In this document: piece by piece, positions 1 through 64,000 of the stretch
Position numbering within the stretch: the first letter of the stretch is position 1
How the letters are laid out: every line of letters starts with the position of its first letter
NCBI GenBank assembly: GCA_022482625.1
Contig: JAKVOU010000001.1
Coordinates: 2,528,784 to 2,592,783 of the forward strand
Source: Spirochaetia bacterium
GTDB taxonomy: Bacteria > Spirochaetota > Spirochaetia > Sphaerochaetales > Sphaerochaetaceae
DNA: 64,000 nt
Direction of reading: 5' to 3'
The notes under the pieces: generated by a model
Seen by the model: only the letters and a program-made list of their open reading frames with translations
Databases searched by the model: none
What the model was told of the DNA's origin: nothing
Program-made: the position numbers and the translations under genes

Positions 1-1472
1 ATCAGGGACTGTGTCCTGCCGATGATTTCCGCAAGCGGATGGCCATCCCCATTCGCTTCCTTCCTGAACAGAAGCGTGATGATGAGGCAGATCATATCTG
101 CAAGGATCTTGCCCCGTACCGTACAGTCGGTCCACTTTGCAAGGGGAAGCAGCTTGAGATATGCCTTGGATGTCTTGAAGGCTCCTTCTATGTCGGCACG
201 GTCAAAGTAGCGGGAAAGAATGTCCTTGGGGGCAGCCCGGTAGTTTGCAATGAGTACGAAATATCCGAATTTCACTGTCAGGAAGTCCTTGTCCCTGGCA
301 CTTAGCTTCCCGTATGCATCCTCATCCCTCAGGATGCTGTCACGGAATCCCATGAGCGCATTTTCCTTGTCGACGAACGGATAGAGGAACATATGCGCAT
401 CAAAGAGCCTGCCCTCCTGGCAGGTCCCGAAATAAGTATGCCTGTTGCGGACAAATGCATATTTGCCCTTTGGGATCTGCTCCTTGTGCCTCCAGTACAG
501 TTCCTTGTATGGATATCCCTTCCTTGCCGGCATCCTCAGTATCAGGGACTTGTCCCCGCAGTCAGAAAACGCCCTTATGATTTCCTTTGATGCATATCCG
601 GCATCAAGGGTGAGGGAGCCGACGCTGATGCACAGGCTTGACTCCACGTCTTCCACGATGCCCATCACCGTGCTCACGTCAAGCAGGTTCCCCGGGATGA
701 TGTCGAACCATACCGGAAGGGAATGCCGTGCGTCCAGTACCAGGACAAGCCTCATCATGCAGGCGCTCCCATGTACCCCGTGGCTGCACAGTGCATCGAA
801 GGGATTGTCCGCCATGCTGTTCGGCAGGGGGGTCGAATCCACATAGCACGCATTGCCGAAACCAGGATCCTTCATCTTCATGAAGGACACGAACCCCTTG
901 AAGAATGCCATCTTCACACGGTCATCCCCCAGCAGGGAGAAGAAGCCCGAATCACAATGCAACGAGGCTGTCCCTATGTCATCAAGGAGGTAGGCTGCAA
1001 AGGACTTGTCCAGGAAGCTGTCACACGATATCGCACTTCCGTTCCTCAGTATCCCATGCAGGAGATGGGCATACACCCTCTGGAGGTCCTTTTTTTTCGT
1101 AAAGACGTCCTCCAGGAGCCCTGCCAGCCCCTGTTTCCTCAGAAACTCCAAAAGGAGATAGGCATCCCCGAAGACGGTGTGTACCTCCTTCTTCAGTTCC
1201 CCGTGCGACATGATCCTCCCGTCATCGTCATCAACGGGACTGAACTCATCCTTTTCCACATCATAGGAGACAAGGCCCCTGGTCGGAGAAACGAAGACCC
1301 CCCTTTTCTTTGCAGCATCAAGGAATATTATCTTCCCCAGCACTTCCCTTGAAATCTGCCTGGAATGATATTTCGCTCCACGGACGTAGGCAACGTCCTT
1401 GATCGAAGCCGAACCGGATATGAAATTGCCTGCGGCATCGCAACAAGTCTTCTGAGTTTTGATAAAAGCCAT
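1..1472 (-). CDS. IS4-type DDE transposase, 3' end beyond the window
   Basis: An open frame of 490 codons begins at the ATG at 1472 (AGAGG upstream) and is still open at base 1. The plus-strand frames over it are shadows. It is a cut-and-paste transposase of the IS4 group with a split DDE core. The first Asp lies in YVDSTPLPN, the second in LTLDAGYASKE, and the third region reads YFDRADIEGAFKTSK, which fits the Y-x2-R-x3-E-x6-K signature of that group exactly. It is visibly more GC-rich than the sugar genes beside it, like the second transposase at 55.8 kb, so it probably came from elsewhere. It has inserted in an ABC permease gene (fragment at 1578-1838). The inverted repeat at its right end should lie between 1473 and about 1578, but I could not identify it because the partner end is outside the window. 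Confidence 0.88.
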   Translation of the reverse strand, partial: MAFIKTQKTCCDAAGNFISGSASIKDVAYVRGAKYHSRQISREVLGKIIFLDAAKKRGVFVSPTRGLVSYDVEKDEFSPVDDDDGRIMSHGELKKEVHTVFGDAYLLLEFLRKQGLAGLLEDVFTKKKDLQRVYAHLLHGILRNGSAISCDSFLDKSFAAYLLDDIGTASLHCDSGFFSLLGDDRVKMAFFKGFVSFMKMKDPGFGNACYVDSTPLPNSMADNPFDALCSHGVHGSACMMRLVLVLDARHSLPVWFDIIPGNLLDVSTVMGIVEDVESSLCISVGSLTLDAGYASKEIIRAFSDCGDKSLILRMPARKGYPYKELYWRHKEQIPKGKYAFVRNRHTYFGTCQEGRLFDAHMFLYPFVDKENALMGFRDSILRDEDAYGKLSARDKDFLTVKFGYFVLIANYRAAPKDILSRYFDRADIEGAFKTSKAYLKLLPLAKWTDCTVRGKILADMICLIITLLFRKEANGDGHPLAEIIGRTQSL

Positions 1473-1577
1473 GTTCGCCTCTTAAGTAGTCCCTTATATC
1501 ACTACATAATATACAGCGTATTACAACTTATATCAATAATTCAAAAGAAAATATTCAAACTATTTGGAATGTAGTAC

Positions 1578-1838
1578 TACAAAATCATTCATCTAAGGAT
1601 AATTATTTTACTTGGCTTGCAAATTTGGAATGACTTCTTATTGCCTTTGCTTATTTTACAGAATCCCAAAAACTATACATTGCCATTGTCTACAATGCGT
1701 TTTTTCCAAGCGTATAACACTGCCTGGGGAAATATTCTTGCAGCTACGGTATTATCTTCCCTGCCGATGGTAATTGTTTTCTTTATTGGACAAAAACAGA
1801 TTGTACAAGGTGTTACATCTGGTGCAATCAAAGAATGA
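1578..1838 (+). pseudogene. C-terminal fragment of an ABC sugar permease (MalG type)
   Basis: This frame, open from just after a stop at 1572, encodes the last membrane segments of a carbohydrate ABC permease. It has IWNDFLLPLLIL followed by TLPL, a hydrophobic segment with LSSLPMVIVFFIGQ, and the family's C-terminal end with QGVTSGAIKE. The N-terminal membrane segments and the EAA loop are missing, and no in-frame ATG with a ribosome site precedes the homology. The insertion element to the left evidently removed the 5' part. The intact gene would have belonged to a binding-protein sugar importer feeding the GH31 enzyme 16 bases downstream. Any upstream transporter genes are outside the window. 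Confidence 0.8.
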
Positions 1839-1854
1839 TATGTAAGGAAAAAAT

Positions 1855-3879
1855 ATGGACGAAAAAATGCCATTCAGTGTTGAATCGACCAAGATAGTTT
1901 GGAAAAGTGGTCGAGAAACTGTTGTTGCCAGTGCTGTTTTGCCTGGTATTATTAGAATCAGAGCATGGTATGTTCCAACTTGTACCGACGATTATGTTAC
2001 TATTGAAGTTCCTCATGATCCAATAGATGCACATCTCGTACAATGTGCTGTGAACGATACTGGTACCGTACTTGTGGCTGATGACCTTCAATGTGAGATT
2101 TCAAATAGTGGACGCATTTCGTTTTTTCAGAATACAACCGGAGATAAATTACTTGAGGAAACAAATTGGTTGCCTACGAATCCGACTTTATTTCCTAAAA
2201 GTCGTACATATACACGCCTAGATGGCAAATGGGAAATACAGCAGCGGTTTTTACCGGTTCAAAATGAACATTTCTTTGGACTAGGGCAACATCGATGCGG
2301 AGTATATGATTATAAAGGCTCTGTAATCATGTTGCAGCAACAGAATGGTGAAACTTGTATTCCTTTTTTACTTTCTTCGCTTAAGTATGCTTTTGTTTGG
2401 AACAATCCTTCTTTAGGGAGAGTTGAGTTAACTACAAACCATACTTGTTGGATAGCAGAAAATGCTCGGAAAATTGATTATTATGTCATTACTGGAATGG
2501 ATTTCTCACAGATTTATGCAAGATATGTTGATTTGGTAGGGCATGCGCCACAGTTACCATATTGGGCAACAGGATTTTGGCAAAGCAAACTTCGATATAC
2601 TTCCCAAGCTGAGGTGGTTTCGGTTGTAAAGAAGTATCAGGAAAAGCATATTCCTTTATCAGCAATTGTCATTGACTATTTGCACTGGACGAAGATGGGC
2701 GATTTTACTTGGGACCCAAACTGCTGGCCTTCTCCAAAAGATATGGTACAGACTTTGAAAGAGGCAAATGTTACGGTTATTGCTTCTATTTGGCCCGCGG
2801 TAAATCCTCATTCCGTCAATGCAAAAGAATTTTCTGACAAAGGGTATCTGGTTGAGGCAAAGAAGGGAGTAAACAATTTCTTTCCGTTTACGGATACGAA
2901 TGATATCCCGCCTGTAATAATGCACTACTATGATAGTACAAATCCTGCAGCAAGGAATTTCCTGTGGGAAAAGATCAAATCAATGTACTATGATATCGGG
3001 ATTACAAATTATTGGCTTGATGCCTGTGAACCTGAAATTGAACCCTATACGATGGATAACTTGCTGTTTTATCTCGGGGAGGGGGATGCCGTAGGCAATT
3101 TGTATCCGCTTTGCCATCAACAGGGGATTTTTGAATCACTGAGCAAGCTTGGTATAAAAGATACGGTACTGCTCTGCCGGTCCGGATGGCTAGGATCACA
3201 ACGATATGCATCAGCCCTTTGGTCTGGTGATATTTTATCTGATTGGCAGACTTTTTCCCAACAGATCCATATTGGTCTGAATGTCGGTTTGAGCGGTATT
3301 CCTTGGTGGACTTCTGATATCGGAGGTTTTCTCAATGGGAACATCCATGATAAGGATTTTCATGAATTGCTTGTACGGTGGTTTGAGTTCGGCGTATTCT
3401 GTCCTATCTGTAGACTGCATGGCAACCGGGAACCGAGATCAACGGTCTTGACTGAATCAGGAGCAGACAATGAAATCTGGTCCTTTGGCGAAGATGTCTA
3501 TACCATATTGAAAAAAATGCTTTGTATACGAGAACGATTGAGGCCCTATATCTATCAGGAAATGAAAAAGGCTGCTGATTTTGGCTTGCCAATGATGCGT
3601 CCTCTGTTTTTTGACTATATGCAGGATGCAATTTGTTGGTCTGTTGATGATGAATATTTGTTTGGTTCTTCTTTGATAGTTGCTCCTGTACATGAGAAGG
3701 GTGCAAGGAAACGAAAGGTCTATCTTCCGAAAAATACCCGATGGATTGATGCTTGGACAGGTGATTCTATTATTGGGGGAACATGGTTCACTGCTGCTGC
3801 AGAGCTTGATGATATTCCGGTTTTTATAAAAGAACACGCTGATGGAATGTTAGCAGAGGTCTTTGAGAAGGAAGAATAA
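1855..3879 (+). CDS. glycoside hydrolase family 31 (alpha-glucosidase/alpha-xylosidase type)
   Basis: This 674-residue retaining alpha-glycosidase starts at an ATG preceded by AAGGAAA. It has the N-terminal beta-sandwich with FFGLGQHRCG near 140-150, then the TIM barrel. The catalytic nucleophile is Asp389 in WLDACEPE and the general acid/base is Asp459 in WSGD. The substrate-loop motif GIPWWTSDIGG follows, and then a C-terminal beta domain. There is no signal peptide, so it should act in the cytoplasm on an imported alpha-linked oligosaccharide. It follows the broken sugar permease and is convergent with a LacI regulator, which suggests a maltose-, isoprimeverose- or similar alpha-glycoside locus. 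Family assignment is firm; whether it removes glucose or xylose cannot be told from sequence alone. Confidence 0.93.
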   Translation: MDEKMPFSVESTKIVWKSGRETVVASAVLPGIIRIRAWYVPTCTDDYVTIEVPHDPIDAHLVQCAVNDTGTVLVADDLQCEISNSGRISFFQNTTGDKLLEETNWLPTNPTLFPKSRTYTRLDGKWEIQQRFLPVQNEHFFGLGQHRCGVYDYKGSVIMLQQQNGETCIPFLLSSLKYAFVWNNPSLGRVELTTNHTCWIAENARKIDYYVITGMDFSQIYARYVDLVGHAPQLPYWATGFWQSKLRYTSQAEVVSVVKKYQEKHIPLSAIVIDYLHWTKMGDFTWDPNCWPSPKDMVQTLKEANVTVIASIWPAVNPHSVNAKEFSDKGYLVEAKKGVNNFFPFTDTNDIPPVIMHYYDSTNPAARNFLWEKIKSMYYDIGITNYWLDACEPEIEPYTMDNLLFYLGEGDAVGNLYPLCHQQGIFESLSKLGIKDTVLLCRSGWLGSQRYASALWSGDILSDWQTFSQQIHIGLNVGLSGIPWWTSDIGGFLNGNIHDKDFHELLVRWFEFGVFCPICRLHGNREPRSTVLTESGADNEIWSFGEDVYTILKKMLCIRERLRPYIYQEMKKAADFGLPMMRPLFFDYMQDAICWSVDDEYLFGSSLIVAPVHEKGARKRKVYLPKNTRWIDAWTGDSIIGGTWFTAAAELDDIPVFIKEHADGMLAEVFEKEE

Positions 3880-3938
3880 GGGAAGGCAATATCCGGTAGT
3901 CGATGCTCGGGCTTATCGGTTTGTTTCTGTCCTGCCCA

Positions 3939-5030
3939 TCAGGTGTTTTCTGTTTCGAATTCGATTTCCGCGAATGCGAGCTGGTTTTTATACAGCTGGC
4001 AATTTTCAGAAAGTATTAATTCCTGTATAAGCTGGATATCCTTATGGGGCTTGCATCCGGACTTGAGTATCTGTTCAAGTACTTTGACGACATAGAAACC
4101 CTGCTGGATGGGATTTTGAAAGATGATTGCACTTATCATATTTTTGGCAAAGTAGGTCTCATAACCTGGAAAAGTGTCATGTAGTACTACGTTCGGGAAA
4201 GGTGCCCCTTTCTTATTCAGGACATCCATAAGTAGCTGGTTGAGAGGTGGGATCAGATATATGCCGTCATATTCGGTATTTAACTTCTGAAATATTTCGA
4301 TCATCAGGCTGCTTTTTGTTTGTTTGGTATCAAGAGTGAGTACTTCACTATGGATGAGAGGATATTTGCGATGGATGGTTTGTAGAAAACCATCCAATCG
4401 CTGTCCATTGATTCTACTTGCTTGTTTGGATTTTGCTATGTCATCCGAGATAACCAAGAGGTCTGCATGTTTCTTGACGGTTTTTCCTAGGAATTCTCCT
4501 GCTAGGCAACCGCTGCCGACATAATCAGGACCGATGTAACAAAGGCGCTTTGAATGTTCGGCATCAATGTTGAAAAGTACGTATGGAACCTTATTCTTTT
4601 CAAGCATGGAAAAGATTGCTTTCATATCATATGTTTCATTATTTACGATGCCGACGATGTCCACACCTTCGGAAATGACAGTATGTAGAGTTTCGAGATA
4701 TTTTTCCGTATCCTTTTGAGGAAGCCGAATATAGTCGACAAAATAGTTGAAAGGCCTTATCTGTTTGCTTGCAAGTTGTATACCTTTGCCAATATGGTCC
4801 CAGAAAAAATCCGGTGAGTCGGTAGAAAAAAGTACGATACGTTTTATGACGCCTTGGACCAATGCCTGTGCGGCCAGATTCGTCTGATAACCGACACGGT
4901 CAGCATAGTCCAGGATACGTTTTTGGAGTTTGGGAGAGATACTTCCTTTGTCATGTAAAGCACGGTATACGGTCATTTGTCCGATGTGCAGGGCTTCTGC
5001 TATATCTTTTTGTGTCGTTACTTTTTTCAT
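3939..5030 (-). CDS. LacI-family transcriptional regulator
   Basis: The 363-residue start at 5030 (MKKVTTQKDIAEAL) is preferred. The open frame extends 47 codons further upstream, but that extension resembles no known LacI N-terminus. Residues 4-25 form the LacI helix-turn-helix (TQKDIAEALHIGQMTVYRAL), with an unusual TVYRAL in place of the common TVSRAL, followed by a hinge around KRILDYADRVGYQTN. The rest is a periplasmic-binding-protein-like sugar sensor with ADLLVISDD and a long C-terminal lobe. It is convergent with the GH31 gene and divergent from a second LacI gene. It may regulate the damaged glycoside locus, but the target cannot be assigned with certainty. Confidence 0.88.
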   Translation of the reverse strand: MKKVTTQKDIAEALHIGQMTVYRALHDKGSISPKLQKRILDYADRVGYQTNLAAQALVQGVIKRIVLFSTDSPDFFWDHIGKGIQLASKQIRPFNYFVDYIRLPQKDTEKYLETLHTVISEGVDIVGIVNNETYDMKAIFSMLEKNKVPYVLFNIDAEHSKRLCYIGPDYVGSGCLAGEFLGKTVKKHADLLVISDDIAKSKQASRINGQRLDGFLQTIHRKYPLIHSEVLTLDTKQTKSSLMIEIFQKLNTEYDGIYLIPPLNQLLMDVLNKKGAPFPNVVLHDTFPGYETYFAKNMISAIIFQNPIQQGFYVVKVLEQILKSGCKPHKDIQLIQELILSENCQLYKNQLAFAEIEFETENT

Positions 5031-5152
5031 AATGGCAATAGTATAGCTCAATTTTGTGCTTTGATGCAGAAAAAATGAATTGAATATAGGAAAAGGTAGT
5101 ATCTTTTTAGGAATCCAGCAGGTTGTCTGGCATTGCCCTGTAAAAATTTTTC

Positions 5153-5203
5153 TTGACAAATTTCCGATCACGATAAAGAATAAAACAGAAAGGGAACGTT
5201 CCC
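5153..5203 (+). promoter_or_regulatory. promoter region with perfect LacI-type operator
   Basis: A TTGACA box at 5153-5158 is followed about 17 bases later by an A/T-rich -10-like region. Immediately downstream is the perfect 12-base palindrome GGGAACGTTCCC at 5192-5203, with the central CG step typical of LacI/GalR operators. It lies 30 bases before the TTG start of the LacI gene at 5234. A repressor bound there would block this gene and the co-directional hydrolase and TctCBA genes, so autoregulation is the simplest reading. Confidence 0.65.
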
Positions 5204-5233
5204 ATTTCTAAGAAAGATAATAAGGAGTAACTC

Positions 5234-6229
5234 TTGAGTTCAACTATTCTGGATATTGCAAAGGCCTGTGGATATTCGAAGACTACCGTTTCAAGGGCTT
5301 TCATTGACCCTGAGAAAGTCTCGATGAAGGCACGGAAGGCAATTTATTGTACAGCAAGAGAGTTGAATTATACACCGGATGCAATAGCAAGAGCCATGGT
5401 CAGGAAGAAAACTGATAATATTGGTTTTATAATTCATGACCAGCAGTATCCTGTAGTACTGAATCCATTTTATTCACCAGTCTTCGAAGGTGTACTGGAA
5501 ACGGTAAAACAAAGAGGATATTCTGTATTTATTTCTACTGAAAGTGATATACATCTTCCTGATGGACAAGTATATATGAAGAAACAAATGGATGGTGTCA
5601 TTATCTGTGGGCAAGCTGATGAAGAAACAGTAAGAAGCTTCAGAAGTCAGAATATTCCATTGGTTATCCTGAACAATTATCTTGATATGGAAGACCTGCT
5701 TTGTATTACAGTCGATAACTATGAAGGATCAAGGCAAGCAATCGACTACCTTGTCGGACAGGGACATCGCAAGATTGCCATCGTTTCCGGACAATTTTCT
5801 CCCTATGTCTACACTGAAAGATATCGGGGATACATAGACAGTATGGCGGGCTCCGGATTACCGATCAGACAAGACTACATCAAGACCGTAAAACCTGACA
5901 TACAAAGTTCAATGGCAGTAGGCAATGAGCTGCTTTCCCTTGCTGATAGGCCAACTGCTATTTTTGCTACCAATGATGTCATTGCAATCGGGATTATGAA
6001 AGCTGCCTTACGCCATGGGTATGCTATTCCTGATGATCTCATGATTATTGGTTTTGACGATAGTGATTACAGTGAAATAGTGGAACCGGAGCTTACGACC
6101 GTACGTATAGATAAGTTTGAATTAGGAAAAATTGCTACGCAACGTTTGATTGGCCTTATTGAAGGAGATGCACCGCAAAAGGAAACCATACGGCTCAAGA
6201 CGACACTTATCCATCGGGCTACAGCATAA
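5234..6229 (+). CDS. LacI-family transcriptional regulator, TTG start
   Basis: This 331-residue regulator begins at a TTG six bases after AAGGAG (5222-5227); no ATG start fits. Residues 5-25 carry the DNA-binding helices (ILDIAKACGYSKTTVSRAF), followed by the hinge ARELNYTPDAIARAM and a two-lobed sugar-binding domain containing VIICGQADE, GHRKIAIVSGQF and a classic ATNDVIAIGIM stretch. It is first in a run of co-directional genes (MBL-fold hydrolase, TctC, TctB, TctA) and overlaps or nearly abuts the next start. A palindrome upstream probably serves autoregulation. The ligand is presumably the organic acid or a product of the linked transporter. Confidence 0.9.
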   Translation: MSSTILDIAKACGYSKTTVSRAFIDPEKVSMKARKAIYCTARELNYTPDAIARAMVRKKTDNIGFIIHDQQYPVVLNPFYSPVFEGVLETVKQRGYSVFISTESDIHLPDGQVYMKKQMDGVIICGQADEETVRSFRSQNIPLVILNNYLDMEDLLCITVDNYEGSRQAIDYLVGQGHRKIAIVSGQFSPYVYTERYRGYIDSMAGSGLPIRQDYIKTVKPDIQSSMAVGNELLSLADRPTAIFATNDVIAIGIMKAALRHGYAIPDDLMIIGFDDSDYSEIVEPELTTVRIDKFELGKIATQRLIGLIEGDAPQKETIRLKTTLIHRATA

Positions 6230-6240
6230 GGATGATAGAA

Positions 6241-7191
6241 ATGGAAGCAATTTTTCTTGATGTGGGATATGGAGATGCAGTTATTTTTCATGATAATGGG
6301 CATTATGGCATCATTGATGGTGGCAGCGCACTGGCAGCAGAATATGAAAATTTCCCGCATCGCATGCCGATAGGGGATTTCTTGGCTGCCCATGATATTG
6401 TACAGGTTGATTTCATCATGCTTACGCATATTCATGAAGATCATATCTGTGGCATTGAGAAGGTGATGGACAGATTGGAAATCGGTTGTCTGGTCGTACC
6501 TTATTTGCCTGACGTCGAAGGTAAGGATGATATCTGTCTGGATACAAAGTTGACGAACCTGGCCCTTTATACCCAAGCATTGAATGCCTATAAGCACATC
6601 CTTTCTATGGCGAAGAGACGTAACATAAGCATACACGTTGCCAATGCCGGTATGAAAGAAGACTTGCTGGGCATGTCGGTTTCCATATTGGCTCCGATAC
6701 AACAGGATGCACATGAGTACCAAGAAAGGCTTGAAAGAGTTTTTGGAATAAGAGATAAAAATGTGTTGGAGAAGCAGATAGTCGCATTAGACAGGGATTC
6801 AAACCGGATGAGTCTCGTTGCTGATTTTGAATATGAAGATATCAATATGGTGTTGGCGGCAGACAATGTACCTTCCAATTGGAGTGAGGATATTTTTTCT
6901 TTTATTCAAAATGGGAACGTTCTCAAATTACCTCATCACGGGCAACCTGATGCTGTGGATACCAGGTTGCTTGAAGCGATAAGCAATACCATGATCATTA
7001 CCTGTTCTTCGTCGGACAGGAGAAACAACAGTGCGAACAGGAAGGTTTATGAACAACTGGCACAGAAAGACGGTATGGATTTCCTTTTTACCGATGAAGT
7101 TGAATATTTGCCATTTTTCAAAAGGGAGAACAGGGATTTCAACAGTTTTTCTCTGTTTGTTGCTGATAATGAAATCAAGGTCATTTTATGA
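6241..7191 (+). CDS. metallo-beta-lactamase-fold hydrolase, ComEC C-domain-like
   Basis: This is a stand-alone cytoplasmic MBL-fold enzyme of about 316 residues. The metal-binding THIHEDH motif is at residues 62-68. A second site is suggested by VLAADN and by LKLPHHGQPDA, a combination typical of the ComEC/Rec2 C-terminal nuclease-like domain and related lactonases. The start at 6241 is chosen because AAGGATG (6228-6234) sits correctly before it; the ATG at 6232 lies within that ribosome site. There are no membrane segments, so this is not ComEC itself. It lies between a LacI regulator and a tripartite organic-acid transporter, which suggests a small-molecule hydrolase such as a lactonase or phosphodiesterase. 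The substrate is unknown. Confidence 0.8.
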   Translation: MEAIFLDVGYGDAVIFHDNGHYGIIDGGSALAAEYENFPHRMPIGDFLAAHDIVQVDFIMLTHIHEDHICGIEKVMDRLEIGCLVVPYLPDVEGKDDICLDTKLTNLALYTQALNAYKHILSMAKRRNISIHVANAGMKEDLLGMSVSILAPIQQDAHEYQERLERVFGIRDKNVLEKQIVALDRDSNRMSLVADFEYEDINMVLAADNVPSNWSEDIFSFIQNGNVLKLPHHGQPDAVDTRLLEAISNTMIITCSSSDRRNNSANRKVYEQLAQKDGMDFLFTDEVEYLPFFKRENRDFNSFSLFVADNEIKVIL

Positions 7192-7218
7192 TCTCAAAAT
7201 AAAAGGAGAAAATGAAGT

Positions 7219-8184
7219 ATGAAAAGAACAATGACAATTCTATTGTCTCTGCTTCTCGTCTGTGGTTCGGTTTTTGCCCAAGGAAAGACAGAAAAGCCTT
7301 TCCCGAGCAAGCAAGTCACGATCATCATGCCTTGGGGTCTTGGAGGAGGTCCGGATACCATAGCAAGGAAAGTTGCCTCATATGGGGAAAAATATCTAGG
7401 GCAACCGGTGATTGTAGAAAACAAATGCGGTGGCGCCGGAACGATTGCAATGGATGCTCTCATGCAGGCTCCTGATGATGGATATACCATGGTCTGCAGT
7501 AATGGGCCGTTGTTTTCCCTGACGCCTGCTTTTGTTCCTGTTGATTATACACTGAAGGACATTACTCCTCTCATTGGAATGCGAATTGTCGAATTCGTGA
7601 TACTTTCCAATCCAAGTTCCAGCGGTATCCATACCTTGGAAGAACTGATTGCCGCAGGTAAGAGCGGCAAGCATATCAAGTATGCTACTACCGGAGGCCC
7701 TGGAAATGACAGTTATACGATGATTTCCGTACTTTTCAAGAAGCTTGGAATTGAAGCTGAGGCTGTACCATACGACGGCGGCCAGGATGCAATCAATGCA
7801 CTTGTCGGCGGACATGTCGATATTGCAATCGGTTCCCCTCCTGTGTATAGGGATTATGTCAGAAATGGACAACTGGCTTGTCTCGGTACCTTCATTCCTG
7901 AGGGGATTGAGGTAGAAGGAATCGGGAAGATTCCATCGTTCAAGGAACAGGGAATTGATACCGAATTTACCGGAATGGACTATTTTGCTGTCAAAAATTC
8001 TGTCCCGGAGGATCGAAAAGCCATCCTGACCAAATATGTCAAGGATGTATATGCTGATCCGGAATTCCAGGCGTTTATGGAATCCCTCGGCATGCAGGCT
8101 TGGGATGCGACTGAGGATGAAATCAAAGAGAAGATTACACTTCAGACAGAAGCAATGGACAAGTATATCAAGCTTATCAAGTAG
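7219..8184 (+). CDS. tctC: TctC/Bug-family solute-binding protein (TTT system 1)
   Basis: This 321-residue periplasmic binding protein has a signal peptide in residues 1-21 (hydrophobic LLSLLLVCGSVFA, cleavage before QG). The Bug-family signature follows: MPWGLGGGPDTIAR near 35-48, then a conserved NKCGGAGTIAMD and ATTGGPGNDSYT. These proteins present carboxylates to a TctA/TctB membrane pair for cation-driven uptake. An AAGGAG site lies upstream, and a competing frame starting at 7212 is a shadow. It is followed by a hairpin, then tctB and tctA, giving the usual C-B-A order. The ligand is not predictable. Confidence 0.92.
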   Translation: MKRTMTILLSLLLVCGSVFAQGKTEKPFPSKQVTIIMPWGLGGGPDTIARKVASYGEKYLGQPVIVENKCGGAGTIAMDALMQAPDDGYTMVCSNGPLFSLTPAFVPVDYTLKDITPLIGMRIVEFVILSNPSSSGIHTLEELIAAGKSGKHIKYATTGGPGNDSYTMISVLFKKLGIEAEAVPYDGGQDAINALVGGHVDIAIGSPPVYRDYVRNGQLACLGTFIPEGIEVEGIGKIPSFKEQGIDTEFTGMDYFAVKNSVPEDRKAILTKYVKDVYADPEFQAFMESLGMQAWDATEDEIKEKITLQTEAMDKYIKLIK

Positions 8185-8205
8185 CATTGATTTTGTAATT
8201 GGATG

Positions 8206-8247
8206 AGTTGCATCAGAATTTTGGCCATACATGATTCTGCTGCAACT
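8206..8247 (+). promoter_or_regulatory. intercistronic hairpin between tctC and tctB (system 1)
   Basis: The arms AGTTGCATCAGAAT (8206-8219) and ATTCTGCTGCAACT (8234-8247) can pair over 14 positions with one mismatch. There is no strong T-tract, so it is likelier an RNA-processing or mRNA-protection hairpin, or a leaky attenuator, than a full terminator. Equivalent hairpins occur at the same place in the other two TTT operons of this window. Confidence 0.6.
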
Positions 8248-8264
8248 TGTTTTGGGTACTGTAT

Positions 8265-8729
8265 ATGAAAATCAAATATAATTCAGAAATGTTGTCAGGT
8301 GGAATCTTTACTTTGGTGGCTGCTGTGCTATGGCATCAGATTCCTAGCCAGATACCGACATTGGAAAAAACGGAAATCAATGCACAGACTATTCCTAAGA
8401 TTGCCATAGGGGGGCTTTTTATTTTTTCGGTCGTGTTGCTGCTGCAGGGACTGTTCTACTATCCAAAGAAGGAATTGGTCTTCAATGATGAACTCTATCA
8501 TTCACGGGGATTCAGAGATGCTATCCGTTCACTGGTCTATATTGGTATCGTCATTGGCTATCTTTTTATTTTTACAGCTTTTGGCTTTATCGTTTCTAAT
8601 ATTTTCTTGGTAGTTACGATATTGATTTATTATCATGCAAGAAAATGGTATTACTATGCAATTCCACTTGCAGTTGTTGGTATCGTCTATGCGGTGTTTT
8701 CAATCGGATTGCATGTCTCATTGCCATAA
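8265..8729 (+). CDS. tctB: TctB-family small membrane subunit (TTT system 1)
   Basis: This protein of about 154 residues has four hydrophobic segments, the expected size and layout for the poorly conserved TctB subunit. The N-terminus carries the segment with GGIFTLVAAVLWHQIP, which matches the usual TctB start, and two closely spaced helices follow around IGIVIGYLFIFTAFGFIV. The ATG at 8265 is chosen over the TTG at 8247, which lies inside the hairpin. Neither has a strong ribosome site, so translation may be modest. It acts with TctA in the inner membrane. Confidence 0.85.
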   Translation: MKIKYNSEMLSGGIFTLVAAVLWHQIPSQIPTLEKTEINAQTIPKIAIGGLFIFSVVLLLQGLFYYPKKELVFNDELYHSRGFRDAIRSLVYIGIVIGYLFIFTAFGFIVSNIFLVVTILIYYHARKWYYYAIPLAVVGIVYAVFSIGLHVSLP

Positions 8730-8769
8730 AAGCTGGGACAACCTGTCCATATAGAAGGAGGAGCTGCCT

Positions 8770-10311
8770 ATGGAAGTTTTTATGTCAGGGATACATACCC
8801 TGATGAATCCGAATATCTTATTGGTAATCCCCTTGGGATTGATTCTTGGTATTGTTGTCGGTGCCATTCCAGGCTTGACTTCTGATCTTGGTATCATACT
8901 TTGTATTCCGCTGACCTATGGGATGGACCCGACGGTTGCAATAGTCCTTTTGCTTGCAATATATGTAGGTGGTACATATGGAGGTTCAATCACAGCCATA
9001 CTTATCAATACCCCGGGAACTTCGGCGAATGCTGCGACACTCTTTGACGGGTATCCGATGACAAAGAATGGTGAAAGTTTCAAGGCCCTTTCCATGGCCT
9101 TGTATGCTTCAACCATCGGAGGTCTTGTAAGTGCCTTTGTACTGCTTTTTGCTGCTCCTCAGATTGCAAAGATTACACTTTTGTTTGGCCCTGCAGAATA
9201 TCTGTCGCTTGCTATCTTCGGACTCTCGGTTATAGCGGGAGTTTCAAATGACAATATATTCAAGGGGTTGATAGGTGCCTGTATCGGTATATTTGTTTCA
9301 ACTATCGGTATGGATAAGATAAGCGGTACCATGAGATTTACCTATGGTAATCTTCAGCTGAGGCGAGGTATTGACCTTATCATTGCCCTTATCGGCCTGT
9401 TCGCAATTTCTGAGATTCTCATGAAGTCAAAGTATGATCCCAGGACCGATAGGAAAACTGTTGATTCTTCTTCCATCATAAAGAAGGAAATCACTCCTGC
9501 AGAGTACAAACGGTGCAGACGTCCGATTGCAATCGGTACTCTTGTCGGTGTCATCATAGGGGCTACGCCGGGTACCGGAGGTGGTTTGGCAGGATTTATA
9601 TCCTATAATCAGACAAAGCAGACATCTACACATCCTGAGACTTTTGGAAAAGGAGAAATTGAGGGCGTCGCTGCTTCTGAATCCGCCAACAACGGAGCTT
9701 GTGGTGCTACGATGATTCCAATGCTGACCTTAGGGGTACCAGGTGATGGTTCAACCGCAATTCTGATGGGTGCCTTTATGATTCATGGTATGGTTCCCGG
9801 ACCGATGCTTTTTGTCAAGCAAGGAAATATCCTGTATGCAATTATGCTGGGGCTTATCATCGTGAATATCTGTTTGTGGTTTATAGGCAAGGTGCTTATA
9901 AGATTTTATGCCAACATTACAAAGATTCCTTTTGAATTATTGGCCTGTACTATACTTACTTTATGTACTGCCGGTGCATATTCAACAAATAACAGTATCT
10001 ATGATGTGTACTATATTTTTGTCTTCGGTATCTTGGCCTACCTGATGAGAAGAATGGATTTCCAATTGGTACCTGTTCTGCTCGGTATAGTATTGGGGCC
10101 TTTGGCTGAAACAAATTTCAGAAGGGCCCTTATCCTTTCGGACGGAAGTTATTCTATCTTTCTGACTAGGCCTATCAGTTTGGCTTTTCTTATTGTTTCT
10201 GTTGCTTCAATTGTTATTTTTACAATAAGAGGTATCAGAGTAAAGGCAAAGATAAGGGAAAACGATGGCTCGGTTCCAGTGTCTGCATCGGACTCTGGCC
10301 ATATGGAATAA
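8770..10311 (+). CDS. tctA: TctA-family large membrane subunit (TTT system 1)
   Basis: This 513-residue multi-spanning permease begins at an ATG after AGGAGGAG. Conserved TctA motifs are clear: GAIPGLTSDLG near 30-45, YVGGTYGGSITAILINTPGT near 75-95, then FDGYPM, and in the second half IGATPGTGGGLAGF and TLGVPGDGSTAILMGA. The pseudo-symmetric repeat of the P-G-T/L loops is typical of the family. It completes the C-B-A transporter. Downstream it is convergent with a DapA-like gene, separated by a hairpin. Confidence 0.95.
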   Translation: MEVFMSGIHTLMNPNILLVIPLGLILGIVVGAIPGLTSDLGIILCIPLTYGMDPTVAIVLLLAIYVGGTYGGSITAILINTPGTSANAATLFDGYPMTKNGESFKALSMALYASTIGGLVSAFVLLFAAPQIAKITLLFGPAEYLSLAIFGLSVIAGVSNDNIFKGLIGACIGIFVSTIGMDKISGTMRFTYGNLQLRRGIDLIIALIGLFAISEILMKSKYDPRTDRKTVDSSSIIKKEITPAEYKRCRRPIAIGTLVGVIIGATPGTGGGLAGFISYNQTKQTSTHPETFGKGEIEGVAASESANNGACGATMIPMLTLGVPGDGSTAILMGAFMIHGMVPGPMLFVKQGNILYAIMLGLIIVNICLWFIGKVLIRFYANITKIPFELLACTILTLCTAGAYSTNNSIYDVYYIFVFGILAYLMRRMDFQLVPVLLGIVLGPLAETNFRRALILSDGSYSIFLTRPISLAFLIVSVASIVIFTIRGIRVKAKIRENDGSVPVSASDSGHME

Positions 10312-10337
10312 AAATCAAAACCTAAAGATGGCCAGTA

Positions 10338-10381
10338 ATACAAACGGTGTCTTCTTCTTTGGTGGAAGGCCCCGTTTGTAT
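10338..10381. terminator. hairpin between convergent genes, probable bidirectional terminator
   Basis: Arms ATACAAACGG (10338-10347) and CCGTTTGTAT (10372-10381) pair perfectly. The loop holds a smaller nested CTTC/GAAG stem. It sits in the 144-base gap between tctA (plus) and the DapA-like gene (minus). No long T-tract follows in either direction. Confidence 0.5.
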
Positions 10382-10455
10382 ATTGTATATAACCAGTGTA
10401 TACCTAAATGCCATTTACAGGGATTCACAAACAAGCTACAAGATGAATTTTTTGG

Positions 10456-11355
10456 TTATTTCCCATACTTTGCATGGTATACATCAAGATCTGCATAGAG
10501 ATCTTTTTTTTCTTTACTTGTCAGGTCCAGCGCAGGAGCTCTCATATGCGATCCCGGCAGTCCGTTGTATTCCATTGCAGCTTTGAAGTAACCCATGTTG
10601 GCGCCAGCTTTGATTATCTTGGCCAATTCATTGGCCTGCTGCTGTGCCTTGCGTGCAGCTTCAATGTTTCCGGCCATGAAGTTCTTGTATACTGATACAA
10701 AGGGTTCGGGACCACACTGGGCACAACCTGAAACTGCACCCTTGCATCCCATGGCCAAGGCTGGAAGGAACAACTGGTCAGGACCGCATACTACATCGAA
10801 ATTGCCGTTGTTACAGGTAAGATAGTCCTTGAACCTGTTGAAGTCGGGGAAACTGTATTTGATCCCTACGACATTCTTTGCTTGCCTGACTATGGCTTCA
10901 ATCTGAGAAACCGAGATATCATTTCCGGCACACTGGGGAATATTATAGAGATAGACGGGAAAATCTTCCGGCACACTGTTCGCTACAGATACAAAGTAGG
11001 TAATCATTTCACGGTCATTGACACCTAAGAACTGTGGTGTTACGACACCTATGCCGGCAGCACCGGCTTTCACTGCATGTTTTGCCAATGTTATGGTATC
11101 TTCTGTTGTTGCTGTACCTACTTGTACAAATACGGGAATACGGCCTGCGGCATACTTTATTACAGCTTCGACAAAATCCATTCGCTCCTGAGTAGAAAGT
11201 TTCAGCATTTCGCCGGTCGTACCGCACGGGTACAGGCTGTCAACTCCTTTCTCAACCAGATAATTTACTAAAGACTCCGTTACGGCATAGTCAATTTTAT
11301 TTTCTGCCGTAAAAGGAGTGACAATTGGGACAATGATTCCTTTCATTTTTGTCAT
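10456..11355 (-). CDS. DapA/NAL-superfamily aldolase (not a true DapA)
   Basis: This 299-residue class I lyase of the dihydrodipicolinate synthase/N-acetylneuraminate lyase superfamily is a cytoplasmic TIM barrel forming a Schiff base with pyruvate. Visible motifs are the N-terminal IVPIVTPFT, CGTTGEMLKLS near 44-54, the catalytic Tyr in YLYNIPQCAG and the Schiff-base Lys in VVGIKYSFPD. The position after YNIP lacks the Arg that binds the substrate carboxylate in real DapA, so a catabolic 2-keto-3-deoxy sugar-acid aldolase or dehydratase is more likely. It is the last gene of the minus-strand run containing tctC, tctB, tctA, an HpcH aldolase and IclR, which fits breakdown of an imported sugar acid to pyruvate. 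Confidence 0.88.
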   Translation of the reverse strand: MTKMKGIIVPIVTPFTAENKIDYAVTESLVNYLVEKGVDSLYPCGTTGEMLKLSTQERMDFVEAVIKYAAGRIPVFVQVGTATTEDTITLAKHAVKAGAAGIGVVTPQFLGVNDREMITYFVSVANSVPEDFPVYLYNIPQCAGNDISVSQIEAIVRQAKNVVGIKYSFPDFNRFKDYLTCNNGNFDVVCGPDQLFLPALAMGCKGAVSGCAQCGPEPFVSVYKNFMAGNIEAARKAQQQANELAKIIKAGANMGYFKAAMEYNGLPGSHMRAPALDLTSKEKKDLYADLDVYHAKYGK

Positions 11356-11588
11356 TTTATATTTCTCCTTGACTGAATTGTATTCAGAATTGCTTTTGGT
11401 TTATCCTTGTGTTTATGTTTTCCCTTCTATGCCCAGAGAATAATGTTCTCTGTAATTTCTTTGGCACAGAAACAATACCCCATACCCTAGGGATATTCCA
11501 AGAGTATGAAATGTTGTCAGGGCAAAGTGGGGCAGGAAGATAAGCGTCCAGCTTGCGCTATGAAATATTTTCCTAAATCTACATGTTG

Positions 11589-12377
11589 TTACTTAGATGT
11601 TACATATCCCAGCTTATGGGAAATACAATCAGCAGTCTCAATAGTAAGATCTTTGATTCTCTCAAATGCATTGTGCTCCTTGATGATGTTTATCGGACCT
11701 GTTACACCGACTGCAGCAATCGTAACGCCTTCATGGTCACGGATAGGAGCCGCAATACAGCCGATGTTCTCTGAATATTCCTCATCATCAGTAGCATATC
11801 CCTGCATACGGCATTGAAGCAGATGTTTTTTGAAAAGGTCCTTGTCCGTGATGCTGTTTCTTGTCGCACGTTTCAGATTTGCATTTTGAAGCACTTGGTC
11901 CATCTGTCCGTCCGGCATCTGTGAAATGATGGCCTTGCCTCCTGCACTGGTGTTGATATTCAATGGAGTCCGGAGAGGTGCAATTATCACATTCACTGTG
12001 GGGGATGGCAATGCCATCTGGGTGTACATGACATAACCTTGCTCATAGATTGCCAACTGACTGACCAGGTCTGTTTCTTCGGCCAATTTTTTCATTTCAT
12101 TCTTTGCGATGCTGTCCAAATCAATTTCACGGTAGACAGCTTGGGAAAACATCAATAGTTTCAACCCGAGCGAATAGCTGCTTGGTGTCATATGATGTTC
12201 TATCAGATAGTTCTTTGCAGTCAGAGTCTTGATGATGCGAGTTGCAGAAGCGATAGGTATATGTAAACCGGTTGCAATCTCCTTGATTGTTCCCTTGCTG
12301 TTCTTTGCCAAGTAGTCGAGAATATCTGTAGCTCTGTCAACGGCTGGTACTAAATTCCCATTGTTTGGATTCACCAT
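11589..12377 (-). CDS. IclR-family transcriptional regulator
   Basis: This 262-residue regulator starts at an ATG preceded by AAGGAATT. The N-terminal winged helix (RATDILDYLAKNSKGTIKEIA, then PIASATRIIKTL) spans about residues 14-60. The C-terminal IclR effector domain follows, with INTSAGGKAII near 140 and GYATDDEEYSENIGCIAAPI near 190-210, the usual signature of this domain. It lies within the TctCBA/aldolase gene run. IclR proteins commonly control aromatic- or sugar-acid catabolism through a small organic ligand, and here the run itself is the natural target. About 230 bases separate it from the downstream DapA-like gene, leaving room for a separate promoter. Confidence 0.92.
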   Translation of the reverse strand: MVNPNNGNLVPAVDRATDILDYLAKNSKGTIKEIATGLHIPIASATRIIKTLTAKNYLIEHHMTPSSYSLGLKLLMFSQAVYREIDLDSIAKNEMKKLAEETDLVSQLAIYEQGYVMYTQMALPSPTVNVIIAPLRTPLNINTSAGGKAIISQMPDGQMDQVLQNANLKRATRNSITDKDLFKKHLLQCRMQGYATDDEEYSENIGCIAAPIRDHEGVTIAAVGVTGPINIIKEHNAFERIKDLTIETADCISHKLGYVTSK

Positions 12378-12688
12378 ACTAATTCCTTTTGTTCATTGTC
12401 AAAAGATTTGTGCCAATATGCACTATAAATATTATTGAATTTGTTGAAATAAAAACAATAGATAGTCTTCATAAACTTCCCAATCAACATGTTTTTCCCT
12501 CTATCTGAGAAAAATTTTCTTTCTATGGACCTTTATTTGCTTGGCGGTCGTTTGCTCCTTCATCGGAGATGATGGGTACCTGATAAGGTCAACCAGTATG
12601 TTTGCCAGTAGCGCCAGATGTAACATGATCAAGAAAACCCCCACTGCCTTGTCTGATGAGCATGGCAAGACAGTGTTGGATTTCCATG
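12378..12688. other. 310-base intergenic stretch
   Basis: This gap lies between the HpcH/HpaI aldolase stop and the IclR start. The half next to IclR is A/T-rich and could hold an IclR promoter. The rest shows no convincing reading frame, repeat or RNA structure. Confidence 0.5.
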
Positions 12689-13456
12689 TTACTCCAGGCT
12701 GTCCAGGATGCCAAAGACTTTCTGCGCACCAGAGAGGACATGCAGGTAGTCTGTCCCGGCACTGATGAAGTTAATGCCCAGCTCATGCCATGCCCTGATG
12801 ACTTCAGGATCGTCGGAACCGGTCGAGATACCGATTGATTTACCTGCGTCCTTCAATATCGAGATGGCTTCTTTAATGAGACCCTGTGTATGTGGGGCAA
12901 AGACCTTGTTCAGTTCTCCAATTGAACCCGAGAGGTCACAGGCTCCGAAGATGAAGCAGTCCACATAGGGATTTTTTGCCATTTCCTTAAGGTTGGATAC
13001 GGCTTGGGCCGATTCAATCTGGACACATCGTATCATTTTCCTATTCACGTCCTCGACATATGCATCTACGTCCTGCAGCCCGTATTTGATTGCCCGTACG
13101 GGGCCGAAACCTCTCTTCCCCTTCGGGGGATACAGGGTACTCTGCATTGCGGCGTCCAGTTCCTCAGCAGTGTTCACCACGGGAAAGATGATTCCGTCTG
13201 GTCCCATTTCGATGACTCTTTTTGCGAGTATCGGGTCATTCCAGGGAACCCTGATGAGCGAGTTGGTACCCGCCGAGTGTGCTGCGATGATATGCGTGAG
13301 CAACGTATAGTAGTCGATTGGAGCATGTTCGGTATCGATCCAGAGGAAATCGAACCCGACCATGCCGCAAAGTTCAGAGATGCTGCAATCTGACAAAGTG
13401 GTATGCATGCCTTTTACCAATTTGTGGTGCTTCAGCTTGTCTTTTAAATCAGTCAT
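12689..13456 (-). CDS. HpcH/HpaI-family aldolase (4-hydroxy-2-oxo acid aldolase type)
   Basis: This 255-residue class II pyruvate aldolase is started at 13456 because GGAGG lies eight bases before it; the frame runs open 45 codons further, but that part has no homology. Family features are FLWIDTEHAPIDYYTL near 35-50, the phosphate/carboxylate-binding region LIRVPWNDP, the metal ligands in CVQIESAQAV and FGACDLSGSIG, and a GFGPVRA loop. The reaction is reversible retro-aldol cleavage of a 4-hydroxy-2-oxo acid to pyruvate plus an aldehyde. It lies directly after tctA of system 2. With the DapA-like gene it gives two different pyruvate aldolases in one operon, which is unusual. Confidence 0.92.
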   Translation of the reverse strand: MTDLKDKLKHHKLVKGMHTTLSDCSISELCGMVGFDFLWIDTEHAPIDYYTLLTHIIAAHSAGTNSLIRVPWNDPILAKRVIEMGPDGIIFPVVNTAEELDAAMQSTLYPPKGKRGFGPVRAIKYGLQDVDAYVEDVNRKMIRCVQIESAQAVSNLKEMAKNPYVDCFIFGACDLSGSIGELNKVFAPHTQGLIKEAISILKDAGKSIGISTGSDDPEVIRAWHELGINFISAGTDYLHVLSGAQKVFGILDSLE

Positions 13457-13640
13457 TGTTTCTGCCTCCAAGTATGCAGATTCTGTAAAAGAATTTTCCA
13501 GTTGTACGCTGGTAATAATATCGGTCATTTTACCTTTTGAACGAAAAGGATACCTGTTTTCACGGGCAATCCTGGCTGATGCTGTCGGCACATGGTATCG
13601 GTGTTGCCCTGCCTGATGTTTCCTGTGAATGCGCCTGTTC

Positions 13641-15182
13641 CTATTGTTTCCGTTCCTTTTCCCGTTTTGCTACCTTGAGTATCGCCGGGCTTGCAAGTGA
13701 CAGTATGATCAGTATGATCAGTGTCAGGGAGATCGGCCGTATGAAGAACGTCAGGTAGGTCCCCTGAGGGAGCATCATCGACCGGATGAAGTTCGATTCA
13801 ATCATCTCACCTAGGATGAGGGCTAGGACGATTGGCCCCGAAGGGAAATCCGCCTTTGCCATCGCGAAACCGAACAGCCCTGCGCACAGACAGACGATGA
13901 CATCGAAGACACTGTTCTGGATTGCATAGGACCCCACTAGAGAAAAGATGATGATCGTCGTCGAAATCCATGACCTGGGAAGTTTGGTGAATTTGACGAA
14001 CAGCTTCGATCCGACGTTGCCAAACACCAGGATAAAGAGGTTGCAGATGAAAAGGAGAATGAAGATTACCCATACCATGTCAATATGTTCTGAGAAGAGC
14101 AGCGGCCCCGGGGTATAGTTGTACATCATCAGTGCTCCGATCAGTATTGCGGTGACAGAGTCTCCCGGGATCCCCAGGGTCAGCATCGTGGTCATCGCAC
14201 CGCCTATGCAGGCATTGTTCGATGCACATGTTACGGCCAAGGCTTCTTCCGAACCTTCCCCGTACCTGTCCTTGTCCTCGGAGAAGTTCTTGCATTGCGT
14301 CCATGTGATGATTGACGCAATGTCACCGCCGGTTCCCGGTATTGCTCCGACAAAGACGCTGACGAGCGAAGAAAACAAGAATGCCCATTTTGTTTTCCAC
14401 ATTTCTTTCAACGTCATTCTTTTCTTTGCATCCTTCGCTTCTGCCATGAAATCAGAGAAAGCTTCCCTGCCTATTTCTTCTCCTCTGTACTTCTTTCCGA
14501 CCTTCAGCACGGGCGTCTGTGAGATTTGGTTCAGACATTCCCCGATACCGAACAGCCCGATCATGATGGGAACGAACGAGAAACCATCAAGCAGGTAATA
14601 GTTGCCGAAGGTATAGCGCTTCACTCCTGAGATGGGATCCATGCCGAACATCGCAAGGCCCAGGCCTATGAAGCCGACCATCAGGCCCTTCGGAATGCTT
14701 TTCCCTGAGACTGCAACCATCATTGACAGGCCGAATAGGGCCGTCATTGCGTATTCAGGAGGTCCGAACTTGAGTGCAAAGCGTGCAATCGGGAAGGAGG
14801 CGATGCACAGCAGTATGACGCCGAAGATACCACCTAGGGCTGAGTAGACGGTATTGATCCACAAGGCTAGAGACGGCCTTCCGCCCTTTGCAATCTTCGT
14901 TCCATCAAACGTGGATGCGATTGAAGCCGGCGTACCGGGGACTCCGAGCAGGATTGCCGAGACGCCACCGGCATAGATTGCTGCACAGTAGATGCCGAAC
15001 AGCATGCCTAGGCCATATCTGGGATCAATCCAGAACGTCAGTGGTAGCAAGATAGCTACTCCCATCGTTGCCGACAGACCAGGCAATGCACCGATGAACA
15101 TGCCTAGGAAAATACCTATGAGCGTATAGAACAATACGCCAAGATTTAAGACTGAATGCAGTGAACTTAACAATATATCCAT
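13641..15182 (-). CDS. tctA: TctA-family large membrane subunit (TTT system 2)
   Basis: This 513-residue permease has the TctA hallmarks: GALPGLSATMGVA near 30-45, IYAGGVSAILLGVPGTPAS near 75-95, then FVGAIPGTGGDIAS and TLGIPGDSVTAILIGALM in the second half, with IESNFIRSM near the C-terminus. It follows tctB by 13 bases and precedes the HpcH/HpaI aldolase. Its base composition is richer in GC than that of the third TctA in the window, and motif wording differs, so the three copies are not recent duplicates. Confidence 0.95.
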   Translation of the reverse strand: MDILLSSLHSVLNLGVLFYTLIGIFLGMFIGALPGLSATMGVAILLPLTFWIDPRYGLGMLFGIYCAAIYAGGVSAILLGVPGTPASIASTFDGTKIAKGGRPSLALWINTVYSALGGIFGVILLCIASFPIARFALKFGPPEYAMTALFGLSMMVAVSGKSIPKGLMVGFIGLGLAMFGMDPISGVKRYTFGNYYLLDGFSFVPIMIGLFGIGECLNQISQTPVLKVGKKYRGEEIGREAFSDFMAEAKDAKKRMTLKEMWKTKWAFLFSSLVSVFVGAIPGTGGDIASIITWTQCKNFSEDKDRYGEGSEEALAVTCASNNACIGGAMTTMLTLGIPGDSVTAILIGALMMYNYTPGPLLFSEHIDMVWVIFILLFICNLFILVFGNVGSKLFVKFTKLPRSWISTTIIIFSLVGSYAIQNSVFDVIVCLCAGLFGFAMAKADFPSGPIVLALILGEMIESNFIRSMMLPQGTYLTFFIRPISLTLIILIILSLASPAILKVAKREKERKQ

Positions 15183-15195
15183 ACAATAACTCCGA

Positions 15196-15657
15196 TTACC
15201 AGAGACGGACTCTCAGCAGGAACGAAAACAGCACGTAAATGAAAAGTACGAGGAAGATTGCAAACAAAGCATTCTGCCACCAGGCTTTTTCGTTGCTCAT
15301 CAACATGCAGACAGGAACAAACACGACGATGGAATTCAGTATGAATGTCCCTACGTGCAAGTACCAAAGAATGACATAGAGGAAAAGAAACAGGACGATC
15401 ATCACGATCTGGATGACTTTTCCTTTTTGGAATACTTCCTTGACATAGGTACCATCCTTTTTTCCTTTATATGCCGACAGTATTCCCTTCGCTATGTTCA
15501 AGACGCTCAGTCCGAACAGAAGCGTGCTGATGATGAAGGGGAAGAAGGCTGCGCTGGGGATGTCCGGGTTCTGGGAAGTCGGGAAGAACCGCGCGAAATA
15601 GAAGAGGAAGATGCTGAACAGCAGGCTGATGATGCAGACGATCATTTCAGAAATCAT
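15196..15657 (-). CDS. tctB: TctB-family small membrane subunit (TTT system 2)
   Basis: This protein of about 153 residues has four hydrophobic helices. The first contains IVCIISLLFSIFLFYFA, followed by a short periplasmic loop with IPSAAFFPFII, the characteristic start of TctB proteins. The ATG at 15657 has GGAG about ten bases upstream; a TTG ten codons earlier is less likely. The C-terminal end is LLRVRLW. It sits between the hairpin after tctC and tctA. Confidence 0.87.
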   Translation of the reverse strand: MISEMIVCIISLLFSIFLFYFARFFPTSQNPDIPSAAFFPFIISTLLFGLSVLNIAKGILSAYKGKKDGTYVKEVFQKGKVIQIVMIVLFLFLYVILWYLHVGTFILNSIVVFVPVCMLMSNEKAWWQNALFAIFLVLFIYVLFSFLLRVRLW

Positions 15658-15712
15658 GGTCAATTTTCTCCATAGGACGAAACACAACAGGCAACAAGAC
15701 CTGTATACCTGT

Positions 15713-15746
15713 CCAGGCTACATTCCAAGGATGGAATGTAGCCTGG
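15713..15746 (-). promoter_or_regulatory. perfect 15-bp hairpin between tctC and tctB (system 2)
   Basis: Arms CCAGGCTACATTCCA (15713-15727) and TGGAATGTAGCCTGG (15732-15746) are perfectly complementary with a four-base loop. The hairpin begins 8 bases after the tctC stop. No T-run follows in the direction of transcription, so it probably stabilises the tctC message or partly reduces read-through to tctB/tctA. Confidence 0.7.
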
Positions 15747-15753
15747 CATTCTG

Positions 15754-16728
15754 TTATTTGGAAACATTCAGGACTTTGGGAATCAGCTGGCTGTATTTCT
15801 TATATTCCTGTTCTGCGAATTTCTGCGCATCCTCGGGTCCGAGCCATCCGGGCTTCAGCCCGCTTGTCTGTAGCATTTTCTGATAGGTTTCGCCTTCGTA
15901 TGACTTCTTGATTGCTGCTTCCAGAATATTGAAGATATCATCCGGCGTATCCTTAGGGACACCGAAGCCCAGCCAGCAAAGTACGGAGACATCGTACCCC
16001 AGTTCCTTTGCCGTAGGTACATCCGGGAAAAGCGGGAACCTTTCATCGTCGAAGACTGTCAGCAACCGCAGGTCTCCGCTCTGTACCTGTGCACGTACTT
16101 CCACAGGGGAACAGACTACTGCATCGATATGTCCGCCCATCAGCGCAGTGATGGCCGGGGCAGCACCTTCGAAAGGAATGTTGCTGAACTTGACGTCGGT
16201 GGCCTGCTCGAACTGGCAGGCGGACAGGTGCCAGATGGCCCCGATGCCCGAGTTCCCTAGGGAAATCTTGCCGGGGTTTACCTTGACGGCATTGATGAAT
16301 TGGCTGAAGTCCTTGTACTGCGAGTCGGCACGGACTGCAATTGCTGCCGGATGGTAGGCCACCCTGCATAGGAATCTGAAGTCGTCAGGGGTCACATCCG
16401 CATTGCCGGCCGGCTTGAGCTGTGCTACGTCGACGGGTAGGTGTGTGATCGTATAACCGTCTGGAGTGGCCTTTGCCCCGTAGGTAATGCCGATGCCGCC
16501 TCCGGCACCGGGTTTGTTCGTCACCGTGACAGGGACCCCCAGGGCATCTTGGATACCAGGTGCAATAGACCTGCAATTCAGGTCGGAGGATCCGCCGGCA
16601 CTTGCCTGGCAGATGATTGAAATCTGCTTCGTCGGGAACTTGCCCTCGCTCTGTCCCTGTGCGGAAACGGATGCCATGGCACCGGCACAGACCAATGCCG
16701 TCAGGATCAACAATTGTTTCTTTCTCAT
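15754..16728 (-). CDS. tctC: TctC/Bug-family solute-binding protein (TTT system 2)
   Basis: This 324-residue exported binding protein starts at 16728 (MRKKQLLILTAL), preceded by AAAAGGAGT; the frame's earlier ATG is not used. The signal peptide ends near ASVSAQG. Bug-family motifs follow: ICQASAGGSSDLNCRSI, NKPGAGGGIGITYGA and a later GGHIDAVVCSPVEV. It is the first gene of the minus-strand operon and is transcribed from a promoter nearly identical to that of the divergent fucose-isomerase-like gene. The ligand is presumably the sugar acid processed by the downstream aldolases. Confidence 0.93.
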   Translation of the reverse strand: MRKKQLLILTALVCAGAMASVSAQGQSEGKFPTKQISIICQASAGGSSDLNCRSIAPGIQDALGVPVTVTNKPGAGGGIGITYGAKATPDGYTITHLPVDVAQLKPAGNADVTPDDFRFLCRVAYHPAAIAVRADSQYKDFSQFINAVKVNPGKISLGNSGIGAIWHLSACQFEQATDVKFSNIPFEGAAPAITALMGGHIDAVVCSPVEVRAQVQSGDLRLLTVFDDERFPLFPDVPTAKELGYDVSVLCWLGFGVPKDTPDDIFNILEAAIKKSYEGETYQKMLQTSGLKPGWLGPEDAQKFAEQEYKKYSQLIPKVLNVSK

Positions 16729-16794
16729 TACTCTTACTCCTTTTTTTGAATATCGTGAATTGTTGTTATAAATCACCATATATGATTTATAATT

Positions 16795-16834
16795 ATCAAA
16801 TTTGATTATACAATCACTTTTTTAGAGTTGTCAA
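16795..16834 (-). promoter_or_regulatory. promoter of tctC operon 2 with ATCAAATTTGAT operator
   Basis: Read on the minus strand, TTGACA (16834-16829) and TATAAT (16810-16805) are separated by 18 bases. Overlapping and just downstream of the -10 box is the perfect palindrome ATCAAATTTGAT at 16795-16806. The TTGTTGACAACT context of the -35 region and the ATAATCAAAT context of the -10 region recur in the divergent promoter at 17222-17280. Confidence 0.75.
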
Positions 16835-17221
16835 CAAAAAAAACAAACAATTTTACAATGCAAGTATTTGTAGATAATTTATTATACAATAAATAGTTAT
16901 ATTAGTAATAGTAAATATTTTCCTAAGTTGTAGTTTCTATAGACTTGATTTTATCTTGTATTTTGGTGAGAACTGAGAAGAATAGTAGAATATGTAATTA
17001 ATTATTTACAATAAAGTAATTAATTATATATAAACCATAACTTCAAGTGAGGTTTGTCATAATTTTCTGGTACATGGCATTGTGACATAAATACAACTTT
17101 ATATTTTAGAAACTAATAAGGATAACTCTAAGGAGATTTATTAATAAATATTTATATTATAAATAAATATTTAATTTTCCGTATTGATTCTTTCTCTCTG
17201 GCAGAAACGTTGGGAATTTTG
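16835..17221. other. A/T-rich spacer between two divergent promoters
   Basis: These roughly 390 bases separate the two mirrored promoters. The stretch is extremely A/T-rich with short runs such as ATAAATATTTATATTATAAATAAATATTT-like repeats near 17140-17172 (several imperfect inverted ATAAATATTTAT units). No gene, RNA or terminator is recognised. The length is enough for DNA looping between operators at both ends. Confidence 0.5.
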
Positions 17222-17280
17222 TTGACAACTAAAGTAACTACAATTATAATCAAATATAATAATACATAATCATATTTGAT
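17222..17280 (+). promoter_or_regulatory. consensus sigma-70 promoter with matching operator, divergent side
   Basis: TTGACA (17222-17227) and TATAAT (17245-17250) are both perfect consensus boxes with exactly 17 bases between them. The -10 box runs into ATAATCAAAT, and an imperfect palindrome ATCATATTTGAT follows at 17269-17280, one mismatch from the perfect copy at 16795. Such a strong promoter would need a repressor, and the shared sites suggest that one regulator controls both directions. Confidence 0.8.
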
Positions 17281-17303
17281 AAAACTCGGTGGAGGGTACT
17301 ACC

Positions 17304-18722
17304 ATGCGATTGTTACAATCTTTGCCAAGAATTGGGATTGTCGGTTTTTCGGACGGAGATCCGGATGTACATGAAGAGATCAAGATATTTGTACAAAAAC
17401 AAATTGATGAGATTTCCAAAGAAGTGAAACGTCGGGCCGATATAGAGCTGATTGAAGCTTCTTCGTTGGTTTCTTCTGCTGCACAGGCAAAGGAAATGGC
17501 ACAGGAATTGTCGAGCCAAGGGATTGATGGGATAATATTTTCCTATGGCGTGTTCAGTTATCCGAATTTTTCAGCGATAGCTGCAGAATTTTCTTCATGC
17601 CCCATACTGCTTGTTGCCAATTTGAGTCCGGATTGGCCGGGAATGGTTGCCCTTCTGGCAAGTGGCGGAGCTTTGAACCAGTTGGGAATAACGCATTTCC
17701 GTGTGACAGGCAATATCCATGAGGATGCCGTGTATGACAGACTGTTGCTTTTTGCAAGATGTGCCCATACGGTTTCTGCCCTCAAGGGAATGACTTATGG
17801 ATTGATCGGCGGTCGTTCCCTGGGTATGTACAGTGCAACGGTGAGCATGCAGGATTGGCAGCGTATCTTCGGGGTTGATATCGAACATATTGACCAGTTG
17901 GAAATCATCCGACGGGCCCAGACGATTCCTGCTGACCAAGTCGAGAAAGGTTTCAAGTGGCTCACGGACAATTGCAAGGATATCAAATACGATGGAAGCC
18001 AGTTGACGGAAGACAAATTAAAGATGCAGATTCGCTGCTATGAAGCGACCAAGCAGTTGGTTTCGGACTACCATCTGAATTTTGTCGGTGTCAAATGCCA
18101 TTACGAACTCAGTCGCCATTACTGCACGCAATGTTTAAGTGCGGCATTTCTCAACGATCCATATGATTGGGATGGTCCTAAGGAGCCAACTGTATTTGCC
18201 TGTGAAGCCGATTCCGATGCTGCTTTGACGATGCAGATCCTCAAATTGTTGACTGACAAACCTGTTGTATTTATGGATGTACGGCATTGGGATGCCAAGA
18301 ATCAGGTCATGGTCTTCTGCAACTGTGGTTCAGAGTCTACATACTATGCAACCGGTGAAGATGATTACAAGGCAAATCTTGCCCATGTGACGCTCTATCC
18401 AGCCTTGCATATCTATGCCGGTGGCGGTTGCCATGTAAATTTCATGACACATCCGGGACAGGCTACCGTTGCACGCTTGTGTAGGGATGACAAAGGCTAT
18501 CGGATGGTCATGTTCAAGGCAGAGTTTGTAAAACTTCCTGATGAAACGATGAAGGAGACCAATGAAGAATGGCCTCATGTCTTTGCAAAACTTCCGTTTG
18601 ACCATGAAATTTTCCTTGACCGATTCGATGCGAATCATTGTCATGCTGTCTATGGTGATCATATTGAGGAACTCAAGATGATCTGCAAGATGCTGAAAAT
18701 CGAAGTTGATGAATACAAATAA
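17304..18722 (+). CDS. L-fucose/L-arabinose isomerase-like protein
   Basis: This protein of about 472 residues starts at the ATG at 17304, preceded by GGTGGAGGG; the GTG at 17289 is part of that site. It resembles the FucI/AraA fold: an N-terminal Rossmann-type domain (GIVGFSDGDPDVHEE, then DGIIFSYGVFSYPNF), a middle segment with GGRSLGMYSAT, and a C-terminal domain with CEADSDAALTMQIL and CHVNFMTHPGQATVARL. The Glu and Asp in the CEADSD region and His residues such as HIYAGGGCH are plausible metal ligands. Fucose isomerases interconvert aldoses and ketoses. With RpiB and DhaK/DhaL downstream, the likely role is to turn an imported aldose into a ketose for phosphorylation. The exact sugar is not known. 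Confidence 0.82.
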   Translation: MRLLQSLPRIGIVGFSDGDPDVHEEIKIFVQKQIDEISKEVKRRADIELIEASSLVSSAAQAKEMAQELSSQGIDGIIFSYGVFSYPNFSAIAAEFSSCPILLVANLSPDWPGMVALLASGGALNQLGITHFRVTGNIHEDAVYDRLLLFARCAHTVSALKGMTYGLIGGRSLGMYSATVSMQDWQRIFGVDIEHIDQLEIIRRAQTIPADQVEKGFKWLTDNCKDIKYDGSQLTEDKLKMQIRCYEATKQLVSDYHLNFVGVKCHYELSRHYCTQCLSAAFLNDPYDWDGPKEPTVFACEADSDAALTMQILKLLTDKPVVFMDVRHWDAKNQVMVFCNCGSESTYYATGEDDYKANLAHVTLYPALHIYAGGGCHVNFMTHPGQATVARLCRDDKGYRMVMFKAEFVKLPDETMKETNEEWPHVFAKLPFDHEIFLDRFDANHCHAVYGDHIEELKMICKMLKIEVDEYK

Positions 18723-18733
18723 GGAATAGGAAG

Positions 18734-19198
18734 ATGAAAGTTGCAATTGGAAGCGATGAAGCCGGCTTTGATCTGAAAACGATTCTGGTAAGCTACCTCA
18801 CGCAGGAAGGATATGCGGTAGATGATGTCGGGACCTATTCCAAGGATCCGGTCCTGTACCCTGACATAGCCCTGAAGGTGGCGACGGCGATACGGGAGCA
18901 GAGGGACGAGCGCGGCATCCTGATCTGCGGTACGGGCATCGGCATGGCGATGACGGCCAACAAGGTGCCGGGGATCAGGGCGGCGCAGGCCCATGACACG
19001 TACTCGGCCGAGCGTGCGAGGAAGAGCAACGACGCGCAGATCATCACCATGGGGGCACGGGTGATCGGGCCGGAGGTGGCCAAGGCAGTGGCGCTGCAGT
19101 TCCTCAGGAGTGAGGGGCTGAAGGAGAGCTCGAAGGCGAAGGTGGAGAGGATGTGCGAGATAGAACGTTCCTTCGGGACGGAGAGGAAAGGAGCCTAG
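18734..19198 (+). CDS. RpiB/LacAB-family sugar-phosphate isomerase
   Basis: This 154-residue RpiB-family isomerase has the N-terminal VAIGSDEAGFDLK, the YPDIA motif, the active-site Cys in LICGTGIGMAMTANK near 66-80, and RAAQAHDTYSAERARKSNDAQI. AGGAAG precedes the start, 11 bases after the isomerase stop. RpiB relatives act on ribose-5-P, allose-6-P, galactose-6-P or, in tetritol pathways, erythrulose-4-P. Next to a DhaK-type kinase the last is an attractive parallel. Oddly, the first 100 or so bases have ordinary composition, and from about 18840 the gene becomes strongly GC-rich, as are the two kinase genes that follow, so the gene itself looks like a composite. Confidence 0.9.
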   Translation: MKVAIGSDEAGFDLKTILVSYLTQEGYAVDDVGTYSKDPVLYPDIALKVATAIREQRDERGILICGTGIGMAMTANKVPGIRAAQAHDTYSAERARKSNDAQIITMGARVIGPEVAKAVALQFLRSEGLKESSKAKVERMCEIERSFGTERKGA

Positions 19199-19204
19199 GG
19201 ACAT

Positions 19205-20206
19205 ATGCAGAGGATAATCAACGACCCGGACATGGTGGTCGAGGACATGCTGAGGGGGTTCGTGGAGGCCCACGGGGACAAGGTGGCTGCGACGGGGGAC
19301 CCGCGGGTGCTGAAGTACAAGGGAGCCCCGAAGAAGGGGAAGGTCGGCATAGTGACGGGCGGGGGCTCGGGGCACAAGCCTGCATTCATCGGTTACCTAG
19401 GCAGGAACCTGGTGGATGCGGCCGCGGTGGGTGAGATCTTTTCCTCGCCGACGGCGAAGGCGTTCCATGATGCCTTCCGGGGAGCCGGTGTTGCCTGCCT
19501 GTACGGCAACTATGCCGGTGACAACATGAACGTGAGGATGGCCGTGGAGCTTGCCGAGGACGATGGGCTTGAAGTACGGACGGTGGTAGCCAACGACGAC
19601 GTGGCAAGCGCGCCGAAGGAAGAGCGGGAGAAGCGCCGCGGCGTGGCCGGCGAGGTGCTCATGTGGAAGGCCGCAGGGGCGAAGGCCGCATTGGGCGGCA
19701 CGCTGGACGAGGTGGTCGCGGTGGCACAGAAGGCCATCGGCAATACGCGGAGCGTGGGCATCGGGCTCACCTCCTGCACGATACCTGCTGTGGGGCATCC
19801 GAACTTCCACATAGCCGAAGGGAAGATGGAGGTCGGCATCGGACACCACGGGGAGCCCGGCATCAGGGTCATGGACCTGGCCAGCGCGGACGAGATGGCA
19901 AGGATGGCGGTGGACATCGTGGTGCCGGACCTGCCGTTCGTGGCAGGCGACGAGGTCGTGGTGCTGGTCTCGGGGCTTGGTGCGACACCGGTGATGGAGC
20001 TGTACATCTTCTACGGCGAGGTAGCCCGGCTGTTGGAGGAGAGGGGGATACAGGTCCACTACCGGTACGTGGGCAACTACTTCACGTCGCTGGACATGAT
20101 GGGGGTGACGCTGACGGTGATGCGGCTTGACGGTGAGCTGGAGCCGCTGATGGACATGGAATGCGAGTCGATGGGGCTGACCCAGTTCAGGGTCGGGAAG
20201 GAATAG
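19205..20206 (+). CDS. dhaK: dihydroxyacetone kinase DhaK-type subunit
   Basis: This 333-residue substrate-binding subunit of a DHA-type kinase carries the DhaK domain along its whole length: GIVTGGGSGHKPAFIGYLG near 47-65, GNYAGDNMN near 100, NDDVAS near 128, and the hemiaminal-forming His in GIGHHGEPGI near 217-226. It would covalently hold a short ketose such as dihydroxyacetone, erythrulose or apulose while the DhaL partner delivers phosphate. The gene is markedly GC-rich compared with the window. It follows rpiB by six bases. No DhaM phosphotransfer subunit is nearby, so an ATP-using two-subunit enzyme is likelier than the PTS-dependent form. Confidence 0.93.
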   Translation: MQRIINDPDMVVEDMLRGFVEAHGDKVAATGDPRVLKYKGAPKKGKVGIVTGGGSGHKPAFIGYLGRNLVDAAAVGEIFSSPTAKAFHDAFRGAGVACLYGNYAGDNMNVRMAVELAEDDGLEVRTVVANDDVASAPKEEREKRRGVAGEVLMWKAAGAKAALGGTLDEVVAVAQKAIGNTRSVGIGLTSCTIPAVGHPNFHIAEGKMEVGIGHHGEPGIRVMDLASADEMARMAVDIVVPDLPFVAGDEVVVLVSGLGATPVMELYIFYGEVARLLEERGIQVHYRYVGNYFTSLDMMGVTLTVMRLDGELEPLMDMECESMGLTQFRVGKE

Positions 20207-20211
20207 GAGAG

Positions 20212-20859
20212 ATGGAAGCATTCAAAGACAGTGAAGGCAAGGTGGTCGTGGAGGACCTGATCCGGTGCATCAGGGAGAACCGGGAGTACCTGAGCGAGGT
20301 CGACGGGCTGATAGGTGACGGCGACCACGGGATAAACATGAGCAAGGGCTTCACGCTGTGCGGGAAGGAACTGGAAGGCAAGGACGTGGGGCTGTGCGAG
20401 GGCCTGCAGGTGCTGGGCACGGTGCTGCTGACGGAGATAGGCGGCTCGATGGGTCCGCTGTACGGCTCCTTCTTCCGGGGGATGGCGAAGGCCTGCAGGG
20501 GGAAGGAGCTGATAGACGGCCAGGTGATGGGAGAGATGCTGCAGGCGGCAGAGGAGAAGGTGTCTGCCCTCGGGAACGCGAAGGTAGGGGACAAGACGCT
20601 GATGGATGCCCTGGTGCCTGCTGTGGAGGCCTACAGGGAGAGCATGGCTGCAGGTAAGGATATGAGTGAAAGCCTTGCAGCGATGAAGGAGGCTGCGGCG
20701 AAGGGGCGTGACAGCACGAAGGACCTGGTGGCGAAGGTCGGCAGGGCTGCACGGCTGGGAGAGCGCTCGCGTGGCGTGCTGGATGCGGGTGCGACGTCCT
20801 GTGCACTGATACTGGGGGCGATGGCAGATTCGGTCAACAGGCTGCTTGGACGGCAGTGA
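20212..20859 (+). CDS. dhaL: dihydroxyacetone kinase DhaL-type subunit
   Basis: This 215-residue nucleotide-binding subunit starts at the ATG at 20212, five bases after dhaK, with GGAGAG as ribosome site; the longer frame overlapping dhaK is rejected. The DhaL Mg-nucleotide motif is LIGDGDHGINMSKGF near 33-47, followed by GGSMGPLYGSFF near 80-92 and DAGATSCALILGAM near the C-terminus. It acts with DhaK in the cytoplasm to phosphorylate a small ketose. It shares the high GC of dhaK and is followed by a good terminator. Confidence 0.93.
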   Translation: MEAFKDSEGKVVVEDLIRCIRENREYLSEVDGLIGDGDHGINMSKGFTLCGKELEGKDVGLCEGLQVLGTVLLTEIGGSMGPLYGSFFRGMAKACRGKELIDGQVMGEMLQAAEEKVSALGNAKVGDKTLMDALVPAVEAYRESMAAGKDMSESLAAMKEAAAKGRDSTKDLVAKVGRAARLGERSRGVLDAGATSCALILGAMADSVNRLLGRQ

Positions 20860-20883
20860 GAAGGGAGAATGTCTGGCCATAGG

Positions 20884-20916
20884 GGGGAGGTTCCTTGCAG
20901 GGAGCCTCCCCTTTGC
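20884..20916 (+). terminator. rho-independent terminator after dhaL
   Basis: GGGGAGGTTCC (20884-20894) pairs with GGGAGCCTCCCC-type sequence ending at 20911 (eleven pairs with one G-U), followed by TTTGCTATATTT. It closes the isomerase-kinase operon and coincides with the end of the GC-rich island. Confidence 0.7.
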
Positions 20917-21182
20917 TATATTTCCGGTATTCAGGCATAAAGATTACAAGAGAATCACTTACTTCAGGCAGTCAACCAGACTGGACAATTCATTTGAGTT
21001 ATATTGAAAGAAATGGCATACTGTGAAAGAATAGTCCGATTTGTAGGCTATTATAGGTAACTGAGAGTATATGAATCTTCTGTCAGGGGATATTTGTTAT
21101 GCTGTTGAATTGGACTTGATGATGTGCATTTTTCTAAGCCTTTGTAACAAAAAACGTACCTGACAAAAAGGAAATTGAAAAA

Positions 21183-21659
21183 ATGAGTTTGACTTTTAGA
21201 TATGCACAAGAATCTGATACCGCATTGATCCTACAGTTCATCAAGGATTTGGCTGAGTATGAAAAAATGCTTGATGAGGTAGTTGCCACTGAATATGTAT
21301 TGCGGGATTGGCTGTTTGAAAAGAAAAAGGCAGAAGTCATATTTGCAGTAGTTGATGGAACAGAAGTCGGGTTTGCATTGTTCTTCCATAATTTTTCTAC
21401 CTTTTTAGGCAGAGCAGGCATCTATCTTGAGGATCTGTATGTAAAACCAGCATATAGGGGTTGTGGATATGGAAAATCTATTTTGAAGAAGCTTGCCCAG
21501 ATTGCTGTCGAACGCGGATGTGGCAGGCTTGAATGGTGGTGTTTGGATTGGAACAAACCGAGCATAGATTTCTATTTGTCTTTGGGTGCTGAACCGATGA
21601 AAGACTGGACGGTCTATAGGATTGCCGGTACTACACTAAAAGATCTGGCTGACAAGTAA
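21183..21659 (+). CDS. GNAT-family N-acetyltransferase (diamine acetyltransferase-like)
   Basis: This 158-residue GNAT enzyme starts at an ATG with AAGGAAA upstream. The N-terminal FRYAQESDTALILQFIKDLAEYEK, the EVGFALFFHNFSTF strand and the acetyl-CoA loop VKPAYRGCGYGKSIL near 85-100 are clear. RLEWWCLDWNKPSIDFY and WTVYRI near the end resemble spermidine/spermine and thialysine acetyltransferases. It stands alone between the dha terminator and a DUF4143 ATPase. A polyamine- or amino-acid-detoxifying role is inferred; the substrate is uncertain. Confidence 0.88.
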   Translation: MSLTFRYAQESDTALILQFIKDLAEYEKMLDEVVATEYVLRDWLFEKKKAEVIFAVVDGTEVGFALFFHNFSTFLGRAGIYLEDLYVKPAYRGCGYGKSILKKLAQIAVERGCGRLEWWCLDWNKPSIDFYLSLGAEPMKDWTVYRIAGTTLKDLADK

Positions 21660-21826
21660 AGGGACACAACCACCTGAATAGACTTTTTGCACAGGAAGGT
21701 TTCTTGTGTCGATTGATGTTGCTATGGACCAAAAATGGGGATTCTCTTTCGGAATCTGTTGCTTTTTTTAATAATCTTGGCTAGAATAAAGTTGTAGTTT
21801 GGATTAGCCGAAATGGAGGGGCTCCG

Positions 21827-23044
21827 ATGTACCTGAAGCGTACCATTGAAAACAGTATAAGAAAATTCAATGATTTTTTCCCGGTTCTGATTGTCACTGG
21901 GCCACGTCAGGTCGGGAAAACGACCGTATTGAAAAACTGTGCAGAACCGGGACGTAATTTTGTTTCTTTGGATACTCTTGAAATCAGAAATCTTGCACAG
22001 AATGATCCAGCGTTATTTCTCCAACGGTATAAGCCACCTCTGATCATTGATGAAATCCAGTATGCTCCCCAACTTTTCCCTTATATAAAAGCAGCAGTAG
22101 ATAAAGATGAAAAGCCAGGGATGTTCTGGCTTACAGGTTCCCAGCAGTTTATTCTTATGAAAGATATTACGGAATCACTTGCGGGACGGGCCGGAATCCT
22201 CAATTTGCAGGGTTTCTCATATGATGAAAAATTCCAGAAGCAATCATTGCCATTTGTCCCTACTGCGGAATTTATCGAACAAAAAGAAAGAAACAACATT
22301 GATGCTGATGTGACTTCTGTGTTTCGGCAAATATGGAAAGGATCATATCCCCGGTTGTTTACCGCCGCCGATGATTTCTGGGAACCTTTTTATAGTTCAT
22401 ATATCCAAACATACATAGAACGTGATGTCCGTACGTTGTCAAAAATCGGGAATGAACTCGATTTCTTGAAATTCATGAAGGCCGTTGCTGCACGGATCGG
22501 GAATCTCCTCGATTATGCTGACATTGCAAAAGATGTCGGTGTAAGTCAACCGACAGTAAAATCATGGATATCAATACTTAATGCATCAGGAATCGTTTGT
22601 CTGCTGCAACCATATTCGACAAACCTGACAAATAGGATTGTAAAGACTCCAAAAGTATATTTCATGGATACAGGACTTGCAGCATACCTCTGTGGATGGA
22701 AAACTCCGGAAGTGCTTGAAACAGGTGCTATGAACGGAGCTTTTTTCGAAAATTTCGTCATAACGGAGATTCGAAAAAGCTACATGCATAATGGTCGGAT
22801 ACCCTCAATGTATTTTTATCGTGACAAGGAAAAGCGGGAAATTGATTTGCTGATTGAAGAGAACGGAATGATATATCCGATTGAAGTGAAAAAGACAGCA
22901 AGTCCTTCACGGGCAGATATTGCAAATTTCAGTATCTTGGATAAGCTGAAACTCAAACGGGGTATGGGAGCCATTGTCTGTATGGCACAGACACATTTGC
23001 CGTTGACGGAAAAGGACCTGATTATTCCTGCCGGATATCTATGA
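21827..23044 (+). CDS. AAA_14/DUF4143 family ATPase
   Basis: This 405-residue cytoplasmic protein has a Walker A GPRQVGKTT near 26-34, a Walker B LIIDEIQYAP near 67-76, and the sensor LTGSQQFILMK near 102-112. The DUF4143 region follows: YIQTYIERDVRTLSKIGN near 195-212, a winged-helix-like DYADIAKDVGVSQPTVKSWI, and a C-terminal nuclease-like REIDLLIEENGMIYPIEVKKT. The last motif resembles the D-ExK pattern of restriction-type nucleases. The family is widespread in spirochaetes and gut anaerobes, usually as single genes, and its function is not known. A second, divergent member lies at 31.4 kb. Confidence 0.88.
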   Translation: MYLKRTIENSIRKFNDFFPVLIVTGPRQVGKTTVLKNCAEPGRNFVSLDTLEIRNLAQNDPALFLQRYKPPLIIDEIQYAPQLFPYIKAAVDKDEKPGMFWLTGSQQFILMKDITESLAGRAGILNLQGFSYDEKFQKQSLPFVPTAEFIEQKERNNIDADVTSVFRQIWKGSYPRLFTAADDFWEPFYSSYIQTYIERDVRTLSKIGNELDFLKFMKAVAARIGNLLDYADIAKDVGVSQPTVKSWISILNASGIVCLLQPYSTNLTNRIVKTPKVYFMDTGLAAYLCGWKTPEVLETGAMNGAFFENFVITEIRKSYMHNGRIPSMYFYRDKEKREIDLLIEENGMIYPIEVKKTASPSRADIANFSILDKLKLKRGMGAIVCMAQTHLPLTEKDLIIPAGYL

Positions 23045-23457
23045 TATCTTACATTGTCGCATAGGTAGCAAATGAACAAAAATTGCATGGTAGGGATATT
23101 TGTCTGATAAAAATCGAATACGATGATGAATTTCTCAATGTACACACTATAAGACTCACTTCTGATGATGGCTTCAGAGTATGATTATCGCAGGATAAGA
23201 CCTTTTTTACTTGTATCCCGACAACGTCAAGTGTACGGGATTATATGCATTATTTAAATATACTATAATAAAATAAATGAGATTTTTAATTTAAATTGAT
23301 GACTTTGTGATGCTTGGTTTATAGCATGAAATGCACCTGTGGAACTTCAGCTTTAAAATTTTTTATTTTTTCCTTGACAATTCTCTGATTGGCTATAGTA
23401 TTGGTATAGAGTTAAACTGGTATTACCAATTTTATATTTATGTCATGGGAGATTTGT
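23045..23457. other. 413-base intergenic region with promoter and operator for TTT operon 3
   Basis: The left two thirds hold no recognisable gene. A small hairpin ATCCCG...CGGGAT lies near 23216-23242. On the right, TTGACA (about 23375) is followed by TATAGT/TATAGAG-like -10 candidates. Then comes the palindrome TGGTATTACCA at 23418-23428, 30 bases before the tctC start. That motif has the GGTAT-type dyad commonly bound by FCD-GntR regulators, one of which is encoded at the end of this operon. Confidence 0.55.
23418..23428. promoter_or_regulatory. TGGTATTACCA dyad, candidate FCD-GntR operator
   Basis: This is an 11-base dyad with a TGGTA/TACCA pair, placed between promoter and ribosome site of the third TTT operon. 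A partial copy (TGGTATGACA) overlaps the ribosome-binding region of the GntR gene at about 30343. Regulator and site are linked only by proximity and motif type. Confidence 0.5.
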
Positions 23458-24492
23458 ATGAGGAAATTCATGCTATTGGGAACATTAGCTATTGCTCTGT
23501 TGCTGATGCCGAGCTGCAGCAAGCAGGAAACGCAAGAAAAGGCAACAGCTACTAAGACGGCAACTCAGAAAACAGAAATTGCTACAAAGACAGAAAACTC
23601 TGTATCAGAAGGTACTTGGACTCAGAAAAAGGACATTACTTGGATTGTTCCATATGAAGCAGGTGGAAACAGTGATGTCATGGCCCGTGTCTATGCCAAG
23701 TATCTTTCCAAGTATGCAGAACATGATGTCAACATCGTGAATGTCAATGGAGCCGGAGGCCGTACTGGGGCAGCACAGGTCATGAAGGATACTCCTGATG
23801 GATATACCTACCTCATGCAGCCTGTCGCATATCCGATGCAGTACAGCCTCGGCGTAGCCAAGTTTACCTATAAGGATTTTGACATGGTCGGACAATGGGT
23901 AAACTCAACGATGGTTCTGGTAGTGAATGCCGATTCACCTTACAAGACCCTAGCTGATCTTGCCGAGGCAGGAAAAGCTCAGCCGAAGACTATCAAAATG
24001 GGCTCAAGAACCGGCACTTTGCCTCTGTTCGCCGTATTGGATCTGGAAGACAGGGAACAGGTACAGTTCAATGTCGTTGACCTTTCCGAAAATAAGGCTC
24101 CTGAGCTGCTCAGCGGCAGGATAGATGCTTACATCGATGGTGTTGGGGCTGTGCGCCAATACCTTGATTCCGGCAAATTCCGTTGCCTGGCTGTGGTCAG
24201 TGATACGGAAGTACCTGGAGGTGAACAGTATCAGACCTATAAGGAACTTGGCTTCAAGGGATATGAATACCTCAAGCAATCATTCGGCATATGGGCTCCG
24301 AAAGGAACTCCTCAGGGGGCACTTGACTACATGAACGAATTGACGAAGAAAGCCTCTGCAGACAAGGACTGTATTGCTGAAATGGCTAATCTCGGCGTAA
24401 CACCGACTTATATGACCATTGCTGACTATACGCAGTTCATGTCCGATACCTATGCATCGTTCCAGCAGATAGCAAAGAAAATCGTCCAGTGA
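23458..24492 (+). CDS. tctC: TctC-like solute-binding lipoprotein (TTT system 3)
   Basis: This protein of about 344 residues starts at the ATG at 23458 with GGGAG upstream; the ATG six codons earlier lacks a site. Unlike the other two binding proteins it carries a lipobox, LLMPSC, near residue 20, followed by a Lys/Thr/Gln-rich linker, so it should be membrane-anchored. The Bug-type core follows with IVPYEAGGNSDVMARVYA, NGAGGRTGAAQVM and SGRIDAYIDGVGAV. It leads an operon of tctB, tctA, UlaG-, UlaF- and UlaE-like genes, so its ligand is probably an ascorbate-related or aldonic acid or lactone. Confidence 0.92.
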   Translation: MRKFMLLGTLAIALLLMPSCSKQETQEKATATKTATQKTEIATKTENSVSEGTWTQKKDITWIVPYEAGGNSDVMARVYAKYLSKYAEHDVNIVNVNGAGGRTGAAQVMKDTPDGYTYLMQPVAYPMQYSLGVAKFTYKDFDMVGQWVNSTMVLVVNADSPYKTLADLAEAGKAQPKTIKMGSRTGTLPLFAVLDLEDREQVQFNVVDLSENKAPELLSGRIDAYIDGVGAVRQYLDSGKFRCLAVVSDTEVPGGEQYQTYKELGFKGYEYLKQSFGIWAPKGTPQGALDYMNELTKKASADKDCIAEMANLGVTPTYMTIADYTQFMSDTYASFQQIAKKIVQ

Positions 24493-24512
24493 GGAAATGT
24501 AAGAGAAAAGGA

Positions 24513-24539
24513 TGTATGCCGGTTAAAAGCCGGCATACA
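24513..24539 (+). promoter_or_regulatory. intercistronic hairpin between tctC and tctB (system 3)
   Basis: Arms TGTATGCCGG (24513-24522) and CCGGCATACA (24530-24539) are perfectly complementary, 20 bases after the tctC stop. No strong T-tract follows (CTCTGTC). It occupies the same position as the hairpins in TTT systems 1 and 2. Confidence 0.7.
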
Positions 24540-24570
24540 CTCTGTCATCTTTTTGTAAAGAAGGTTTTGT

Positions 24571-25050
24571 ATGGGCGAACTCGTATTTCTTAGTATTATT
24601 TTCTTGATTGGTATCGTCATGTTTGTCATGACATCATGGTTCCCTGAGAGTATCATTGACCACTCTGGTGGGCCTGCTCTTTTCCCGCGTGCCGTCATTG
24701 CTGTATTGCTTTGTTGCCTGGCAATAAGAATTGTCCAGGTACTGCAGACACCTAAAGAAGAGAGAAAGCCGTTTGCTTTCCTTGAAATATTCAAAGGACC
24801 AAGCATGATTTTCATCTTGGCAACGATTCTGTCGTTTGTCGTCATGCATTGGCTCGGATTCATCATTTCGATGGGACTCTATGTGCCTTCCCTGATGCTG
24901 TACTACTATCGCTTGCAGTATGGGAAAAAGCCTACGAAAAAATTGGTTGCCATCGTAATTATTTTCTCCATAGGCGGCATAGTACTGTTTGACTACCTGT
25001 TCTGCAACATGCTGCATGTATTGCTGCCGAAAGGTCTGATAGGATTCTAG
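24571..25050 (+). CDS. tctB: TctB-family small membrane subunit (TTT system 3)
   Basis: This 159-residue protein has four transmembrane helices: LVFLSIIFLIGIVMFVM at the N-terminus, then a loop with GGPALFPRAV typical of TctB, a helix around AVIAVLLCCLAIRIV, and a closely spaced pair in the C-terminal half. The start is the ATG at 24571 after AAGAAGG. It lies between the hairpin and tctA and acts as partner of TctA in cation-coupled carboxylate uptake. Confidence 0.88.
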   Translation: MGELVFLSIIFLIGIVMFVMTSWFPESIIDHSGGPALFPRAVIAVLLCCLAIRIVQVLQTPKEERKPFAFLEIFKGPSMIFILATILSFVVMHWLGFIISMGLYVPSLMLYYYRLQYGKKPTKKLVAIVIIFSIGGIVLFDYLFCNMLHVLLPKGLIGF

Positions 25051-25059
25051 GAGGTACCT

Positions 25060-26556
25060 ATGTTAAGTCAAGTCTTTTCGGCGGTATTCCGACCGGATGT
25101 CCTTTGTCTGATATTCATCGGTGTTGTCATCGGGAATATCTTCGGCTGTATCCCAGGGCTGAATGCGCCTATAGCCATTGCCTTGGCCTTGCCGATTACT
25201 TTTGTCCTTAATTCATTTCAGTCAGTGGCACTGATCATCGGCCTCTATATGGGCTGTACGGCCGGTGGCCTGATTTCAGCAATCCTGTTGAAGATTCCTG
25301 GTACTGCGGCCAATGTGGCAACGACTTTCGACGGATACCCGATGGCTCAACAAGGCAAAGCTACGGAGGCACTGTCCTACGGTTCCTTTGCTTCTCTTTT
25401 CGGGGGTATGTTCAGTTCCGTCGTCCTGCTGCTCATGGCTCCGATATTGGCCAACTTGGCTCTTCAGTTTGGGCCTTGGGAATATTTTGGTACGGCACTT
25501 CTTGCCTTGATCATGGTCTGTACCCTGATGGGTGAGCGCATGCTGAAAGGGTTCATTGCTGTATGTTTCGGCCTGCTGTTTACCTGTGTCGGTCTGAGCC
25601 CCGTAGATGGAGTTGCCCTGCGTTATACTTTTGGTAGCACGGCACTTGATTCGGGTTTCAACCTTATCGTCGTCATCGTTGGTATTTTTGCTCTTCCTGA
25701 GCTTATATCCAATTCGAACAAGATGGATGATACCGTGCTTCAGGCAACTGTAAAACGCAGGAAATTCTATGTGCCTACACTTGCTACCGTCAAACGGAAC
25801 CTGAAGGTCATGCTGAATGGCAGTATCCTCGGTACGTTCATCGGTATCTTGCCTGGAATGGGCGGTGGTGCTGCAAGCCTTATTTCCTATGAACAGGCAC
25901 GACGTACCAGTGCACATCCTGAACTCTTCGGAACCGGTTATGAAGAAGGTATATTTTGCTGTGAAAGTGCAAACAACGCTACTACCGGAGGGGCCTTGGT
26001 CCCTATGTTGGCTCTTGGGGTTCCTGGTGATACCGCATCTGCTGTGATTATGGGAGCCTTGATGCTCCAGGGGGTGACCCCGGGACCATTGCTCAGCATG
26101 GATAATTCTCTTCTGTTCAACAGCGTTTTCCTGATTGTGTTCCTGGCAAATCTGCTCATGTGGGTCTTCCAGGCATCGACGATACGGTGGATGGCCAAGA
26201 TAGCCGTCGTACCCAAGTATATTCTTTTCCCGATCGTAGCACTGTTCTGCATAGCAGGAACCATCAGTATCAGGAATAATCCTTTCGATCTTGCATTCCT
26301 CATGCTTTTCGGCATCATCGGCTACATCCTCAGCAAGAATGACTATCCGTTGGCACCCTTTATATTGGCGTTCATACTGGGAGAGTTCGTCGAGAGCAAT
26401 CTCAGACGGGCAATTACCTACTATGGTTCCTTCGGTGGCTGTCTGAAGGTTCCTTCGATAGGTACGCTTTTCTTCTTCCTTGCCGTAGCTTTGCCTATCA
26501 TCTCAGTAGCAAGGAGAATCTATGCGTCCAGACAGAAAGCCAAGAAAAAAGCCTGA
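25060..26556 (+). CDS. tctA: TctA-family large membrane subunit (TTT system 3)
   Basis: This 498-residue permease is preceded by GGAGG. TctA motifs are GCIPGLNAPIAIALALP near 30-46, MGCTAGGLISAILLKIPGT near 68-86, FDGYPM, then ILPGMGGGAASLISYEQA and ALGVPGDTASAVIMGALM in the second half, with LGEFVESNLRRA near the C-terminus. It completes the transporter and is co-directional with the ula-like genes 70 bases downstream. A small hairpin (GCCTGCC/GGCGGGC, 26589-26605) lies in that gap. Confidence 0.95.
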   Translation: MLSQVFSAVFRPDVLCLIFIGVVIGNIFGCIPGLNAPIAIALALPITFVLNSFQSVALIIGLYMGCTAGGLISAILLKIPGTAANVATTFDGYPMAQQGKATEALSYGSFASLFGGMFSSVVLLLMAPILANLALQFGPWEYFGTALLALIMVCTLMGERMLKGFIAVCFGLLFTCVGLSPVDGVALRYTFGSTALDSGFNLIVVIVGIFALPELISNSNKMDDTVLQATVKRRKFYVPTLATVKRNLKVMLNGSILGTFIGILPGMGGGAASLISYEQARRTSAHPELFGTGYEEGIFCCESANNATTGGALVPMLALGVPGDTASAVIMGALMLQGVTPGPLLSMDNSLLFNSVFLIVFLANLLMWVFQASTIRWMAKIAVVPKYILFPIVALFCIAGTISIRNNPFDLAFLMLFGIIGYILSKNDYPLAPFILAFILGEFVESNLRRAITYYGSFGGCLKVPSIGTLFFFLAVALPIISVARRIYASRQKAKKKA

Positions 26557-26627
26557 AGACGGACAGGATTGAAAATCAGCAACAGACAGCCTGCCGATGG
26601 CGGGCAGACAATAGTAAGGAGCAATAA

Positions 26628-27710
26628 ATGATCAACGATGTTGATATCAAGGATCTGAACCGACAGGTGTGGATCAACAATGTATTTCCTGAATGGGGAA
26701 CGTTTCTCAATGAGGCAATCAATGCCGCAGAAGTCAAGCCGAATACATTCAAGATGTGGTGGCTGGGATGCACAGGCCTGTGGGTCAAGAGCCCGGCTGA
26801 CTGCAATATCATCATTGACCTCTGGCTCGATACCGGCAAGCAGACAAGAAAGTTCCCTGCGCTTCCTGCATGGCAGCAAGGCAAGGACTTCCAGATGGCT
26901 CGGATGATGGGTAGCCATCAGTTCCAACTGAACGCCAGGGCCGTACCGATGGTCATTGACCCATTTGCCATTACCAAGATGGATGCAGTACTTTCTACCC
27001 ATTTCCACCGTGACCATATTGATCCCTATGTAGCAGCTGCAATCGTCAAGAATACCGATGCACCTTTCATCGGGCCTGAGTTCAGTGCGAATATCTGGCG
27101 CAAGTGGGGTGTTCCTGAAGCAAGGATTACTGTGGTGAAACCTGGTGATGTCATCAAGCTCAAGGATATCGAGATTGTGGCAGTGGATTCATTTGACAGG
27201 ACTGCCTTGATCACAGCTCCTCCTGCGGGAGATATCAGGGGTATCCTCCCTGATGATATGGATCGGCGTGCAGTAAACTATATCATCAAGACACCGGGCG
27301 GCAATATCTATCACAGCGGCGATTCCCATATGTCCAATTACTATGTCAAGCATGGCAAGGAATATGACATTGACGTCGTCCTGGTATCGTATGGGGAAAA
27401 TCCCATCGGGTGCTCAGACAAGGTAACTTCCATAGATTGCCTGCGTATTGCGGAGAACCTGCAGGCCAAGGTACTGATTCCGTTCCACTATGATATCTGG
27501 TCCAATATGCTCGGAGACCCGAAGGAGATTGAACTCCTTTATAATTACAGGAAAGCCCGCATGGGATATAAGTTCCATCCGTTCCTCTGGGAAGTCGGCG
27601 GTGACTATACCTATCCTGATGACAAGGACAAGACCCGCTACATGTATGAACGTGGTTTTACCGATGCCTTTGAGGATGAACCGAACATTCCGTTCAAGTC
27701 ATTCCTATAG
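26628..27710 (+). CDS. ulaG: UlaG-like metallo-beta-lactamase-fold lactonase
   Basis: This 360-residue protein corresponds in length and motifs to L-ascorbate-6-phosphate lactonase, which opens the lactone ring to 3-keto-L-gulonate-6-P. The N-terminal WWLGCTGLWVKSP, a long insertion with IIDLWLDTGKQT, the metal site THFHRDHID (His125, His127, Asp129, His130), YHSGDSHMSNYY and the C-terminal IPFHYDIWSN are all UlaG features. In the known pathway the substrate is phosphorylated by the Ula PTS. Here the linked transporter is a TTT, which does not phosphorylate, and no kinase or UlaD decarboxylase is in the cassette. The enzyme may therefore hydrolyse an unphosphorylated or different lactone. Confidence 0.88.
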   Translation: MINDVDIKDLNRQVWINNVFPEWGTFLNEAINAAEVKPNTFKMWWLGCTGLWVKSPADCNIIIDLWLDTGKQTRKFPALPAWQQGKDFQMARMMGSHQFQLNARAVPMVIDPFAITKMDAVLSTHFHRDHIDPYVAAAIVKNTDAPFIGPEFSANIWRKWGVPEARITVVKPGDVIKLKDIEIVAVDSFDRTALITAPPAGDIRGILPDDMDRRAVNYIIKTPGGNIYHSGDSHMSNYYVKHGKEYDIDVVLVSYGENPIGCSDKVTSIDCLRIAENLQAKVLIPFHYDIWSNMLGDPKEIELLYNYRKARMGYKFHPFLWEVGGDYTYPDDKDKTRYMYERGFTDAFEDEPNIPFKSFL

Positions 27711-27720
27711 GAGGTGCCGG

Positions 27721-28422
27721 ATGGATCTTTCTGCGTTGAAGAAGGCTGTGTACGATGCAAACATCGAACTGGTCCGGCGTAACCTTGTCATCTATACCTG
27801 GGGCAATGTAAGCGCCATTGACAGGGAACAGGGACTGGTCGTGATAAAACCTCGCGGCATTGCATATGAAGAACTTGGACCGGAGGATATGTCCGTGACG
27901 GATCTGGAAGGCAATCAGATCGGGGAAGGCCTGCTGCCTTCCGTCGATCTTGATATCCATCTTGAGATCTACCGTCAGTTTCCTGAGATCGGTGCCATTG
28001 CACATACACATTCCACGTATGCCACTGCCTGGAGCCAGGCCTGTAAGGAAATCCCGGTCTATGGGACTACCCATGCCGATCATTTCTATGGACCGATACC
28101 CTGTGCCCGTCCTTTGACGGAAGCAGAAGTGGAAACCGATTATGAAAGGAATGCCGGCAAGGTCATCTGTGAGACACTGAAAGGTCGCAATCCCTTGGAA
28201 ATGGGTGGTATCCTGACAGCGGGTCATGGGCCGTTTACTTGGGGCAAGGATGCCGATGCTGCAGTTGCACACAGTGTCATTCTTGAGGAACTGGCAAAGA
28301 TGGCATACCTTACTTCAGAACTTGAGGGTGGTAGAAAACGGGTGCTTCCTTCCTATATGGTAAAGAAGCACTATACACGCAAGTATGGCCCTGGTTCCTA
28401 CTTCTATCAGAGTAAGAAATAA
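27721..28422 (+). CDS. class II aldolase, UlaF/AraD-like 4-epimerase
   Basis: This 233-residue member of the L-ribulose-5-phosphate 4-epimerase family starts at the ATG at 27721 after AGGAGGT; the open frame extends upstream into ulaG but is not translated there. Motifs include VIYTWGNVSAIDRE, the zinc-binding pair in IAHTHSTYATAW (His about 95 and 97), a third His in GGILTAGHGPFTWG, and the catalytic Tyr near YTRKYGPGSYF at the C-terminus. It converts a phospho-ketopentose to its C4 epimer (L-ribulose-5-P to D-xylulose-5-P in the known case). It follows ulaG by ten bases and overlaps the next start by one base. Confidence 0.92.
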   Translation: MDLSALKKAVYDANIELVRRNLVIYTWGNVSAIDREQGLVVIKPRGIAYEELGPEDMSVTDLEGNQIGEGLLPSVDLDIHLEIYRQFPEIGAIAHTHSTYATAWSQACKEIPVYGTTHADHFYGPIPCARPLTEAEVETDYERNAGKVICETLKGRNPLEMGGILTAGHGPFTWGKDADAAVAHSVILEELAKMAYLTSELEGGRKRVLPSYMVKKHYTRKYGPGSYFYQSKK

Positions 28423-29246
28423 TGGAAAGAAATATCAAGAAATCAGTATCGCTTTCCCTTTTCAGGGGAAAGCCGGAATCCCCTATCCTGTTCCGGGATG
28501 ACATTGAACATACTATCCCGTTGGTCAAGGACATCGGATATGACGGTGTGGATCTGTTCGTTGAGGATGAACAGTCAGACAAGACCCTGCGGGCTGTGCA
28601 GCTTTTGCAGCAGCATGACCTTGGAATCGGCGTCGTCATGCCTGCGGCTTTGGCTGGTATGGGACTGTTTCTTGGGGATAGCAATCCTGCGGTCAGGGAA
28701 GAGACGGTACGTCGGATGAAAGGAATTATCCGCTTTGCCGGAGATATCGGCGGTATGGTTTCCCTTGGTTTGGTCCGTGGCAGTTATTTGGTCGGAAAAG
28801 AATCTGCTGAGACTATGCTTGCACGCTTTGCCGCATCAGTTGAACAGCTTCTGCCGACAGCAGAAGCAGCTGGAGTACCGCTGTTGATCGAGCCGATAAA
28901 CCGGTACGAGATCAATACGCTTTGTTCCAGTATGGAAGCTGCCCGGTTTATCTGGGAGACCAAGCTGCCTCTTGGGCTGATGCTTGATACATTCCACATG
29001 AATATCGAGGATGAGTCAATCTGTGCAAGTTTCATATCTTGCAAGGATTTGGTGAAGCATGTACATTTCGTCGATTCCAACAGATTGGCTCCTTCCATGG
29101 GCCATCTGGATATGAAAGGTATCTTTGCGGTATTGGTGGCATTGGGATACCAAGGTTATCTCTGCCTTGAAGCCCTGGACAGGCCGGATGGTCTCACTTG
29201 TGCAAAGAAGGGTATTGAATTCTTTACATCTGTGGGACTTCGGTAA
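28422..29246 (+). CDS. xylose-isomerase-like TIM barrel, sugar epimerase (UlaE-like role)
   Basis: This 274-residue AP-endonuclease-2/xylose-isomerase-like barrel overlaps the previous stop by one base (TAATGG). Metal-binding residues are suggested by LLIEPINRYE near 160-170 (Glu), GLMLDTFHMNIED near 186-198 (Asp, His), HVHFVDSNR near 212 and CLEALDRP near 253. By position it replaces UlaE, the L-xylulose-5-P 3-epimerase of ascorbate catabolism. The same fold includes 3-oxo-isoapionate decarboxylases and tagatose/psicose epimerases, so the exact reaction is open. Close coupling with the 4-epimerase suggests consecutive steps. Confidence 0.83.
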   Translation: MERNIKKSVSLSLFRGKPESPILFRDDIEHTIPLVKDIGYDGVDLFVEDEQSDKTLRAVQLLQQHDLGIGVVMPAALAGMGLFLGDSNPAVREETVRRMKGIIRFAGDIGGMVSLGLVRGSYLVGKESAETMLARFAASVEQLLPTAEAAGVPLLIEPINRYEINTLCSSMEAARFIWETKLPLGLMLDTFHMNIEDESICASFISCKDLVKHVHFVDSNRLAPSMGHLDMKGIFAVLVALGYQGYLCLEALDRPDGLTCAKKGIEFFTSVGLR

Positions 29247-29260
29247 GGAGAATTTACTGT

Positions 29261-30271
29261 ATGAAATTTACAAAAGAAAAACTTGATAACAATGAGAAAG
29301 TCTATGCTACCTGTATCGGAGAAATAAAAGGACAACAGGTTTTCATCGGATGTTCTGAGGGACCTGGAGCTGCCCATGCAATAGGTGAGGATGGCACAAG
29401 AACGACTATATGGACGGAACCAGGCGGTACGATGAATTTTGTTGCCGTACCAGGAAGACAGGATTGCTTTTTTGCAACCCAGAAATTCCTTCCAGTCTTT
29501 TCTGCAGCGGATTGTACGCTCAATGTCGTAGACTATACCGGTGAAGGGTGGAAGGTAACCAAAGTAATGGATTTCCCTTACCTCCATCGGTTCGAGATTT
29601 TTGAGCACAAAGGCCAGTTGTATTTCTTTGGGGCAACTTTATGTACGGAAAAGGCCTTCCAGCAGGACTGGTCACATCCTGGCAATGTGTATTGTGGCAA
29701 GTTGAATACTGACCTTGAAAAGCCTTTCCAGGTCAGGAAACTGTATGAGGGAATTACCAGAAACCATGGCCTGTGTCATTCTTTCCAGTGGGGGACATAT
29801 GGGGCTCTGCTTATCGGAGGTGACGAGGGATGTTTCAGTTTTGAAATTCCTGAGGATCCTATGGAAGACCGATGGAATATTACCAAGGTGCTTCCTAATG
29901 CCGTAAGTGACGTAGCTACCTGCGATATCGATGGTGATGGGGAATTGGAAGTAGCTGCCATCGAGCCATTCCATGGTAATGTCTGCAGGATCTATAAGAA
30001 GATTGAAGGCCATTACATCTGTGTGCAGTCCTATGAGATTGAATTTGGTCATGTAGTCTGGGGTGGTCTTCTCTGTGGTGAGCCTCGTTTTCTCCTTGGC
30101 TGGAGGCGAGGGACAATGGAGCTGGTTTCCATCGGATGGAAACGTGGGGGCTTCTTTGCTGAGACAGTTGACGAAGGGACCGGTCCCAGCCAGGTCTCTG
30201 TCAAAGGTGATGTCATTCTTGCGGCGAATCGTCAGATTGATGAACTTGCAGTCTATCGTTGTTCCAGATAG
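29261..30271 (+). CDS. uncharacterised propeller-like protein with an FG-GAP-type repeat
   Basis: I do not recognise this 336-residue protein. It has no signal peptide or membrane helix, and GGAG precedes the start. The sequence is rich in short beta-strands with repeated turn motifs and one clear calcium-loop-like FG-GAP repeat, ATCDIDGDGELEVAAIEP, near residue 222. HRFEIFEHKGQLYFFGATL and RNHGLCHSFQWGTYGALLIGGDEG look like further blades, so a beta-propeller is likely. It sits 14 bases after the epimerase inside the TTT-ula operon and before its regulator, so it is probably an enzyme acting on the same compound. A lactonase or lyase would fit the fold, but this is inference only. Confidence 0.6.
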   Translation: MKFTKEKLDNNEKVYATCIGEIKGQQVFIGCSEGPGAAHAIGEDGTRTTIWTEPGGTMNFVAVPGRQDCFFATQKFLPVFSAADCTLNVVDYTGEGWKVTKVMDFPYLHRFEIFEHKGQLYFFGATLCTEKAFQQDWSHPGNVYCGKLNTDLEKPFQVRKLYEGITRNHGLCHSFQWGTYGALLIGGDEGCFSFEIPEDPMEDRWNITKVLPNAVSDVATCDIDGDGELEVAAIEPFHGNVCRIYKKIEGHYICVQSYEIEFGHVVWGGLLCGEPRFLLGWRRGTMELVSIGWKRGGFFAETVDEGTGPSQVSVKGDVILAANRQIDELAVYRCSR

Positions 30272-30280
30272 GAAGTGATG

Positions 30281-30311
30281 CCGAATACGACATATTTATT
30301 GTCGTATTCGG
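30281..30311 (+). terminator. 11-bp perfect hairpin before the GntR gene
   Basis: CCGAATACGAC (30281-30291) pairs perfectly with GTCGTATTCGG (30301-30311), starting nine bases after the propeller gene stop. It is followed by ACAAGTAG rather than a T-run. It could be a weak terminator or a stabilising 3' hairpin that lowers expression of the regulator gene. Confidence 0.55.
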
Positions 30312-30353
30312 ACAAGTAGTATATAGTAGGCTGTTGTAAGGTGGTATGACAAA

Positions 30354-31088
30354 ATGACAACTCCCATCATTGATAAGAAGAATTATAGCCAGCAGGTTTT
30401 CAGTTATATTTTTGAGCAGATTGACAAGGGCAAACTGAAGCCTGGTGACCAACTCCCCAATGAGCGTCAGCTGTCCGAAGAGATGGGGATAAGCCGTCCT
30501 CCTCTTCGTGAAGCACTCAAGGCGTTGGTATCGCTTGGCTTGTTGACGACCCGTCATGGCGGCGGTACCTACGTCAATGAATTTGGCGAAGACTATCTCA
30601 AGTCGATGCTGCGGTTCATGACAGTTGTTGACGATGGGTTCGTCATTGATTTTGTCCAGATGCGAAAGGTACTTGAGACTGAGTCGGCCAGAATGGCTGC
30701 TACTGCCGCTTCTGCGGAACAGATTGCAAACCTGGAGAGGATCCATGATGAGCGCAAGCAGTTGTTCAATGACAATAGCGGACATCTTGAATCCTGCCGG
30801 GACCATTTGCAGAAGCTGGACCTTGAATTTCATCTTTCCATTGCTGAAGCTTCAGGCAATCGTGTATTTTCAGCTTTTCTGGATGCTATGCACAATATTT
30901 TGCGAAAGCACCAGAAGCAGGCAGTGATGGCAGAGAACATGACAAGCAGATCCCTTGAGTTCCATCAGAGGATTCTTGATGCGATAAAGGCAAAGGAACC
31001 TGATGAGGCTGCAGAAGCAATGTATGCGCACATTGCTTCGGTGGAGCAGGCAATCCGTGCCAATATCGCCAGAAAAGACAAGACTTAG
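30354..31088 (+). CDS. FCD-domain GntR-family regulator
   Basis: This 244-residue protein has the N-terminal GntR winged helix: KLKPGDQLPNERQLSEEMGISRPPLREALKAL at residues 22-53. The all-helical FCD ligand domain follows, with VIDFVQMRKVLETESARMAA near 97-116, LDLEFHLSIAEASGNRVFSAF near 157-177 and a final HQRILDAIKAKEPDEAAEAMYAHI, containing the usual metal-binding Asp/His positions. FCD regulators typically sense sugar acids or their catabolites. It lies at the end of the TTT-ula cassette and probably binds the TGGTATTACCA dyad at 23418. A partial dyad overlaps its own ribosome site. Confidence 0.92.
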   Translation: MTTPIIDKKNYSQQVFSYIFEQIDKGKLKPGDQLPNERQLSEEMGISRPPLREALKALVSLGLLTTRHGGGTYVNEFGEDYLKSMLRFMTVVDDGFVIDFVQMRKVLETESARMAATAASAEQIANLERIHDERKQLFNDNSGHLESCRDHLQKLDLEFHLSIAEASGNRVFSAFLDAMHNILRKHQKQAVMAENMTSRSLEFHQRILDAIKAKEPDEAAEAMYAHIASVEQAIRANIARKDKT

Positions 31089-31396
31089 GATTGTTTCGAT
31101 TTTCCTTGTATTTCCATATGATTTAAAGAACTGCTTAGGAAAGAACTATGGCCGTTGCTGTGTTTTCAAAAAAATAATCCTATTGTTCAGATTCCAAAGC
31201 TATGAAGTTATTATCGGTCCTTTACTGGTCGATTGCAATAATCTTTTTATTGCTGATTCAGGAAAACAAAATATAGAAGATATTTCATTATATCCTGTTA
31301 GCAGAATGGAAAAATTATATTTTTATCTTGTTAATAAGATAAAAATAATATATATTTGTCTTGTATATAAGATAATATAATTCTGAGGTTATGGAT
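31089..31396. other. 308-base A/T-rich intergenic stretch
   Basis: There is no gene-like frame. The right end has two near copies of TTAATAAGATAA/ATATAAGATAA around 31327-31376, just upstream of the DUF4143 gene, perhaps part of its promoter. No terminator for the GntR gene is evident. Confidence 0.45.
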
Positions 31397-32656
31397 ATGG
31401 AAAAACAAATCATCAAGGAAGTGCTTGCGGACGCAAAATACTCGGTGCGACATATAGAATTGATGAAGCGAAAGTATCCTTTTGAAAAAAATGCAAACTA
31501 TGTCCTTACGGGAATAAGACGTGCCGGGAAAACCTTCCTTTTGTATCAAAGGATGCAGGAGTTGGTAGCAGACGGCACAAGCTGGGATGAGATACTTTAC
31601 ATAAACTTCGAAGATGAACGATTGCTGGATTTTTCGGCAATTGATTTGAATATATTGATCGAACTGCATATTGAACTCTATGGAATGAAACCTATTCTGT
31701 TCCTTGATGAACTTCAGAATATACAAGGATGGGAAAAATTCGCACGGCGTATGGCTGACCAAGGCTATCGCATCTATATCACAGGTAGTAATGCCAAGAT
31801 GCTCAGTTCTGATGTTGCTACGATTTTGGGCGGACGTTTCTTGATCCAAGAAGTGTATCCTTACAGTTTCAAGGAGTTTCTTGCGGCTGAAAACGTGGAT
31901 TTTTATTCCCTACAGACATTTTCAACCGCTGAACGTGCACACCTGTTCCGACTGTTCGATGAGTATTTTCGCTTTGGCGGTTTTCCCGAAGTTACGAAAT
32001 ATACTTCAAAACGCTCTTTTCTTTTGAGCCTTTATCAGAAAATATTCCTAGGAGATATTGGTGCACGGCATAATCTCAATAATATATTTGCATTACGTGT
32101 CATGATGAAGAAGGTCGCGGAAGCTACAGGTCAGCCGCTTTCCTTTAATAGACTTAGAAATATCATTGCTGCGACGGGAACAAAAATAGGAACATCGACA
32201 ATAATAAACTATGTAGAGTATGCAAAGGAAAGCCGGATTCTGTTTGGCCTGCATAACATAGCTGCTAAGTTATCTGATAAGGAAAGTTCTCTGAAATACT
32301 ATTTTGCAGATAATGGACTTCTGTCCCTTTTCTTGATTGATTACAAGACAGCTTTGCTTGAGAATCTGGTTGCACTGGAACTTATCAGACGTTATGGTCA
32401 AGATGATGCCGTATACTACTATAAGAACAAGATTGAAGTAGATTTTTACGTACCTGAGCAGGAACTGGCTATCCAAGCGTGCTATGCACTGACTGATTTG
32501 ACAATCGAAGAGAGAGAAGCAATGGCATTGACAAGGCTATGCAAGGTTCTTCCATGCAGGACTTTGCAGATTATAACCTATGATACCGAAAAAACTCTCT
32601 CAAGCAATGGACGTGCCATACAAGTCCTGCCGGTTTGGAAATGGTTGTTGGAATAG
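31397..32656 (+). CDS. AAA_14/DUF4143 family ATPase, second copy
   Basis: This protein of about 419 residues starts at 31397, because GAGG is eight bases before that ATG; the ATG two codons earlier is too close. Walker A is GIRRAGKTFLL near 37-47, Walker B PILFLDELQNIQGWE near 93-107, then the sensor YITGSNAKML. The DUF4143 half has YQKIFLGDIGARHNL and a C-terminal KNKIEVDFYVPEQELAIQACYAL resembling a nuclease-type active site. It is only distantly similar to the copy at 21.8 kb, so the two arrived separately. The biological role of the family is unknown. Confidence 0.88.
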   Translation: MEKQIIKEVLADAKYSVRHIELMKRKYPFEKNANYVLTGIRRAGKTFLLYQRMQELVADGTSWDEILYINFEDERLLDFSAIDLNILIELHIELYGMKPILFLDELQNIQGWEKFARRMADQGYRIYITGSNAKMLSSDVATILGGRFLIQEVYPYSFKEFLAAENVDFYSLQTFSTAERAHLFRLFDEYFRFGGFPEVTKYTSKRSFLLSLYQKIFLGDIGARHNLNNIFALRVMMKKVAEATGQPLSFNRLRNIIAATGTKIGTSTIINYVEYAKESRILFGLHNIAAKLSDKESSLKYYFADNGLLSLFLIDYKTALLENLVALELIRRYGQDDAVYYYKNKIEVDFYVPEQELAIQACYALTDLTIEEREAMALTRLCKVLPCRTLQIITYDTEKTLSSNGRAIQVLPVWKWLLE

Positions 32657-32901
32657 AAGTCCGCAACAGACTGTCCAGACTGACTGCGGCGCCAGCATTC
32701 TCTTGATGGATGGATACGGTTTGCAGATGCCTGGACAGATCTGCATCTTATTGTATCTTTCATAGGGACTGAAGCAAAAACAATAGATTTGCCTTTTGTA
32801 TATTCCTTTCTGTACTTCTTTCTTTCCAACAGATAGCTTCGTATTTCCTTGTGTTTTCATATGGTTTCAAGGTAGACTGCTTTGGAACCAGGAGGACACT
32901 T

Positions 32902-33699
32902 ATGGATATCATCGGCAATCCTATCATGAAGCAGTTGTTGGAAAGGCATTCTGTAAGGGCATTCAAGGATGAGGGCATTGACAAGAATGTGGTAGATGCT
33001 CTGAAACTTGCAGTGCTGAGGGCTCCTACGGCTGGTTGCATGACTCTCTATAGCATCATTGAAGTAAATGACAAGGACAAGAAAGAAAAGCTTGCTGTCC
33101 TCTGCGATCATCAGCCGATGATTGCAAAGGCTCCTCTCGTCTGGGTTTTTTTGGCTGATATCCAGCGTTGGGTTGATTATCTGCATATGGGTGGTTCAAT
33201 TGAACGAGGGAAGCGGTTGGACAGGGACTACCGTGACCCTGGTGTGGGAGACTTCCACCTGTGCATGCAGGATGCGGTGATTGCAGCACAGACTGCCGTG
33301 GTTGCAGCTGACTCATTGGGGCTTGGTTCCTGTTACATCGGGGACATAATTGAGAATTATGAACAGCTCCGTGAGTTGCTTGATCTGCCGCAATATGCGG
33401 CACCGGCTGCCATGGTTATCATTGGGAAGCCTACGGACAGAAAGCACCTGATGCTTCCCCGGCCTGCTGCCTTGCATATCTTCATGGAAGATGGTTACCA
33501 TAGGATGAGCCTTGAAGAAGTAAGTGACTGTTATGGTCCGCTTGAAGCCCATCGAAAGAAATATAGCAAGCTTCCTTTTGAGGACGGTAATATAGCAGAT
33601 GACTTTTATCTTAGGAAATATACTACTGAATTCATGAAGGAGATGAACAGGAGTACCAAAGTTTTCCTGGACCGTTGGGCTGGGAAAGCAGAAGAATAA
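32902..33699 (+). CDS. nitroreductase-family flavoprotein (NfsA-like)
   Basis: This protein of about 265 residues starts at 32902 after AGGAGG; the longer frame has no site. The FMN-binding N-terminus is ERHSVRAFKDEGI near 12-24, with APTAGCMTLYSIIEV near 42-56. CMQDAVIAAQTAVVAADSLGLGSCYIGDI near 124-152 and AAMVIIGKPTD near 180 complete the fold. Such enzymes reduce nitro groups, quinones or flavins with NAD(P)H. It stands alone between the DUF4143 ATPase and a convergent TIGR04076 gene. Its length matches the NfsA branch. Confidence 0.9.
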   Translation: MDIIGNPIMKQLLERHSVRAFKDEGIDKNVVDALKLAVLRAPTAGCMTLYSIIEVNDKDKKEKLAVLCDHQPMIAKAPLVWVFLADIQRWVDYLHMGGSIERGKRLDRDYRDPGVGDFHLCMQDAVIAAQTAVVAADSLGLGSCYIGDIIENYEQLRELLDLPQYAAPAAMVIIGKPTDRKHLMLPRPAALHIFMEDGYHRMSLEEVSDCYGPLEAHRKKYSKLPFEDGNIADDFYLRKYTTEFMKEMNRSTKVFLDRWAGKAEE

Positions 33700-33764
33700 G
33701 CATCTGTTGCAGTAGACTCTTTTATGTTTGTCATAGGAAAAATGTGTGGTACGGAACGGTAAGA

Positions 33765-34010
33765 CTATTCTATCAGCTCGCCCTTTATGAGGACTCGTCC
33801 TTCGTCAGGGCATCTGTATCTGAAAGATTTTGTTTTGCTATTGCCAGTATCAAGCGTTCCTCCGTGTAGGAGCGCAAAGATATTTGGATAGATGCATTGC
33901 CATAGTTCATGGCAAAGGGGAGGACAAAGGTCTTCAACATACATTATATCCCCAGTTTTGTGATAGCCGCTTATGCAATTGCTTTCCAAGATTGTCGATT
34001 TGACTTTCAT
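33765..34010 (-). CDS. TIGR04076 family small protein
   Basis: This 81-residue protein matches the TIGR04076 pattern nearly throughout: an N-terminal MKVKSTILESNCISGYHKTGD, then VEDLCPPLCHELWQCIYP near 25-42, FALLHGGTLD, and a C-terminal CPDEGRVLIKGELIE. Several conserved Cys residues (about 12, 30, 34, 40 and 68) suggest metal binding. Members are common in anaerobes, and no function is established. It is convergent with the nitroreductase gene; a redox role suggested by that neighbour is speculative. Confidence 0.8.
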   Translation of the reverse strand: MKVKSTILESNCISGYHKTGDIMYVEDLCPPLCHELWQCIYPNIFALLHGGTLDTGNSKTKSFRYRCPDEGRVLIKGELIE

Positions 34011-34235
34011 TTCTTCTTTGTCCTTTTATATAGTTTTTCGATAATAGTTTTTATGCTTTACCTAAAGATAGACATTTTACATATATTTTTATAGTGACTT
34101 GTTTATCCATAGTGTGAAAGCAATCCATAGCATGATTTCTATGCTAACTGACAGTACCGAGGATTATTTGGAAACTGGAACTGGAAAAATACAAAGAAAA
34201 TGTGACATAATGTACATAAGGTAGGAGCAAAAACA

Positions 34236-35690
34236 ATGCAGAATATTGACTTTGATAATCTTGCACAGTATCGGGAAAATAATCGGCTCGAGGTAAAAAG
34301 TGCAGAAAAAGGTCTTCCTAAAAGTCTATGGGAAACTTATTCTGCATTTGCAAATACGTCAGGTGGAAATATTATTCTGGGAGTAAAAGAAAACAAAGAT
34401 CACTCTTTTTACATTACTGGAGTCACCGGACAGGATCGACTGCTCAAAGAATTCTGGGATACGATAAATAACCGCAAGAAAGTAAGTGTAAACATCCTGA
34501 CAGACAGCATGGTTTCAGTTGACAAGGCAATGGGAAAAGATGTTATCTGCATTGCTGTACCACGTGCCAATCGTACTGATAAACCTATATACATCGACAA
34601 TGACATATTTTCCGGAACATTTCGTAGAAATGGTGAAGGGGATTATCACTGCACACGAGAAGAAACAACAAATATGCTACGTGATCAAAGTGCCATTTCC
34701 CAGGATAGCAAACTGTTGGAAGAGATGGATATCAATGTCCTTGATCAGGATGCTGTCAAACGATATCGTACCATTTTTTCAAATGTCAGACCCGGTCATG
34801 TGTGGACAACATTGGCGGATGAATTGTTTCTTGAGAAGATCGGAGCTATAGCTCACGGTAGGGAAGATGGAAAGTTGCATCCTACAGGAGCAGGTCTTTT
34901 GATGTTTGGGTCTGAATACTCCATTGTCCGTGAATATGGTTCATATTTTCTTGATTACCGAGAAGAACTGTCTCCATCAACCCGATGGACTGACCGTGTG
35001 ATTTCCAGTAGCGGTGACTGGAGTGGCAATGTTTTCGATTTCTTTTTTCGTATCTATGGTAAGCTTGTTTCAGGGATTAAGATACCGTTCAAGTTGAAAC
35101 AGGAAACCAGGATTGAGGATACTCCGGCACATAAGGCAATCAGGGAAGCACTTGCAAATGCGCTTATCCATGCAAATTACTATGGCCGGCGTGGAATTGT
35201 CATTATAAGAAAACAGGGCAGTATCAGCATTTCAAATCCTGGGACGCTTCGGATAGCACCGGAAGAGGCAATCAGCGGGGGGCTTTCGGATCCACGTAAC
35301 AGTATACTGATCAAGATGTTCAATCTCATCAATATCGGTGAACGTGCTGGTAGCGGGTTACCCGAAATCTTTTCGGTATGGAAACAGAATGGATGGAAAA
35401 CCCCTGAACTGAAGGAATCTTTTGATCCTGACAGAACGGAACTGTTGATATCGCTTCCGGTATCAAACCAGAAAAGTAACCAGAAAAGTAACCAGAAAAG
35501 TAACCAGAAAAGTAACCAGAAAATTCTGGAATTGATGAAAAACAATCCGGCTATCACAATAAAACAGATGATGTCAGAGGCAGGCCTTTCAGAAAGCGGA
35601 ATAAAAAAGATTGTAAAAGTGTTGAAAACGAACGGAATCATACGCCGTGTCGGGTCAGACAAAGCTGGGCATTGGGAAGTAATGGAATAA
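34236..35690 (+). CDS. AlbA_2/Schlafen-like domain protein with repeat linker and wHTH
   Basis: This 484-residue protein starts at an ATG after TAGGAGC. Residues 15-140 form the AlbA_2 (Slfn AAA_4) domain: NRLEVKSAEKGLPKSLWETY, FANTSGGNIILGVKE, then IAVPRANRTDKPIYID and GTFRRNGEGDYHCTREE. Residues about 290-400 resemble the C-terminal HATPase_c_4 region: HKAIREALANALIHANYYG, ISNPGTLRIAPEEAISGG and NIGERAGSGLPEIF. Five SNQK repeats at residues 410-429 link to a winged helix (TIKQMMSEAGLSESGIKKIVKVLKTNGII). It is probably a nucleic-acid-binding regulator. It lies just upstream of a TrlF-like/AlbA_2 pair but with its own 290-base gap. Confidence 0.87.
   Translation: MQNIDFDNLAQYRENNRLEVKSAEKGLPKSLWETYSAFANTSGGNIILGVKENKDHSFYITGVTGQDRLLKEFWDTINNRKKVSVNILTDSMVSVDKAMGKDVICIAVPRANRTDKPIYIDNDIFSGTFRRNGEGDYHCTREETTNMLRDQSAISQDSKLLEEMDINVLDQDAVKRYRTIFSNVRPGHVWTTLADELFLEKIGAIAHGREDGKLHPTGAGLLMFGSEYSIVREYGSYFLDYREELSPSTRWTDRVISSSGDWSGNVFDFFFRIYGKLVSGIKIPFKLKQETRIEDTPAHKAIREALANALIHANYYGRRGIVIIRKQGSISISNPGTLRIAPEEAISGGLSDPRNSILIKMFNLINIGERAGSGLPEIFSVWKQNGWKTPELKESFDPDRTELLISLPVSNQKSNQKSNQKSNQKSNQKILELMKNNPAITIKQMMSEAGLSESGIKKIVKVLKTNGIIRRVGSDKAGHWEVME
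35463..35522 (+). repeat. five tandem 12-base units encoding SNQK
   Basis: Copies at 35463, 35475, 35487, 35499 and 35511 encode Ser-Asn-Gln-Lys. The last four are identical (AGTAACCAGAAA); the first differs in its Ser codon (TCA) and in one following base context. The unit length is a multiple of three, so copy-number changes would alter the linker length between the ATPase-like part and the winged helix without breaking the frame. Confidence 0.95.
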
Positions 35691-35925
35691 TCGGCTTTTT
35701 TCTCCAATGTCAAATGTCTGTGCATAATGTGGAAGGTTTTTAGTTAGGTTTCATTTGATAGGAAGTTATTTTCTTGTTTCCATGGTTTTTGTGACAATAG
35801 GAGGATAATTCGGGAACTGGGAAGTTAGATATGGTTCTTACTGTACGATATCCTTGTACTGTTTGAAGATGAAGCCAAGGCTTGTTACCATAATATCATT
35901 ATCATGGTCATGAAGGCTGAATTTA

Positions 35926-35962
35926 TGCTATAATCATAGTCAGAGCTTAGATATCGCTCTGA
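35926..35962 (+). promoter_or_regulatory. extended -10 promoter and 5' leader hairpin of the TrlF-like operon
   Basis: TATGC followed by TATAAT (35929-35934) forms an extended -10 box (TG one base upstream). Transcription would start about 35941, where TCAGAGC (35940-35946) can pair with GCTCTGA (35956-35962). The hairpin would be at the very 5' end of the mRNA, 18 bases before GGAGG and the ATG at 35980. Confidence 0.6.
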
Positions 35963-35979
35963 ATAGTATCGGAGGAATT

Positions 35980-38607
35980 ATGCTGAATATCTTTCAAAAT
36001 GGTTCAAGGTGGCTGAAGGCTGATTTTCATCTTCATACGATTTCCGATTCGGAATTTTCTTATAGTAAGCATGAGAACAAAGACTTTGTATCAGACTATA
36101 TAGCTAAATTGAAAGAACAGCAGATTTATGTTGGCGTAATAACGAATCATAACAAGTTCAATAGCACAGAATTTTCTGTTTTGAGTAGTGAAGCTGAAAA
36201 AGAAGGAATATTTTTACTCCCTGGGGTTGAACTTTCAGTCCATGAAGGAGCCGGAGGACTCCATGTACTGGTCGTGTTTGATGAACCTTGGTTACAAGGC
36301 AACTGTATTGGTACTGCGCTGTCTACTATTTTCAGTGGAAAAATTCCGGATGATTATGAGGATCAAAACGGATATGCGGATAAGTCCCTGAAAGAAACTA
36401 CTAAGATTCTGGATGAATTTCACCATGATTATTTTTATATATTTGCACATGTGAATCAAAAAAGTGGCTTGTTTGAAGAATTGGATATCGGAAGGATCAA
36501 AGACCTTTTCAATAACCCTAACATTGCCAAAAGGATCCTTGGGTTTCAGAAAGTAGAGGTGCAGCAAAAAAAGGATAATCTGATTCAAGAAATAGGCAAG
36601 CAGAATTATCCTGCAGAGGTAGAGGGATCTGATCCTTCTGCCATTGAAGAAATCGGTTCAAAGAAGGGTGACACATGGATCAAGATAGGTAGTTACAATT
36701 TTGAAGCTATCAGGATGGCTTTATTGGATCATATACATAGAACCAAGGCAGAGCAGCCAGAACATGTACGACATTCCTACATTAGAAGCATCAGTTTTGA
36801 AGGAGGGCTCCTCGATGGGAAAACAATTGACTTTTCTTCTCAACTCAATACGTTGATAGGTATCCGAGGCAGTGGGAAGTCTGCCATACTCGAATCTATT
36901 TGCTATGTTTTGAATTTCCCAGACAGAAACACAAGAATCGACCATGAATACAAGGACCGATTGGTGGATTATGTCCTTGGCAGCGGTGGAAGAATAAAGC
37001 TGGTGACCATTGATGAAAATGGTCAGGAATTTGAGATTTTCAGAACACTCAACAGGGAACCGGAAGTGTTTGTATCTGGCACCGAAGAACCAGGAATTGC
37101 GATAAGGAAAACCGCTATACATTGTCCGTTGTTTTTTGGACAAAAAGAACTTTCTTCCCGAGGTGAACATTTTGATCAGGAGTTGCTTGGTAAACTACTG
37201 GGAGATAAACTGGTTCCCATACGTAGGGAAATCATAGAAAAGAAAGGTAAGATCGTTGATATCATTACTATCTTGTCCAAGCTCAATGGCCTTTCCGATC
37301 ATATAAAAACTTTGGAAGATACCATAAGGGACTGCAAATTCAATCTTAGGAAGTTCAAAGAATTCGGTATCGAGGACAAGTTCAGGGGACAGACCGAATT
37401 TGCTTCTGATAAACGAACAATAGAATCAATGATAAAAATGTGCATGGATTTACGTGAAGCCTTGCTCCAAGTCCATGGAACCATGTCTGAAACCTATAAC
37501 GCTACTTCTGTTACTCTTTCAGATCAGAACAGTGATATTGCTGAAGTTTTGAAACCTTCATATGAGGTGGTGTCTACAAGCTTGAAACAAATAATGGAGC
37601 TAGCTGATAGACTTGAAGCTTCCAGGCAGAATATGGAGAAAGTCTATGGCAGTTTCAAGGAGAAGGAGCATGAATTCTCGGAGCAGTTTGCAAAAATCCG
37701 TAGAAGCATTGAGAAGGAAATAAGAAGTAAAGGAATTGACTCCGTCCAACTTGAAGATTATCCGATGTTACATGAAAAAATTGCAAAGAGCGAAAATCGT
37801 CTGAACCTTCTAGAGAAACAACAGCAACAGGAAGAACTTCTGAAGACAAAACTACGGAGAGAATTACACGCCCTTGCAGAGTTATGGAGAAAGGAATTTT
37901 CTATAATTGAAACAGAATTGGGTATCATAAACTCTACTCAGGGTGCCATACAGATTTCTGCAGAATTTGAGGGTGACAAAGACAGTTACCTACAGTATCT
38001 GCAATTATCTTTCAAGGGGAGTGGTTTGATGAAAAATGCTCTTTCAAAGCTGGTTGAGAACTCTAAGGATTTTATTGCAGTCTATGATGATTTTGATGGT
38101 GCCTGTAATTCTTTTCCTGATGCTTCTCGAGAAAAATTCCGTTCATCTGTACAAAAACAATTGGGAGATCTCCTTACGTATCAGGTTCCAAACTCGTATT
38201 CGATTACCTATCATGGCAAGGAACTGAAGCAACATTCATTGGGGCAACGGGCTTCTGCTTTGATTTTGTTTGTCCTTGGACAGAAAGGCAATGATGTTAT
38301 TATCATAGACCAACCGGAAGATGATTTGGACAACCAAACTATATATGAAGAAGTGATCAAGCAGATAATTGCATTGAAACCTGACATGCAATTTATTTTT
38401 GCAACACATAATGCCAATATTCCCGTACTTGGAGATGCAGAAATGGTTCATACGTGTTCTTATGTCGATACCGATGGAAAAACCTCCATCGCTGTTGATT
38501 CCGGAAGTATTGATAATCAGAATACGCAAAAATCCATTATAAGTATAATGGAAGGTGGTGAGGTTGCCTTTGAAAGAAGAAAGGAAATATATGAATTATG
38601 GAATTAG
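35980..38607 (+). CDS. PHP-domain AAA/SMC-like ATPase (TrlF family)
   Basis: This 875-residue protein is started by GGAGGAATTATG. Residues 10-260 form a PHP metallophosphoesterase domain: DFHLHTISDSEFSY (His17, His19), GVITNHNKFN, LPGVELSVHEG and YIFAHVNQKSG supply the expected His/Asp/Glu metal ligands. An SMC/ABC-type ATPase follows: Walker A GIRGSGKSAILES near 294-306, a long helical region of about 400-640 likely to be coiled coil, a signature-like HSLGQRASALILFVLG near 747, Walker B VIIIDQPEDDLDNQ near 771, and an H-loop FATHNANIP. The DQPEDDLDN wording is shared with RloC/DndD-like defence and repair ATPases. It overlaps the following AlbA_2 gene by ten bases. Likely a nucleic-acid-triggered phosphoesterase; a defence role is inferred. 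Confidence 0.85.
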   Translation: MLNIFQNGSRWLKADFHLHTISDSEFSYSKHENKDFVSDYIAKLKEQQIYVGVITNHNKFNSTEFSVLSSEAEKEGIFLLPGVELSVHEGAGGLHVLVVFDEPWLQGNCIGTALSTIFSGKIPDDYEDQNGYADKSLKETTKILDEFHHDYFYIFAHVNQKSGLFEELDIGRIKDLFNNPNIAKRILGFQKVEVQQKKDNLIQEIGKQNYPAEVEGSDPSAIEEIGSKKGDTWIKIGSYNFEAIRMALLDHIHRTKAEQPEHVRHSYIRSISFEGGLLDGKTIDFSSQLNTLIGIRGSGKSAILESICYVLNFPDRNTRIDHEYKDRLVDYVLGSGGRIKLVTIDENGQEFEIFRTLNREPEVFVSGTEEPGIAIRKTAIHCPLFFGQKELSSRGEHFDQELLGKLLGDKLVPIRREIIEKKGKIVDIITILSKLNGLSDHIKTLEDTIRDCKFNLRKFKEFGIEDKFRGQTEFASDKRTIESMIKMCMDLREALLQVHGTMSETYNATSVTLSDQNSDIAEVLKPSYEVVSTSLKQIMELADRLEASRQNMEKVYGSFKEKEHEFSEQFAKIRRSIEKEIRSKGIDSVQLEDYPMLHEKIAKSENRLNLLEKQQQQEELLKTKLRRELHALAELWRKEFSIIETELGIINSTQGAIQISAEFEGDKDSYLQYLQLSFKGSGLMKNALSKLVENSKDFIAVYDDFDGACNSFPDASREKFRSSVQKQLGDLLTYQVPNSYSITYHGKELKQHSLGQRASALILFVLGQKGNDVIIIDQPEDDLDNQTIYEEVIKQIIALKPDMQFIFATHNANIPVLGDAEMVHTCSYVDTDGKTSIAVDSGSIDNQNTQKSIISIMEGGEVAFERRKEIYELWN

Positions 38608-39746
38608 TTGAACTATATGATATATTGTTGAAGGGTGAAGATAGCAAGAACCAATTCAAGCAGAATTTTACCAATTCTGATAGTTTGGCTGCAGAAATGG
38701 TGGCTTTCAGCAATAGCGATGGAGGAAGGATTTTTATCGGGGTTGCTGATGATGGTGCGATAGCAGGTCTTTCTGCTGAAGATGTTCGTAGATTGAATAT
38801 GATGATTTCCAATGTTGCTTCTCAGCATGTTCATCCAGCAATCAACCCTATGACAGAAAACATATTGACAGATGAAGGTTCTGAAATCATTGTGGTTGCT
38901 GTTCCTGTAGGCTTATGCAAGCCTTATTCAGATAACCAAGGTATCATTTGGGTAAAAAGTGGGGCAGATAAACGAAAAGTGACTGCCCGTGAAGAATTAC
39001 AGCGTATGTTTCAGGAAGCAGGGCTGGTTTATGCGGATGAAGTTCCTGTAAACGGTTTGACGGCTACGGATATAGATTTGAAGTATTTCAGTACTTTTTT
39101 TGAGAAACTTTATGGGGAATCCGTTGATGCGCAGCAGAAAACTTTATTACATATTTTGGAAAATATGAATTTGGCAAAGGATGGTTTCCTTAATGTGGCG
39201 GGAGCCTTGCTCTTTTCAAGAAATGTCAAGTATAAGCTGCCATTGTTCATCGTCAAGGCAGTGCATTATCCTGGTACCGATATTGATACTGCCAGATATG
39301 AAGACAGCAGAGATTTTTCTGGATTGCTGGAGGAAGTATATACTGATACGCTTTCTTTTATTCTGAGCAATGTGCCTTATCGGCAAAATGATCAAAATGT
39401 AAATTCAACTGCAGTACCTGTAGTAGCAAAGACCGTATGGGAAGAGCTTTTGTCCAACGCACTTTTTCATCGTGACTATTTTGTTGCGGCTCCAGTCCGT
39501 CTCTTTATGTTCAGTAACCGTGTAGAACTTGTTAGTCCTGGGCATTTACCTAATAATCTGACGATTGAAAATATCAAAGCAGGAAATTCAGTGAGTAGAA
39601 ATCCTATACTTACTTCTTACGGAAGTAAAATACTTCCTTACCGTGGCCTTGGAAATGGCATAAGGCGGGCATTGAAACTGCATAAGAAGATTACATTTGT
39701 AGATGACAGAGCCGGAAATCAATTTAAGGCAATTGTTTTCTATTGA
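38598..39746 (+). CDS. AlbA_2/Schlafen-like protein coupled to the TrlF-like ATPase
   Basis: This 382-residue protein has its ATG inside the last codons of the previous gene (overlap 38598-38607), so the two are translationally coupled. The AlbA_2 domain covers about 12-135: ESKNQFKQNFTNSD, EMVAFSNSDGGRIFIGVADDG, VAVPVGLCKPYSDNQG and VKSGADKRKVTAREE. The C-terminal half has VWEELLSNALFHRDYF, ELVSPGHLPNNLTI and GLGNGIRRALKL, the HATPase_c_4-like region seen in this group. It is related in layout to the gene at 34.2 kb, but without SNQK repeats or the terminal winged helix. It could be the DNA/RNA-binding partner or regulator of the PHP-ATPase. Confidence 0.87.
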   Translation: MELVELYDILLKGEDSKNQFKQNFTNSDSLAAEMVAFSNSDGGRIFIGVADDGAIAGLSAEDVRRLNMMISNVASQHVHPAINPMTENILTDEGSEIIVVAVPVGLCKPYSDNQGIIWVKSGADKRKVTAREELQRMFQEAGLVYADEVPVNGLTATDIDLKYFSTFFEKLYGESVDAQQKTLLHILENMNLAKDGFLNVAGALLFSRNVKYKLPLFIVKAVHYPGTDIDTARYEDSRDFSGLLEEVYTDTLSFILSNVPYRQNDQNVNSTAVPVVAKTVWEELLSNALFHRDYFVAAPVRLFMFSNRVELVSPGHLPNNLTIENIKAGNSVSRNPILTSYGSKILPYRGLGNGIRRALKLHKKITFVDDRAGNQFKAIVFY

Positions 39747-40419
39747 AGGAAAGGAAGGCTATATCTTACTTGTGCTATATAATATATACTTGGGAGTTTA
39801 TTATCGTTTCAATTCTATTTTTGTAATATTTTTTGAATTGATGCAACAAAATCAAAATTCTATACAATGTTCAATATTGTACTATACATGCTGATTCTTA
39901 GAGAAATAGGGCCGAGATTAGAGAAAATCAATACTCAGTATTTCAAATACGGGGTATTGCCTTTTAGTCGGTTTTAATATCATACCCATAAGTTAAGATC
40001 GAAGCCAATAATCTGTACCGGAAACTCAGTGCTTGTAGTAGCTAATGGAGTTTTTACAAAACGCATTGATTAATGTTTCAGATTTTGCTGTCTTGCTTAC
40101 AATTAGATATTCAATAAAGAAATTAATTATTATAATATTATGCCGTTTACGGTAGAATTTAATATTCTATACTTATTATAAGTGAATCTCAATTAAGAAA
40201 AATTTTTAATGATAATAAATATGTTTTGTGAAACTTTCAGAAAATTGTTTACTATTATAAGATGTTATTTTAGAAATTATATAAGGATATCTACTAGCAA
40301 AAACTTGCATAAAATATTTACTGATTCTTAATTGTATAAAAATGACTGTATTAATATAAGTATGAGTCATTAATTTGAGTATAAATTATATATAATTTAT
40401 TGTATAGTAAATAATTATA
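39747..40419. other. long A/T-rich non-coding stretch
   Basis: About 670 bases with no gene-like frame, no strong hairpin and no repeat beyond A/T-rich runs. It marks the boundary between the TrlF/AlbA_2 region and the 3-hydroxy-acid locus. Its base composition differs from the flanking genes; decayed mobile DNA is possible but not shown. Confidence 0.5.
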
Positions 40420-40457
40420 TTGACATTTTAGGCTGTTTATGATACTGTTATCAGTAT
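40420..40457 (+). promoter_or_regulatory. promoter with ATACTG-TTAT-CAGTAT operator
   Basis: TTGACA (40420-40425) is followed 17 bases later by TACTGT (40443-40448). The -10 region is embedded in a dyad with perfect six-base arms, ATACTG (40442-40447) and CAGTAT (40452-40457). It lies 16 bases before the start codon of the KduD-like gene, a position where a repressor would block transcription. Confidence 0.6.
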
Positions 40458-40473
40458 TAGGAGGAAGTAATAT

Positions 40474-41238
40474 ATGGTTAATTTTAGTAGCCTGAATGGG
40501 AAAAAAGCCATAGTAACAGGAAGTGCAAGAGGCCTTTGCAATGGAATAGCTACAGCTTATCATGAAGCAGGTGCCGAAGTTGTTCTTGTTGATGTGAATG
40601 AGAATGTCAAGGATGCTGCTCAGAAAATGAGTACTGGAGATATTCCTGTACATTATATTGTCGGGGATTTGACAGACACTGCTCATCTACCGGCACTTGT
40701 CAATTCTGCAAAAGAACAACTTGGTGGACGAATTGATATTTTACTTAACGGGGCAGGTATACAATACCGTTGTCCGGCTATTGATTTTCCAGTTGAAAAA
40801 TGGGAGAAAATTATTGAAATAAATCTAAACTCAGTTTTTTTTCTTTCTCAGCAGGTAGGCAAAGTTATGATTACCCAGCATTATGGCAAGATTATTAATA
40901 TTGCTTCAATGACTGCGTTTATGGGCAGTGTTCTTATTCCGGCTTACACTGCCAGCAAGGGGGCAATTGCGCAATTGACTAAGGCCTTGTCAAACGAATG
41001 GGCAAGTCTAGGCATTAATGTGAATGCAATTGCACCCGGTTATATGGCAACAAAACTTACGGCTAATATGAAAAAAGTCAATCCTCAGCAGTATGAAGAA
41101 ATATCGAACAGGATACCGATGAAACGTTGGGGACAACCTGAAGATTTGTATGGAGTTGCTATTTTCTTGGCAAGTGATGCTGCTGCTTATATTTCTGGAG
41201 CAATTATTCCTATCGATGGAGGATTCTTAGGGAAATAA
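40474..41238 (+). CDS. SDR-family dehydrogenase, KduD/gluconate 5-dehydrogenase-like
   Basis: This 254-residue short-chain dehydrogenase follows AGGAGG. The cofactor motif is TGSARGLCNGIA near 15-26 (TGxxxGxG pattern with Cys/Asn variation), NGAGIQ near 93, catalytic Ser in INIASMTAF near 144 and the YTASK catalytic pair near 157-161, followed by NAIAPGYMATKL. The C-terminal RIPMKRWGQPEDLYGVAIFLAS and IPIDGGF match KduD and related sugar-acid dehydrogenases. It acts in the cytoplasm with NAD(P). It is convergent with the LacI gene and has its own operator and terminator, so it is not clearly part of the Liv/thiolase locus. Confidence 0.9.
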   Translation: MVNFSSLNGKKAIVTGSARGLCNGIATAYHEAGAEVVLVDVNENVKDAAQKMSTGDIPVHYIVGDLTDTAHLPALVNSAKEQLGGRIDILLNGAGIQYRCPAIDFPVEKWEKIIEINLNSVFFLSQQVGKVMITQHYGKIINIASMTAFMGSVLIPAYTASKGAIAQLTKALSNEWASLGINVNAIAPGYMATKLTANMKKVNPQQYEEISNRIPMKRWGQPEDLYGVAIFLASDAAAYISGAIIPIDGGFLGK

Positions 41239-41278
41239 TTTCCTGTTCCGGAAAATTCTGCACCCTGAACTTAAAAGA

Positions 41279-41313
41279 AAGCACACTCAATCAAACTGGG
41301 TGTGCTTCTTTTT
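41279..41313 (+). terminator. rho-independent terminator after the KduD-like gene
   Basis: AAGCACACTCA (41279-41289) pairs with TGGGTGTGCTT (41297-41307) over 11 positions with one G-U, followed by CTTTTT. It also faces the convergent LacI gene that ends at 41339. Confidence 0.85.
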
Positions 41314-41338
41314 GGTCTCTTTTAATTTTTATTTTGCA

Positions 41339-42358
41339 TTATTCACTATATCGTTTTGTAGTTTTCCTGATGATAAGTTTTGGATCAAGTATTACCCGTT
41401 CAGGTTTACTGTTTTTATCATTCAATTGTTTTAACATCAGTCGGACAGCTTGTTCACTCATTTCTTCAACATGTTGATCCACTGTTGTTAGCCCAATATC
41501 ATATAAGGAAGCAAATGAAATATTATCAAAACTTACTACTGAGATGTCTTCCGGAACTTTGATTCCAGATTCTCTACATCCTTCGATAAAACCGATTGCT
41601 GTCAAATCATTGCCAATAACAATACCCTTTGCTCTATGATCTAAATTTTTAATATATTCCTTTGCCAATTCATATCCGGTTCCCATTTTTAAATCAGTTT
41701 CAAGGATATTTTCATCTTGAATAGGGATTTTATAATTATTCATTGCTTGCTTGTATCCTTCATAGCGTTGGATAGAAGCAGAAGATTCGTTTTGTCCCTT
41801 GATATAAGCAATACGCGGGAACTCGTATTCAATCAAATGCATGGTTGCTATATAGCCTGCCTTAAAATTATCCAAAATAACAGAATCCCCTTGATAGTCA
41901 AAGGCATCAAGCATACGATTGACTAAAACGATAGGCATATTACTTGACTTGAGCTCATCACTTATTGCCTGGTTTCTTGCTGTTAGCAAAATTAATCCAG
42001 CGAAATTAGCAGCTATAACATGTTTGATAAATTCAACTTCTTTTTTTACATTGTTTTCACTATTGAAAATAACCAACATATAGCCATTTTCACTGAGCTT
42101 TCTCTGAATAAAGAAAGCTAAGTCTGCATAAAAAGGGTTGCGAATATCACTAAGAATCAATGCAACGACTTCCATATTTCCAACGCTTAGCCCTCTAGCA
42201 ATAGCATTTGGTCTGTAACCAATTTCAGATATATATTTTAAAATTCGATTTTTGACTGGTTCACTGACACCTGGAGAATTGTTCATAGCTCGTGAGACGG
42301 CTGACTTGGATACCCCTAGTTCCGTAGCTACTTCGGAAATTGTTATTTTTTTGCCCAT
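41339..42358 (-). CDS. LacI-family regulator of the Liv/thiolase locus (inferred)
   Basis: This 339-residue regulator has a canonical helix-turn-helix ISEVATELGVSKSAVSRAMNNS at residues 5-26 and a hinge IGYRPNAIARGLS near 50-62. The sensor domain has VALILSDIRNPFYADLA, VLVNRMLDAFDYQGDSVILD and the usual GNDLTAIGFIE stretch. The start has AAGGAG upstream. It lies beside, but is transcribed separately from, the Liv transporter genes. A perfect palindrome GAAACCGGTTTC and an imperfect one flank the divergent Liv and acyl-CoA operons, and LacI proteins bind such sites, so this protein is the best candidate for their repressor. Confidence 0.9.
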   Translation of the reverse strand: MGKKITISEVATELGVSKSAVSRAMNNSPGVSEPVKNRILKYISEIGYRPNAIARGLSVGNMEVVALILSDIRNPFYADLAFFIQRKLSENGYMLVIFNSENNVKKEVEFIKHVIAANFAGLILLTARNQAISDELKSSNMPIVLVNRMLDAFDYQGDSVILDNFKAGYIATMHLIEYEFPRIAYIKGQNESSASIQRYEGYKQAMNNYKIPIQDENILETDLKMGTGYELAKEYIKNLDHRAKGIVIGNDLTAIGFIEGCRESGIKVPEDISVVSFDNISFASLYDIGLTTVDQHVEEMSEQAVRLMLKQLNDKNSKPERVILDPKLIIRKTTKRYSE

Positions 42359-42502
42359 TGAAATTCTCCTTATATGTATTATACAGATGTTGATGATTAA
42401 GTGAACTGCTATGTTGTCGCGAAGTGCTAGCTACGAAATATAATATGTCATTTTTATAATACAACAACAATCATGGATATCAAGTGTTAAGGTAAGTAAC
42501 AG

Positions 42503-42535
42503 TAAAAATAGCCGAGCTCCATCGCTGAAGCTCGG
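42503..42535 (-). terminator. rho-independent terminator after livK
   Basis: On the minus strand CCGAGCT and AGCTCGG (42535-42529 and 42518-42512) form a stem, followed by a T-rich run (42510-42503). It lies 38 bases beyond the livK stop and ends the Liv operon. Confidence 0.75.
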
Positions 42536-42572
42536 TATAAAAACTAACCAAATTTACGGCGAATAATTAAAA

Positions 42573-43859
42573 CTATTTAAGTGGTGCTGGATATGCGAAA
42601 TTGCCATTTGCAATCGAAACCGGCCAGACAGTTACTTGTTTTTGATTCTGATATTGTACTACAGTCAGATTGCCTCCCATGTTTTGATTTTTATAATCTT
42701 TTCCATTGAATTGTGAATCGGTGAAGGCAATCTTATCATAAGGTAATATGATTATTGGTTTTGCCCCAATTTGAAAAGACTTATCAATTTCGATTTTGCC
42801 AAGGGCATTCTTGATTGTCTCTGAAGTTATTTCTTTGCCATCATTGGCAACATTTTGAATTGCTTGAGCAAGAACATATGTTGTAATGTAGGCTTCAGCG
42901 GAATGTCCGTTCATTGCTATCCCAAATTCTTTTTTAAATTTATCAGATATTGCAGAACCCTTTGAGCCTGCAACAAATTCTGTTGCCAAAGAGATACCAT
43001 TGCATAGAGACCCTACTGCTGGTACATATGAGGCTTCAGAGAACCCGTTGCCTTTTGCGATGCAAAGCTTCGGAGCATATCCTTGTTCATGGAATGTCTT
43101 TGTAAGTAAAATGGCATCTGATACGTAACAGTCAACAATTAATGCATCAGGATTCATTTCTTTCAATTGTAAAACTTCGCTTGAAAGATCCGCAGCACCC
43201 TGTGAATAAAGGACTTCACCTAAATAGTTATATCCTAATTGCTTTGCCCAATACCGTGTCCACTCAACAGTCTGCTGGCCAACTTCTGTATTGTCAGCAC
43301 AGACTGCTATTGTTTTTACGTTCATTGCATCATTTGCTTTGTCTAGATCCCGGATACTATAAATCATATCACGAATAAACATCATATTTGTCGGTGCAAG
43401 CCGGAAAAAATAATTGTATCCATGTCCTGTCAAATTATCTGAAGTTGCATTTGCAGTAATAAAAGGAACTGAATAATTTTCAGCAACTTGGGCAACTACT
43501 TCTGTTACGCTGCTCTGATATGCTCCAATTACTGCTAAAACTTTCTTTTGTGTAATCAAGCGTTCCATCTCGGTCATACCGGTTTGACCTTTTCCTTGGC
43601 TATCACCAAAAGCTATATCAAGTTTTTTCCCATTGATTCCACCTGCAGCATTGATTTCATCCAATGCCATTTTGATTCCTTTTTGCATGTTTTGCCCTGA
43701 ATCAGCAAGATCACCTGTCAGGGGATAAAGACCTCCCAAAAGGATAACGTCATTCGAAGAAGATTCCTTGGTTTCTTTTTCTCCATTGGCAAATGCTCCT
43801 CCAACAACAAATACTGACATAGTACCTAACAGCAACAATTTTTTGAGTAAACTCTTCAT
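42573..43859 (-). CDS. livK: Liv-type ABC transporter substrate-binding protein
   Basis: This 428-residue exported protein has a signal peptide in residues 1-25 (LLLLGTMSVFVVGGAFA, cleavage before NGEKE). The Peripla_BP_6 core follows: IKMALDEINAAGGING, the ligand-pocket region AVIGAYQSSVTEVVAQVAE, ITANATSDNLTG and YVPAVGSLCNG. The family binds amino acids, amides, urea or organic acids for an ABC importer. It is the last gene of the minus-strand liv run, 61 bases after livF, with its own ribosome site. The divergent CoA enzymes suggest a short acid rather than an amino acid as ligand. Confidence 0.92.
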   Translation of the reverse strand: MKSLLKKLLLLGTMSVFVVGGAFANGEKETKESSSNDVILLGGLYPLTGDLADSGQNMQKGIKMALDEINAAGGINGKKLDIAFGDSQGKGQTGMTEMERLITQKKVLAVIGAYQSSVTEVVAQVAENYSVPFITANATSDNLTGHGYNYFFRLAPTNMMFIRDMIYSIRDLDKANDAMNVKTIAVCADNTEVGQQTVEWTRYWAKQLGYNYLGEVLYSQGAADLSSEVLQLKEMNPDALIVDCYVSDAILLTKTFHEQGYAPKLCIAKGNGFSEASYVPAVGSLCNGISLATEFVAGSKGSAISDKFKKEFGIAMNGHSAEAYITTYVLAQAIQNVANDGKEITSETIKNALGKIEIDKSFQIGAKPIIILPYDKIAFTDSQFNGKDYKNQNMGGNLTVVQYQNQKQVTVWPVSIANGNFAYPAPLK

Positions 43860-43920
43860 TTTTTTCTCCTTTTTGTGAATAGTTTAGTATCGATAAGTAT
43901 TAAATCTGATTTGCTTGCAA

Positions 43921-44643
43921 TCAGAATCCTAAATAAGCTTTTTTTACATTTTCATCATTAAGCAGTGATTCTGAAGTTCCGACAAGGCTTATGATGCCAT
44001 TTTCCAATACATATCCTTTGCTGGCTAAATTAAGAGCTTTTCTTGCATCCTGTTCTGCCAGGACAATTGAAAGTCCATCTTGCTTAGTTATGTTTTTTGC
44101 GATTGTAAAAATGTTATCTACAATTTTTGGTGCTAAGCCAAGGGAAGGCTCATCCATCAAAAGTACTTTCGGTAACCCCATCAAACCTCGTGAAAAGGCA
44201 ACCATTTGTTGTTCTCCGCCGCTTAAGGTACCAGCTGCCTGGCTTTTCCTTTCAGAGAGGATAGGAAACCAGGAAAAGACTTTTTCCAAAGACATCTTTT
44301 TTTTCAGCTTGGCTTCTTTTGTGCAAGCTCCAAGTTCCAGATTTTCTTGGACAGTCATTTCAGGAAAAAGTTGTCTTCCCTCGGGACAAAGAATTATACC
44401 TTGCTTAATGAAATCATAGCAAGATTTTCCAGTTAATTCATTTTCTTCAAAGAAAATAGAACCCGAAAATGAATGTAATAAACCTGCTAGGGTATCCATT
44501 GTAGTGCTTTTGCCAGCTCCATTACTTCCTATGAGGGCAATGATCTGACCCTTTTCGACAGCAACATCTACATCCCATAAAACTTGGGTTGCACCATAGC
44601 GTACACAAAGTTTGTTTGCCCTCAGATATGCGTTATCACTCAT
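43921..44643 (-). CDS. livF: Liv-type ABC transporter ATP-binding protein
   Basis: This 240-residue ATPase has Walker A GSNGAGKST near 38-46, the Q-loop region around GIILCPEGRQLFPEMTVQENL, the signature LSGGEQQMVAFSRGLM near 138, Walker B VLLMDEPSLGLAP near 158-170 and the H-loop region VLAEQDA (with Gln rather than His before Asp, as in LivF proteins). It energises uptake together with LivG at the cytoplasmic face. Its start overlaps the end of livG by eight bases. Confidence 0.94.
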   Translation of the reverse strand: MSDNAYLRANKLCVRYGATQVLWDVDVAVEKGQIIALIGSNGAGKSTTMDTLAGLLHSFSGSIFFEENELTGKSCYDFIKQGIILCPEGRQLFPEMTVQENLELGACTKEAKLKKKMSLEKVFSWFPILSERKSQAAGTLSGGEQQMVAFSRGLMGLPKVLLMDEPSLGLAPKIVDNIFTIAKNITKQDGLSIVLAEQDARKALNLASKGYVLENGIISLVGTSESLLNDENVKKAYLGF

Positions 44644-45400
44644 TGCAACCGACTCCTTTTCCTAAATAGACTTCAATTACATATGGATCATTCATAACAA
44701 CTTCAGGAGAACCCTCAATGATTTTTTCACCATGGTGCATCATTATTACTTTTTCACATAAATGTGATACTGCACGCATGACATGTTCAATAAGTAAAAT
44801 AGTAATTCCATTCTCATTGATTTTTCTAATCAACTTGACGGCATCGTCTGTTTCCGTAGGATTTAATCCTGCCATGACTTCATCAAGCAACAACAATTCA
44901 GGATCAGTTGCAAGCGCACGTGCTAGTTCCAATCTTTTTTTATACGAAGTACCTACTTCTCCAGGAAAAAGATCCTTTTGTGGGTACAAGCCTGTAAAAT
45001 TGAGTATTTCCAATGCAAATTCTTTTGCTTCTGTAGCCTTAGAAAAGTTTTTTCTACCGAAAAGCGTTCCTGAAATTACATTGTCGAGTATTGACATGTT
45101 TCGTAGCGGTTTCATGATTTGGAATGTTCGAGCAATTCCCTTGCTTGTGTAAGTATAGGGTTTGTTTCCTGTTATATTTTCTCCTTGGTAGAAAATCTGA
45201 CCTGAGGTGGGCGCCAACATACCACTGATCATATTGAACACTGTAGTTTTTCCAGCCCCATTGCTTCCAATAATACCTGTAATGCTATTTTTCCTGACTG
45301 AGAATGTTACGTTATCTACAGCTTTCAGCCCACTGAACTTTTTCGTCAGTTTATCTACTTTCAACATTGTTTCTGGGGTAATGTGCATCTCATTTTGCAT
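44636..45400 (-). CDS. livG: Liv-type ABC transporter ATP-binding protein with degenerate signature
   Basis: This 254-residue ATPase starts at 45400 after AAAGGAAA. Walker A is GSNGAGKTT near 36-44, Walker B LLLLDEVMAGLNP near 162-174, and LIEHVMRAVSHLCEKVIMMHHG near 190 supplies the H-loop. The ABC signature reads TSYKKRLELARALA, where LivG proteins normally have LSYGQQRRLEIARAL; the Gly/Gln positions are replaced, which is unusual though the rest is intact. It overlaps livM by 11 bases and livF by eight, so the three are translationally coupled. Confidence 0.93.
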   Translation of the reverse strand: MQNEMHITPETMLKVDKLTKKFSGLKAVDNVTFSVRKNSITGIIGSNGAGKTTVFNMISGMLAPTSGQIFYQGENITGNKPYTYTSKGIARTFQIMKPLRNMSILDNVISGTLFGRKNFSKATEAKEFALEILNFTGLYPQKDLFPGEVGTSYKKRLELARALATDPELLLLDEVMAGLNPTETDDAVKLIRKINENGITILLIEHVMRAVSHLCEKVIMMHHGEKIIEGSPEVVMNDPYVIEVYLGKGVGCNE

Positions 45401-46385
45401 TGTTTGTCTTTCCTTTGCTGAAGTAAGTATTAATTCGAGTCTTCAGCTTACTGTGGCGATACCAACCTGTAATGCCACTAGGCTGCAATACTATGACAGC
45501 GATGATTATTGCGGAATAAACGACAAGATTAAATCCATTTGCGATTGAACTTAAAGAAGCATTCAGATACTCAGACAGCGGAACGAGAATTGCACCACCG
45601 ATAAGAGGACCAGCTACACTACCTAGTCCTCCTATGATAGCTGGTAAGACATATTCCACAGATTTAGAAGTCATCATGATATCCGGATTGACATAGCGCA
45701 CATAGCAAGCATAGAAAACACCACAGACAGCAATCATACCTGAACTAATGAATGTTGCAATCATTTTATATTTTAAAGGATTGATTCCTACTGCTTTTGC
45801 AGTATCTTCATCTTCCCTTATTGTTTTAAGCCCATAGCCAAGCTTTGAATGATCAATTCTTTTGATTACAAGATAATAACCAGCCATCATGACAAGAGAA
45901 ATATAAAAATATGGGGCCTTGGATCCAAAACGCATAAGGGCAAAAGATGGCTTACCATAAGTAAGCAACAGTCCTTGACCTTTGCCGGCAAGTTCCCAAT
46001 TCAAGAATAAGTTCCTAAACGCTTCACCGAAGGCAATCGTAACCAATGAGAAATATGCTCCATGCAACACAAAGCAAGGAGAGAGAATTACAGCTCCTAA
46101 AGAACCGACAATAAAGAATACAATTATTATACTCAACCATGGGGAAATATTGAAATAATTCAAAAGCATTGTAGTAATGTAGGCTCCCAATGCCATAAAA
46201 GCTGCATGTCCTAATGAAATCTGGCCTGTCATTCCCCCCAGGATATTCCATGCCAATGAACATGAAATTGTTAAGAAAGTCGTAATAAAAATTGAGATAA
46301 TATATGGAACCGTAATAAATATCGGTAACAAAACAATAATCAGAAGAAGAGCTACGAGCATAAGTAATTTTTTGTTGAGTTTCAT
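45390..46385 (-). CDS. livM: Liv-type ABC transporter permease, LivM
   Basis: This 331-residue membrane protein starts at 46385 after AGAGGAT; the frame extends 85 codons upstream in livH, but that part is not coding. There are about ten hydrophobic segments, with MTGQISLGHAAFMALGAYI near 60-78 and the cytoplasmic coupling loop IDHSKLGYGLKTIREDEDTAKAVGIN near 190-215, the conserved LivM feature. The C-terminal end is positively charged. With LivH it forms the membrane channel. Confidence 0.94.
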   Translation of the reverse strand: MKLNKKLLMLVALLLIIVLLPIFITVPYIISIFITTFLTISCSLAWNILGGMTGQISLGHAAFMALGAYITTMLLNYFNISPWLSIIIVFFIVGSLGAVILSPCFVLHGAYFSLVTIAFGEAFRNLFLNWELAGKGQGLLLTYGKPSFALMRFGSKAPYFYISLVMMAGYYLVIKRIDHSKLGYGLKTIREDEDTAKAVGINPLKYKMIATFISSGMIAVCGVFYACYVRYVNPDIMMTSKSVEYVLPAIIGGLGSVAGPLIGGAILVPLSEYLNASLSSIANGFNLVVYSAIIIAVIVLQPSGITGWYRHSKLKTRINTYFSKGKTNNAK

Positions 46386-46387
46386 AT

Positions 46388-47257
46388 TTATCCTCTTTGC
46401 TTTTTTTGATTGAATTCTGCTTTTCCGATCAAAATCAGAATGAAAATAAAGAAGACAAGGGCATCTTTGAAAGATGAACCGACGACAACTGCGCCGAGGG
46501 TTTCCAGTAAGCCCAGAACAATACCGCCGAAGAAAGCTCCCAGAACACTTCCCAGGCCTCCTAGAGTCACTACGATAAAGGACCGTGTACCGTATATATT
46601 GCCTACCGTAGGGAATACGTAATAAAATGACATTAGGCATGATCCGGCTATTCCAGCAATTGCAGCGCCAAGTCCATAGGTAATAGCATAGATGGATTTT
46701 GCTTTTATCCCTGTAACTTCTGCTCCTCGTGGATTTTGGGATGCAGCTCTGATTTGTTTTCCTAAAGTTGTGTATTTAAGCATAAGAAAAATCAAAGCTG
46801 TGACAACCATAAGGATTACAAAGCTCAACAACTTCGGTGAACTAATATTCATTGTCCCTAGGTGTACCACTTTGTTTTCAAAAACGCTTTTTGCTGTGCG
46901 GTAATCAGACTTGAATATAAGTAATGCCAAATTTGCAAAGAAAATGCTTAGACAGCATGTCAGGAACAACACATTTGAATCATCTTCTTCTCTCATCGAA
47001 CGTGTAATAAGGAACATCTGCAGCAATGCACCTACACAGAACATCATTATTGCCACGAGTGGAATTGAAAGGAATGGGTCGAGTCCTACTTTTTCATTTA
47101 ATACGTAGGACATGTACATACTTATCATGAGAATTTCACCTTGACAGAAATTAACTATTTTCATGACACCAAAGATCAGATTAAGGCTCATTCCTACCAT
47201 CGCGTAGATGCCTCCGATCATGATACCATTTACAATTGCTTGCCCAATAGTATTCAA
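46388..47257 (-). CDS. livH: Liv-type ABC transporter permease, LivH, TTG start
   Basis: This 289-residue permease is read from a TTG at 47257 with GGGAGG eight bases before; no ATG fits as well. Motifs are YAMVGMSLNLIFGVMKIVNFCQGE near 19-42, the coupling loop TTLGKQIRAASQNPRGAEVTGIKAKSIYAITYGLG near 170-204 and VTLGGLGSVLGAFFGGIVLG near 234-253, all typical of LivH. It is the first gene of the liv run, preceded by an imperfect GAAACCGGTTTC-type operator. Confidence 0.94.
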   Translation of the reverse strand: MNTIGQAIVNGIMIGGIYAMVGMSLNLIFGVMKIVNFCQGEILMISMYMSYVLNEKVGLDPFLSIPLVAIMMFCVGALLQMFLITRSMREEDDSNVLFLTCCLSIFFANLALLIFKSDYRTAKSVFENKVVHLGTMNISSPKLLSFVILMVVTALIFLMLKYTTLGKQIRAASQNPRGAEVTGIKAKSIYAITYGLGAAIAGIAGSCLMSFYYVFPTVGNIYGTRSFIVVTLGGLGSVLGAFFGGIVLGLLETLGAVVVGSSFKDALVFFIFILILIGKAEFNQKKQRG

Positions 47258-47750
47258 ACTAAAAACCTCCCTTACCTTCTGTAGAAGCGGGTTCGCTGTA
47301 ATTTTATATTGATTGTTAAGAAAATAATTTCATTTTATCAAGGTAAAATACTGGAACCGATTTCTTCAATAAGACAATAATATCATACAATTTTGAAAAA
47401 GCAACAAAAAAAAGTAGCTAAAAGGAAAAATTGTTTTTGAAGATGTTTTGCTTTTTACTTATAAATATAAATACCTTACTATTTTTTTATTTTTATTAAA
47501 TATTTTCCTTCATTGTAATGAATTGATAAGTTTATATGCAATACTTTTGTTGTTTTTTAAAATTAATGAAGCTATTTCTATTACATGATGTGTAAAATTA
47601 GATAGAGAGAATTTAACAATTGAGTTCTAATTTATTTAGAAATTGAAGTGATTATAGAACCTTTTGTAGATTTGTGTTGACAGCAATAAAGTTTCATTTT
47701 AAAATCAAATATAAAGAAACCGGTTTCGTAACAAAATAGGAGATACAATC
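47258..47750. promoter_or_regulatory. divergent control region with LacI-type operators
   Basis: A perfect palindrome GAAACCGGTTTC lies at 47716-47727, 23 bases before the acyl-CoA ligase start. An imperfect copy GGAACCGATTTC (10 of 12 positions) lies at 47353-47364, upstream of livH. The 350 bases between are very A/T-rich and hold no gene. Two operators at opposite ends suit coordinated repression of both operons, possibly with looping, probably by the LacI protein encoded at 41.3 kb. Confidence 0.7.
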
Positions 47751-49364
47751 TTGATTATTGCTGGAAATAAGCTATGGAATGATTCGGTAACAGCCGGCTT
47801 ACATGAAATTTCTGTTTCACAAGAGAAAAAACTTTTTCTTTTTGAGCATGTTCCCGATACGCTTTATGATGCATTGATAAATTCTGTGAATTCTTATCCT
47901 GATAAAATTGCTGTTGTTGACGATATTGGCATGGAATATACTTTTGCTCAGTTGCTTAGACTAACTGATAGATTTGCAGGGGCTCTATGCAAAAAGGGAG
48001 TGACCTTAGGTAGCCATGTGGGTGTATTGCTTTACACTTCGATAGAATTTTGTATAACTTTTCTTGCATTATCAAGGCTTGGAGCTATCTGCATTCCTTT
48101 TCCAACTAAATATAAAAAAACTGAAATTTTTTCTTTAGTTTCAAAATCAGATTTAGAATTTATGGTTTGTGATAGTACTTTTAAACCTTGGTTTCAAAGT
48201 ACAAAATTTTCTGTCATTGTCTCTGAACGTGTACATGATGACGAACTTGGTTTTGCTGCGTTATCGGTTGATCCTAAGCTCCCGGAGCATACCAAATGCC
48301 ATGTTAATAGAACTTGTGATGCCTTGATTGTATTTACTTCAGGTACCACCTCAGAAAGCAAGGGTGTGGTGCTGACGAATTATAATATTATGCATGCAAT
48401 AGTTGTTTACCAACGTATTTTTACAATTACTGACAATGATTCCTGTATAATTCCTATTCCAATGTATCTGATAACAGGACTTGTGGCTTTATTCGGCTTG
48501 TTTGTCTATGTAGGTGGCACAATCTATTTACAAAAATTTTTTAATGCGACAAGAATCCTTGCTTGCATCAAACAACATGGCATTACCTTTATGCATGCAT
48601 CTCCTACAGTTTTTTTTCTTTTGCTTGAAGAATCAAGAAACCATAAGAGTTTGCCTTCATTGAGAGAATTGGCCTGCGGAAGCAGTAATATGCCAGTTTC
48701 AAAAATCAGAGAAATTCACCAATGGCTTCCGAATTGTATATTCCATACGGTTTATGGATTGACGGAAACTACTTCACCGGCGGCGATTTTTCCTTATGAT
48801 GCGGCAAGTAGTAAATTCAGTGGATCTTGTGGATTACCAATTCCGGGAACTGTTTTTAAAGTGGTTGATGAAAAAGACAAGGAACTTGATTACGGCATGA
48901 TCGGGGAGATCATGATTAAAGGGTCTGTTGTCGTAGACCATTATTATAAATTGAATGGAAACTATATTACTGCGGATGGCTGGTTACATACAGGGGATTT
49001 AGGTTATTTCAATGAGAATAATTACCTGTATATAGTTGATAGAAAGAAAGATATGATCAATCGTGGCGGTGAAAAGATTTGCAGTATAGATGTAGAAAAT
49101 GAACTGTATAAGATAAAAGGAATTAAAGAAGCCGCTATTATTGGTATTCCTGATTGTCTCTATGGTGAAGTTCCAATTGCTATTGTTTCACTTTCAGAAC
49201 CTTTAACAGAAGAGCAAATAATACATCGGATGTCAGATCAAGTAGCTAAGTATAAGGTTCCCGTAAAAGTGTTTATTGTTCCTTCAATTCCAAAATCTGC
49301 AAATGGAAAGGTAGATAAGAAAAAATTACGGGACGAATATGCTGCTTTTGGGCAAAGGAGATAA
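47751..49364 (+). CDS. acyl-CoA synthetase (AMP-forming), TTG start
   Basis: This 537-residue adenylate-forming ligase begins at a TTG eight bases after AGGAG; no closer ATG fits. The phosphate loop is LIVFTSGTTSESKGVVLTNYN near 197-217, then HTVYGLTETTSPA near 335 (A5), DGWLHTGDLGYFNENNYLYIVDRKKDMINRGGEKI near 405-440 (A7-A8), and the C-terminal catalytic Lys in PKSANGKVDKKKLR near 518. It activates a carboxylic acid to its CoA thioester via acyl-AMP. It is first in an operon with a CoA-transferase, a ketoacyl reductase, a thiolase and a thioesterase, and opposite a Liv importer, so its substrate is probably the imported acid. Confidence 0.92.
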   Translation: MIIAGNKLWNDSVTAGLHEISVSQEKKLFLFEHVPDTLYDALINSVNSYPDKIAVVDDIGMEYTFAQLLRLTDRFAGALCKKGVTLGSHVGVLLYTSIEFCITFLALSRLGAICIPFPTKYKKTEIFSLVSKSDLEFMVCDSTFKPWFQSTKFSVIVSERVHDDELGFAALSVDPKLPEHTKCHVNRTCDALIVFTSGTTSESKGVVLTNYNIMHAIVVYQRIFTITDNDSCIIPIPMYLITGLVALFGLFVYVGGTIYLQKFFNATRILACIKQHGITFMHASPTVFFLLLEESRNHKSLPSLRELACGSSNMPVSKIREIHQWLPNCIFHTVYGLTETTSPAAIFPYDAASSKFSGSCGLPIPGTVFKVVDEKDKELDYGMIGEIMIKGSVVVDHYYKLNGNYITADGWLHTGDLGYFNENNYLYIVDRKKDMINRGGEKICSIDVENELYKIKGIKEAAIIGIPDCLYGEVPIAIVSLSEPLTEEQIIHRMSDQVAKYKVPVKVFIVPSIPKSANGKVDKKKLRDEYAAFGQRR

Positions 49365-49370
49365 AAGACA

Positions 49371-50957
49371 ATGAAGAAACCTATATTCATGTCGGCTGAA
49401 GAAGCCGCTCGACTAATAGAAAACAATTCAACAATTGCAACTATAGGAATGACACTGGTATCTGCTTCAGAAAGTATTTTAAAAGCTATTGAACATGAAT
49501 TTCTGACAACGGGGAGACCAAATAATCTGACCTTGGTACATTCATGTGGACAGAGTGACAGAGACAGAGGTATCCAGCATTTTTCACATGAAGGTATGCT
49601 TAAGACAATCATAGGAGGACATTGGGGACTTCAGCCAAAGATGATGGATTTGATAGCAAACAATAAGATACTTGCTTATTGCATTCCACAAGGTCAATTT
49701 GCTCAGCTTTATCGAAGTATGGCAGGTGGAGAACCTGGTAAAATTACAAAAGTAGGATTAGGTACTTTCATTGATCCTCGACTTGGTGGAGGAAAAATGA
49801 ATGAAATTACGAAGAATGCACCTGATATCATAGATGTAGTGACCATCGATGGAGAGGAGTATCTTCGTTATAAACCTATTCCATTGGATTATTGTATTAT
49901 CCGGGGAACATATATAGATGAACTGGGTAACCTCACGACCGATGAAGAGGCCATGAAGCTTGAGGTGTTACCGGCAGTTCTTGCCTGTAAAAAATTTGGT
50001 GGCAAAGTAATAGCCCAGGCAAAGTACAAGGTACAGGCAGGAACCTTGCATTGCAAACGTGTCGAAGTTCCTGGTGTATTCATTGATGCAGCCGTCATTT
50101 GTCCTAATCCTGAAGAAGATCATCGCCAGACACACAGTTTTGCATTCAATCCTGCATATTGTGGTGATATAAAAGTTCCTGTAGGCAAAGATGAGACATT
50201 GCCTTTGACAGTGAGAAAGGCTATTGGCCGAAGAGGTATGATGGAACTTTCTCCTGATGACATTCTGAATGTCGGAACTGGTATTCCCAATGATGTAGTC
50301 GGTCCGATTATCGCCGAGGAAGGCATTGGGGATGATGTAACTATTACAGTTGAATCTGGAATTTATGGTGGCATCCCGATGGGAGGAATTGATTTTGGAA
50401 TTGCGAAAAACAACTTTGCCCTTATACGCCACGATGACCAATTTGATTACTACAATGGTGTAGGAGCGGATGTTACCTTCATGGGGGCAGGCGAGGTAGA
50501 TGCTGCAGGCAATGTCAACGCAACCAAGCTTGGTCCCCTTCCGACTGGTGCCGGAGGATTCGTAGATATTACGGCAAATGCAAAACATGTCGTTTTCTGT
50601 GCCACTTTCACTGGGAAAGGACTTAAATGTTCTTTCCATGACAAAAAGATCCATATTGACCATGAAGGATCGCTGATTAAATTCGTCAAACAACTTCAGC
50701 AGATTTCATACAATGCCGATTTGGCATTTAAGCATGGACATAAGATGCACTATGTGACTGAAAGGGCTGTGTTTGAATTGACTAAGAACGGTCTGATGTT
50801 GACTGAGATTGCTGATGGAATTGATTTGCAACGTCAAATACTTGATTTGATGGACTTCAAACCTTTGATCAGTCCTGATTTGTGCAAGATTAACCCACTG
50901 GTTTTTAATGATAAGGGAACGATGAATTTGAGAGAATTCATTTCAAATAAAAAATAA
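49371..50957 (+). CDS. family I acyl-CoA:acetate/propionate CoA-transferase (YdiF-like)
   Basis: This 528-residue protein, seven bases downstream, fuses the alpha and beta halves of a family I CoA-transferase. The first half has IGMTLVSASESIL and a glycine-rich GLGTFIDPRLGGGKMNE near 124-140. The second has LNVGTGIPNDVVGPIIAEEG and the catalytic Glu in TVESGIYGGIPMGG near 325-338. Family members move CoA between short-chain acids such as acetate, propionate, butyrate or 3-oxo acids. Having both ligase and transferase gives two routes to the same CoA ester. Confidence 0.92.
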   Translation: MKKPIFMSAEEAARLIENNSTIATIGMTLVSASESILKAIEHEFLTTGRPNNLTLVHSCGQSDRDRGIQHFSHEGMLKTIIGGHWGLQPKMMDLIANNKILAYCIPQGQFAQLYRSMAGGEPGKITKVGLGTFIDPRLGGGKMNEITKNAPDIIDVVTIDGEEYLRYKPIPLDYCIIRGTYIDELGNLTTDEEAMKLEVLPAVLACKKFGGKVIAQAKYKVQAGTLHCKRVEVPGVFIDAAVICPNPEEDHRQTHSFAFNPAYCGDIKVPVGKDETLPLTVRKAIGRRGMMELSPDDILNVGTGIPNDVVGPIIAEEGIGDDVTITVESGIYGGIPMGGIDFGIAKNNFALIRHDDQFDYYNGVGADVTFMGAGEVDAAGNVNATKLGPLPTGAGGFVDITANAKHVVFCATFTGKGLKCSFHDKKIHIDHEGSLIKFVKQLQQISYNADLAFKHGHKMHYVTERAVFELTKNGLMLTEIADGIDLQRQILDLMDFKPLISPDLCKINPLVFNDKGTMNLREFISNKK

Positions 50958-50976
50958 CATTCATGGAGGATTTCAT

Positions 50977-51714
50977 ATGAGATTGGAAGGCAAAATTGCA
51001 ATTGTCACGGGTGCAGGGAGAGGCCTCGGTGCTGGAATAGCAACTAAACTTGCATTGGAAGGAGCGAAAGTTGTTGTTGCGGACATCAAGACGGATTTGG
51101 CACAGGGGACAGTTGATGCCATTGAAAAAGCGGGAGGCGAAGCTACTGCCTGCTCTGTCAATATTGCAAGGCAAGAAGAAGTTGACGCAATGTATGATTT
51201 GACATTGAAGACATATGGTACTTTGGATATTGTTGTCAACAATGCTGGGATCAACAGGGATGCAATGTTGCATAAAATGACAGTTGAGCAGTGGAATACA
51301 GTAATTGCCATTAACTTGACAGGTACTTTTTTCAGTGTACAACGTGCTGCTCAGATTCTCAGGGAGAAAGGCAAGGGAGCAATTATCAATATTTCGTCAG
51401 GCAGTTGGTTAGGAAACATAGGTCAGGCGAATTATGCAGCTTCAAAAGCAGGTGTCGTCGGTTTGACAAAGACTGCAGCACGTGAACTTGCAAGAAAAGG
51501 TGTAACGTGCAATGCCATTTGCCCAGGATTCATTGATACTGACATGACAAGGGGCGTTCCTGAAAAAGTTTGGGATATCATGATCAATAAAATTCCTATG
51601 GGACGTGCAGGCAAACCTTCTGATGTTGCCAATCTTATTGCCTTCTTAGCATCAGATGAAGCTAATTACATAACTGGTGAAGTTATAAATGTCGGTGGCG
51701 GCATGATCGTTTAG
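50977..51714 (+). CDS. SDR 3-oxoacyl/acetoacetyl-CoA reductase, FabG/PhaB-like
   Basis: This 245-residue short-chain dehydrogenase starts after GGAGG. The cofactor motif is VTGAGRGLGAGIATKLA near 9-25, NNAGINRDAMLHKM near 87-100, the catalytic triad Ser in INISSGSWLGN, YAASKAG and the following CPGFIDTDM. The C-terminal end MGRAGKPSDVANLIAFLAS and GEVINVGGGM match FabG/PhaB. In this operon it probably works in the oxidising direction, 3-hydroxyacyl-CoA to 3-oxoacyl-CoA, ahead of the thiolase. Confidence 0.93.
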   Translation: MRLEGKIAIVTGAGRGLGAGIATKLALEGAKVVVADIKTDLAQGTVDAIEKAGGEATACSVNIARQEEVDAMYDLTLKTYGTLDIVVNNAGINRDAMLHKMTVEQWNTVIAINLTGTFFSVQRAAQILREKGKGAIINISSGSWLGNIGQANYAASKAGVVGLTKTAARELARKGVTCNAICPGFIDTDMTRGVPEKVWDIMINKIPMGRAGKPSDVANLIAFLASDEANYITGEVINVGGGMIV

Positions 51715-51723
51715 GAGTTTGAA

Positions 51724-52911
51724 ATGGACAATATGCAAGATGTAGTTATTGTAAGTGGTGTTCGGACCGCAGTGGGAAGTTTCGGTAAAAGCCTGAAGGA
51801 TATACCTGCTATCGACCTAGGTGCTATGGTAGTGAAAGAAGCTGCCAAAAGAGCAGGTCTCCCATTGGATAGTGTTGATGAACTAATTATTGGTCAGGTC
51901 GGAGAAGTTGCTGAGAATGGTTTTGTTGCAAGGGCCATAGGAATCAAAGCTGGACTTGCAAATGACTCTACTGCTTATTCTGTCAATCGTCAGTGTGCAT
52001 CAGGTATCCAATCCATTGCAGATGGAGCTATGGAAATTCAGTTGCACCATGCTGATATCGTTGTTGCTGGTGGCGCAGAAAATCTTTCTATGCTTCCATA
52101 TTACGTGAAGGATGCCCGTTGGGGCACAAAAATGGGGCATAAGGTTCTTGAAGATGGAGTCTTGGATATCCTGACTTGGCCTGTGACCAATTCACACAAT
52201 GGTATTACAGCCGAAAATATTGCAAGGAAATATCATGTCACCAGAGAAGAGCAGGATGCTTTTGCTCTTCGTAGCCATAATCGGGCCGAAACAGCAATCA
52301 AAGCAGGAAAGTTCAAGGATGAGATACTGCCGATTGAACTGAAGGATCGGAAAGGCAATGTAACGGTCTTTGATACTGATGAAGGTGTAAGATTCGGTCA
52401 GACAATTAAAAAGCTGCAAAGATTGAAGCCTTGTTTTCTTGAAGGGGGAACTGTTACTGCGGGTAATTCTTCAAGTCTCAATGATGCAGCAGCCGCAGTT
52501 GTAATGATGTCTCGTAAGAAAGCAATGGAACTTGGTTTAAAACCGTTGCTGAGAGTCGTTGATTGGGCAGTAGCAGGTATTGATCCTGATTATATGGGAT
52601 ATGCACCGAAGCTTTCCAGTGAAAAATTGTCCAAGAGAATTGGCAAGGATGTCCGTGATATTGATATGTTTGAAATCAATGAGGCTTTTGCAAGTCAATG
52701 TATTGCTGTTACGAGAGATCTTGGCCTTGATATGGATAAGGTCAATATCTATGGCGGTGGGCTTTCAATAGGGCATCCTTTGGGAGCGACAGGTACCGTA
52801 TTGACCGTAAAGGTGCTGTATGAGTTGATGAGAACCGATAAAAAAGATGCTATGATCAGCATGTGTATCGGCGGAGGGCAAGGGATGTCAATGTATTTTA
52901 CCAAGCCATAA
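51724..52911 (+). CDS. acetyl-CoA C-acetyltransferase (thiolase)
   Basis: This 395-residue thiolase follows by nine bases. The acylation Cys is in NRQCASGIQSIADGA near 90-104, and the second active-site residues are in NEAFASQ near 319-325 and in the C-terminal CIGGGQG near 383-389. The N-terminal VSGVRTAVGSFGKSL and GGGLSIGHPLGATG near 342-355 are characteristic. It cleaves acetoacetyl-CoA or a longer 3-oxoacyl-CoA with CoA. A good terminator follows, so it probably ends the main transcript. Confidence 0.95.
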   Translation: MDNMQDVVIVSGVRTAVGSFGKSLKDIPAIDLGAMVVKEAAKRAGLPLDSVDELIIGQVGEVAENGFVARAIGIKAGLANDSTAYSVNRQCASGIQSIADGAMEIQLHHADIVVAGGAENLSMLPYYVKDARWGTKMGHKVLEDGVLDILTWPVTNSHNGITAENIARKYHVTREEQDAFALRSHNRAETAIKAGKFKDEILPIELKDRKGNVTVFDTDEGVRFGQTIKKLQRLKPCFLEGGTVTAGNSSSLNDAAAAVVMMSRKKAMELGLKPLLRVVDWAVAGIDPDYMGYAPKLSSEKLSKRIGKDVRDIDMFEINEAFASQCIAVTRDLGLDMDKVNIYGGGLSIGHPLGATGTVLTVKVLYELMRTDKKDAMISMCIGGGQGMSMYFTKP

Positions 52912-52946
52912 TAACCATAATAAACCATTTGTTTTTTCCTTACTTC

Positions 52947-52985
52947 GGCGTGCTGGTTTTGCTGGTTGCAATCGGCACGCCTTGT
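52947..52985 (+). terminator. hairpin terminator after the thiolase
   Basis: GGCGTGC (52947-52953) pairs with GCACGCC (52975-52981) around a 21-base loop, followed by TTGTT. It separates the thiolase from the thioesterase gene. Confidence 0.6.
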
Positions 52986-53098
52986 TACATTAGTCGTGTT
53001 GCTTGACGTAGGTATTTTGAAACAGAATCTTATATGTTTTGCTGGTGTTTGATTGTTTTTTTATCATGTAGGACAGTATGATGACAAGGGGAGATAGC

Positions 53099-53488
53099 AT
53101 GAACATAGGCGAGTATATGAAGGCACTTAAAAAGCAAATGCAGGATTTCGGAATTACTTGCATTGAAACGGCAGACGGCAAAAGTGTGACATCCCTGGAG
53201 ATTGATGATGGCAAGACGAATATCTATGACATTTCTTTTGGCGGTGTGCTTTTTCATCTTTGTGATTTGACTGCTGGTTGGTTATATCTGGAAAATGAGG
53301 AGATTGGCGTAACAGTTTCAGGCAATATTGAATATATCAATCCTGCACCTGCAGGAACAACTGTATACTGCGAAGCAACGATGCTGAAAAAAGGAAGGAA
53401 ACTGTCATATATTGATACGAAAGTAACTGCTGAGGGAGGAAAGCTTGTGTCCAAGGCTTCTTTTGTCTTTGCCAAACTTAGCAGTTGA
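53099..53488 (+). CDS. hotdog-fold thioesterase, PaaI-like
   Basis: This protein of about 129 residues starts at the ATG at 53099, with AAGGGGAGA close upstream; the ATG seven codons earlier has a weaker site. The single hotdog domain has NIYDISFGGVLFHLCDLTAGWLYLE, where the GGVLFHLCD helix is the usual catalytic region (Asp near 62), and GNIEYINPAPAGTTVYCEA near 80-98. It would hydrolyse a short or aromatic acyl-CoA. It follows the thiolase after a terminator and may recycle CoA when the pathway stalls. The substrate is unknown. Confidence 0.85.
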   Translation: MNIGEYMKALKKQMQDFGITCIETADGKSVTSLEIDDGKTNIYDISFGGVLFHLCDLTAGWLYLENEEIGVTVSGNIEYINPAPAGTTVYCEATMLKKGRKLSYIDTKVTAEGGKLVSKASFVFAKLSS

Positions 53489-53595
53489 TATATGAAGGTA
53501 TCATCATAACTGTATCGGCTATGTCAGTTTTTGATGAGAAATATGCCAAGTTTGTTGGTTCATAGCTGCTTGTCAGCGGATTTCATGATATATGA

Positions 53596-54231
53596 TTATA
53601 AAAACAGTCTGGCAGTTTTTTGGGCAATTTCCGGATAACGGGAGAAGGCGAGTACCAATTGTATCGGATCCTCGGTACTTCCCTGATTGTTTGAAGCAAG
53701 TAAATCAATCAAGTCCCTGCTGAGATACTCCTTGGTCCTTGGTTGATCAATATTACCGGCATTGCACTGGAAGAGGACTCCCAGTTCCTTCAGTGATTTG
53801 AAAAGGTCATTGTTCCATGTCAGCCAAGGATACCTTTCCACATGTGCAATGATGACATTCCGTCTATTTTCAACTACATGCTCTATCTTTTGCAGCAAAT
53901 GTTCGGGTTCGTGCATGATAGGAAATTCCAAAAGATAATATTTGTCATCAATTGGAATACCCTGGATGTCTTTTTCTGCGTCTTTGACAAAGATTTCTGA
54001 TCCAAGATAGCAACTGATTCCGAAGTCTTCAGCAAGTGATTTGCAATATCCATAGACATTCAATATATTTGGCACATCTGTGTGCACATAAGGATTGAAC
54101 AGATGTGGCGTGAAGGTAATAGAGGAAATATGGCATCTAATATATGCAGAAAATATGCTCGGTAACTGTTCTTTTGTTACCGAACCACCTTCAATACCAG
54201 GCAGTAAATGTGTATGGATATCTCTGTACAT
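53596..54231 (-). CDS. PHP-type phosphatase, CpsB/CapC family
   Basis: This 211-residue PHP protein starts at 54231 with MYRDIHTHLLPGIEGGS (His6 and His8 as metal ligands). TFTPHLFNP near 41, YLGSEIFVKD near 96, and NVIIAHVERYPWLTWN near 142-157 with LFQCNAGNIDQP near 172 fit the bacterial protein-tyrosine phosphatase CpsB/YwqE family. These dephosphorylate BY-kinases controlling polysaccharide export. No kinase or capsule gene is in the window, and it stands next to insertion elements, so it may be an orphan. No RBS stands out. Confidence 0.8.
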   Translation of the reverse strand: MYRDIHTHLLPGIEGGSVTKEQLPSIFSAYIRCHISSITFTPHLFNPYVHTDVPNILNVYGYCKSLAEDFGISCYLGSEIFVKDAEKDIQGIPIDDKYYLLEFPIMHEPEHLLQKIEHVVENRRNVIIAHVERYPWLTWNNDLFKSLKELGVLFQCNAGNIDQPRTKEYLSRDLIDLLASNNQGSTEDPIQLVLAFSRYPEIAQKTARLFL

Positions 54232-54482
54232 ATTATTTATTATACTACATTCCTACTTCGTTGTACAAGAATTAGTCAATATAGCCATTTTAATAACGTA
54301 AATGAACGGATTGGTAACATGAATATACTTGTCTTTTAAGAAGAAATATGCTTTAGATTTGTATCTATAAGTCAACGCTCAATTATTTCATGTAGGCATT
54401 ATTGAGTGATACTACAATGCATTGACTAATCACTAAGGAGAATTAGAGTATATAATGAGTAACTTTACATATTATATTGATT

Positions 54483-55019
54483 GGGATTATTCGTGAATAT
54501 GTCAGTTTGTAAAGAAACAAGCCATATTAGGCATGTTTCCTGATCAGTTCTGCAGGCGGCTCCTTCACATTGACATCACGGTATTTCGGAGATTCCCTGC
54601 CGACGGTCGATAGTTCCTCCCTTATCTTCCGTTCCTTCGGCTGGTCCCTGTGCTGTAGCCCGTGACCTTTCCCGTACGGCTGGAAAAGTACCTGCCGCAG
54701 ACCCTGCAGCTGTATTTCTACCTCCGGCAGTCCCCTGCCGTATGACATGCTCCGAACCGCAGTACGGACAGATGACCGTCTTGGCCTTGCTTGGCAGGAT
54801 ACCGGATCCTGAAGCTTTCCTGTCCTTCTCCAGTACAGGTTTCTTGTCCATTTCCTTGTTCAGTTTATCGACGATCAATTGCAGCTCCGTGTCATTGAAC
54901 TGGTTCAGCCATCTGGCAACATTATGCAGCTTTTCAAAATCCTTGGATGTGATCATGGGAACACTCTATAGCTAGAACGTTATTGACACAACACAACAGA
55001 CATATTCACGAATAATCCC
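54483..55019 (-). mobile_element. 537-base element with 21-bp perfect inverted repeats
   Basis: GGGATTATTCGTGAATATGTC at 54483-54503 (quoted minus its last base in other fields) is repeated as its exact complement at 54999-55019. The repeats enclose a transposase remnant on the minus strand, so this looks like an internally deleted insertion sequence, of MITE-like size. No target duplication was obvious at the borders. The ends could still be mobilised by an intact relative. Confidence 0.75.
54527..54956 (-). pseudogene. frameshifted transposase N-terminus with zinc ribbon
   Basis: The frame opens at 54956 (MITSKDFEKLHNVARWLNQF), with acidic helices, and reaches CPYCGSEHVIRQGT, the first half of a zinc ribbon. 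The second half (YSCRVCGRYFSSRTGKVTGYS) continues in another frame just downstream, and a third frame carries the sequence to a stop at 54527. At least two frameshifts and no catalytic domain mean it is dead. The zinc ribbon and element architecture resemble IS1595-type transposases, but the family is uncertain. GC is higher than in the surrounding DNA. Confidence 0.65.
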
Positions 55020-55103
55020 CAAATATAACTTATATATTTTGGTCCTGATATATTACATACTACCAATCAAATATCTTGACTGCAAGTAATCAGTTCAGAT
55101 TTA

Positions 55104-55526
55104 TTATGATAACCAAACGGCAAACAGAGAAAAAAGACAACTTTTGAAGAAAATGATATATGGTGTCAATGCCGTCGTCAGCCTATCTATTTTGGCAGAG
55201 ACGTAACTAAAAATGACACCGATGAGGCATCTGAGAGGAAACCAGCCGTTATTTTCCAAGTAATTGCTAAGATTATACAGGAAGTGAACAACTGGCCGGA
55301 CTGTACGAATACAATCTTTGAGGTTGGCAAGTAATGGCAGGGACATTATGTGTTGGGGCATAAATCTGTGAAGATACTTATTGACTGAAGTTATCAGCAT
55401 GCTCCATACATAGAAAGACAGCTTTTCGATGACCCTATCATAGTGACGGTTCTTACCATTATCACTGTTAACATTATCTTTAGACTGTTCCAGAAATAAA
55501 TCAAGAAAAGTTTTGTACAGATACAA
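55104..55526 (-). CDS. hypothetical protein, doubtful
   Basis: This open frame of 140 codons lies between the two insertion elements. It is rich in Leu, Ile, Phe and Tyr, with possible membrane stretches near the C-terminus (RCLIGVIFSYVS, YIIFFKSCLFSLFAVW). It resembles no family I recognise and has no clear ribosome site. It may be the remnant of a gene damaged by insertions, or a chance frame. The flanking 55527-55808 holds only A/T-rich sequence. Confidence 0.25.
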   Translation of the reverse strand: MYLYKTFLDLFLEQSKDNVNSDNGKNRHYDRVIEKLSFYVWSMLITSVNKYLHRFMPQHIMSLPLLANLKDCIRTVRPVVHFLYNLSNYLENNGWFPLRCLIGVIFSYVSAKIDRLTTALTPYIIFFKSCLFSLFAVWLS

Positions 55527-55808
55527 AAAATAAGATAGTTATGTAAAAGATTCTCAGGATTGAAGAACTACTGAGAGAATATTTTGTACATGATGAAGAA
55601 TTCGATTTCTAATCTGGCAAGTTTTCTTTTTAATATCAGAAAGAAAATCTAGAAAATCTACCCATAGTGTAGACAAAATCATCTATGCAATATATATACG
55701 AACTATCAAAATAGATATTTTGCTTATTTTTTGGAAAGTTGCTTATGATATATCTGCACTGTCTTTACCCTTTGTAAAAATTACGGTGCCAATATGCTGT
55801 AGCTTGTT
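55527..55808. other. A/T-rich gap left of the insertion sequence
   Basis: No gene, repeat or terminator is seen here. The right end, next to the insertion sequence, should once have been joined to the tail of the GntR gene at 57745. Confidence 0.4.
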
Positions 55809-57744
55809 TTATAATCAGAGTTTTGCAATGCAGGTTTAGTACAAATCCCTTAAGCCTTCTTTTTGCCACCGGTTTTCGGCTTCTTCCTGGAACCGGGCCT
55901 TGAACCCTTGGGGATCTCCAGCCCGAACTCGTCGAAGATGTCCACCTGCTTCCCGACGAACTCCGAGACCTTCGGGGACCTGCCCCTGAGCTGGACAAGC
56001 CTGACAGACCGCATCTCGTCAAGTACGTCCCACGGAGTCGCGAACCGCTTCCTGAAACCATCGCTCGTGGAGAAATAGCGGGCATGGAGGTAACAGTTGA
56101 GGATGAGTGCGACGAACTGGAAGAAGACCCTTCCGTCGGTACTGGGCTCCGTCCAGGTCCGGAGCCTCCTTCCTCCCTGCCAGCCCTTCAGATACATGAA
56201 AGCCTTCTCCTGGGAATCCCGCATCCGGTATTTGGAAAGGACCCAGTCAGGCGGATACTCCCGTGCATCCATGTTCGTGCAGACGATCGCGAAGAACCCG
56301 CAGCGTTTCCTGCATCCCGCAATCTTCTCCTCGTCCCTCGAGCAAGAGACGACCGTCCCGTCACCATCGGTCTCGACGGCAAAGTGCCTGCGGAATTTCT
56401 TCAGGAGCCTCTCATCCGGCGCCCCGCCGCCCTTCAGGTGACCGAGGAGGCTCTCCTCCTCGTCAAGCAGCTCCACGGTGAGCGCTTTGTCCTCTGCGCC
56501 TCTGGCCTCGGGATCGAAGAAGAGACAGAGCCTCTGCGGAACCGATGTCCCATGGCCTTTCCCTTCGTTTTCCCTGTAGCAATAGGGGTACTCGTAATCC
56601 TTGGCATAGCAGTCGTGGTCCCTGAGGAACACCCCCCTGGCCGTGATGCTCCCGCTTTCGGAAAGGGCCTCTCCGATGCATTTCGTGATCTTTGCGTCAC
56701 CGGTCTTCGCCATGAATATGGCCCTGATCCCCTCCGGCACGAGGAGATCCAGGTTTTCCTTGCTGAGATACGCCCTGTCCAGGATGAGGCCGTAGTCACT
56801 GAATCCCGCACTCTTGAGTTCCTCCAGCAATAGCCTCAGCGTCCTGGAGTCGGGGATGTTTCCGGGAAGCTTCCGGTAATGGGCGGGAAGGCCGGTTGCC
56901 ATGTCGTACATGACAAGCAGCCCCACCTGCCTTGCGAGGTCGTGTTCCTTGTTCTTCCCCCATCGGGAATCCGCCAGGTCCCTTGCATGGCTGGATATGC
57001 TGGTGCTGTCTATCCCGAACCAGTCGGCAGCCCCGCCCTCGCGTGAGGTGCGAAGTGCCATGAACCGGTCGGCCTGCTCCTTGGTGACCGACTGCGACAG
57101 CCTCGTTATCCTGCTGGAGTCGATCCCTGCGGAAGGATACCACTGGGTTTTTGACGACGACTCGAGCCTGCTGCAGCTGCGTCCGTAGATAAGCCGGAAG
57201 TAGGCGATGGTGAGGATCTCGGCGGTACGCCCGCGACCGAAGACGGTCTCGAGATCCTCCTTCAGCCCGCAGCCGCGGGCAAGCAGGTCAAGCATGAAGC
57301 TGTCACCGTAGAGCAGGTACCGATCCTCACCCTCGTATGGGGAACCGTCGTCGGGAACCCCTGTACGGTCATACCGGCGGGACAGGTCCCATGCCTCGGG
57401 GAAGAGGAACCTTTCCTTCTCATCGGAAGAAAGAAGCCTGAAGCGGATGTTGGGGATGAAGAGGAAGGGTTCGTCAAGCTTGCCCCAGACGGTGATGTCG
57501 GGAACACGGACGCCCTTCCTGTTGATTTTGGGATCTGTGGTTATCGCATACCTATGGCCGTTTGAACGGAATGCCTTCATCCGGTACTTTGCGTTCGGAT
57601 CCTTCTTCCTGCCCATACCTAGCCTCCTTTATATGTTAATACAAATAAAGAAAAGATTCAAGGCACATAACTGCAATCAGACAAGGATATTACATGATTT
57701 TCAGCAATTCATACTAAACCTGTATTGCAAAACTCTGATTATAA
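55809..57744 (-). mobile_element. IS4/IS1634-type insertion sequence, complete
   Basis: Terminal inverted repeats of about 32 bases at 55809-55840 and 57713-57744 differ at only one position. They enclose one transposase gene on the minus strand, giving an element of 1936 bases. The element is markedly GC-rich inside, while the repeats and flanks are A/T-rich. No clear target duplication is visible. Its right repeat supplies the stop codon of the GntR gene. Confidence 0.88.
55850..57616 (-). CDS. IS1634-type DDE transposase
   Basis: This 588-residue transposase, preceded by AAAGGAGG, appears intact. The DDE core is Asp in WFGIDSTSISSHA near 202, the second Asp in GLILDRAYLSKENLDLL near 278-292 and the YREK motif in YRMRDSQEKAFMYLK near 475-489, which fits Y-x2-R-x3-E-x6-K exactly. 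The large insertion between the second and third catalytic residues is typical of the IS1634 group. Composition is GC-rich, as in the transposase at the left edge, but the two proteins are clearly different. The C-terminal Lys/Gly-rich tail is GSRKKPKTGGKKKA. Confidence 0.92.
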   Translation of the reverse strand: MGRKKDPNAKYRMKAFRSNGHRYAITTDPKINRKGVRVPDITVWGKLDEPFLFIPNIRFRLLSSDEKERFLFPEAWDLSRRYDRTGVPDDGSPYEGEDRYLLYGDSFMLDLLARGCGLKEDLETVFGRGRTAEILTIAYFRLIYGRSCSRLESSSKTQWYPSAGIDSSRITRLSQSVTKEQADRFMALRTSREGGAADWFGIDSTSISSHARDLADSRWGKNKEHDLARQVGLLVMYDMATGLPAHYRKLPGNIPDSRTLRLLLEELKSAGFSDYGLILDRAYLSKENLDLLVPEGIRAIFMAKTGDAKITKCIGEALSESGSITARGVFLRDHDCYAKDYEYPYCYRENEGKGHGTSVPQRLCLFFDPEARGAEDKALTVELLDEEESLLGHLKGGGAPDERLLKKFRRHFAVETDGDGTVVSCSRDEEKIAGCRKRCGFFAIVCTNMDAREYPPDWVLSKYRMRDSQEKAFMYLKGWQGGRRLRTWTEPSTDGRVFFQFVALILNCYLHARYFSTSDGFRKRFATPWDVLDEMRSVRLVQLRGRSPKVSEFVGKQVDIFDEFGLEIPKGSRPGSRKKPKTGGKKKA

Positions 57745-58446
57745 GTAAAAAAGCATATTTTTTGTACTGTAGTATTGCCGTGAGAAAAACAAAGGTATAT
57801 TGTCTGTTCCATATTGAAAATCAGTAAAGAGAAGTAGCTGTTCATTGTTTCCCAGTTTCAATATTTCCATCTGGTCTTTTGTGGGGGTTGCTATTTCAAG
57901 TAATCTTTTTGATTTGATAATATTAATATTGTGTTTGAGCAGTATTGAAAATAGAGAACCATTGAGATTTTCATTGACTAGAAAATCCAATGAGGGTGCA
58001 TAGACATTTATTTCAATTATCAGGGGATTGTTATCGATATATCGAAGCCGTTGGGTTTTGAGTACTTGTTGTTGTGAATCTATAGCGAAAAAGTCACATT
58101 CTTTCTGTGTCGGATGCAGAAATTCTTGGGATAAAAGTACTGTCTTTGGATTATGATGATTTTTTAAACAATTGTCAGTAAAACCTATGTTGTCATTTGC
58201 TTGGAGAATAGATTTCTTTTCAGCAACGAAAGTCCCTTTCCCTTGCTTTTTTATCAACAGACCATCTTCAACCAATTCCTGCATTGCTTTTCTGACAGTA
58301 ATTCTACTGATTTTTAAAGTTTCTATCAGTTCATTTTCAGTTGGTATCTTTTCTCCTTGCCGATATGTCCCTGATTTGATTTTGGACGAAATATAAAGGC
58401 TTACTTGCCTATATAACGGTGTTGCACTTGTCGGATCTATTTCCAT
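57739..58446 (-). CDS. GntR/HutC (UTRA) regulator, FrlR-like, 3' end altered by the insertion
   Basis: This 235-residue regulator has the N-terminal GntR winged helix TPLYRQVSLYISSKIKSGTYRQGEKIP then ISRITVRKAMQELVEDGLL near 52-70 with KQGKGTFVA. The UTRA domain follows, with LKTQRLRYIDNNPLIIEINVY and LLLFTDFQYGTDNIPLFFSRQYY near the end. The stop codon (57739-57741) lies in the terminal repeat of the insertion sequence, so the last residues after about MLFY are insertion-derived and a few native residues may be missing. It is divergent from an frl-like operon and fits the role of FrlR, whose effector in Bacillus is a phosphorylated fructosamine. Confidence 0.85.
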   Translation of the reverse strand: MEIDPTSATPLYRQVSLYISSKIKSGTYRQGEKIPTENELIETLKISRITVRKAMQELVEDGLLIKKQGKGTFVAEKKSILQANDNIGFTDNCLKNHHNPKTVLLSQEFLHPTQKECDFFAIDSQQQVLKTQRLRYIDNNPLIIEINVYAPSLDFLVNENLNGSLFSILLKHNINIIKSKRLLEIATPTKDQMEILKLGNNEQLLLFTDFQYGTDNIPLFFSRQYYSTKNMLFYL

Positions 58447-58471
58447 AATTTGACTTCTCCCAATTGTCTAA

Positions 58472-58646
58472 TACATTATATAATAAAATATAATAATTAA
58501 CCAGTGAAATGTTTATCAAAAGCTAAGTAAAGATATTTTTTGCATTAGTAAGCTAGTAATTTATTTTATTCCAAAGGATTAAAATGAAAAAACATGTTGA
58601 CATAATAAGATAATAGGCATTATTATATAATGTATTATTACATTAT
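58472..58646. promoter_or_regulatory. divergent promoter with TACATTATA-type operators
   Basis: On the plus strand TTGACA (58597-58602) and TATTAT (58621-58626) are 18 bases apart. Directly downstream is a dyad of arms ATAATGTA (58627-58634) and TACATTAT (58639-58646) with a four-base centre. A matching half-site TACATTATA occurs at 58472-58480, beside the GntR gene. GntR regulators bind short dyads of this kind, so one protein probably controls both directions. Confidence 0.65.
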
Positions 58647-58678
58647 ACCAGTTAAAGACTGTAATTCGGAGGAAAGGT

Positions 58679-59956
58679 ATGAAAAAAATGTTTGTAGGTA
58701 TGTTGCTGGCTTTGCTTATTCCTTGTAGTACCGTATTTGCTAATGGGTCAAGTGAGCAATCAAAAACAGCAGGTCCTGTTGTTTTGAAGTTCATTCACAA
58801 GTTTCCCGAACCCCAGCGGCTGAAGTGTTTCAATGAAATCGTTGCTGGTTTTGAAGAGGAAAATCCTGAAATCAAGATTGATATGACCGCGTATGGTGAT
58901 GAAGAAATAAAGGATAAGACAAGGGTATTGCTTGGAAGTGACCAGGCTCCAGATGTGTTCTTTACATGGAGCGGTCAGAGAGTACAACAGTATGTTGATT
59001 CCTCAGTTGCCTTGGATATAACCAAGTATCTTGATGCAGATCCTACATGGAAAGACAGCTTCAACCAATCGATGCTGAACTGTACAAAGAAAGAAGGGTC
59101 ATATTGGGGTGTACCTTTTGACTATTCCTCCAAGGAAATGATTTACAACAAGAAGATTTTTGCCAAGTATAATATCAGTATTCCGACTACATGGAAAGAA
59201 TTTCTTGCTGTCTGTCAGACACTTAAAGAAAACGATATCATTCCGATTGCAGTAGGTAACCAATATCCATGGGTTATCTGCCATTATCTGACTACTCTTA
59301 ATACCAAGCTTGTCCCTCAACAAGTTCTTCAGGACAACTATGCGTTGAAAGATTCTAATTTTACCGATGCTGGATATGTCCAAGCATATGACATGTTGCT
59401 TGATTTATACAACAAAGGGTACATGAACCACGATGTAAATTCCTGTACCTATGAAATGTCTGAATCTTTGGTTATCGAAGGAAAGGCTGCCATGTGTTAC
59501 GATGAAACCCAGATCCTATCTAAGTATGAAGAAGCGATGGGTGATGACTGGGGATATTTTGACTTTCCTGAAATTGAGGGTGCCAGAGGCGAGAAAGGTT
59601 ATATTACCGGAGGACCCGATGTGTTCATGATTAATAGTTCTACCAAATATCCGGAAGAAGCAGTGAAGTTTATCAAATACCTTACTAGCAAGAAAGTACA
59701 GGCAAAAATCTGTAAGGATATGGCATTCCTGCCAGTTGTAAAGGGTGCAGCAAATTCTGAGAACTCGTTGCCTGAGACTCTGGAAATTATCAAGAAAAAC
59801 AATGATGCTCCTGGTATTGCCGAATGGCTTGACTGCGTATTGAACCAGACTGTAGCCAATGAGTATCTGGTTGGATGTCAGGATGTATTTAACGGTGTAA
59901 GTCCTGAAAAGTTGATGGTAAATGTTTCTGAGGTAGCGAATCAAGAGAGTAACTAA
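58679..59956 (+). CDS. ABC sugar-binding protein (FrlO-like)
   Basis: This 425-residue family 1 extracellular solute-binding protein follows GGAGG. The signal peptide ends near VFANGSSEQ. The core has FKFIHKFPEPQ-like N-lobe sequence, VLLGSDQAPDVFFTWSG near 75-91, GVPFDYSSKEMIYNKKIFAKY near 140-160 and GPDVFMINSSTKYPEEAVKFI near 300-320, all typical. It is the first gene of a seven-gene operon in the order of the Bacillus frl genes (binding protein, two permeases, kinase, then deglycase), so an Amadori compound such as fructoselysine or another fructosamine is the probable ligand. Confidence 0.9.
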   Translation: MKKMFVGMLLALLIPCSTVFANGSSEQSKTAGPVVLKFIHKFPEPQRLKCFNEIVAGFEEENPEIKIDMTAYGDEEIKDKTRVLLGSDQAPDVFFTWSGQRVQQYVDSSVALDITKYLDADPTWKDSFNQSMLNCTKKEGSYWGVPFDYSSKEMIYNKKIFAKYNISIPTTWKEFLAVCQTLKENDIIPIAVGNQYPWVICHYLTTLNTKLVPQQVLQDNYALKDSNFTDAGYVQAYDMLLDLYNKGYMNHDVNSCTYEMSESLVIEGKAAMCYDETQILSKYEEAMGDDWGYFDFPEIEGARGEKGYITGGPDVFMINSSTKYPEEAVKFIKYLTSKKVQAKICKDMAFLPVVKGAANSENSLPETLEIIKKNNDAPGIAEWLDCVLNQTVANEYLVGCQDVFNGVSPEKLMVNVSEVANQESN

Positions 59957-59964
59957 GTTTTATA

Positions 59965-60005
59965 CATGTGTGTATCAGTATGTTACTGATACGCACATGC
60001 TTTTT
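59965..60005 (+). terminator. 16-bp hairpin with T-tract after the binding-protein gene
   Basis: Arms 59965-59980 and 59984-59999 pair over 16 positions with one G-U, around a three-base loop, and CTTTTTAA follows. This is a textbook intrinsic terminator inside the operon, before the permease genes. It probably works as a partial attenuator that leaves binding-protein mRNA in excess. Confidence 0.85.
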
Positions 60006-60018
60006 AATAGGAATATCG

Positions 60019-60918
60019 ATGACAACGATTTATAAAGACAAGAAAATACTGTTATTTTTTACGATACCGGCATTTGCTTTTGTAGCATTGTTCATTTTCT
60101 ATCCATCGATAATGAATTTCTACTACAGTTTATTCCGGTGGGCGAGCTATTCGAAGAAGATGAAATTTGTTGGATTGAGCAACATACGAAAATTATTTGC
60201 TGATGCTGTTGTTTGGAAAGCATTTGCCAATAACGTGCTGTATGCTGTTTATTCCCTTGTATTTCAAGTCTGTGGTGGATTGGTTCTTGCCCATGTTATT
60301 AATCTGTATCTCAGCGAAAGGTTTGCAAGGTTTTCGCGAGTTATTCTTTTTATACCGGCTGTTGTTTCCATCACGGCGATCGGGTTGCTGTGGATGATCA
60401 TTTATAGTCCGTCTGTCGGGTTCTTGAACCCTTTGCTTCGGCTTGTAGGATTGGGAATGATTGCTACGGATTGGTTGGGGAACAAGGAAACTGCCATGCG
60501 GGCTGTCATTATGGTTTCCCAATGGCAATATTTGGGGGAAATGGTCATGTTGTTTACTGTTGGATTGCAAAATGTTCCAAAGGAAATCTATGATTCTTCG
60601 CGGGTCGATGGAGCCAATGGTATACAGACTTTTTTCCATATTACCATTCCAATGATTAAGGAAAACATCCTTATGAATGTTACTATTACAATTATTGGTG
60701 CATTTATGGTGTTTGATGAGGTGTATGTCATGACTAGTGGTGGGCCTGGGCGAGCCACTGAAGTGTTGGCGACATTGCTGTATAAGACTGGTTTCCGGAT
60801 GGACAAGATGGGGTATGCCAGTGCTATTTCCGTATTGTTGTTTGTTATAACTTTTCTTCTTTCAATCATTCAGCTGCGGACATTCAATGTCAAGTTCAAG
60901 GAGGGAAAGGAAAAATGA
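60019..60918 (+). CDS. ABC sugar permease, MalF/UgpA type (FrlN-like)
   Basis: This 299-residue inner-membrane permease starts at 60019 (MTTIYKDKKILLFF), with AGGAA upstream; the frame's earlier ATG lies in the hairpin region. There are six membrane segments. The EAA motif is SSRVDGANGIQTFFHITIPMI near 200-220, and SGGPGRATEVLATLLYKTGF near 240-260 is typical of the MalF side. It shares a four-base ATGA overlap with the next permease. Confidence 0.92.
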   Translation: MTTIYKDKKILLFFTIPAFAFVALFIFYPSIMNFYYSLFRWASYSKKMKFVGLSNIRKLFADAVVWKAFANNVLYAVYSLVFQVCGGLVLAHVINLYLSERFARFSRVILFIPAVVSITAIGLLWMIIYSPSVGFLNPLLRLVGLGMIATDWLGNKETAMRAVIMVSQWQYLGEMVMLFTVGLQNVPKEIYDSSRVDGANGIQTFFHITIPMIKENILMNVTITIIGAFMVFDEVYVMTSGGPGRATEVLATLLYKTGFRMDKMGYASAISVLLFVITFLLSIIQLRTFNVKFKEGKEK

Positions 60919-61742
60919 AGAGATATAATCCCATTCCACGGATTGTAATCAACTTGTTGGTTTTCTTTATTGTGCTTGCCATTTTGGTCCCGATTGTTTG
61001 GATGTACTTTGGTGGTTTCAAGACAGATACTATTCTGTTTTCCAGTCCTTGGGCAATGCCGCAGAGTTTTTCCTTCAGGAATTTTGTTGTTGCTTGGAAT
61101 TTCTGTATTGGCGGAAATATTTTAAACAGCATCATATATACTGTAATAGGAACAGCAATCACTGTCTTGCTTTCAAGTTTTGCCGCTTTTGCTACGGTAA
61201 GGTTTTCCTTTTGTCTGAAAGCCCAATATTTTGTATTTATCATTTCAGGGATGATGGTTGCTTCCCAGAGTGCTCTTATCCCAATTTATAAGTTATTGAT
61301 GAGTATACACTTGTACAATACAAGAATCGGATTGATTCTGCCATACGTTGCCTATCGTATTCCGTTTTCGTTTTTCTTGCTATGGACTTACTTCTCTGTT
61401 TTGCCAATTGACGTAGAAGAGTCGGCTTATCTGGAAGGAGCAAAGATACATCAGATATTTTTCAAGATTGTCTTTCCGATGAGCAAAGCTGCTCTTATTA
61501 CAGCTATCATTGAAAGTTCTAGGTATATTTGGAATGATTTTGCTTTTGCTCTTGTATTTACAGAGGATCCTTCATTGAAGAATATACCTTTGGGCCTTTT
61601 TGCACTCAGGTCGACGACTCATACGAACTGGACCGTATTGTTGGCTGGTCTTGGCCTTTCGGCAGTACCGATGATTGTCGTGTATCTTTCACTGCAGAAA
61701 TATTTCATCAATGACGTCAACGCAGGTTCAGTAAAGGGGTAA
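60915..61742 (+). CDS. ABC sugar permease, MalG/UgpE type (FrlM-like)
   Basis: This 275-residue permease begins inside the stop of the previous gene (ATGA overlap). Six membrane helices are visible. The N-terminal half has VPIVWMYFGGFKTDTILFSSPWAMP, and the EAA motif is EESAYLEGAKIHQIFFKIVFPM near 172-193, followed by IWNDFAFALVF. It ends VNAGSVKG, the usual MalG-type C-terminus. The ATPase subunit is not in the window; a shared MsmX-like ATPase elsewhere would be expected, as for frl in Bacillus. Confidence 0.92.
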   Translation: MKRYNPIPRIVINLLVFFIVLAILVPIVWMYFGGFKTDTILFSSPWAMPQSFSFRNFVVAWNFCIGGNILNSIIYTVIGTAITVLLSSFAAFATVRFSFCLKAQYFVFIISGMMVASQSALIPIYKLLMSIHLYNTRIGLILPYVAYRIPFSFFLLWTYFSVLPIDVEESAYLEGAKIHQIFFKIVFPMSKAALITAIIESSRYIWNDFAFALVFTEDPSLKNIPLGLFALRSTTHTNWTVLLAGLGLSAVPMIVVYLSLQKYFINDVNAGSVKG

Positions 61743-61749
61743 GCAAGCT

Positions 61750-62673
61750 ATGTTTTCAATGTTATGCATAGGAGATAATGTCGTCGATATCAACTATGAC
61801 AGGAAAAAGATTTATCCTGGCGGCAATTGTGTCAATGTTTCGGTGTATGTTCGTTCTCTGGGATATGATGCGGCCTATGTCGGTGTATTAGCTGATGATG
61901 CCTATGCCAAATTAGTAAGGGATGTACTTGATTCCCATCATATAGACCGTAGTCTGTGTCCTATCAAACACGGAGAAACCGGACGTTGTAGCTGCAAGAC
62001 AATCAATGGGGATCGAATCCTTACCGATGAGAATGATCTTGGCTTGGTCAAGTCATCACCGCTTTTGATTTCTGATGCTATCCTTCGTTTTGCAAGAGAT
62101 TTTAGTCTAATCCATACAAGTTGCTATAGTTTCATTGATGGGCAGCTTGAAAAACTGAAAGGACTAGGAATCCCGCTTATCTATGATTTTTCTGATTTGT
62201 GGGATGAAAAGAAAATTGCAGCAGTTTGTCCGAATTGTACCTATGCTCTCTTTTCTGTTGGAAATCTGGACAATTTTAATCAAAATAAACAATTGCTTAA
62301 GCAAGTAGTCGATAAGTTCAATTGTGAGCTTTCGATTGCAACATTAGGAGCAGACGGAGCGTGGGTCTATTACCATGACAAGGAATTCTTCCTGTTTCCG
62401 TATAACCGATCGGGAAAAGTATTTGATACGACCGGATGTGGTGATGCATGGATTTCCGGTTTCATTGCTACATATCAATGTGAAAGAGACAAATATAGGT
62501 CATATACCACTGCAGGTACATCCGATTTTCATCTTTCCGATGATGATGAGAATGATTTTTCCAATGGTCTGATACCTTACTGTATGCATGTAGGAAACTA
62601 TTGCGCTGCAAAGATTGCAAAAACTGACGGGGCTTTGGGATATTTTGTTCCTTTTGCTGATTGGGAGGAATAA
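61750..62673 (+). CDS. frlD: PfkB-family kinase, fructosamine 6-kinase-like (FrlD-like)
   Basis: This 307-residue ribokinase-family enzyme has the N-terminal GDNVVDINYDRKKIYPGGNCVNVSVYVRSLG near 8-38, and the catalytic-base motif DTTGCGDAWISGFIA near 221-235 with the anion-hole Gly/Cys and base Asp. SIATLGADGAWVYY lies near 196. The GGNCVNV wording matches FrlD. It would phosphorylate the imported fructosamine at O6, the step before deglycation by the SIS protein downstream. About 30 charged residues near 255-285 (KYRSYTTAGTSDFHLSDDDEND) form an insertion not usual in short ribokinases. Confidence 0.87.
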   Translation: MFSMLCIGDNVVDINYDRKKIYPGGNCVNVSVYVRSLGYDAAYVGVLADDAYAKLVRDVLDSHHIDRSLCPIKHGETGRCSCKTINGDRILTDENDLGLVKSSPLLISDAILRFARDFSLIHTSCYSFIDGQLEKLKGLGIPLIYDFSDLWDEKKIAAVCPNCTYALFSVGNLDNFNQNKQLLKQVVDKFNCELSIATLGADGAWVYYHDKEFFLFPYNRSGKVFDTTGCGDAWISGFIATYQCERDKYRSYTTAGTSDFHLSDDDENDFSNGLIPYCMHVGNYCAAKIAKTDGALGYFVPFADWEE

Positions 62674-62678
62674 GGTTC

Positions 62679-63329
62679 ATGGTAGAAGCAATTATTTTTG
62701 ATATGGATGGCGTGCTTATTGATTCAGAGCCTTATCATCTTAGCTTGGATCTGGAATTGCTTAGAAGACATGGAATTGAAATGTCTAAATCAGAACATGA
62801 TAAGATACGGGGAATGGATAATCTTTCTTTTTTCAAAAGGGTGGTTGCTGAACATAAATTAGATGTTTTACCAGAGCAATTGCTTGCCGAGAAAAACAGC
62901 ATGATGCTGGCAGCCTTGCAATATAGGTTCCCACATATGCCTGGAATTGAGGATTTGACAGTCTTGCTCAAGCAATTGGGGTTACTGGTTGCTGTTGCTT
63001 CTTCTTCTTATAGAGTCGTAGTCGATTATGTATTGGAGAGGCTCCATTGGAAACATCTTGTTTCCTGTTCTGTGTGCGGGGATGAAGTTACCATTGCAAA
63101 ACCTGATCCACAGATTTATGTAAGGACTGCTGCTAAACTTGGTGTCTTGCCCTTGTCCTGTGCAGTAGTCGAAGATTCAACCAATGGAATCTTATCTGCA
63201 AAAAAGGCTGGGATGAGTGTCATTGCCTACTGTAGGGATGCTGTTGGCGGGCAACAGGATGTCAGTCTTGCTGATTTTTCTATATACAGCTTCGATGAGA
63301 TTGGAAAAGTTCTTTGCAGGATAGTGTAA
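62679..63329 (+). CDS. HAD-superfamily phosphatase (beta-phosphoglucomutase/YniC-like)
   Basis: This protein of about 216 residues starts at 62679 with AAGG upstream; a TTG six codons earlier is less likely. Motif I is IIFDMDGVLIDSEPYH near 5-20 (nucleophile Asp9, acid/base Asp11), motif II VAVASSSYR near 107, and motif III/IV CGDEVTIAKPDPQIYVRTA near 137-155 with VEDSTNGILSAKKAG near 166. The family removes phosphate from, or isomerises, sugar phosphates. It is not part of the Bacillus frl operon; here it lies between kinase and deglycase genes and may clear toxic sugar phosphates. Confidence 0.9.
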   Translation: MVEAIIFDMDGVLIDSEPYHLSLDLELLRRHGIEMSKSEHDKIRGMDNLSFFKRVVAEHKLDVLPEQLLAEKNSMMLAALQYRFPHMPGIEDLTVLLKQLGLLVAVASSSYRVVVDYVLERLHWKHLVSCSVCGDEVTIAKPDPQIYVRTAAKLGVLPLSCAVVEDSTNGILSAKKAGMSVIAYCRDAVGGQQDVSLADFSIYSFDEIGKVLCRIV

Positions 63330-63340
63330 AGACTTTACAC
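63324..63340. promoter_or_regulatory. GTGTAAAG-A-CTTTACAC palindrome before the SIS gene
   Basis: This perfect palindrome with eight-base arms overlaps the stop of the HAD gene. An A/T-rich stretch (TATAATACGTTATGATATG) follows at 63347-63367, which could be a promoter. It may be an operator, or a short hairpin, between the HAD and SIS genes. Confidence 0.45.
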
Positions 63341-63390
63341 AAAGATTATAATACGTTATGATATGTTATATATTATTTTGGGAGGACTCT

Positions 63391-64000
63391 ATGTTTAATT
63401 TTGATGAGTCACGGTACGCAAGTGTTGTGAACAATGCGATTGCACTGCGGCCACAGATTGAGGCTGCTGTCGATGAGATATGCAAGCAGGGATATTCAAA
63501 TATCTTTTTTGTCGGTTGCGGGGGAACGTATGCACATTCTCTTCCAATGAAGTACTGGCTTGATTCTTCTTCGATGATTGAAAACCATGCAGTCATTGCA
63601 GCAGAGTTCATGGCGATGGGACACAAACGTTTTAGCAAGGACAGTATCTGTATTTTTTCTTCCAGAAGCGGTAATACAAAGGAAATTGTTGAAGCTGCCC
63701 AATTCTGCAAAGAAGCAGGAGCAAGAACAATGGTCTATGTTTCAAATGACGATACCCCAGTATGCAAGTTTGCAGATTACAAGTTCTATAGTTTTGCAGA
63801 AGATGATTGTCTGAGCGAAGCAATTTATTCTTATATGATTTTTGCTATTGCAAGGTTTATGAAAAATGCAGGTGAATTTCAGGACTATGACAAATTTATG
63901 GAAGAGTATGAACAGCTGACACCTTTTTTACTGAAGGCGAAAGAGCAGTATGAGCCTAAGGCTAAGCAGGTAGCTGAGAATTTGAAGGATGACACTTACC
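63391..64000 (+). CDS. frlB: SIS-domain deglycase, FrlB-like, cut by window end
   Basis: This frame starts at an ATG after GGGAGGACT and is open to the last base (203 codons). Residues 27-160 form a sugar-isomerase (SIS) domain: NIFFVGCGGTYAHSLPMKY near 36-54, then CIFSSRSGNTKEIVEAAQFC near 87-106 with the sugar-phosphate-binding Ser/Thr residues, and AGARTMVYVSNDD. FrlB enzymes split fructoselysine-6-P to glucose-6-P and the free amine. The C-terminal SIS half lies beyond the window. Kinase plus deglycase makes the frl assignment stronger than either gene alone. Confidence 0.85.
   Translation, partial: MFNFDESRYASVVNNAIALRPQIEAAVDEICKQGYSNIFFVGCGGTYAHSLPMKYWLDSSSMIENHAVIAAEFMAMGHKRFSKDSICIFSSRSGNTKEIVEAAQFCKEAGARTMVYVSNDDTPVCKFADYKFYSFAEDDCLSEAIYSYMIFAIARFMKNAGEFQDYDKFMEEYEQLTPFLLKAKEQYEPKAKQVAENLKDDTY

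What the first reader, a model, noticed from the sequence alone, without database searches (positions are those of the whole stretch)
35980..39746. Overlapping PHP-AAA ATPase and AlbA_2 gene pair: candidate undescribed nucleic-acid-targeting system
Seen: an 875-residue protein joins a PHP metallophosphoesterase (HxH at 17/19 plus further ligands) to an SMC-like ATPase with complete Walker A, signature-like and DQPEDDLDN Walker B motifs. Its last codons overlap the start of an AlbA_2/HATPase_c_4-like protein by ten bases. Known: PHP-ATPases of the TrlF type and RloC-like ATPases occur in defence loci; AlbA_2 domains bind nucleic acids and include Schlafen-type nucleases. Inference: ATPase senses, PHP cleaves, AlbA_2 binds or regulates. 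The conserved coupling of the two would be the new part.
Basis: partly seen in the sequence, partly recalled or inferred. Interest (0 to 1): 0.78.

Follow-up and report, generated by a model that had tools for sequence, protein, structure and literature searches.

The report
TrlF–TrlG growth-arrest pair, RM-associated
This overlapping gene pair is a new copy of an already described two-gene module (TrlF–TrlG, known from a heat-triggered growth stop in Photorhabdus), and its relatives sit repeatedly inside DNA restriction operons, which suggests a back-up anti-phage growth-arrest device rather than a new kind of system.

Summary
In detail: an 875-aa PHP–SMC-like ATPase overlaps a 382-aa AlbA_2/HATPase_c_4 protein by ten bases. 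The pair is not undescribed. The ATPase scores 492 bits against NCBIfam TrlF (cut-off 350). Its partner is TrlG of the temperature-restriction locus (TRL) of Photorhabdus (PMC7554251): same domain boundaries, 55% identity, and 10 of 11 published TrlG loss-of-function missense positions carry the same residue. Coupling is real and old: TrlG follows TrlF with a short overlap in most named relatives across many phyla, and the two evolve together (distance r 0.92). The defence idea gains support that I found in no paper of the library: relatives lie inside type I, type III, BREX-like and DISARM/Hma-like operons (22 of 56 non-redundant loci directly abut such a gene; type III methylase in 11/65 near-upstream versus at most 1/109 distal genes). 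My reading is a PrrC/PARIS-like back-up module. The window copy is an orphan, away from any restriction gene found. No phage test of TrlFG is known to me. Novelty: new member of a known kind.

The parts
35980..38607 (+). trlF: 875-aa PHP domain (about 1-260) plus Rad50/SMC/RecF-type ATPase head (266-848) with an internal coiled coil
   Evidence: NF045780 492 bits over cut-off 350, residues 7-871; AlphaFold2 pLDDT 87; fold match to Rad50 3qku Z 21.6, 310 residues, rmsd 7.6, and Smc1 head 1w1w Z 21.4, 290 residues, rmsd 3.5, over 266-848
38598..39746 (+). trlG: 382-aa Schlafen-type AlbA_2 domain (14-128) plus GHKL/histidine-kinase-like ATP-binding domain (Pfam 298-363; fold match 214-382)
   Evidence: Pfam; model pLDDT 88.8; matches to SLFN11/13/14 and SAMD9 tRNase domain Z 10-11, SpoIIAB/HK853 Z 9-10, DIP2311 over the whole length
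38598..38607 (+). ten-base overlap of trlF end and trlG start (translational coupling inferred)
   Evidence: sequence; short overlaps in most of 69 relatives
35971..35975 (+). GGAGG ribosome-binding site of trlF
   Evidence: sequence, 4 bases before the ATG
35905..35934 (+). promoter-like site TGGTCA-18-TATAAT with extended -10, 45 bases before trlF
   Evidence: consensus match 10/12; scan total 29 against 21.0 (sd 4.8) in shuffles, so weak evidence
34236..35690 (+). neighbouring 484-aa AlbA_2 + HATPase_c_4 + winged-helix protein; may or may not belong to the module
   Evidence: Pfam; same architecture as the Schlafen back-up effectors reported at BREX loci

Best explanation
The pair is trlF-trlG, a horizontally moving two-gene growth-arrest module whose wider family serves as a back-up to DNA-modification defences. 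Shown: identity, coupling, and frequent nesting in restriction operons. Inferred: TrlF, a Rad50/SMC-like ATPase with a PHP domain, monitors DNA (ends, or the state of the companion restriction complex) and restrains or licenses TrlG. Inferred from published genetics: TrlG is the effector; its Schlafen-type AlbA_2 domain acts on nucleic acid and its GHKL ATP-binding domain is the switch, so that release of TrlG stops growth when the first-line system is defeated or the cell is stressed (heat, in Photorhabdus). The window copy is an orphan module without restriction genes beside it.
For: Identity: NF045780 over cut-off; TrlG architecture equals that in PMC7554251; 10 of 11 missense loss-of-function positions identical (S16, V35, A36, A75 at 74, R126, A193, P318, S331, N335, G354; only R80 differs, H79), both domains hit. 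Effector role: 16 distinct trlG alleles and none in trlF, which is 2.3 times longer; chance about 5e-9 if both were equal targets per base. Coupling: TrlG adjacent in 69 of 98 loci; mirror-tree r 0.92, best of 1000 permutations 0.35. Defence context: type III methylase in 11/65 near-upstream genes against at most 1/109 distal genes, Fisher p below 1e-4; hsdR-trlF-trlG-hsdS-AAA-hsdM on an IncC plasmid and four chromosomal or draft contigs; mod-trlF-trlG-res, BrxX-like-trlF-trlG-PglZ, helicase-trlF-trlG-DUF1156. A lone TrlF relative sits between gpA and gpQ of a P2-like phage. Patchy: TrlF over cut-off in 20 of 393 genomes of the phylum, TrlG proper in 1 of 4 genomes of the genus.
Against: No phage phenotype is known to me for any TrlFG; the only published phenotype is temperature-dependent growth arrest. 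The window copy has no restriction gene beside it; those found in its genome are over 700 kb away. More than half of the non-redundant loci show no restriction gene within 5 kb by the reference set used, though many contigs are short. The Schlafen catalytic Glu equivalent to SLFN14 E211 is Gln in 60 of 67 TrlGs, so nuclease activity is doubtful. That TrlF controls TrlG is not shown. Distal control genes come from the same loci and are themselves partly defence genes.
Confidence: 0.5

Rival explanations
1. TrlF works like E. coli Ppl: the PHP domain is a DNA exonuclease gated by its own ATPase, and TrlG is an accessory nucleic-acid-binding regulator.
For: Same domain order as Ppl; Ppl is reported as an ssDNA 3'-5' exonuclease that senses 3' ends and nucleotide depletion; H17, H19, E84, D218 are almost invariant; TrlF exists without TrlG in a Bacillota/Fusobacteriota clade and in a P2-like phage.
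Against: Classical PHP motif DxH is replaced (mostly DxK) in nearly all TrlG-linked TrlFs, His in 3 of 67; TrlF scores far below the Ppl cut-off (170 against 1000); trlF mutations never relieved the Photorhabdus arrest.
Confidence: 0.25
2. TrlFG is a stress or temperature regulator of growth, as first published, with no defence role; nesting in restriction operons reflects shared mobile elements.
For: Photorhabdus operon is induced by temperature up-shift and arrests growth; the window copy is an orphan near metabolic genes.
Against: Position between mod and res, or between hsdR and hsdS, in short-spaced operons of several unrelated system types is hard to explain by shared elements alone.
Confidence: 0.15
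3. Toxin-antitoxin module: TrlF is simply the antitoxin of TrlG, maintained by addiction.
For: Overlapping genes; trlG but not trlF is lost under selection against arrest; presence on plasmids.
Against: A large conserved PHP-ATPase with intact ATPase motifs is more than an antitoxin needs; TrlF occurs without TrlG.
Confidence: 0.1

Closest known systems
TRL operon (trlR-trlF-trlG) of Photorhabdus laumondii, PMC7554251
   Same: Both proteins, their order, the overlap, and nearly all residues whose mutation abolishes TrlG function.
   Different: No trlR-like small gene upstream in the window; TrlF only about 42% identical; temperature phenotype unknown here.
Ppl single-gene anti-phage protein
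   Same: N-terminal PHP domain joined to an NTPase; significant match 8-337.
   Different: 170 bits against a cut-off of 1000; Ppl is described as a single-gene system.
Bacterial Schlafen back-up effectors of BREX loci (PMC12839542)
   Same: AlbA_2 plus minimal histidine-kinase-like domain, embedded in modification-based defence loci.
   Different: TrlG lacks the winged helix, carries Gln for the catalytic Glu, and is tied to TrlF, which a word search of that paper (Trl, PHP) did not find.
PrrC / RloC and PARIS (AriAB)
   Same: ABC/Rad50-like ATPase linked to restriction systems, with a growth-stopping effector; PrrC is silenced by a linked type I enzyme (abstract of PMC2610378).
   Different: No PrrC/RloC-type or AriB Toprim domain found; only weak motif-level matches to AriA.

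Membership tests
TrlF family (NF045780) | full-length score over the curated cut-off | tested here: met
   492.1 bits against 350, residues 7-871 of 875, profile 1-943/944
TRL operon | trlG directly downstream of trlF with short overlap | tested here: met
   ten-base overlap; Photorhabdus loci L069/L077 and plasmid loci show the same order
TRL operon | TrlG architecture AlbA_2 + HATPase_c_4 and residues needed for function | tested here: met
   domains 14-128 and 298-363; 10 of 11 missense positions identical
TRL operon | small regulator trlR upstream | tested here: not met
   no ORF of more than 23 aa lies between 35691 and 35979 on the + strand; the upstream gene is a different AlbA_2 protein
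TRL operon | temperature-induced growth arrest | not testable with these tools
   needs culture work
Ppl anti-phage protein (NF042955) | score over curated cut-off | tested here: not met
   170.3 bits against 1000
Schlafen RNase | AlbA_2 fold | tested here: met
   Pfam 77.5 bits; SLFN13 5yd0 Z 10.2, rmsd 2.4, 107 residues
Schlafen RNase | catalytic Glu pair (SLFN14 E206/E211 by alignment) | tested here: not met
   E14 kept in 67/67, but Q19 in 60/67 where SLFN14 has E211
GHKL ATP-binding domain | N-box E..xN and glycine-rich lid motif | tested here: met
   E283, N287 in 67/67; G352 65/67, G354 62/67; SpoIIAB Z about 10
PARIS (AriAB) | AriA ATPase with AriB Toprim partner | tested here: not met
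   weak AriA hits (best 1.2e-08); partner is AlbA_2/HATPase with no Toprim match
RloC/PrrC | PrrC/RloC-type AAA_13 and anticodon-nuclease domain | tested here: not met
   no AAA_13 or other such Pfam match to either protein at E 0.001
anti-phage defence system | protection against phage | not testable with these tools
   only gene-neighbourhood evidence here

The most novel reading that the evidence does not exclude
TrlF-TrlG is a general guard module of prokaryotic DNA-modification defences: the same two-gene cassette has been inserted between modification and restriction genes of type I, type III, BREX-like and DISARM/Hma-like systems, senses their failure through a PHP-Rad50-like ATPase, and fires a Schlafen-derived effector whose altered catalytic site (Glu to Gln) implies an unknown arrest chemistry; the Photorhabdus heat arrest is a misfiring or repurposing of it.
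Probability: 0.35. Interest if true: 0.75.

Novelty: new member of a known kind. Interest (0 to 1): 0.48.

Why it matters
TrlF-TrlG is published as a temperature-restriction locus and annotated only as 'TrlF family ATPase' and 'RNA-binding protein'. Showing that it nests in several unrelated restriction-type systems turns an odd heat phenotype into a testable hypothesis: a shared back-up effector of restriction, carried on IncC and other plasmids. It would also explain a class of Schlafen-like proteins that have lost one catalytic Glu.

Tried and rejected
Undescribed pair: rejected, published as TRL. PDC-M49: TrlF has moderate PDC-M49A matches, TrlG none to a PDC-M49 partner, so not filed there. 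PHP degeneracy as a consequence of having TrlG: rejected, DxK is also the commonest form in TrlFs without TrlG. An alternative conserved downstream partner in TrlFs lacking TrlG: none found, their downstream genes do not resemble each other. Every TrlG needs TrlF: not absolute, G324 carries TrlG 191 bases from a contig start with no TrlF end in the bases before it. The key ABC-ATPase classification paper (10.1093/nar/gkaa726) is not held, so it may already mention PHP-ATPase/Schlafen pairs. Fold matches for the PHP domain were not among the rows listed; its assignment rests on sequence profiles and motifs.
Full report
OBSERVATION. TrlF has its own GGAGG site and a promoter-like sequence just upstream, which is weak evidence. 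A deep set of relatives shows H17, H19, H57, E84, H157, D218, the Walker A, SLGQ signature, DQPEDDLDN and H810 to be nearly invariant.

IDENTITY. The ATPase matches NCBIfam NF045780 (TrlF family) along its whole length, 492 bits against a cut-off of 350; Ppl (170 bits, cut-off 1000) and Spaf_1101 (172, cut-off 475) are not met. The partner matches no NCBIfam model, but its Pfam layout, AlbA_2 14-128 and HATPase_c_4 298-363, is that printed for TrlG of the Photorhabdus temperature-restriction locus: 14-128 and 298-365 (PMC7554251). Photorhabdus TrlG (L069, L077) carries the wild-type residue of every published point mutation at the published number. Ten of the eleven missense positions are identical in the window protein: S16, V35, A36, A75 (A74 here), R126, A193, P318, S331, N335, G354; R80 is H79. 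The window TrlG is 55% identical to that of L069. So the pair is a TRL pair. The third TRL gene, trlR, is missing here.

CONSERVED COUPLING. In 80 named loci found with a TrlF alignment plus loci of the window's phylum with a TrlF hit, 98 loci in all, TrlG lies directly downstream on the same strand in 69, with a start-to-stop distance of -12, -18 or -21 in 54 of these 69. This sample favours relatives close to the window protein. In the less biased draw of 393 genomes of the phylum, 20 genomes hold a full-length TrlF over the cut-off, and 9 of these 20 (window included) have TrlG adjacent. TrlF and TrlG distances correlate at r 0.92 over 52 loci; the best of 1000 permutations is 0.35. The TrlF tree mixes phyla (for example a spirochaete copy with Pseudoalteromonas at 92% identity, Enterobacter with Azospira at 98.6%), i.e. 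horizontal transfer. Within the window's genus TrlG proper is found in 1 of 4 genomes and in its family in 2 of 61, with a clear score gap to other AlbA_2 proteins (571 and 479 bits, then 198 or less). This is not a housekeeping distribution.

NEIGHBOURHOOD. Near-upstream genes (two nearest, at least 150 aa) match type III methyltransferase profiles in 11 of 65 cases; among 109 genes more than 5 kb away in the same loci at most one does (Fisher p below 1e-4). Near-downstream genes are rich in ResIII helicases (10 of 63, against 2 of 109 distal). At least 22 of 56 non-redundant loci directly abut (under 200 bases, same strand) a restriction-type gene. Several are sandwiches: mod-trlF-trlG-res (L091, L105), hsdS-trlF-trlG-hsdR (L101, L045), Eco57I/BrxX-like-trlF-trlG-PglZ (L057), SNF2/NOV_C helicase-trlF-trlG-DUF1156 methylase (L081, L082, L043). 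On IncC plasmid pNDM-1_Dok01, on a Tn7-like element, the order is hsdR-trlF-trlG-hsdS-AAA-hsdM with overlapping ends; the same six genes recur on Enterobacter, Azospira, Pseudogulbenkiania and Roseateles contigs. A more distant TrlF stands alone between gpA and gpQ of a P2-like Yersinia phage; from general knowledge this is the tin/old defence region of P2. The window copy itself has no restriction gene beside it; its genome's HSDR_N and N6_N4_Mtase hits lie more than 700 kb away.

STRUCTURE. The TrlF model (pLDDT 87.0) has an ATPase head over 266-848 that matches Rad50 (3qku, Z 21.6, 310 residues, rmsd 7.6) and the Smc1 head (1w1w, Z 21.4, 290 residues, rmsd 3.5); Foldseek hits are MukB, SMC, RecF, RecN and JetC. 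The PHP part was identified by profiles and motifs only. Its last motif is DxK in 55 of 67 TrlG-linked TrlFs (S in the window) instead of DxH, so classical catalysis cannot be assumed. The TrlG model (pLDDT 88.8) has an N-terminal Schlafen fold (SLFN13 Z 10.2, 107 residues, rmsd 2.4; SAMD9 tRNase domain Z 11.1, 136 residues, rmsd 3.1) and a C-terminal GHKL fold (SpoIIAB Z 10.1, 123 residues, rmsd 3.2). By profile alignment TrlG E14 and Q19 fall on SLFN14 E206 and E211. E14 is invariant; residue 19 is Gln in 60 of 67. E211A is the mutation used in solved SLFN14 structures (titles).

MECHANISM. In Photorhabdus, clones able to grow at 36 C carried 16 different trlG alleles and no trlF allele; deleting the whole operon also relieves the arrest. 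If trlF were equally needed, the chance of this split by target size is about 5e-9. Hence TrlG is the arresting part in the one system studied, and both of its domains are needed: the alleles fall in AlbA_2 and in the GHKL domain, including G354 in the glycine-rich lid. The genetics fit TrlF as restrainer or sensor, not as the arresting nuclease; that step is inference. The published analogues are PrrC, silenced by a linked type I enzyme and activated by a phage anti-restriction factor (PMC2610378 abstract), PARIS, and Schlafen back-up effectors in BREX loci (PMC12839542). I therefore favour a restriction-linked back-up growth-arrest module.

NOVELTY. The pair, its synteny and a phenotype were published in 2020; I found no paper in the held library that links TrlFG to phage defence, but one key classification paper is not held and the preprint on bacterial Schlafens was not available. 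The window is a new member of a known kind; the multi-system nesting is the part worth following.

Noticed in passing
window 34236-35690 (+): A second AlbA_2 + HATPase_c_4 protein with a winged helix (484 aa) just upstream of trlF; by eye it keeps both Glu of the Schlafen pair (E14, E19) and has a tandem SNQK repeat in the linker before the winged helix.
   Followed up: partly
L136:17056-18171; also L061, L063, L064, L087: A 371-aa protein with an AAA_13 C-terminal match is a constant gene of the hsdR-trlF-trlG-hsdS-AAA-hsdM operon.
   Followed up: partly
L139:7992-10610: TrlF relative annotated 'chromosome partition protein' in Peduoviridae phage vB_YenM_42.18, between gpA and gpQ, without TrlG.
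   Followed up: partly
L140:1343-3959: TrlF relative split over two ORFs beside the integrase of a 14-kb Vinavirales (PM2-like capsid) Vibrio element.
   Followed up: no
L104, L108, L114, L115, L117-L121, L124, L125: A supported TrlF clade of Bacillota and Fusobacteriota without TrlG and with no common downstream partner.
   Followed up: partly
L064, gene after trlF: TrlG open frame is only 148 aa in Pseudogulbenkiania, within an otherwise whole hsd-trlFG operon.
   Followed up: no
TrlF residue 220 and TrlG residue 19 across relatives: Two oddities that are conserved family traits: PHP motif DxH replaced by DxK, and the Schlafen catalytic Glu replaced by Gln.
   Followed up: partly
G000:C1:2657270-2658337 and 2795058-2796017: Two further AlbA_2/HATPase-type genes in the same genome, not followed beyond the search hit.
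   Followed up: no
window 31391-32656 (+): AAA_14/DUF4143 ATPase upstream of the locus.
   Followed up: no
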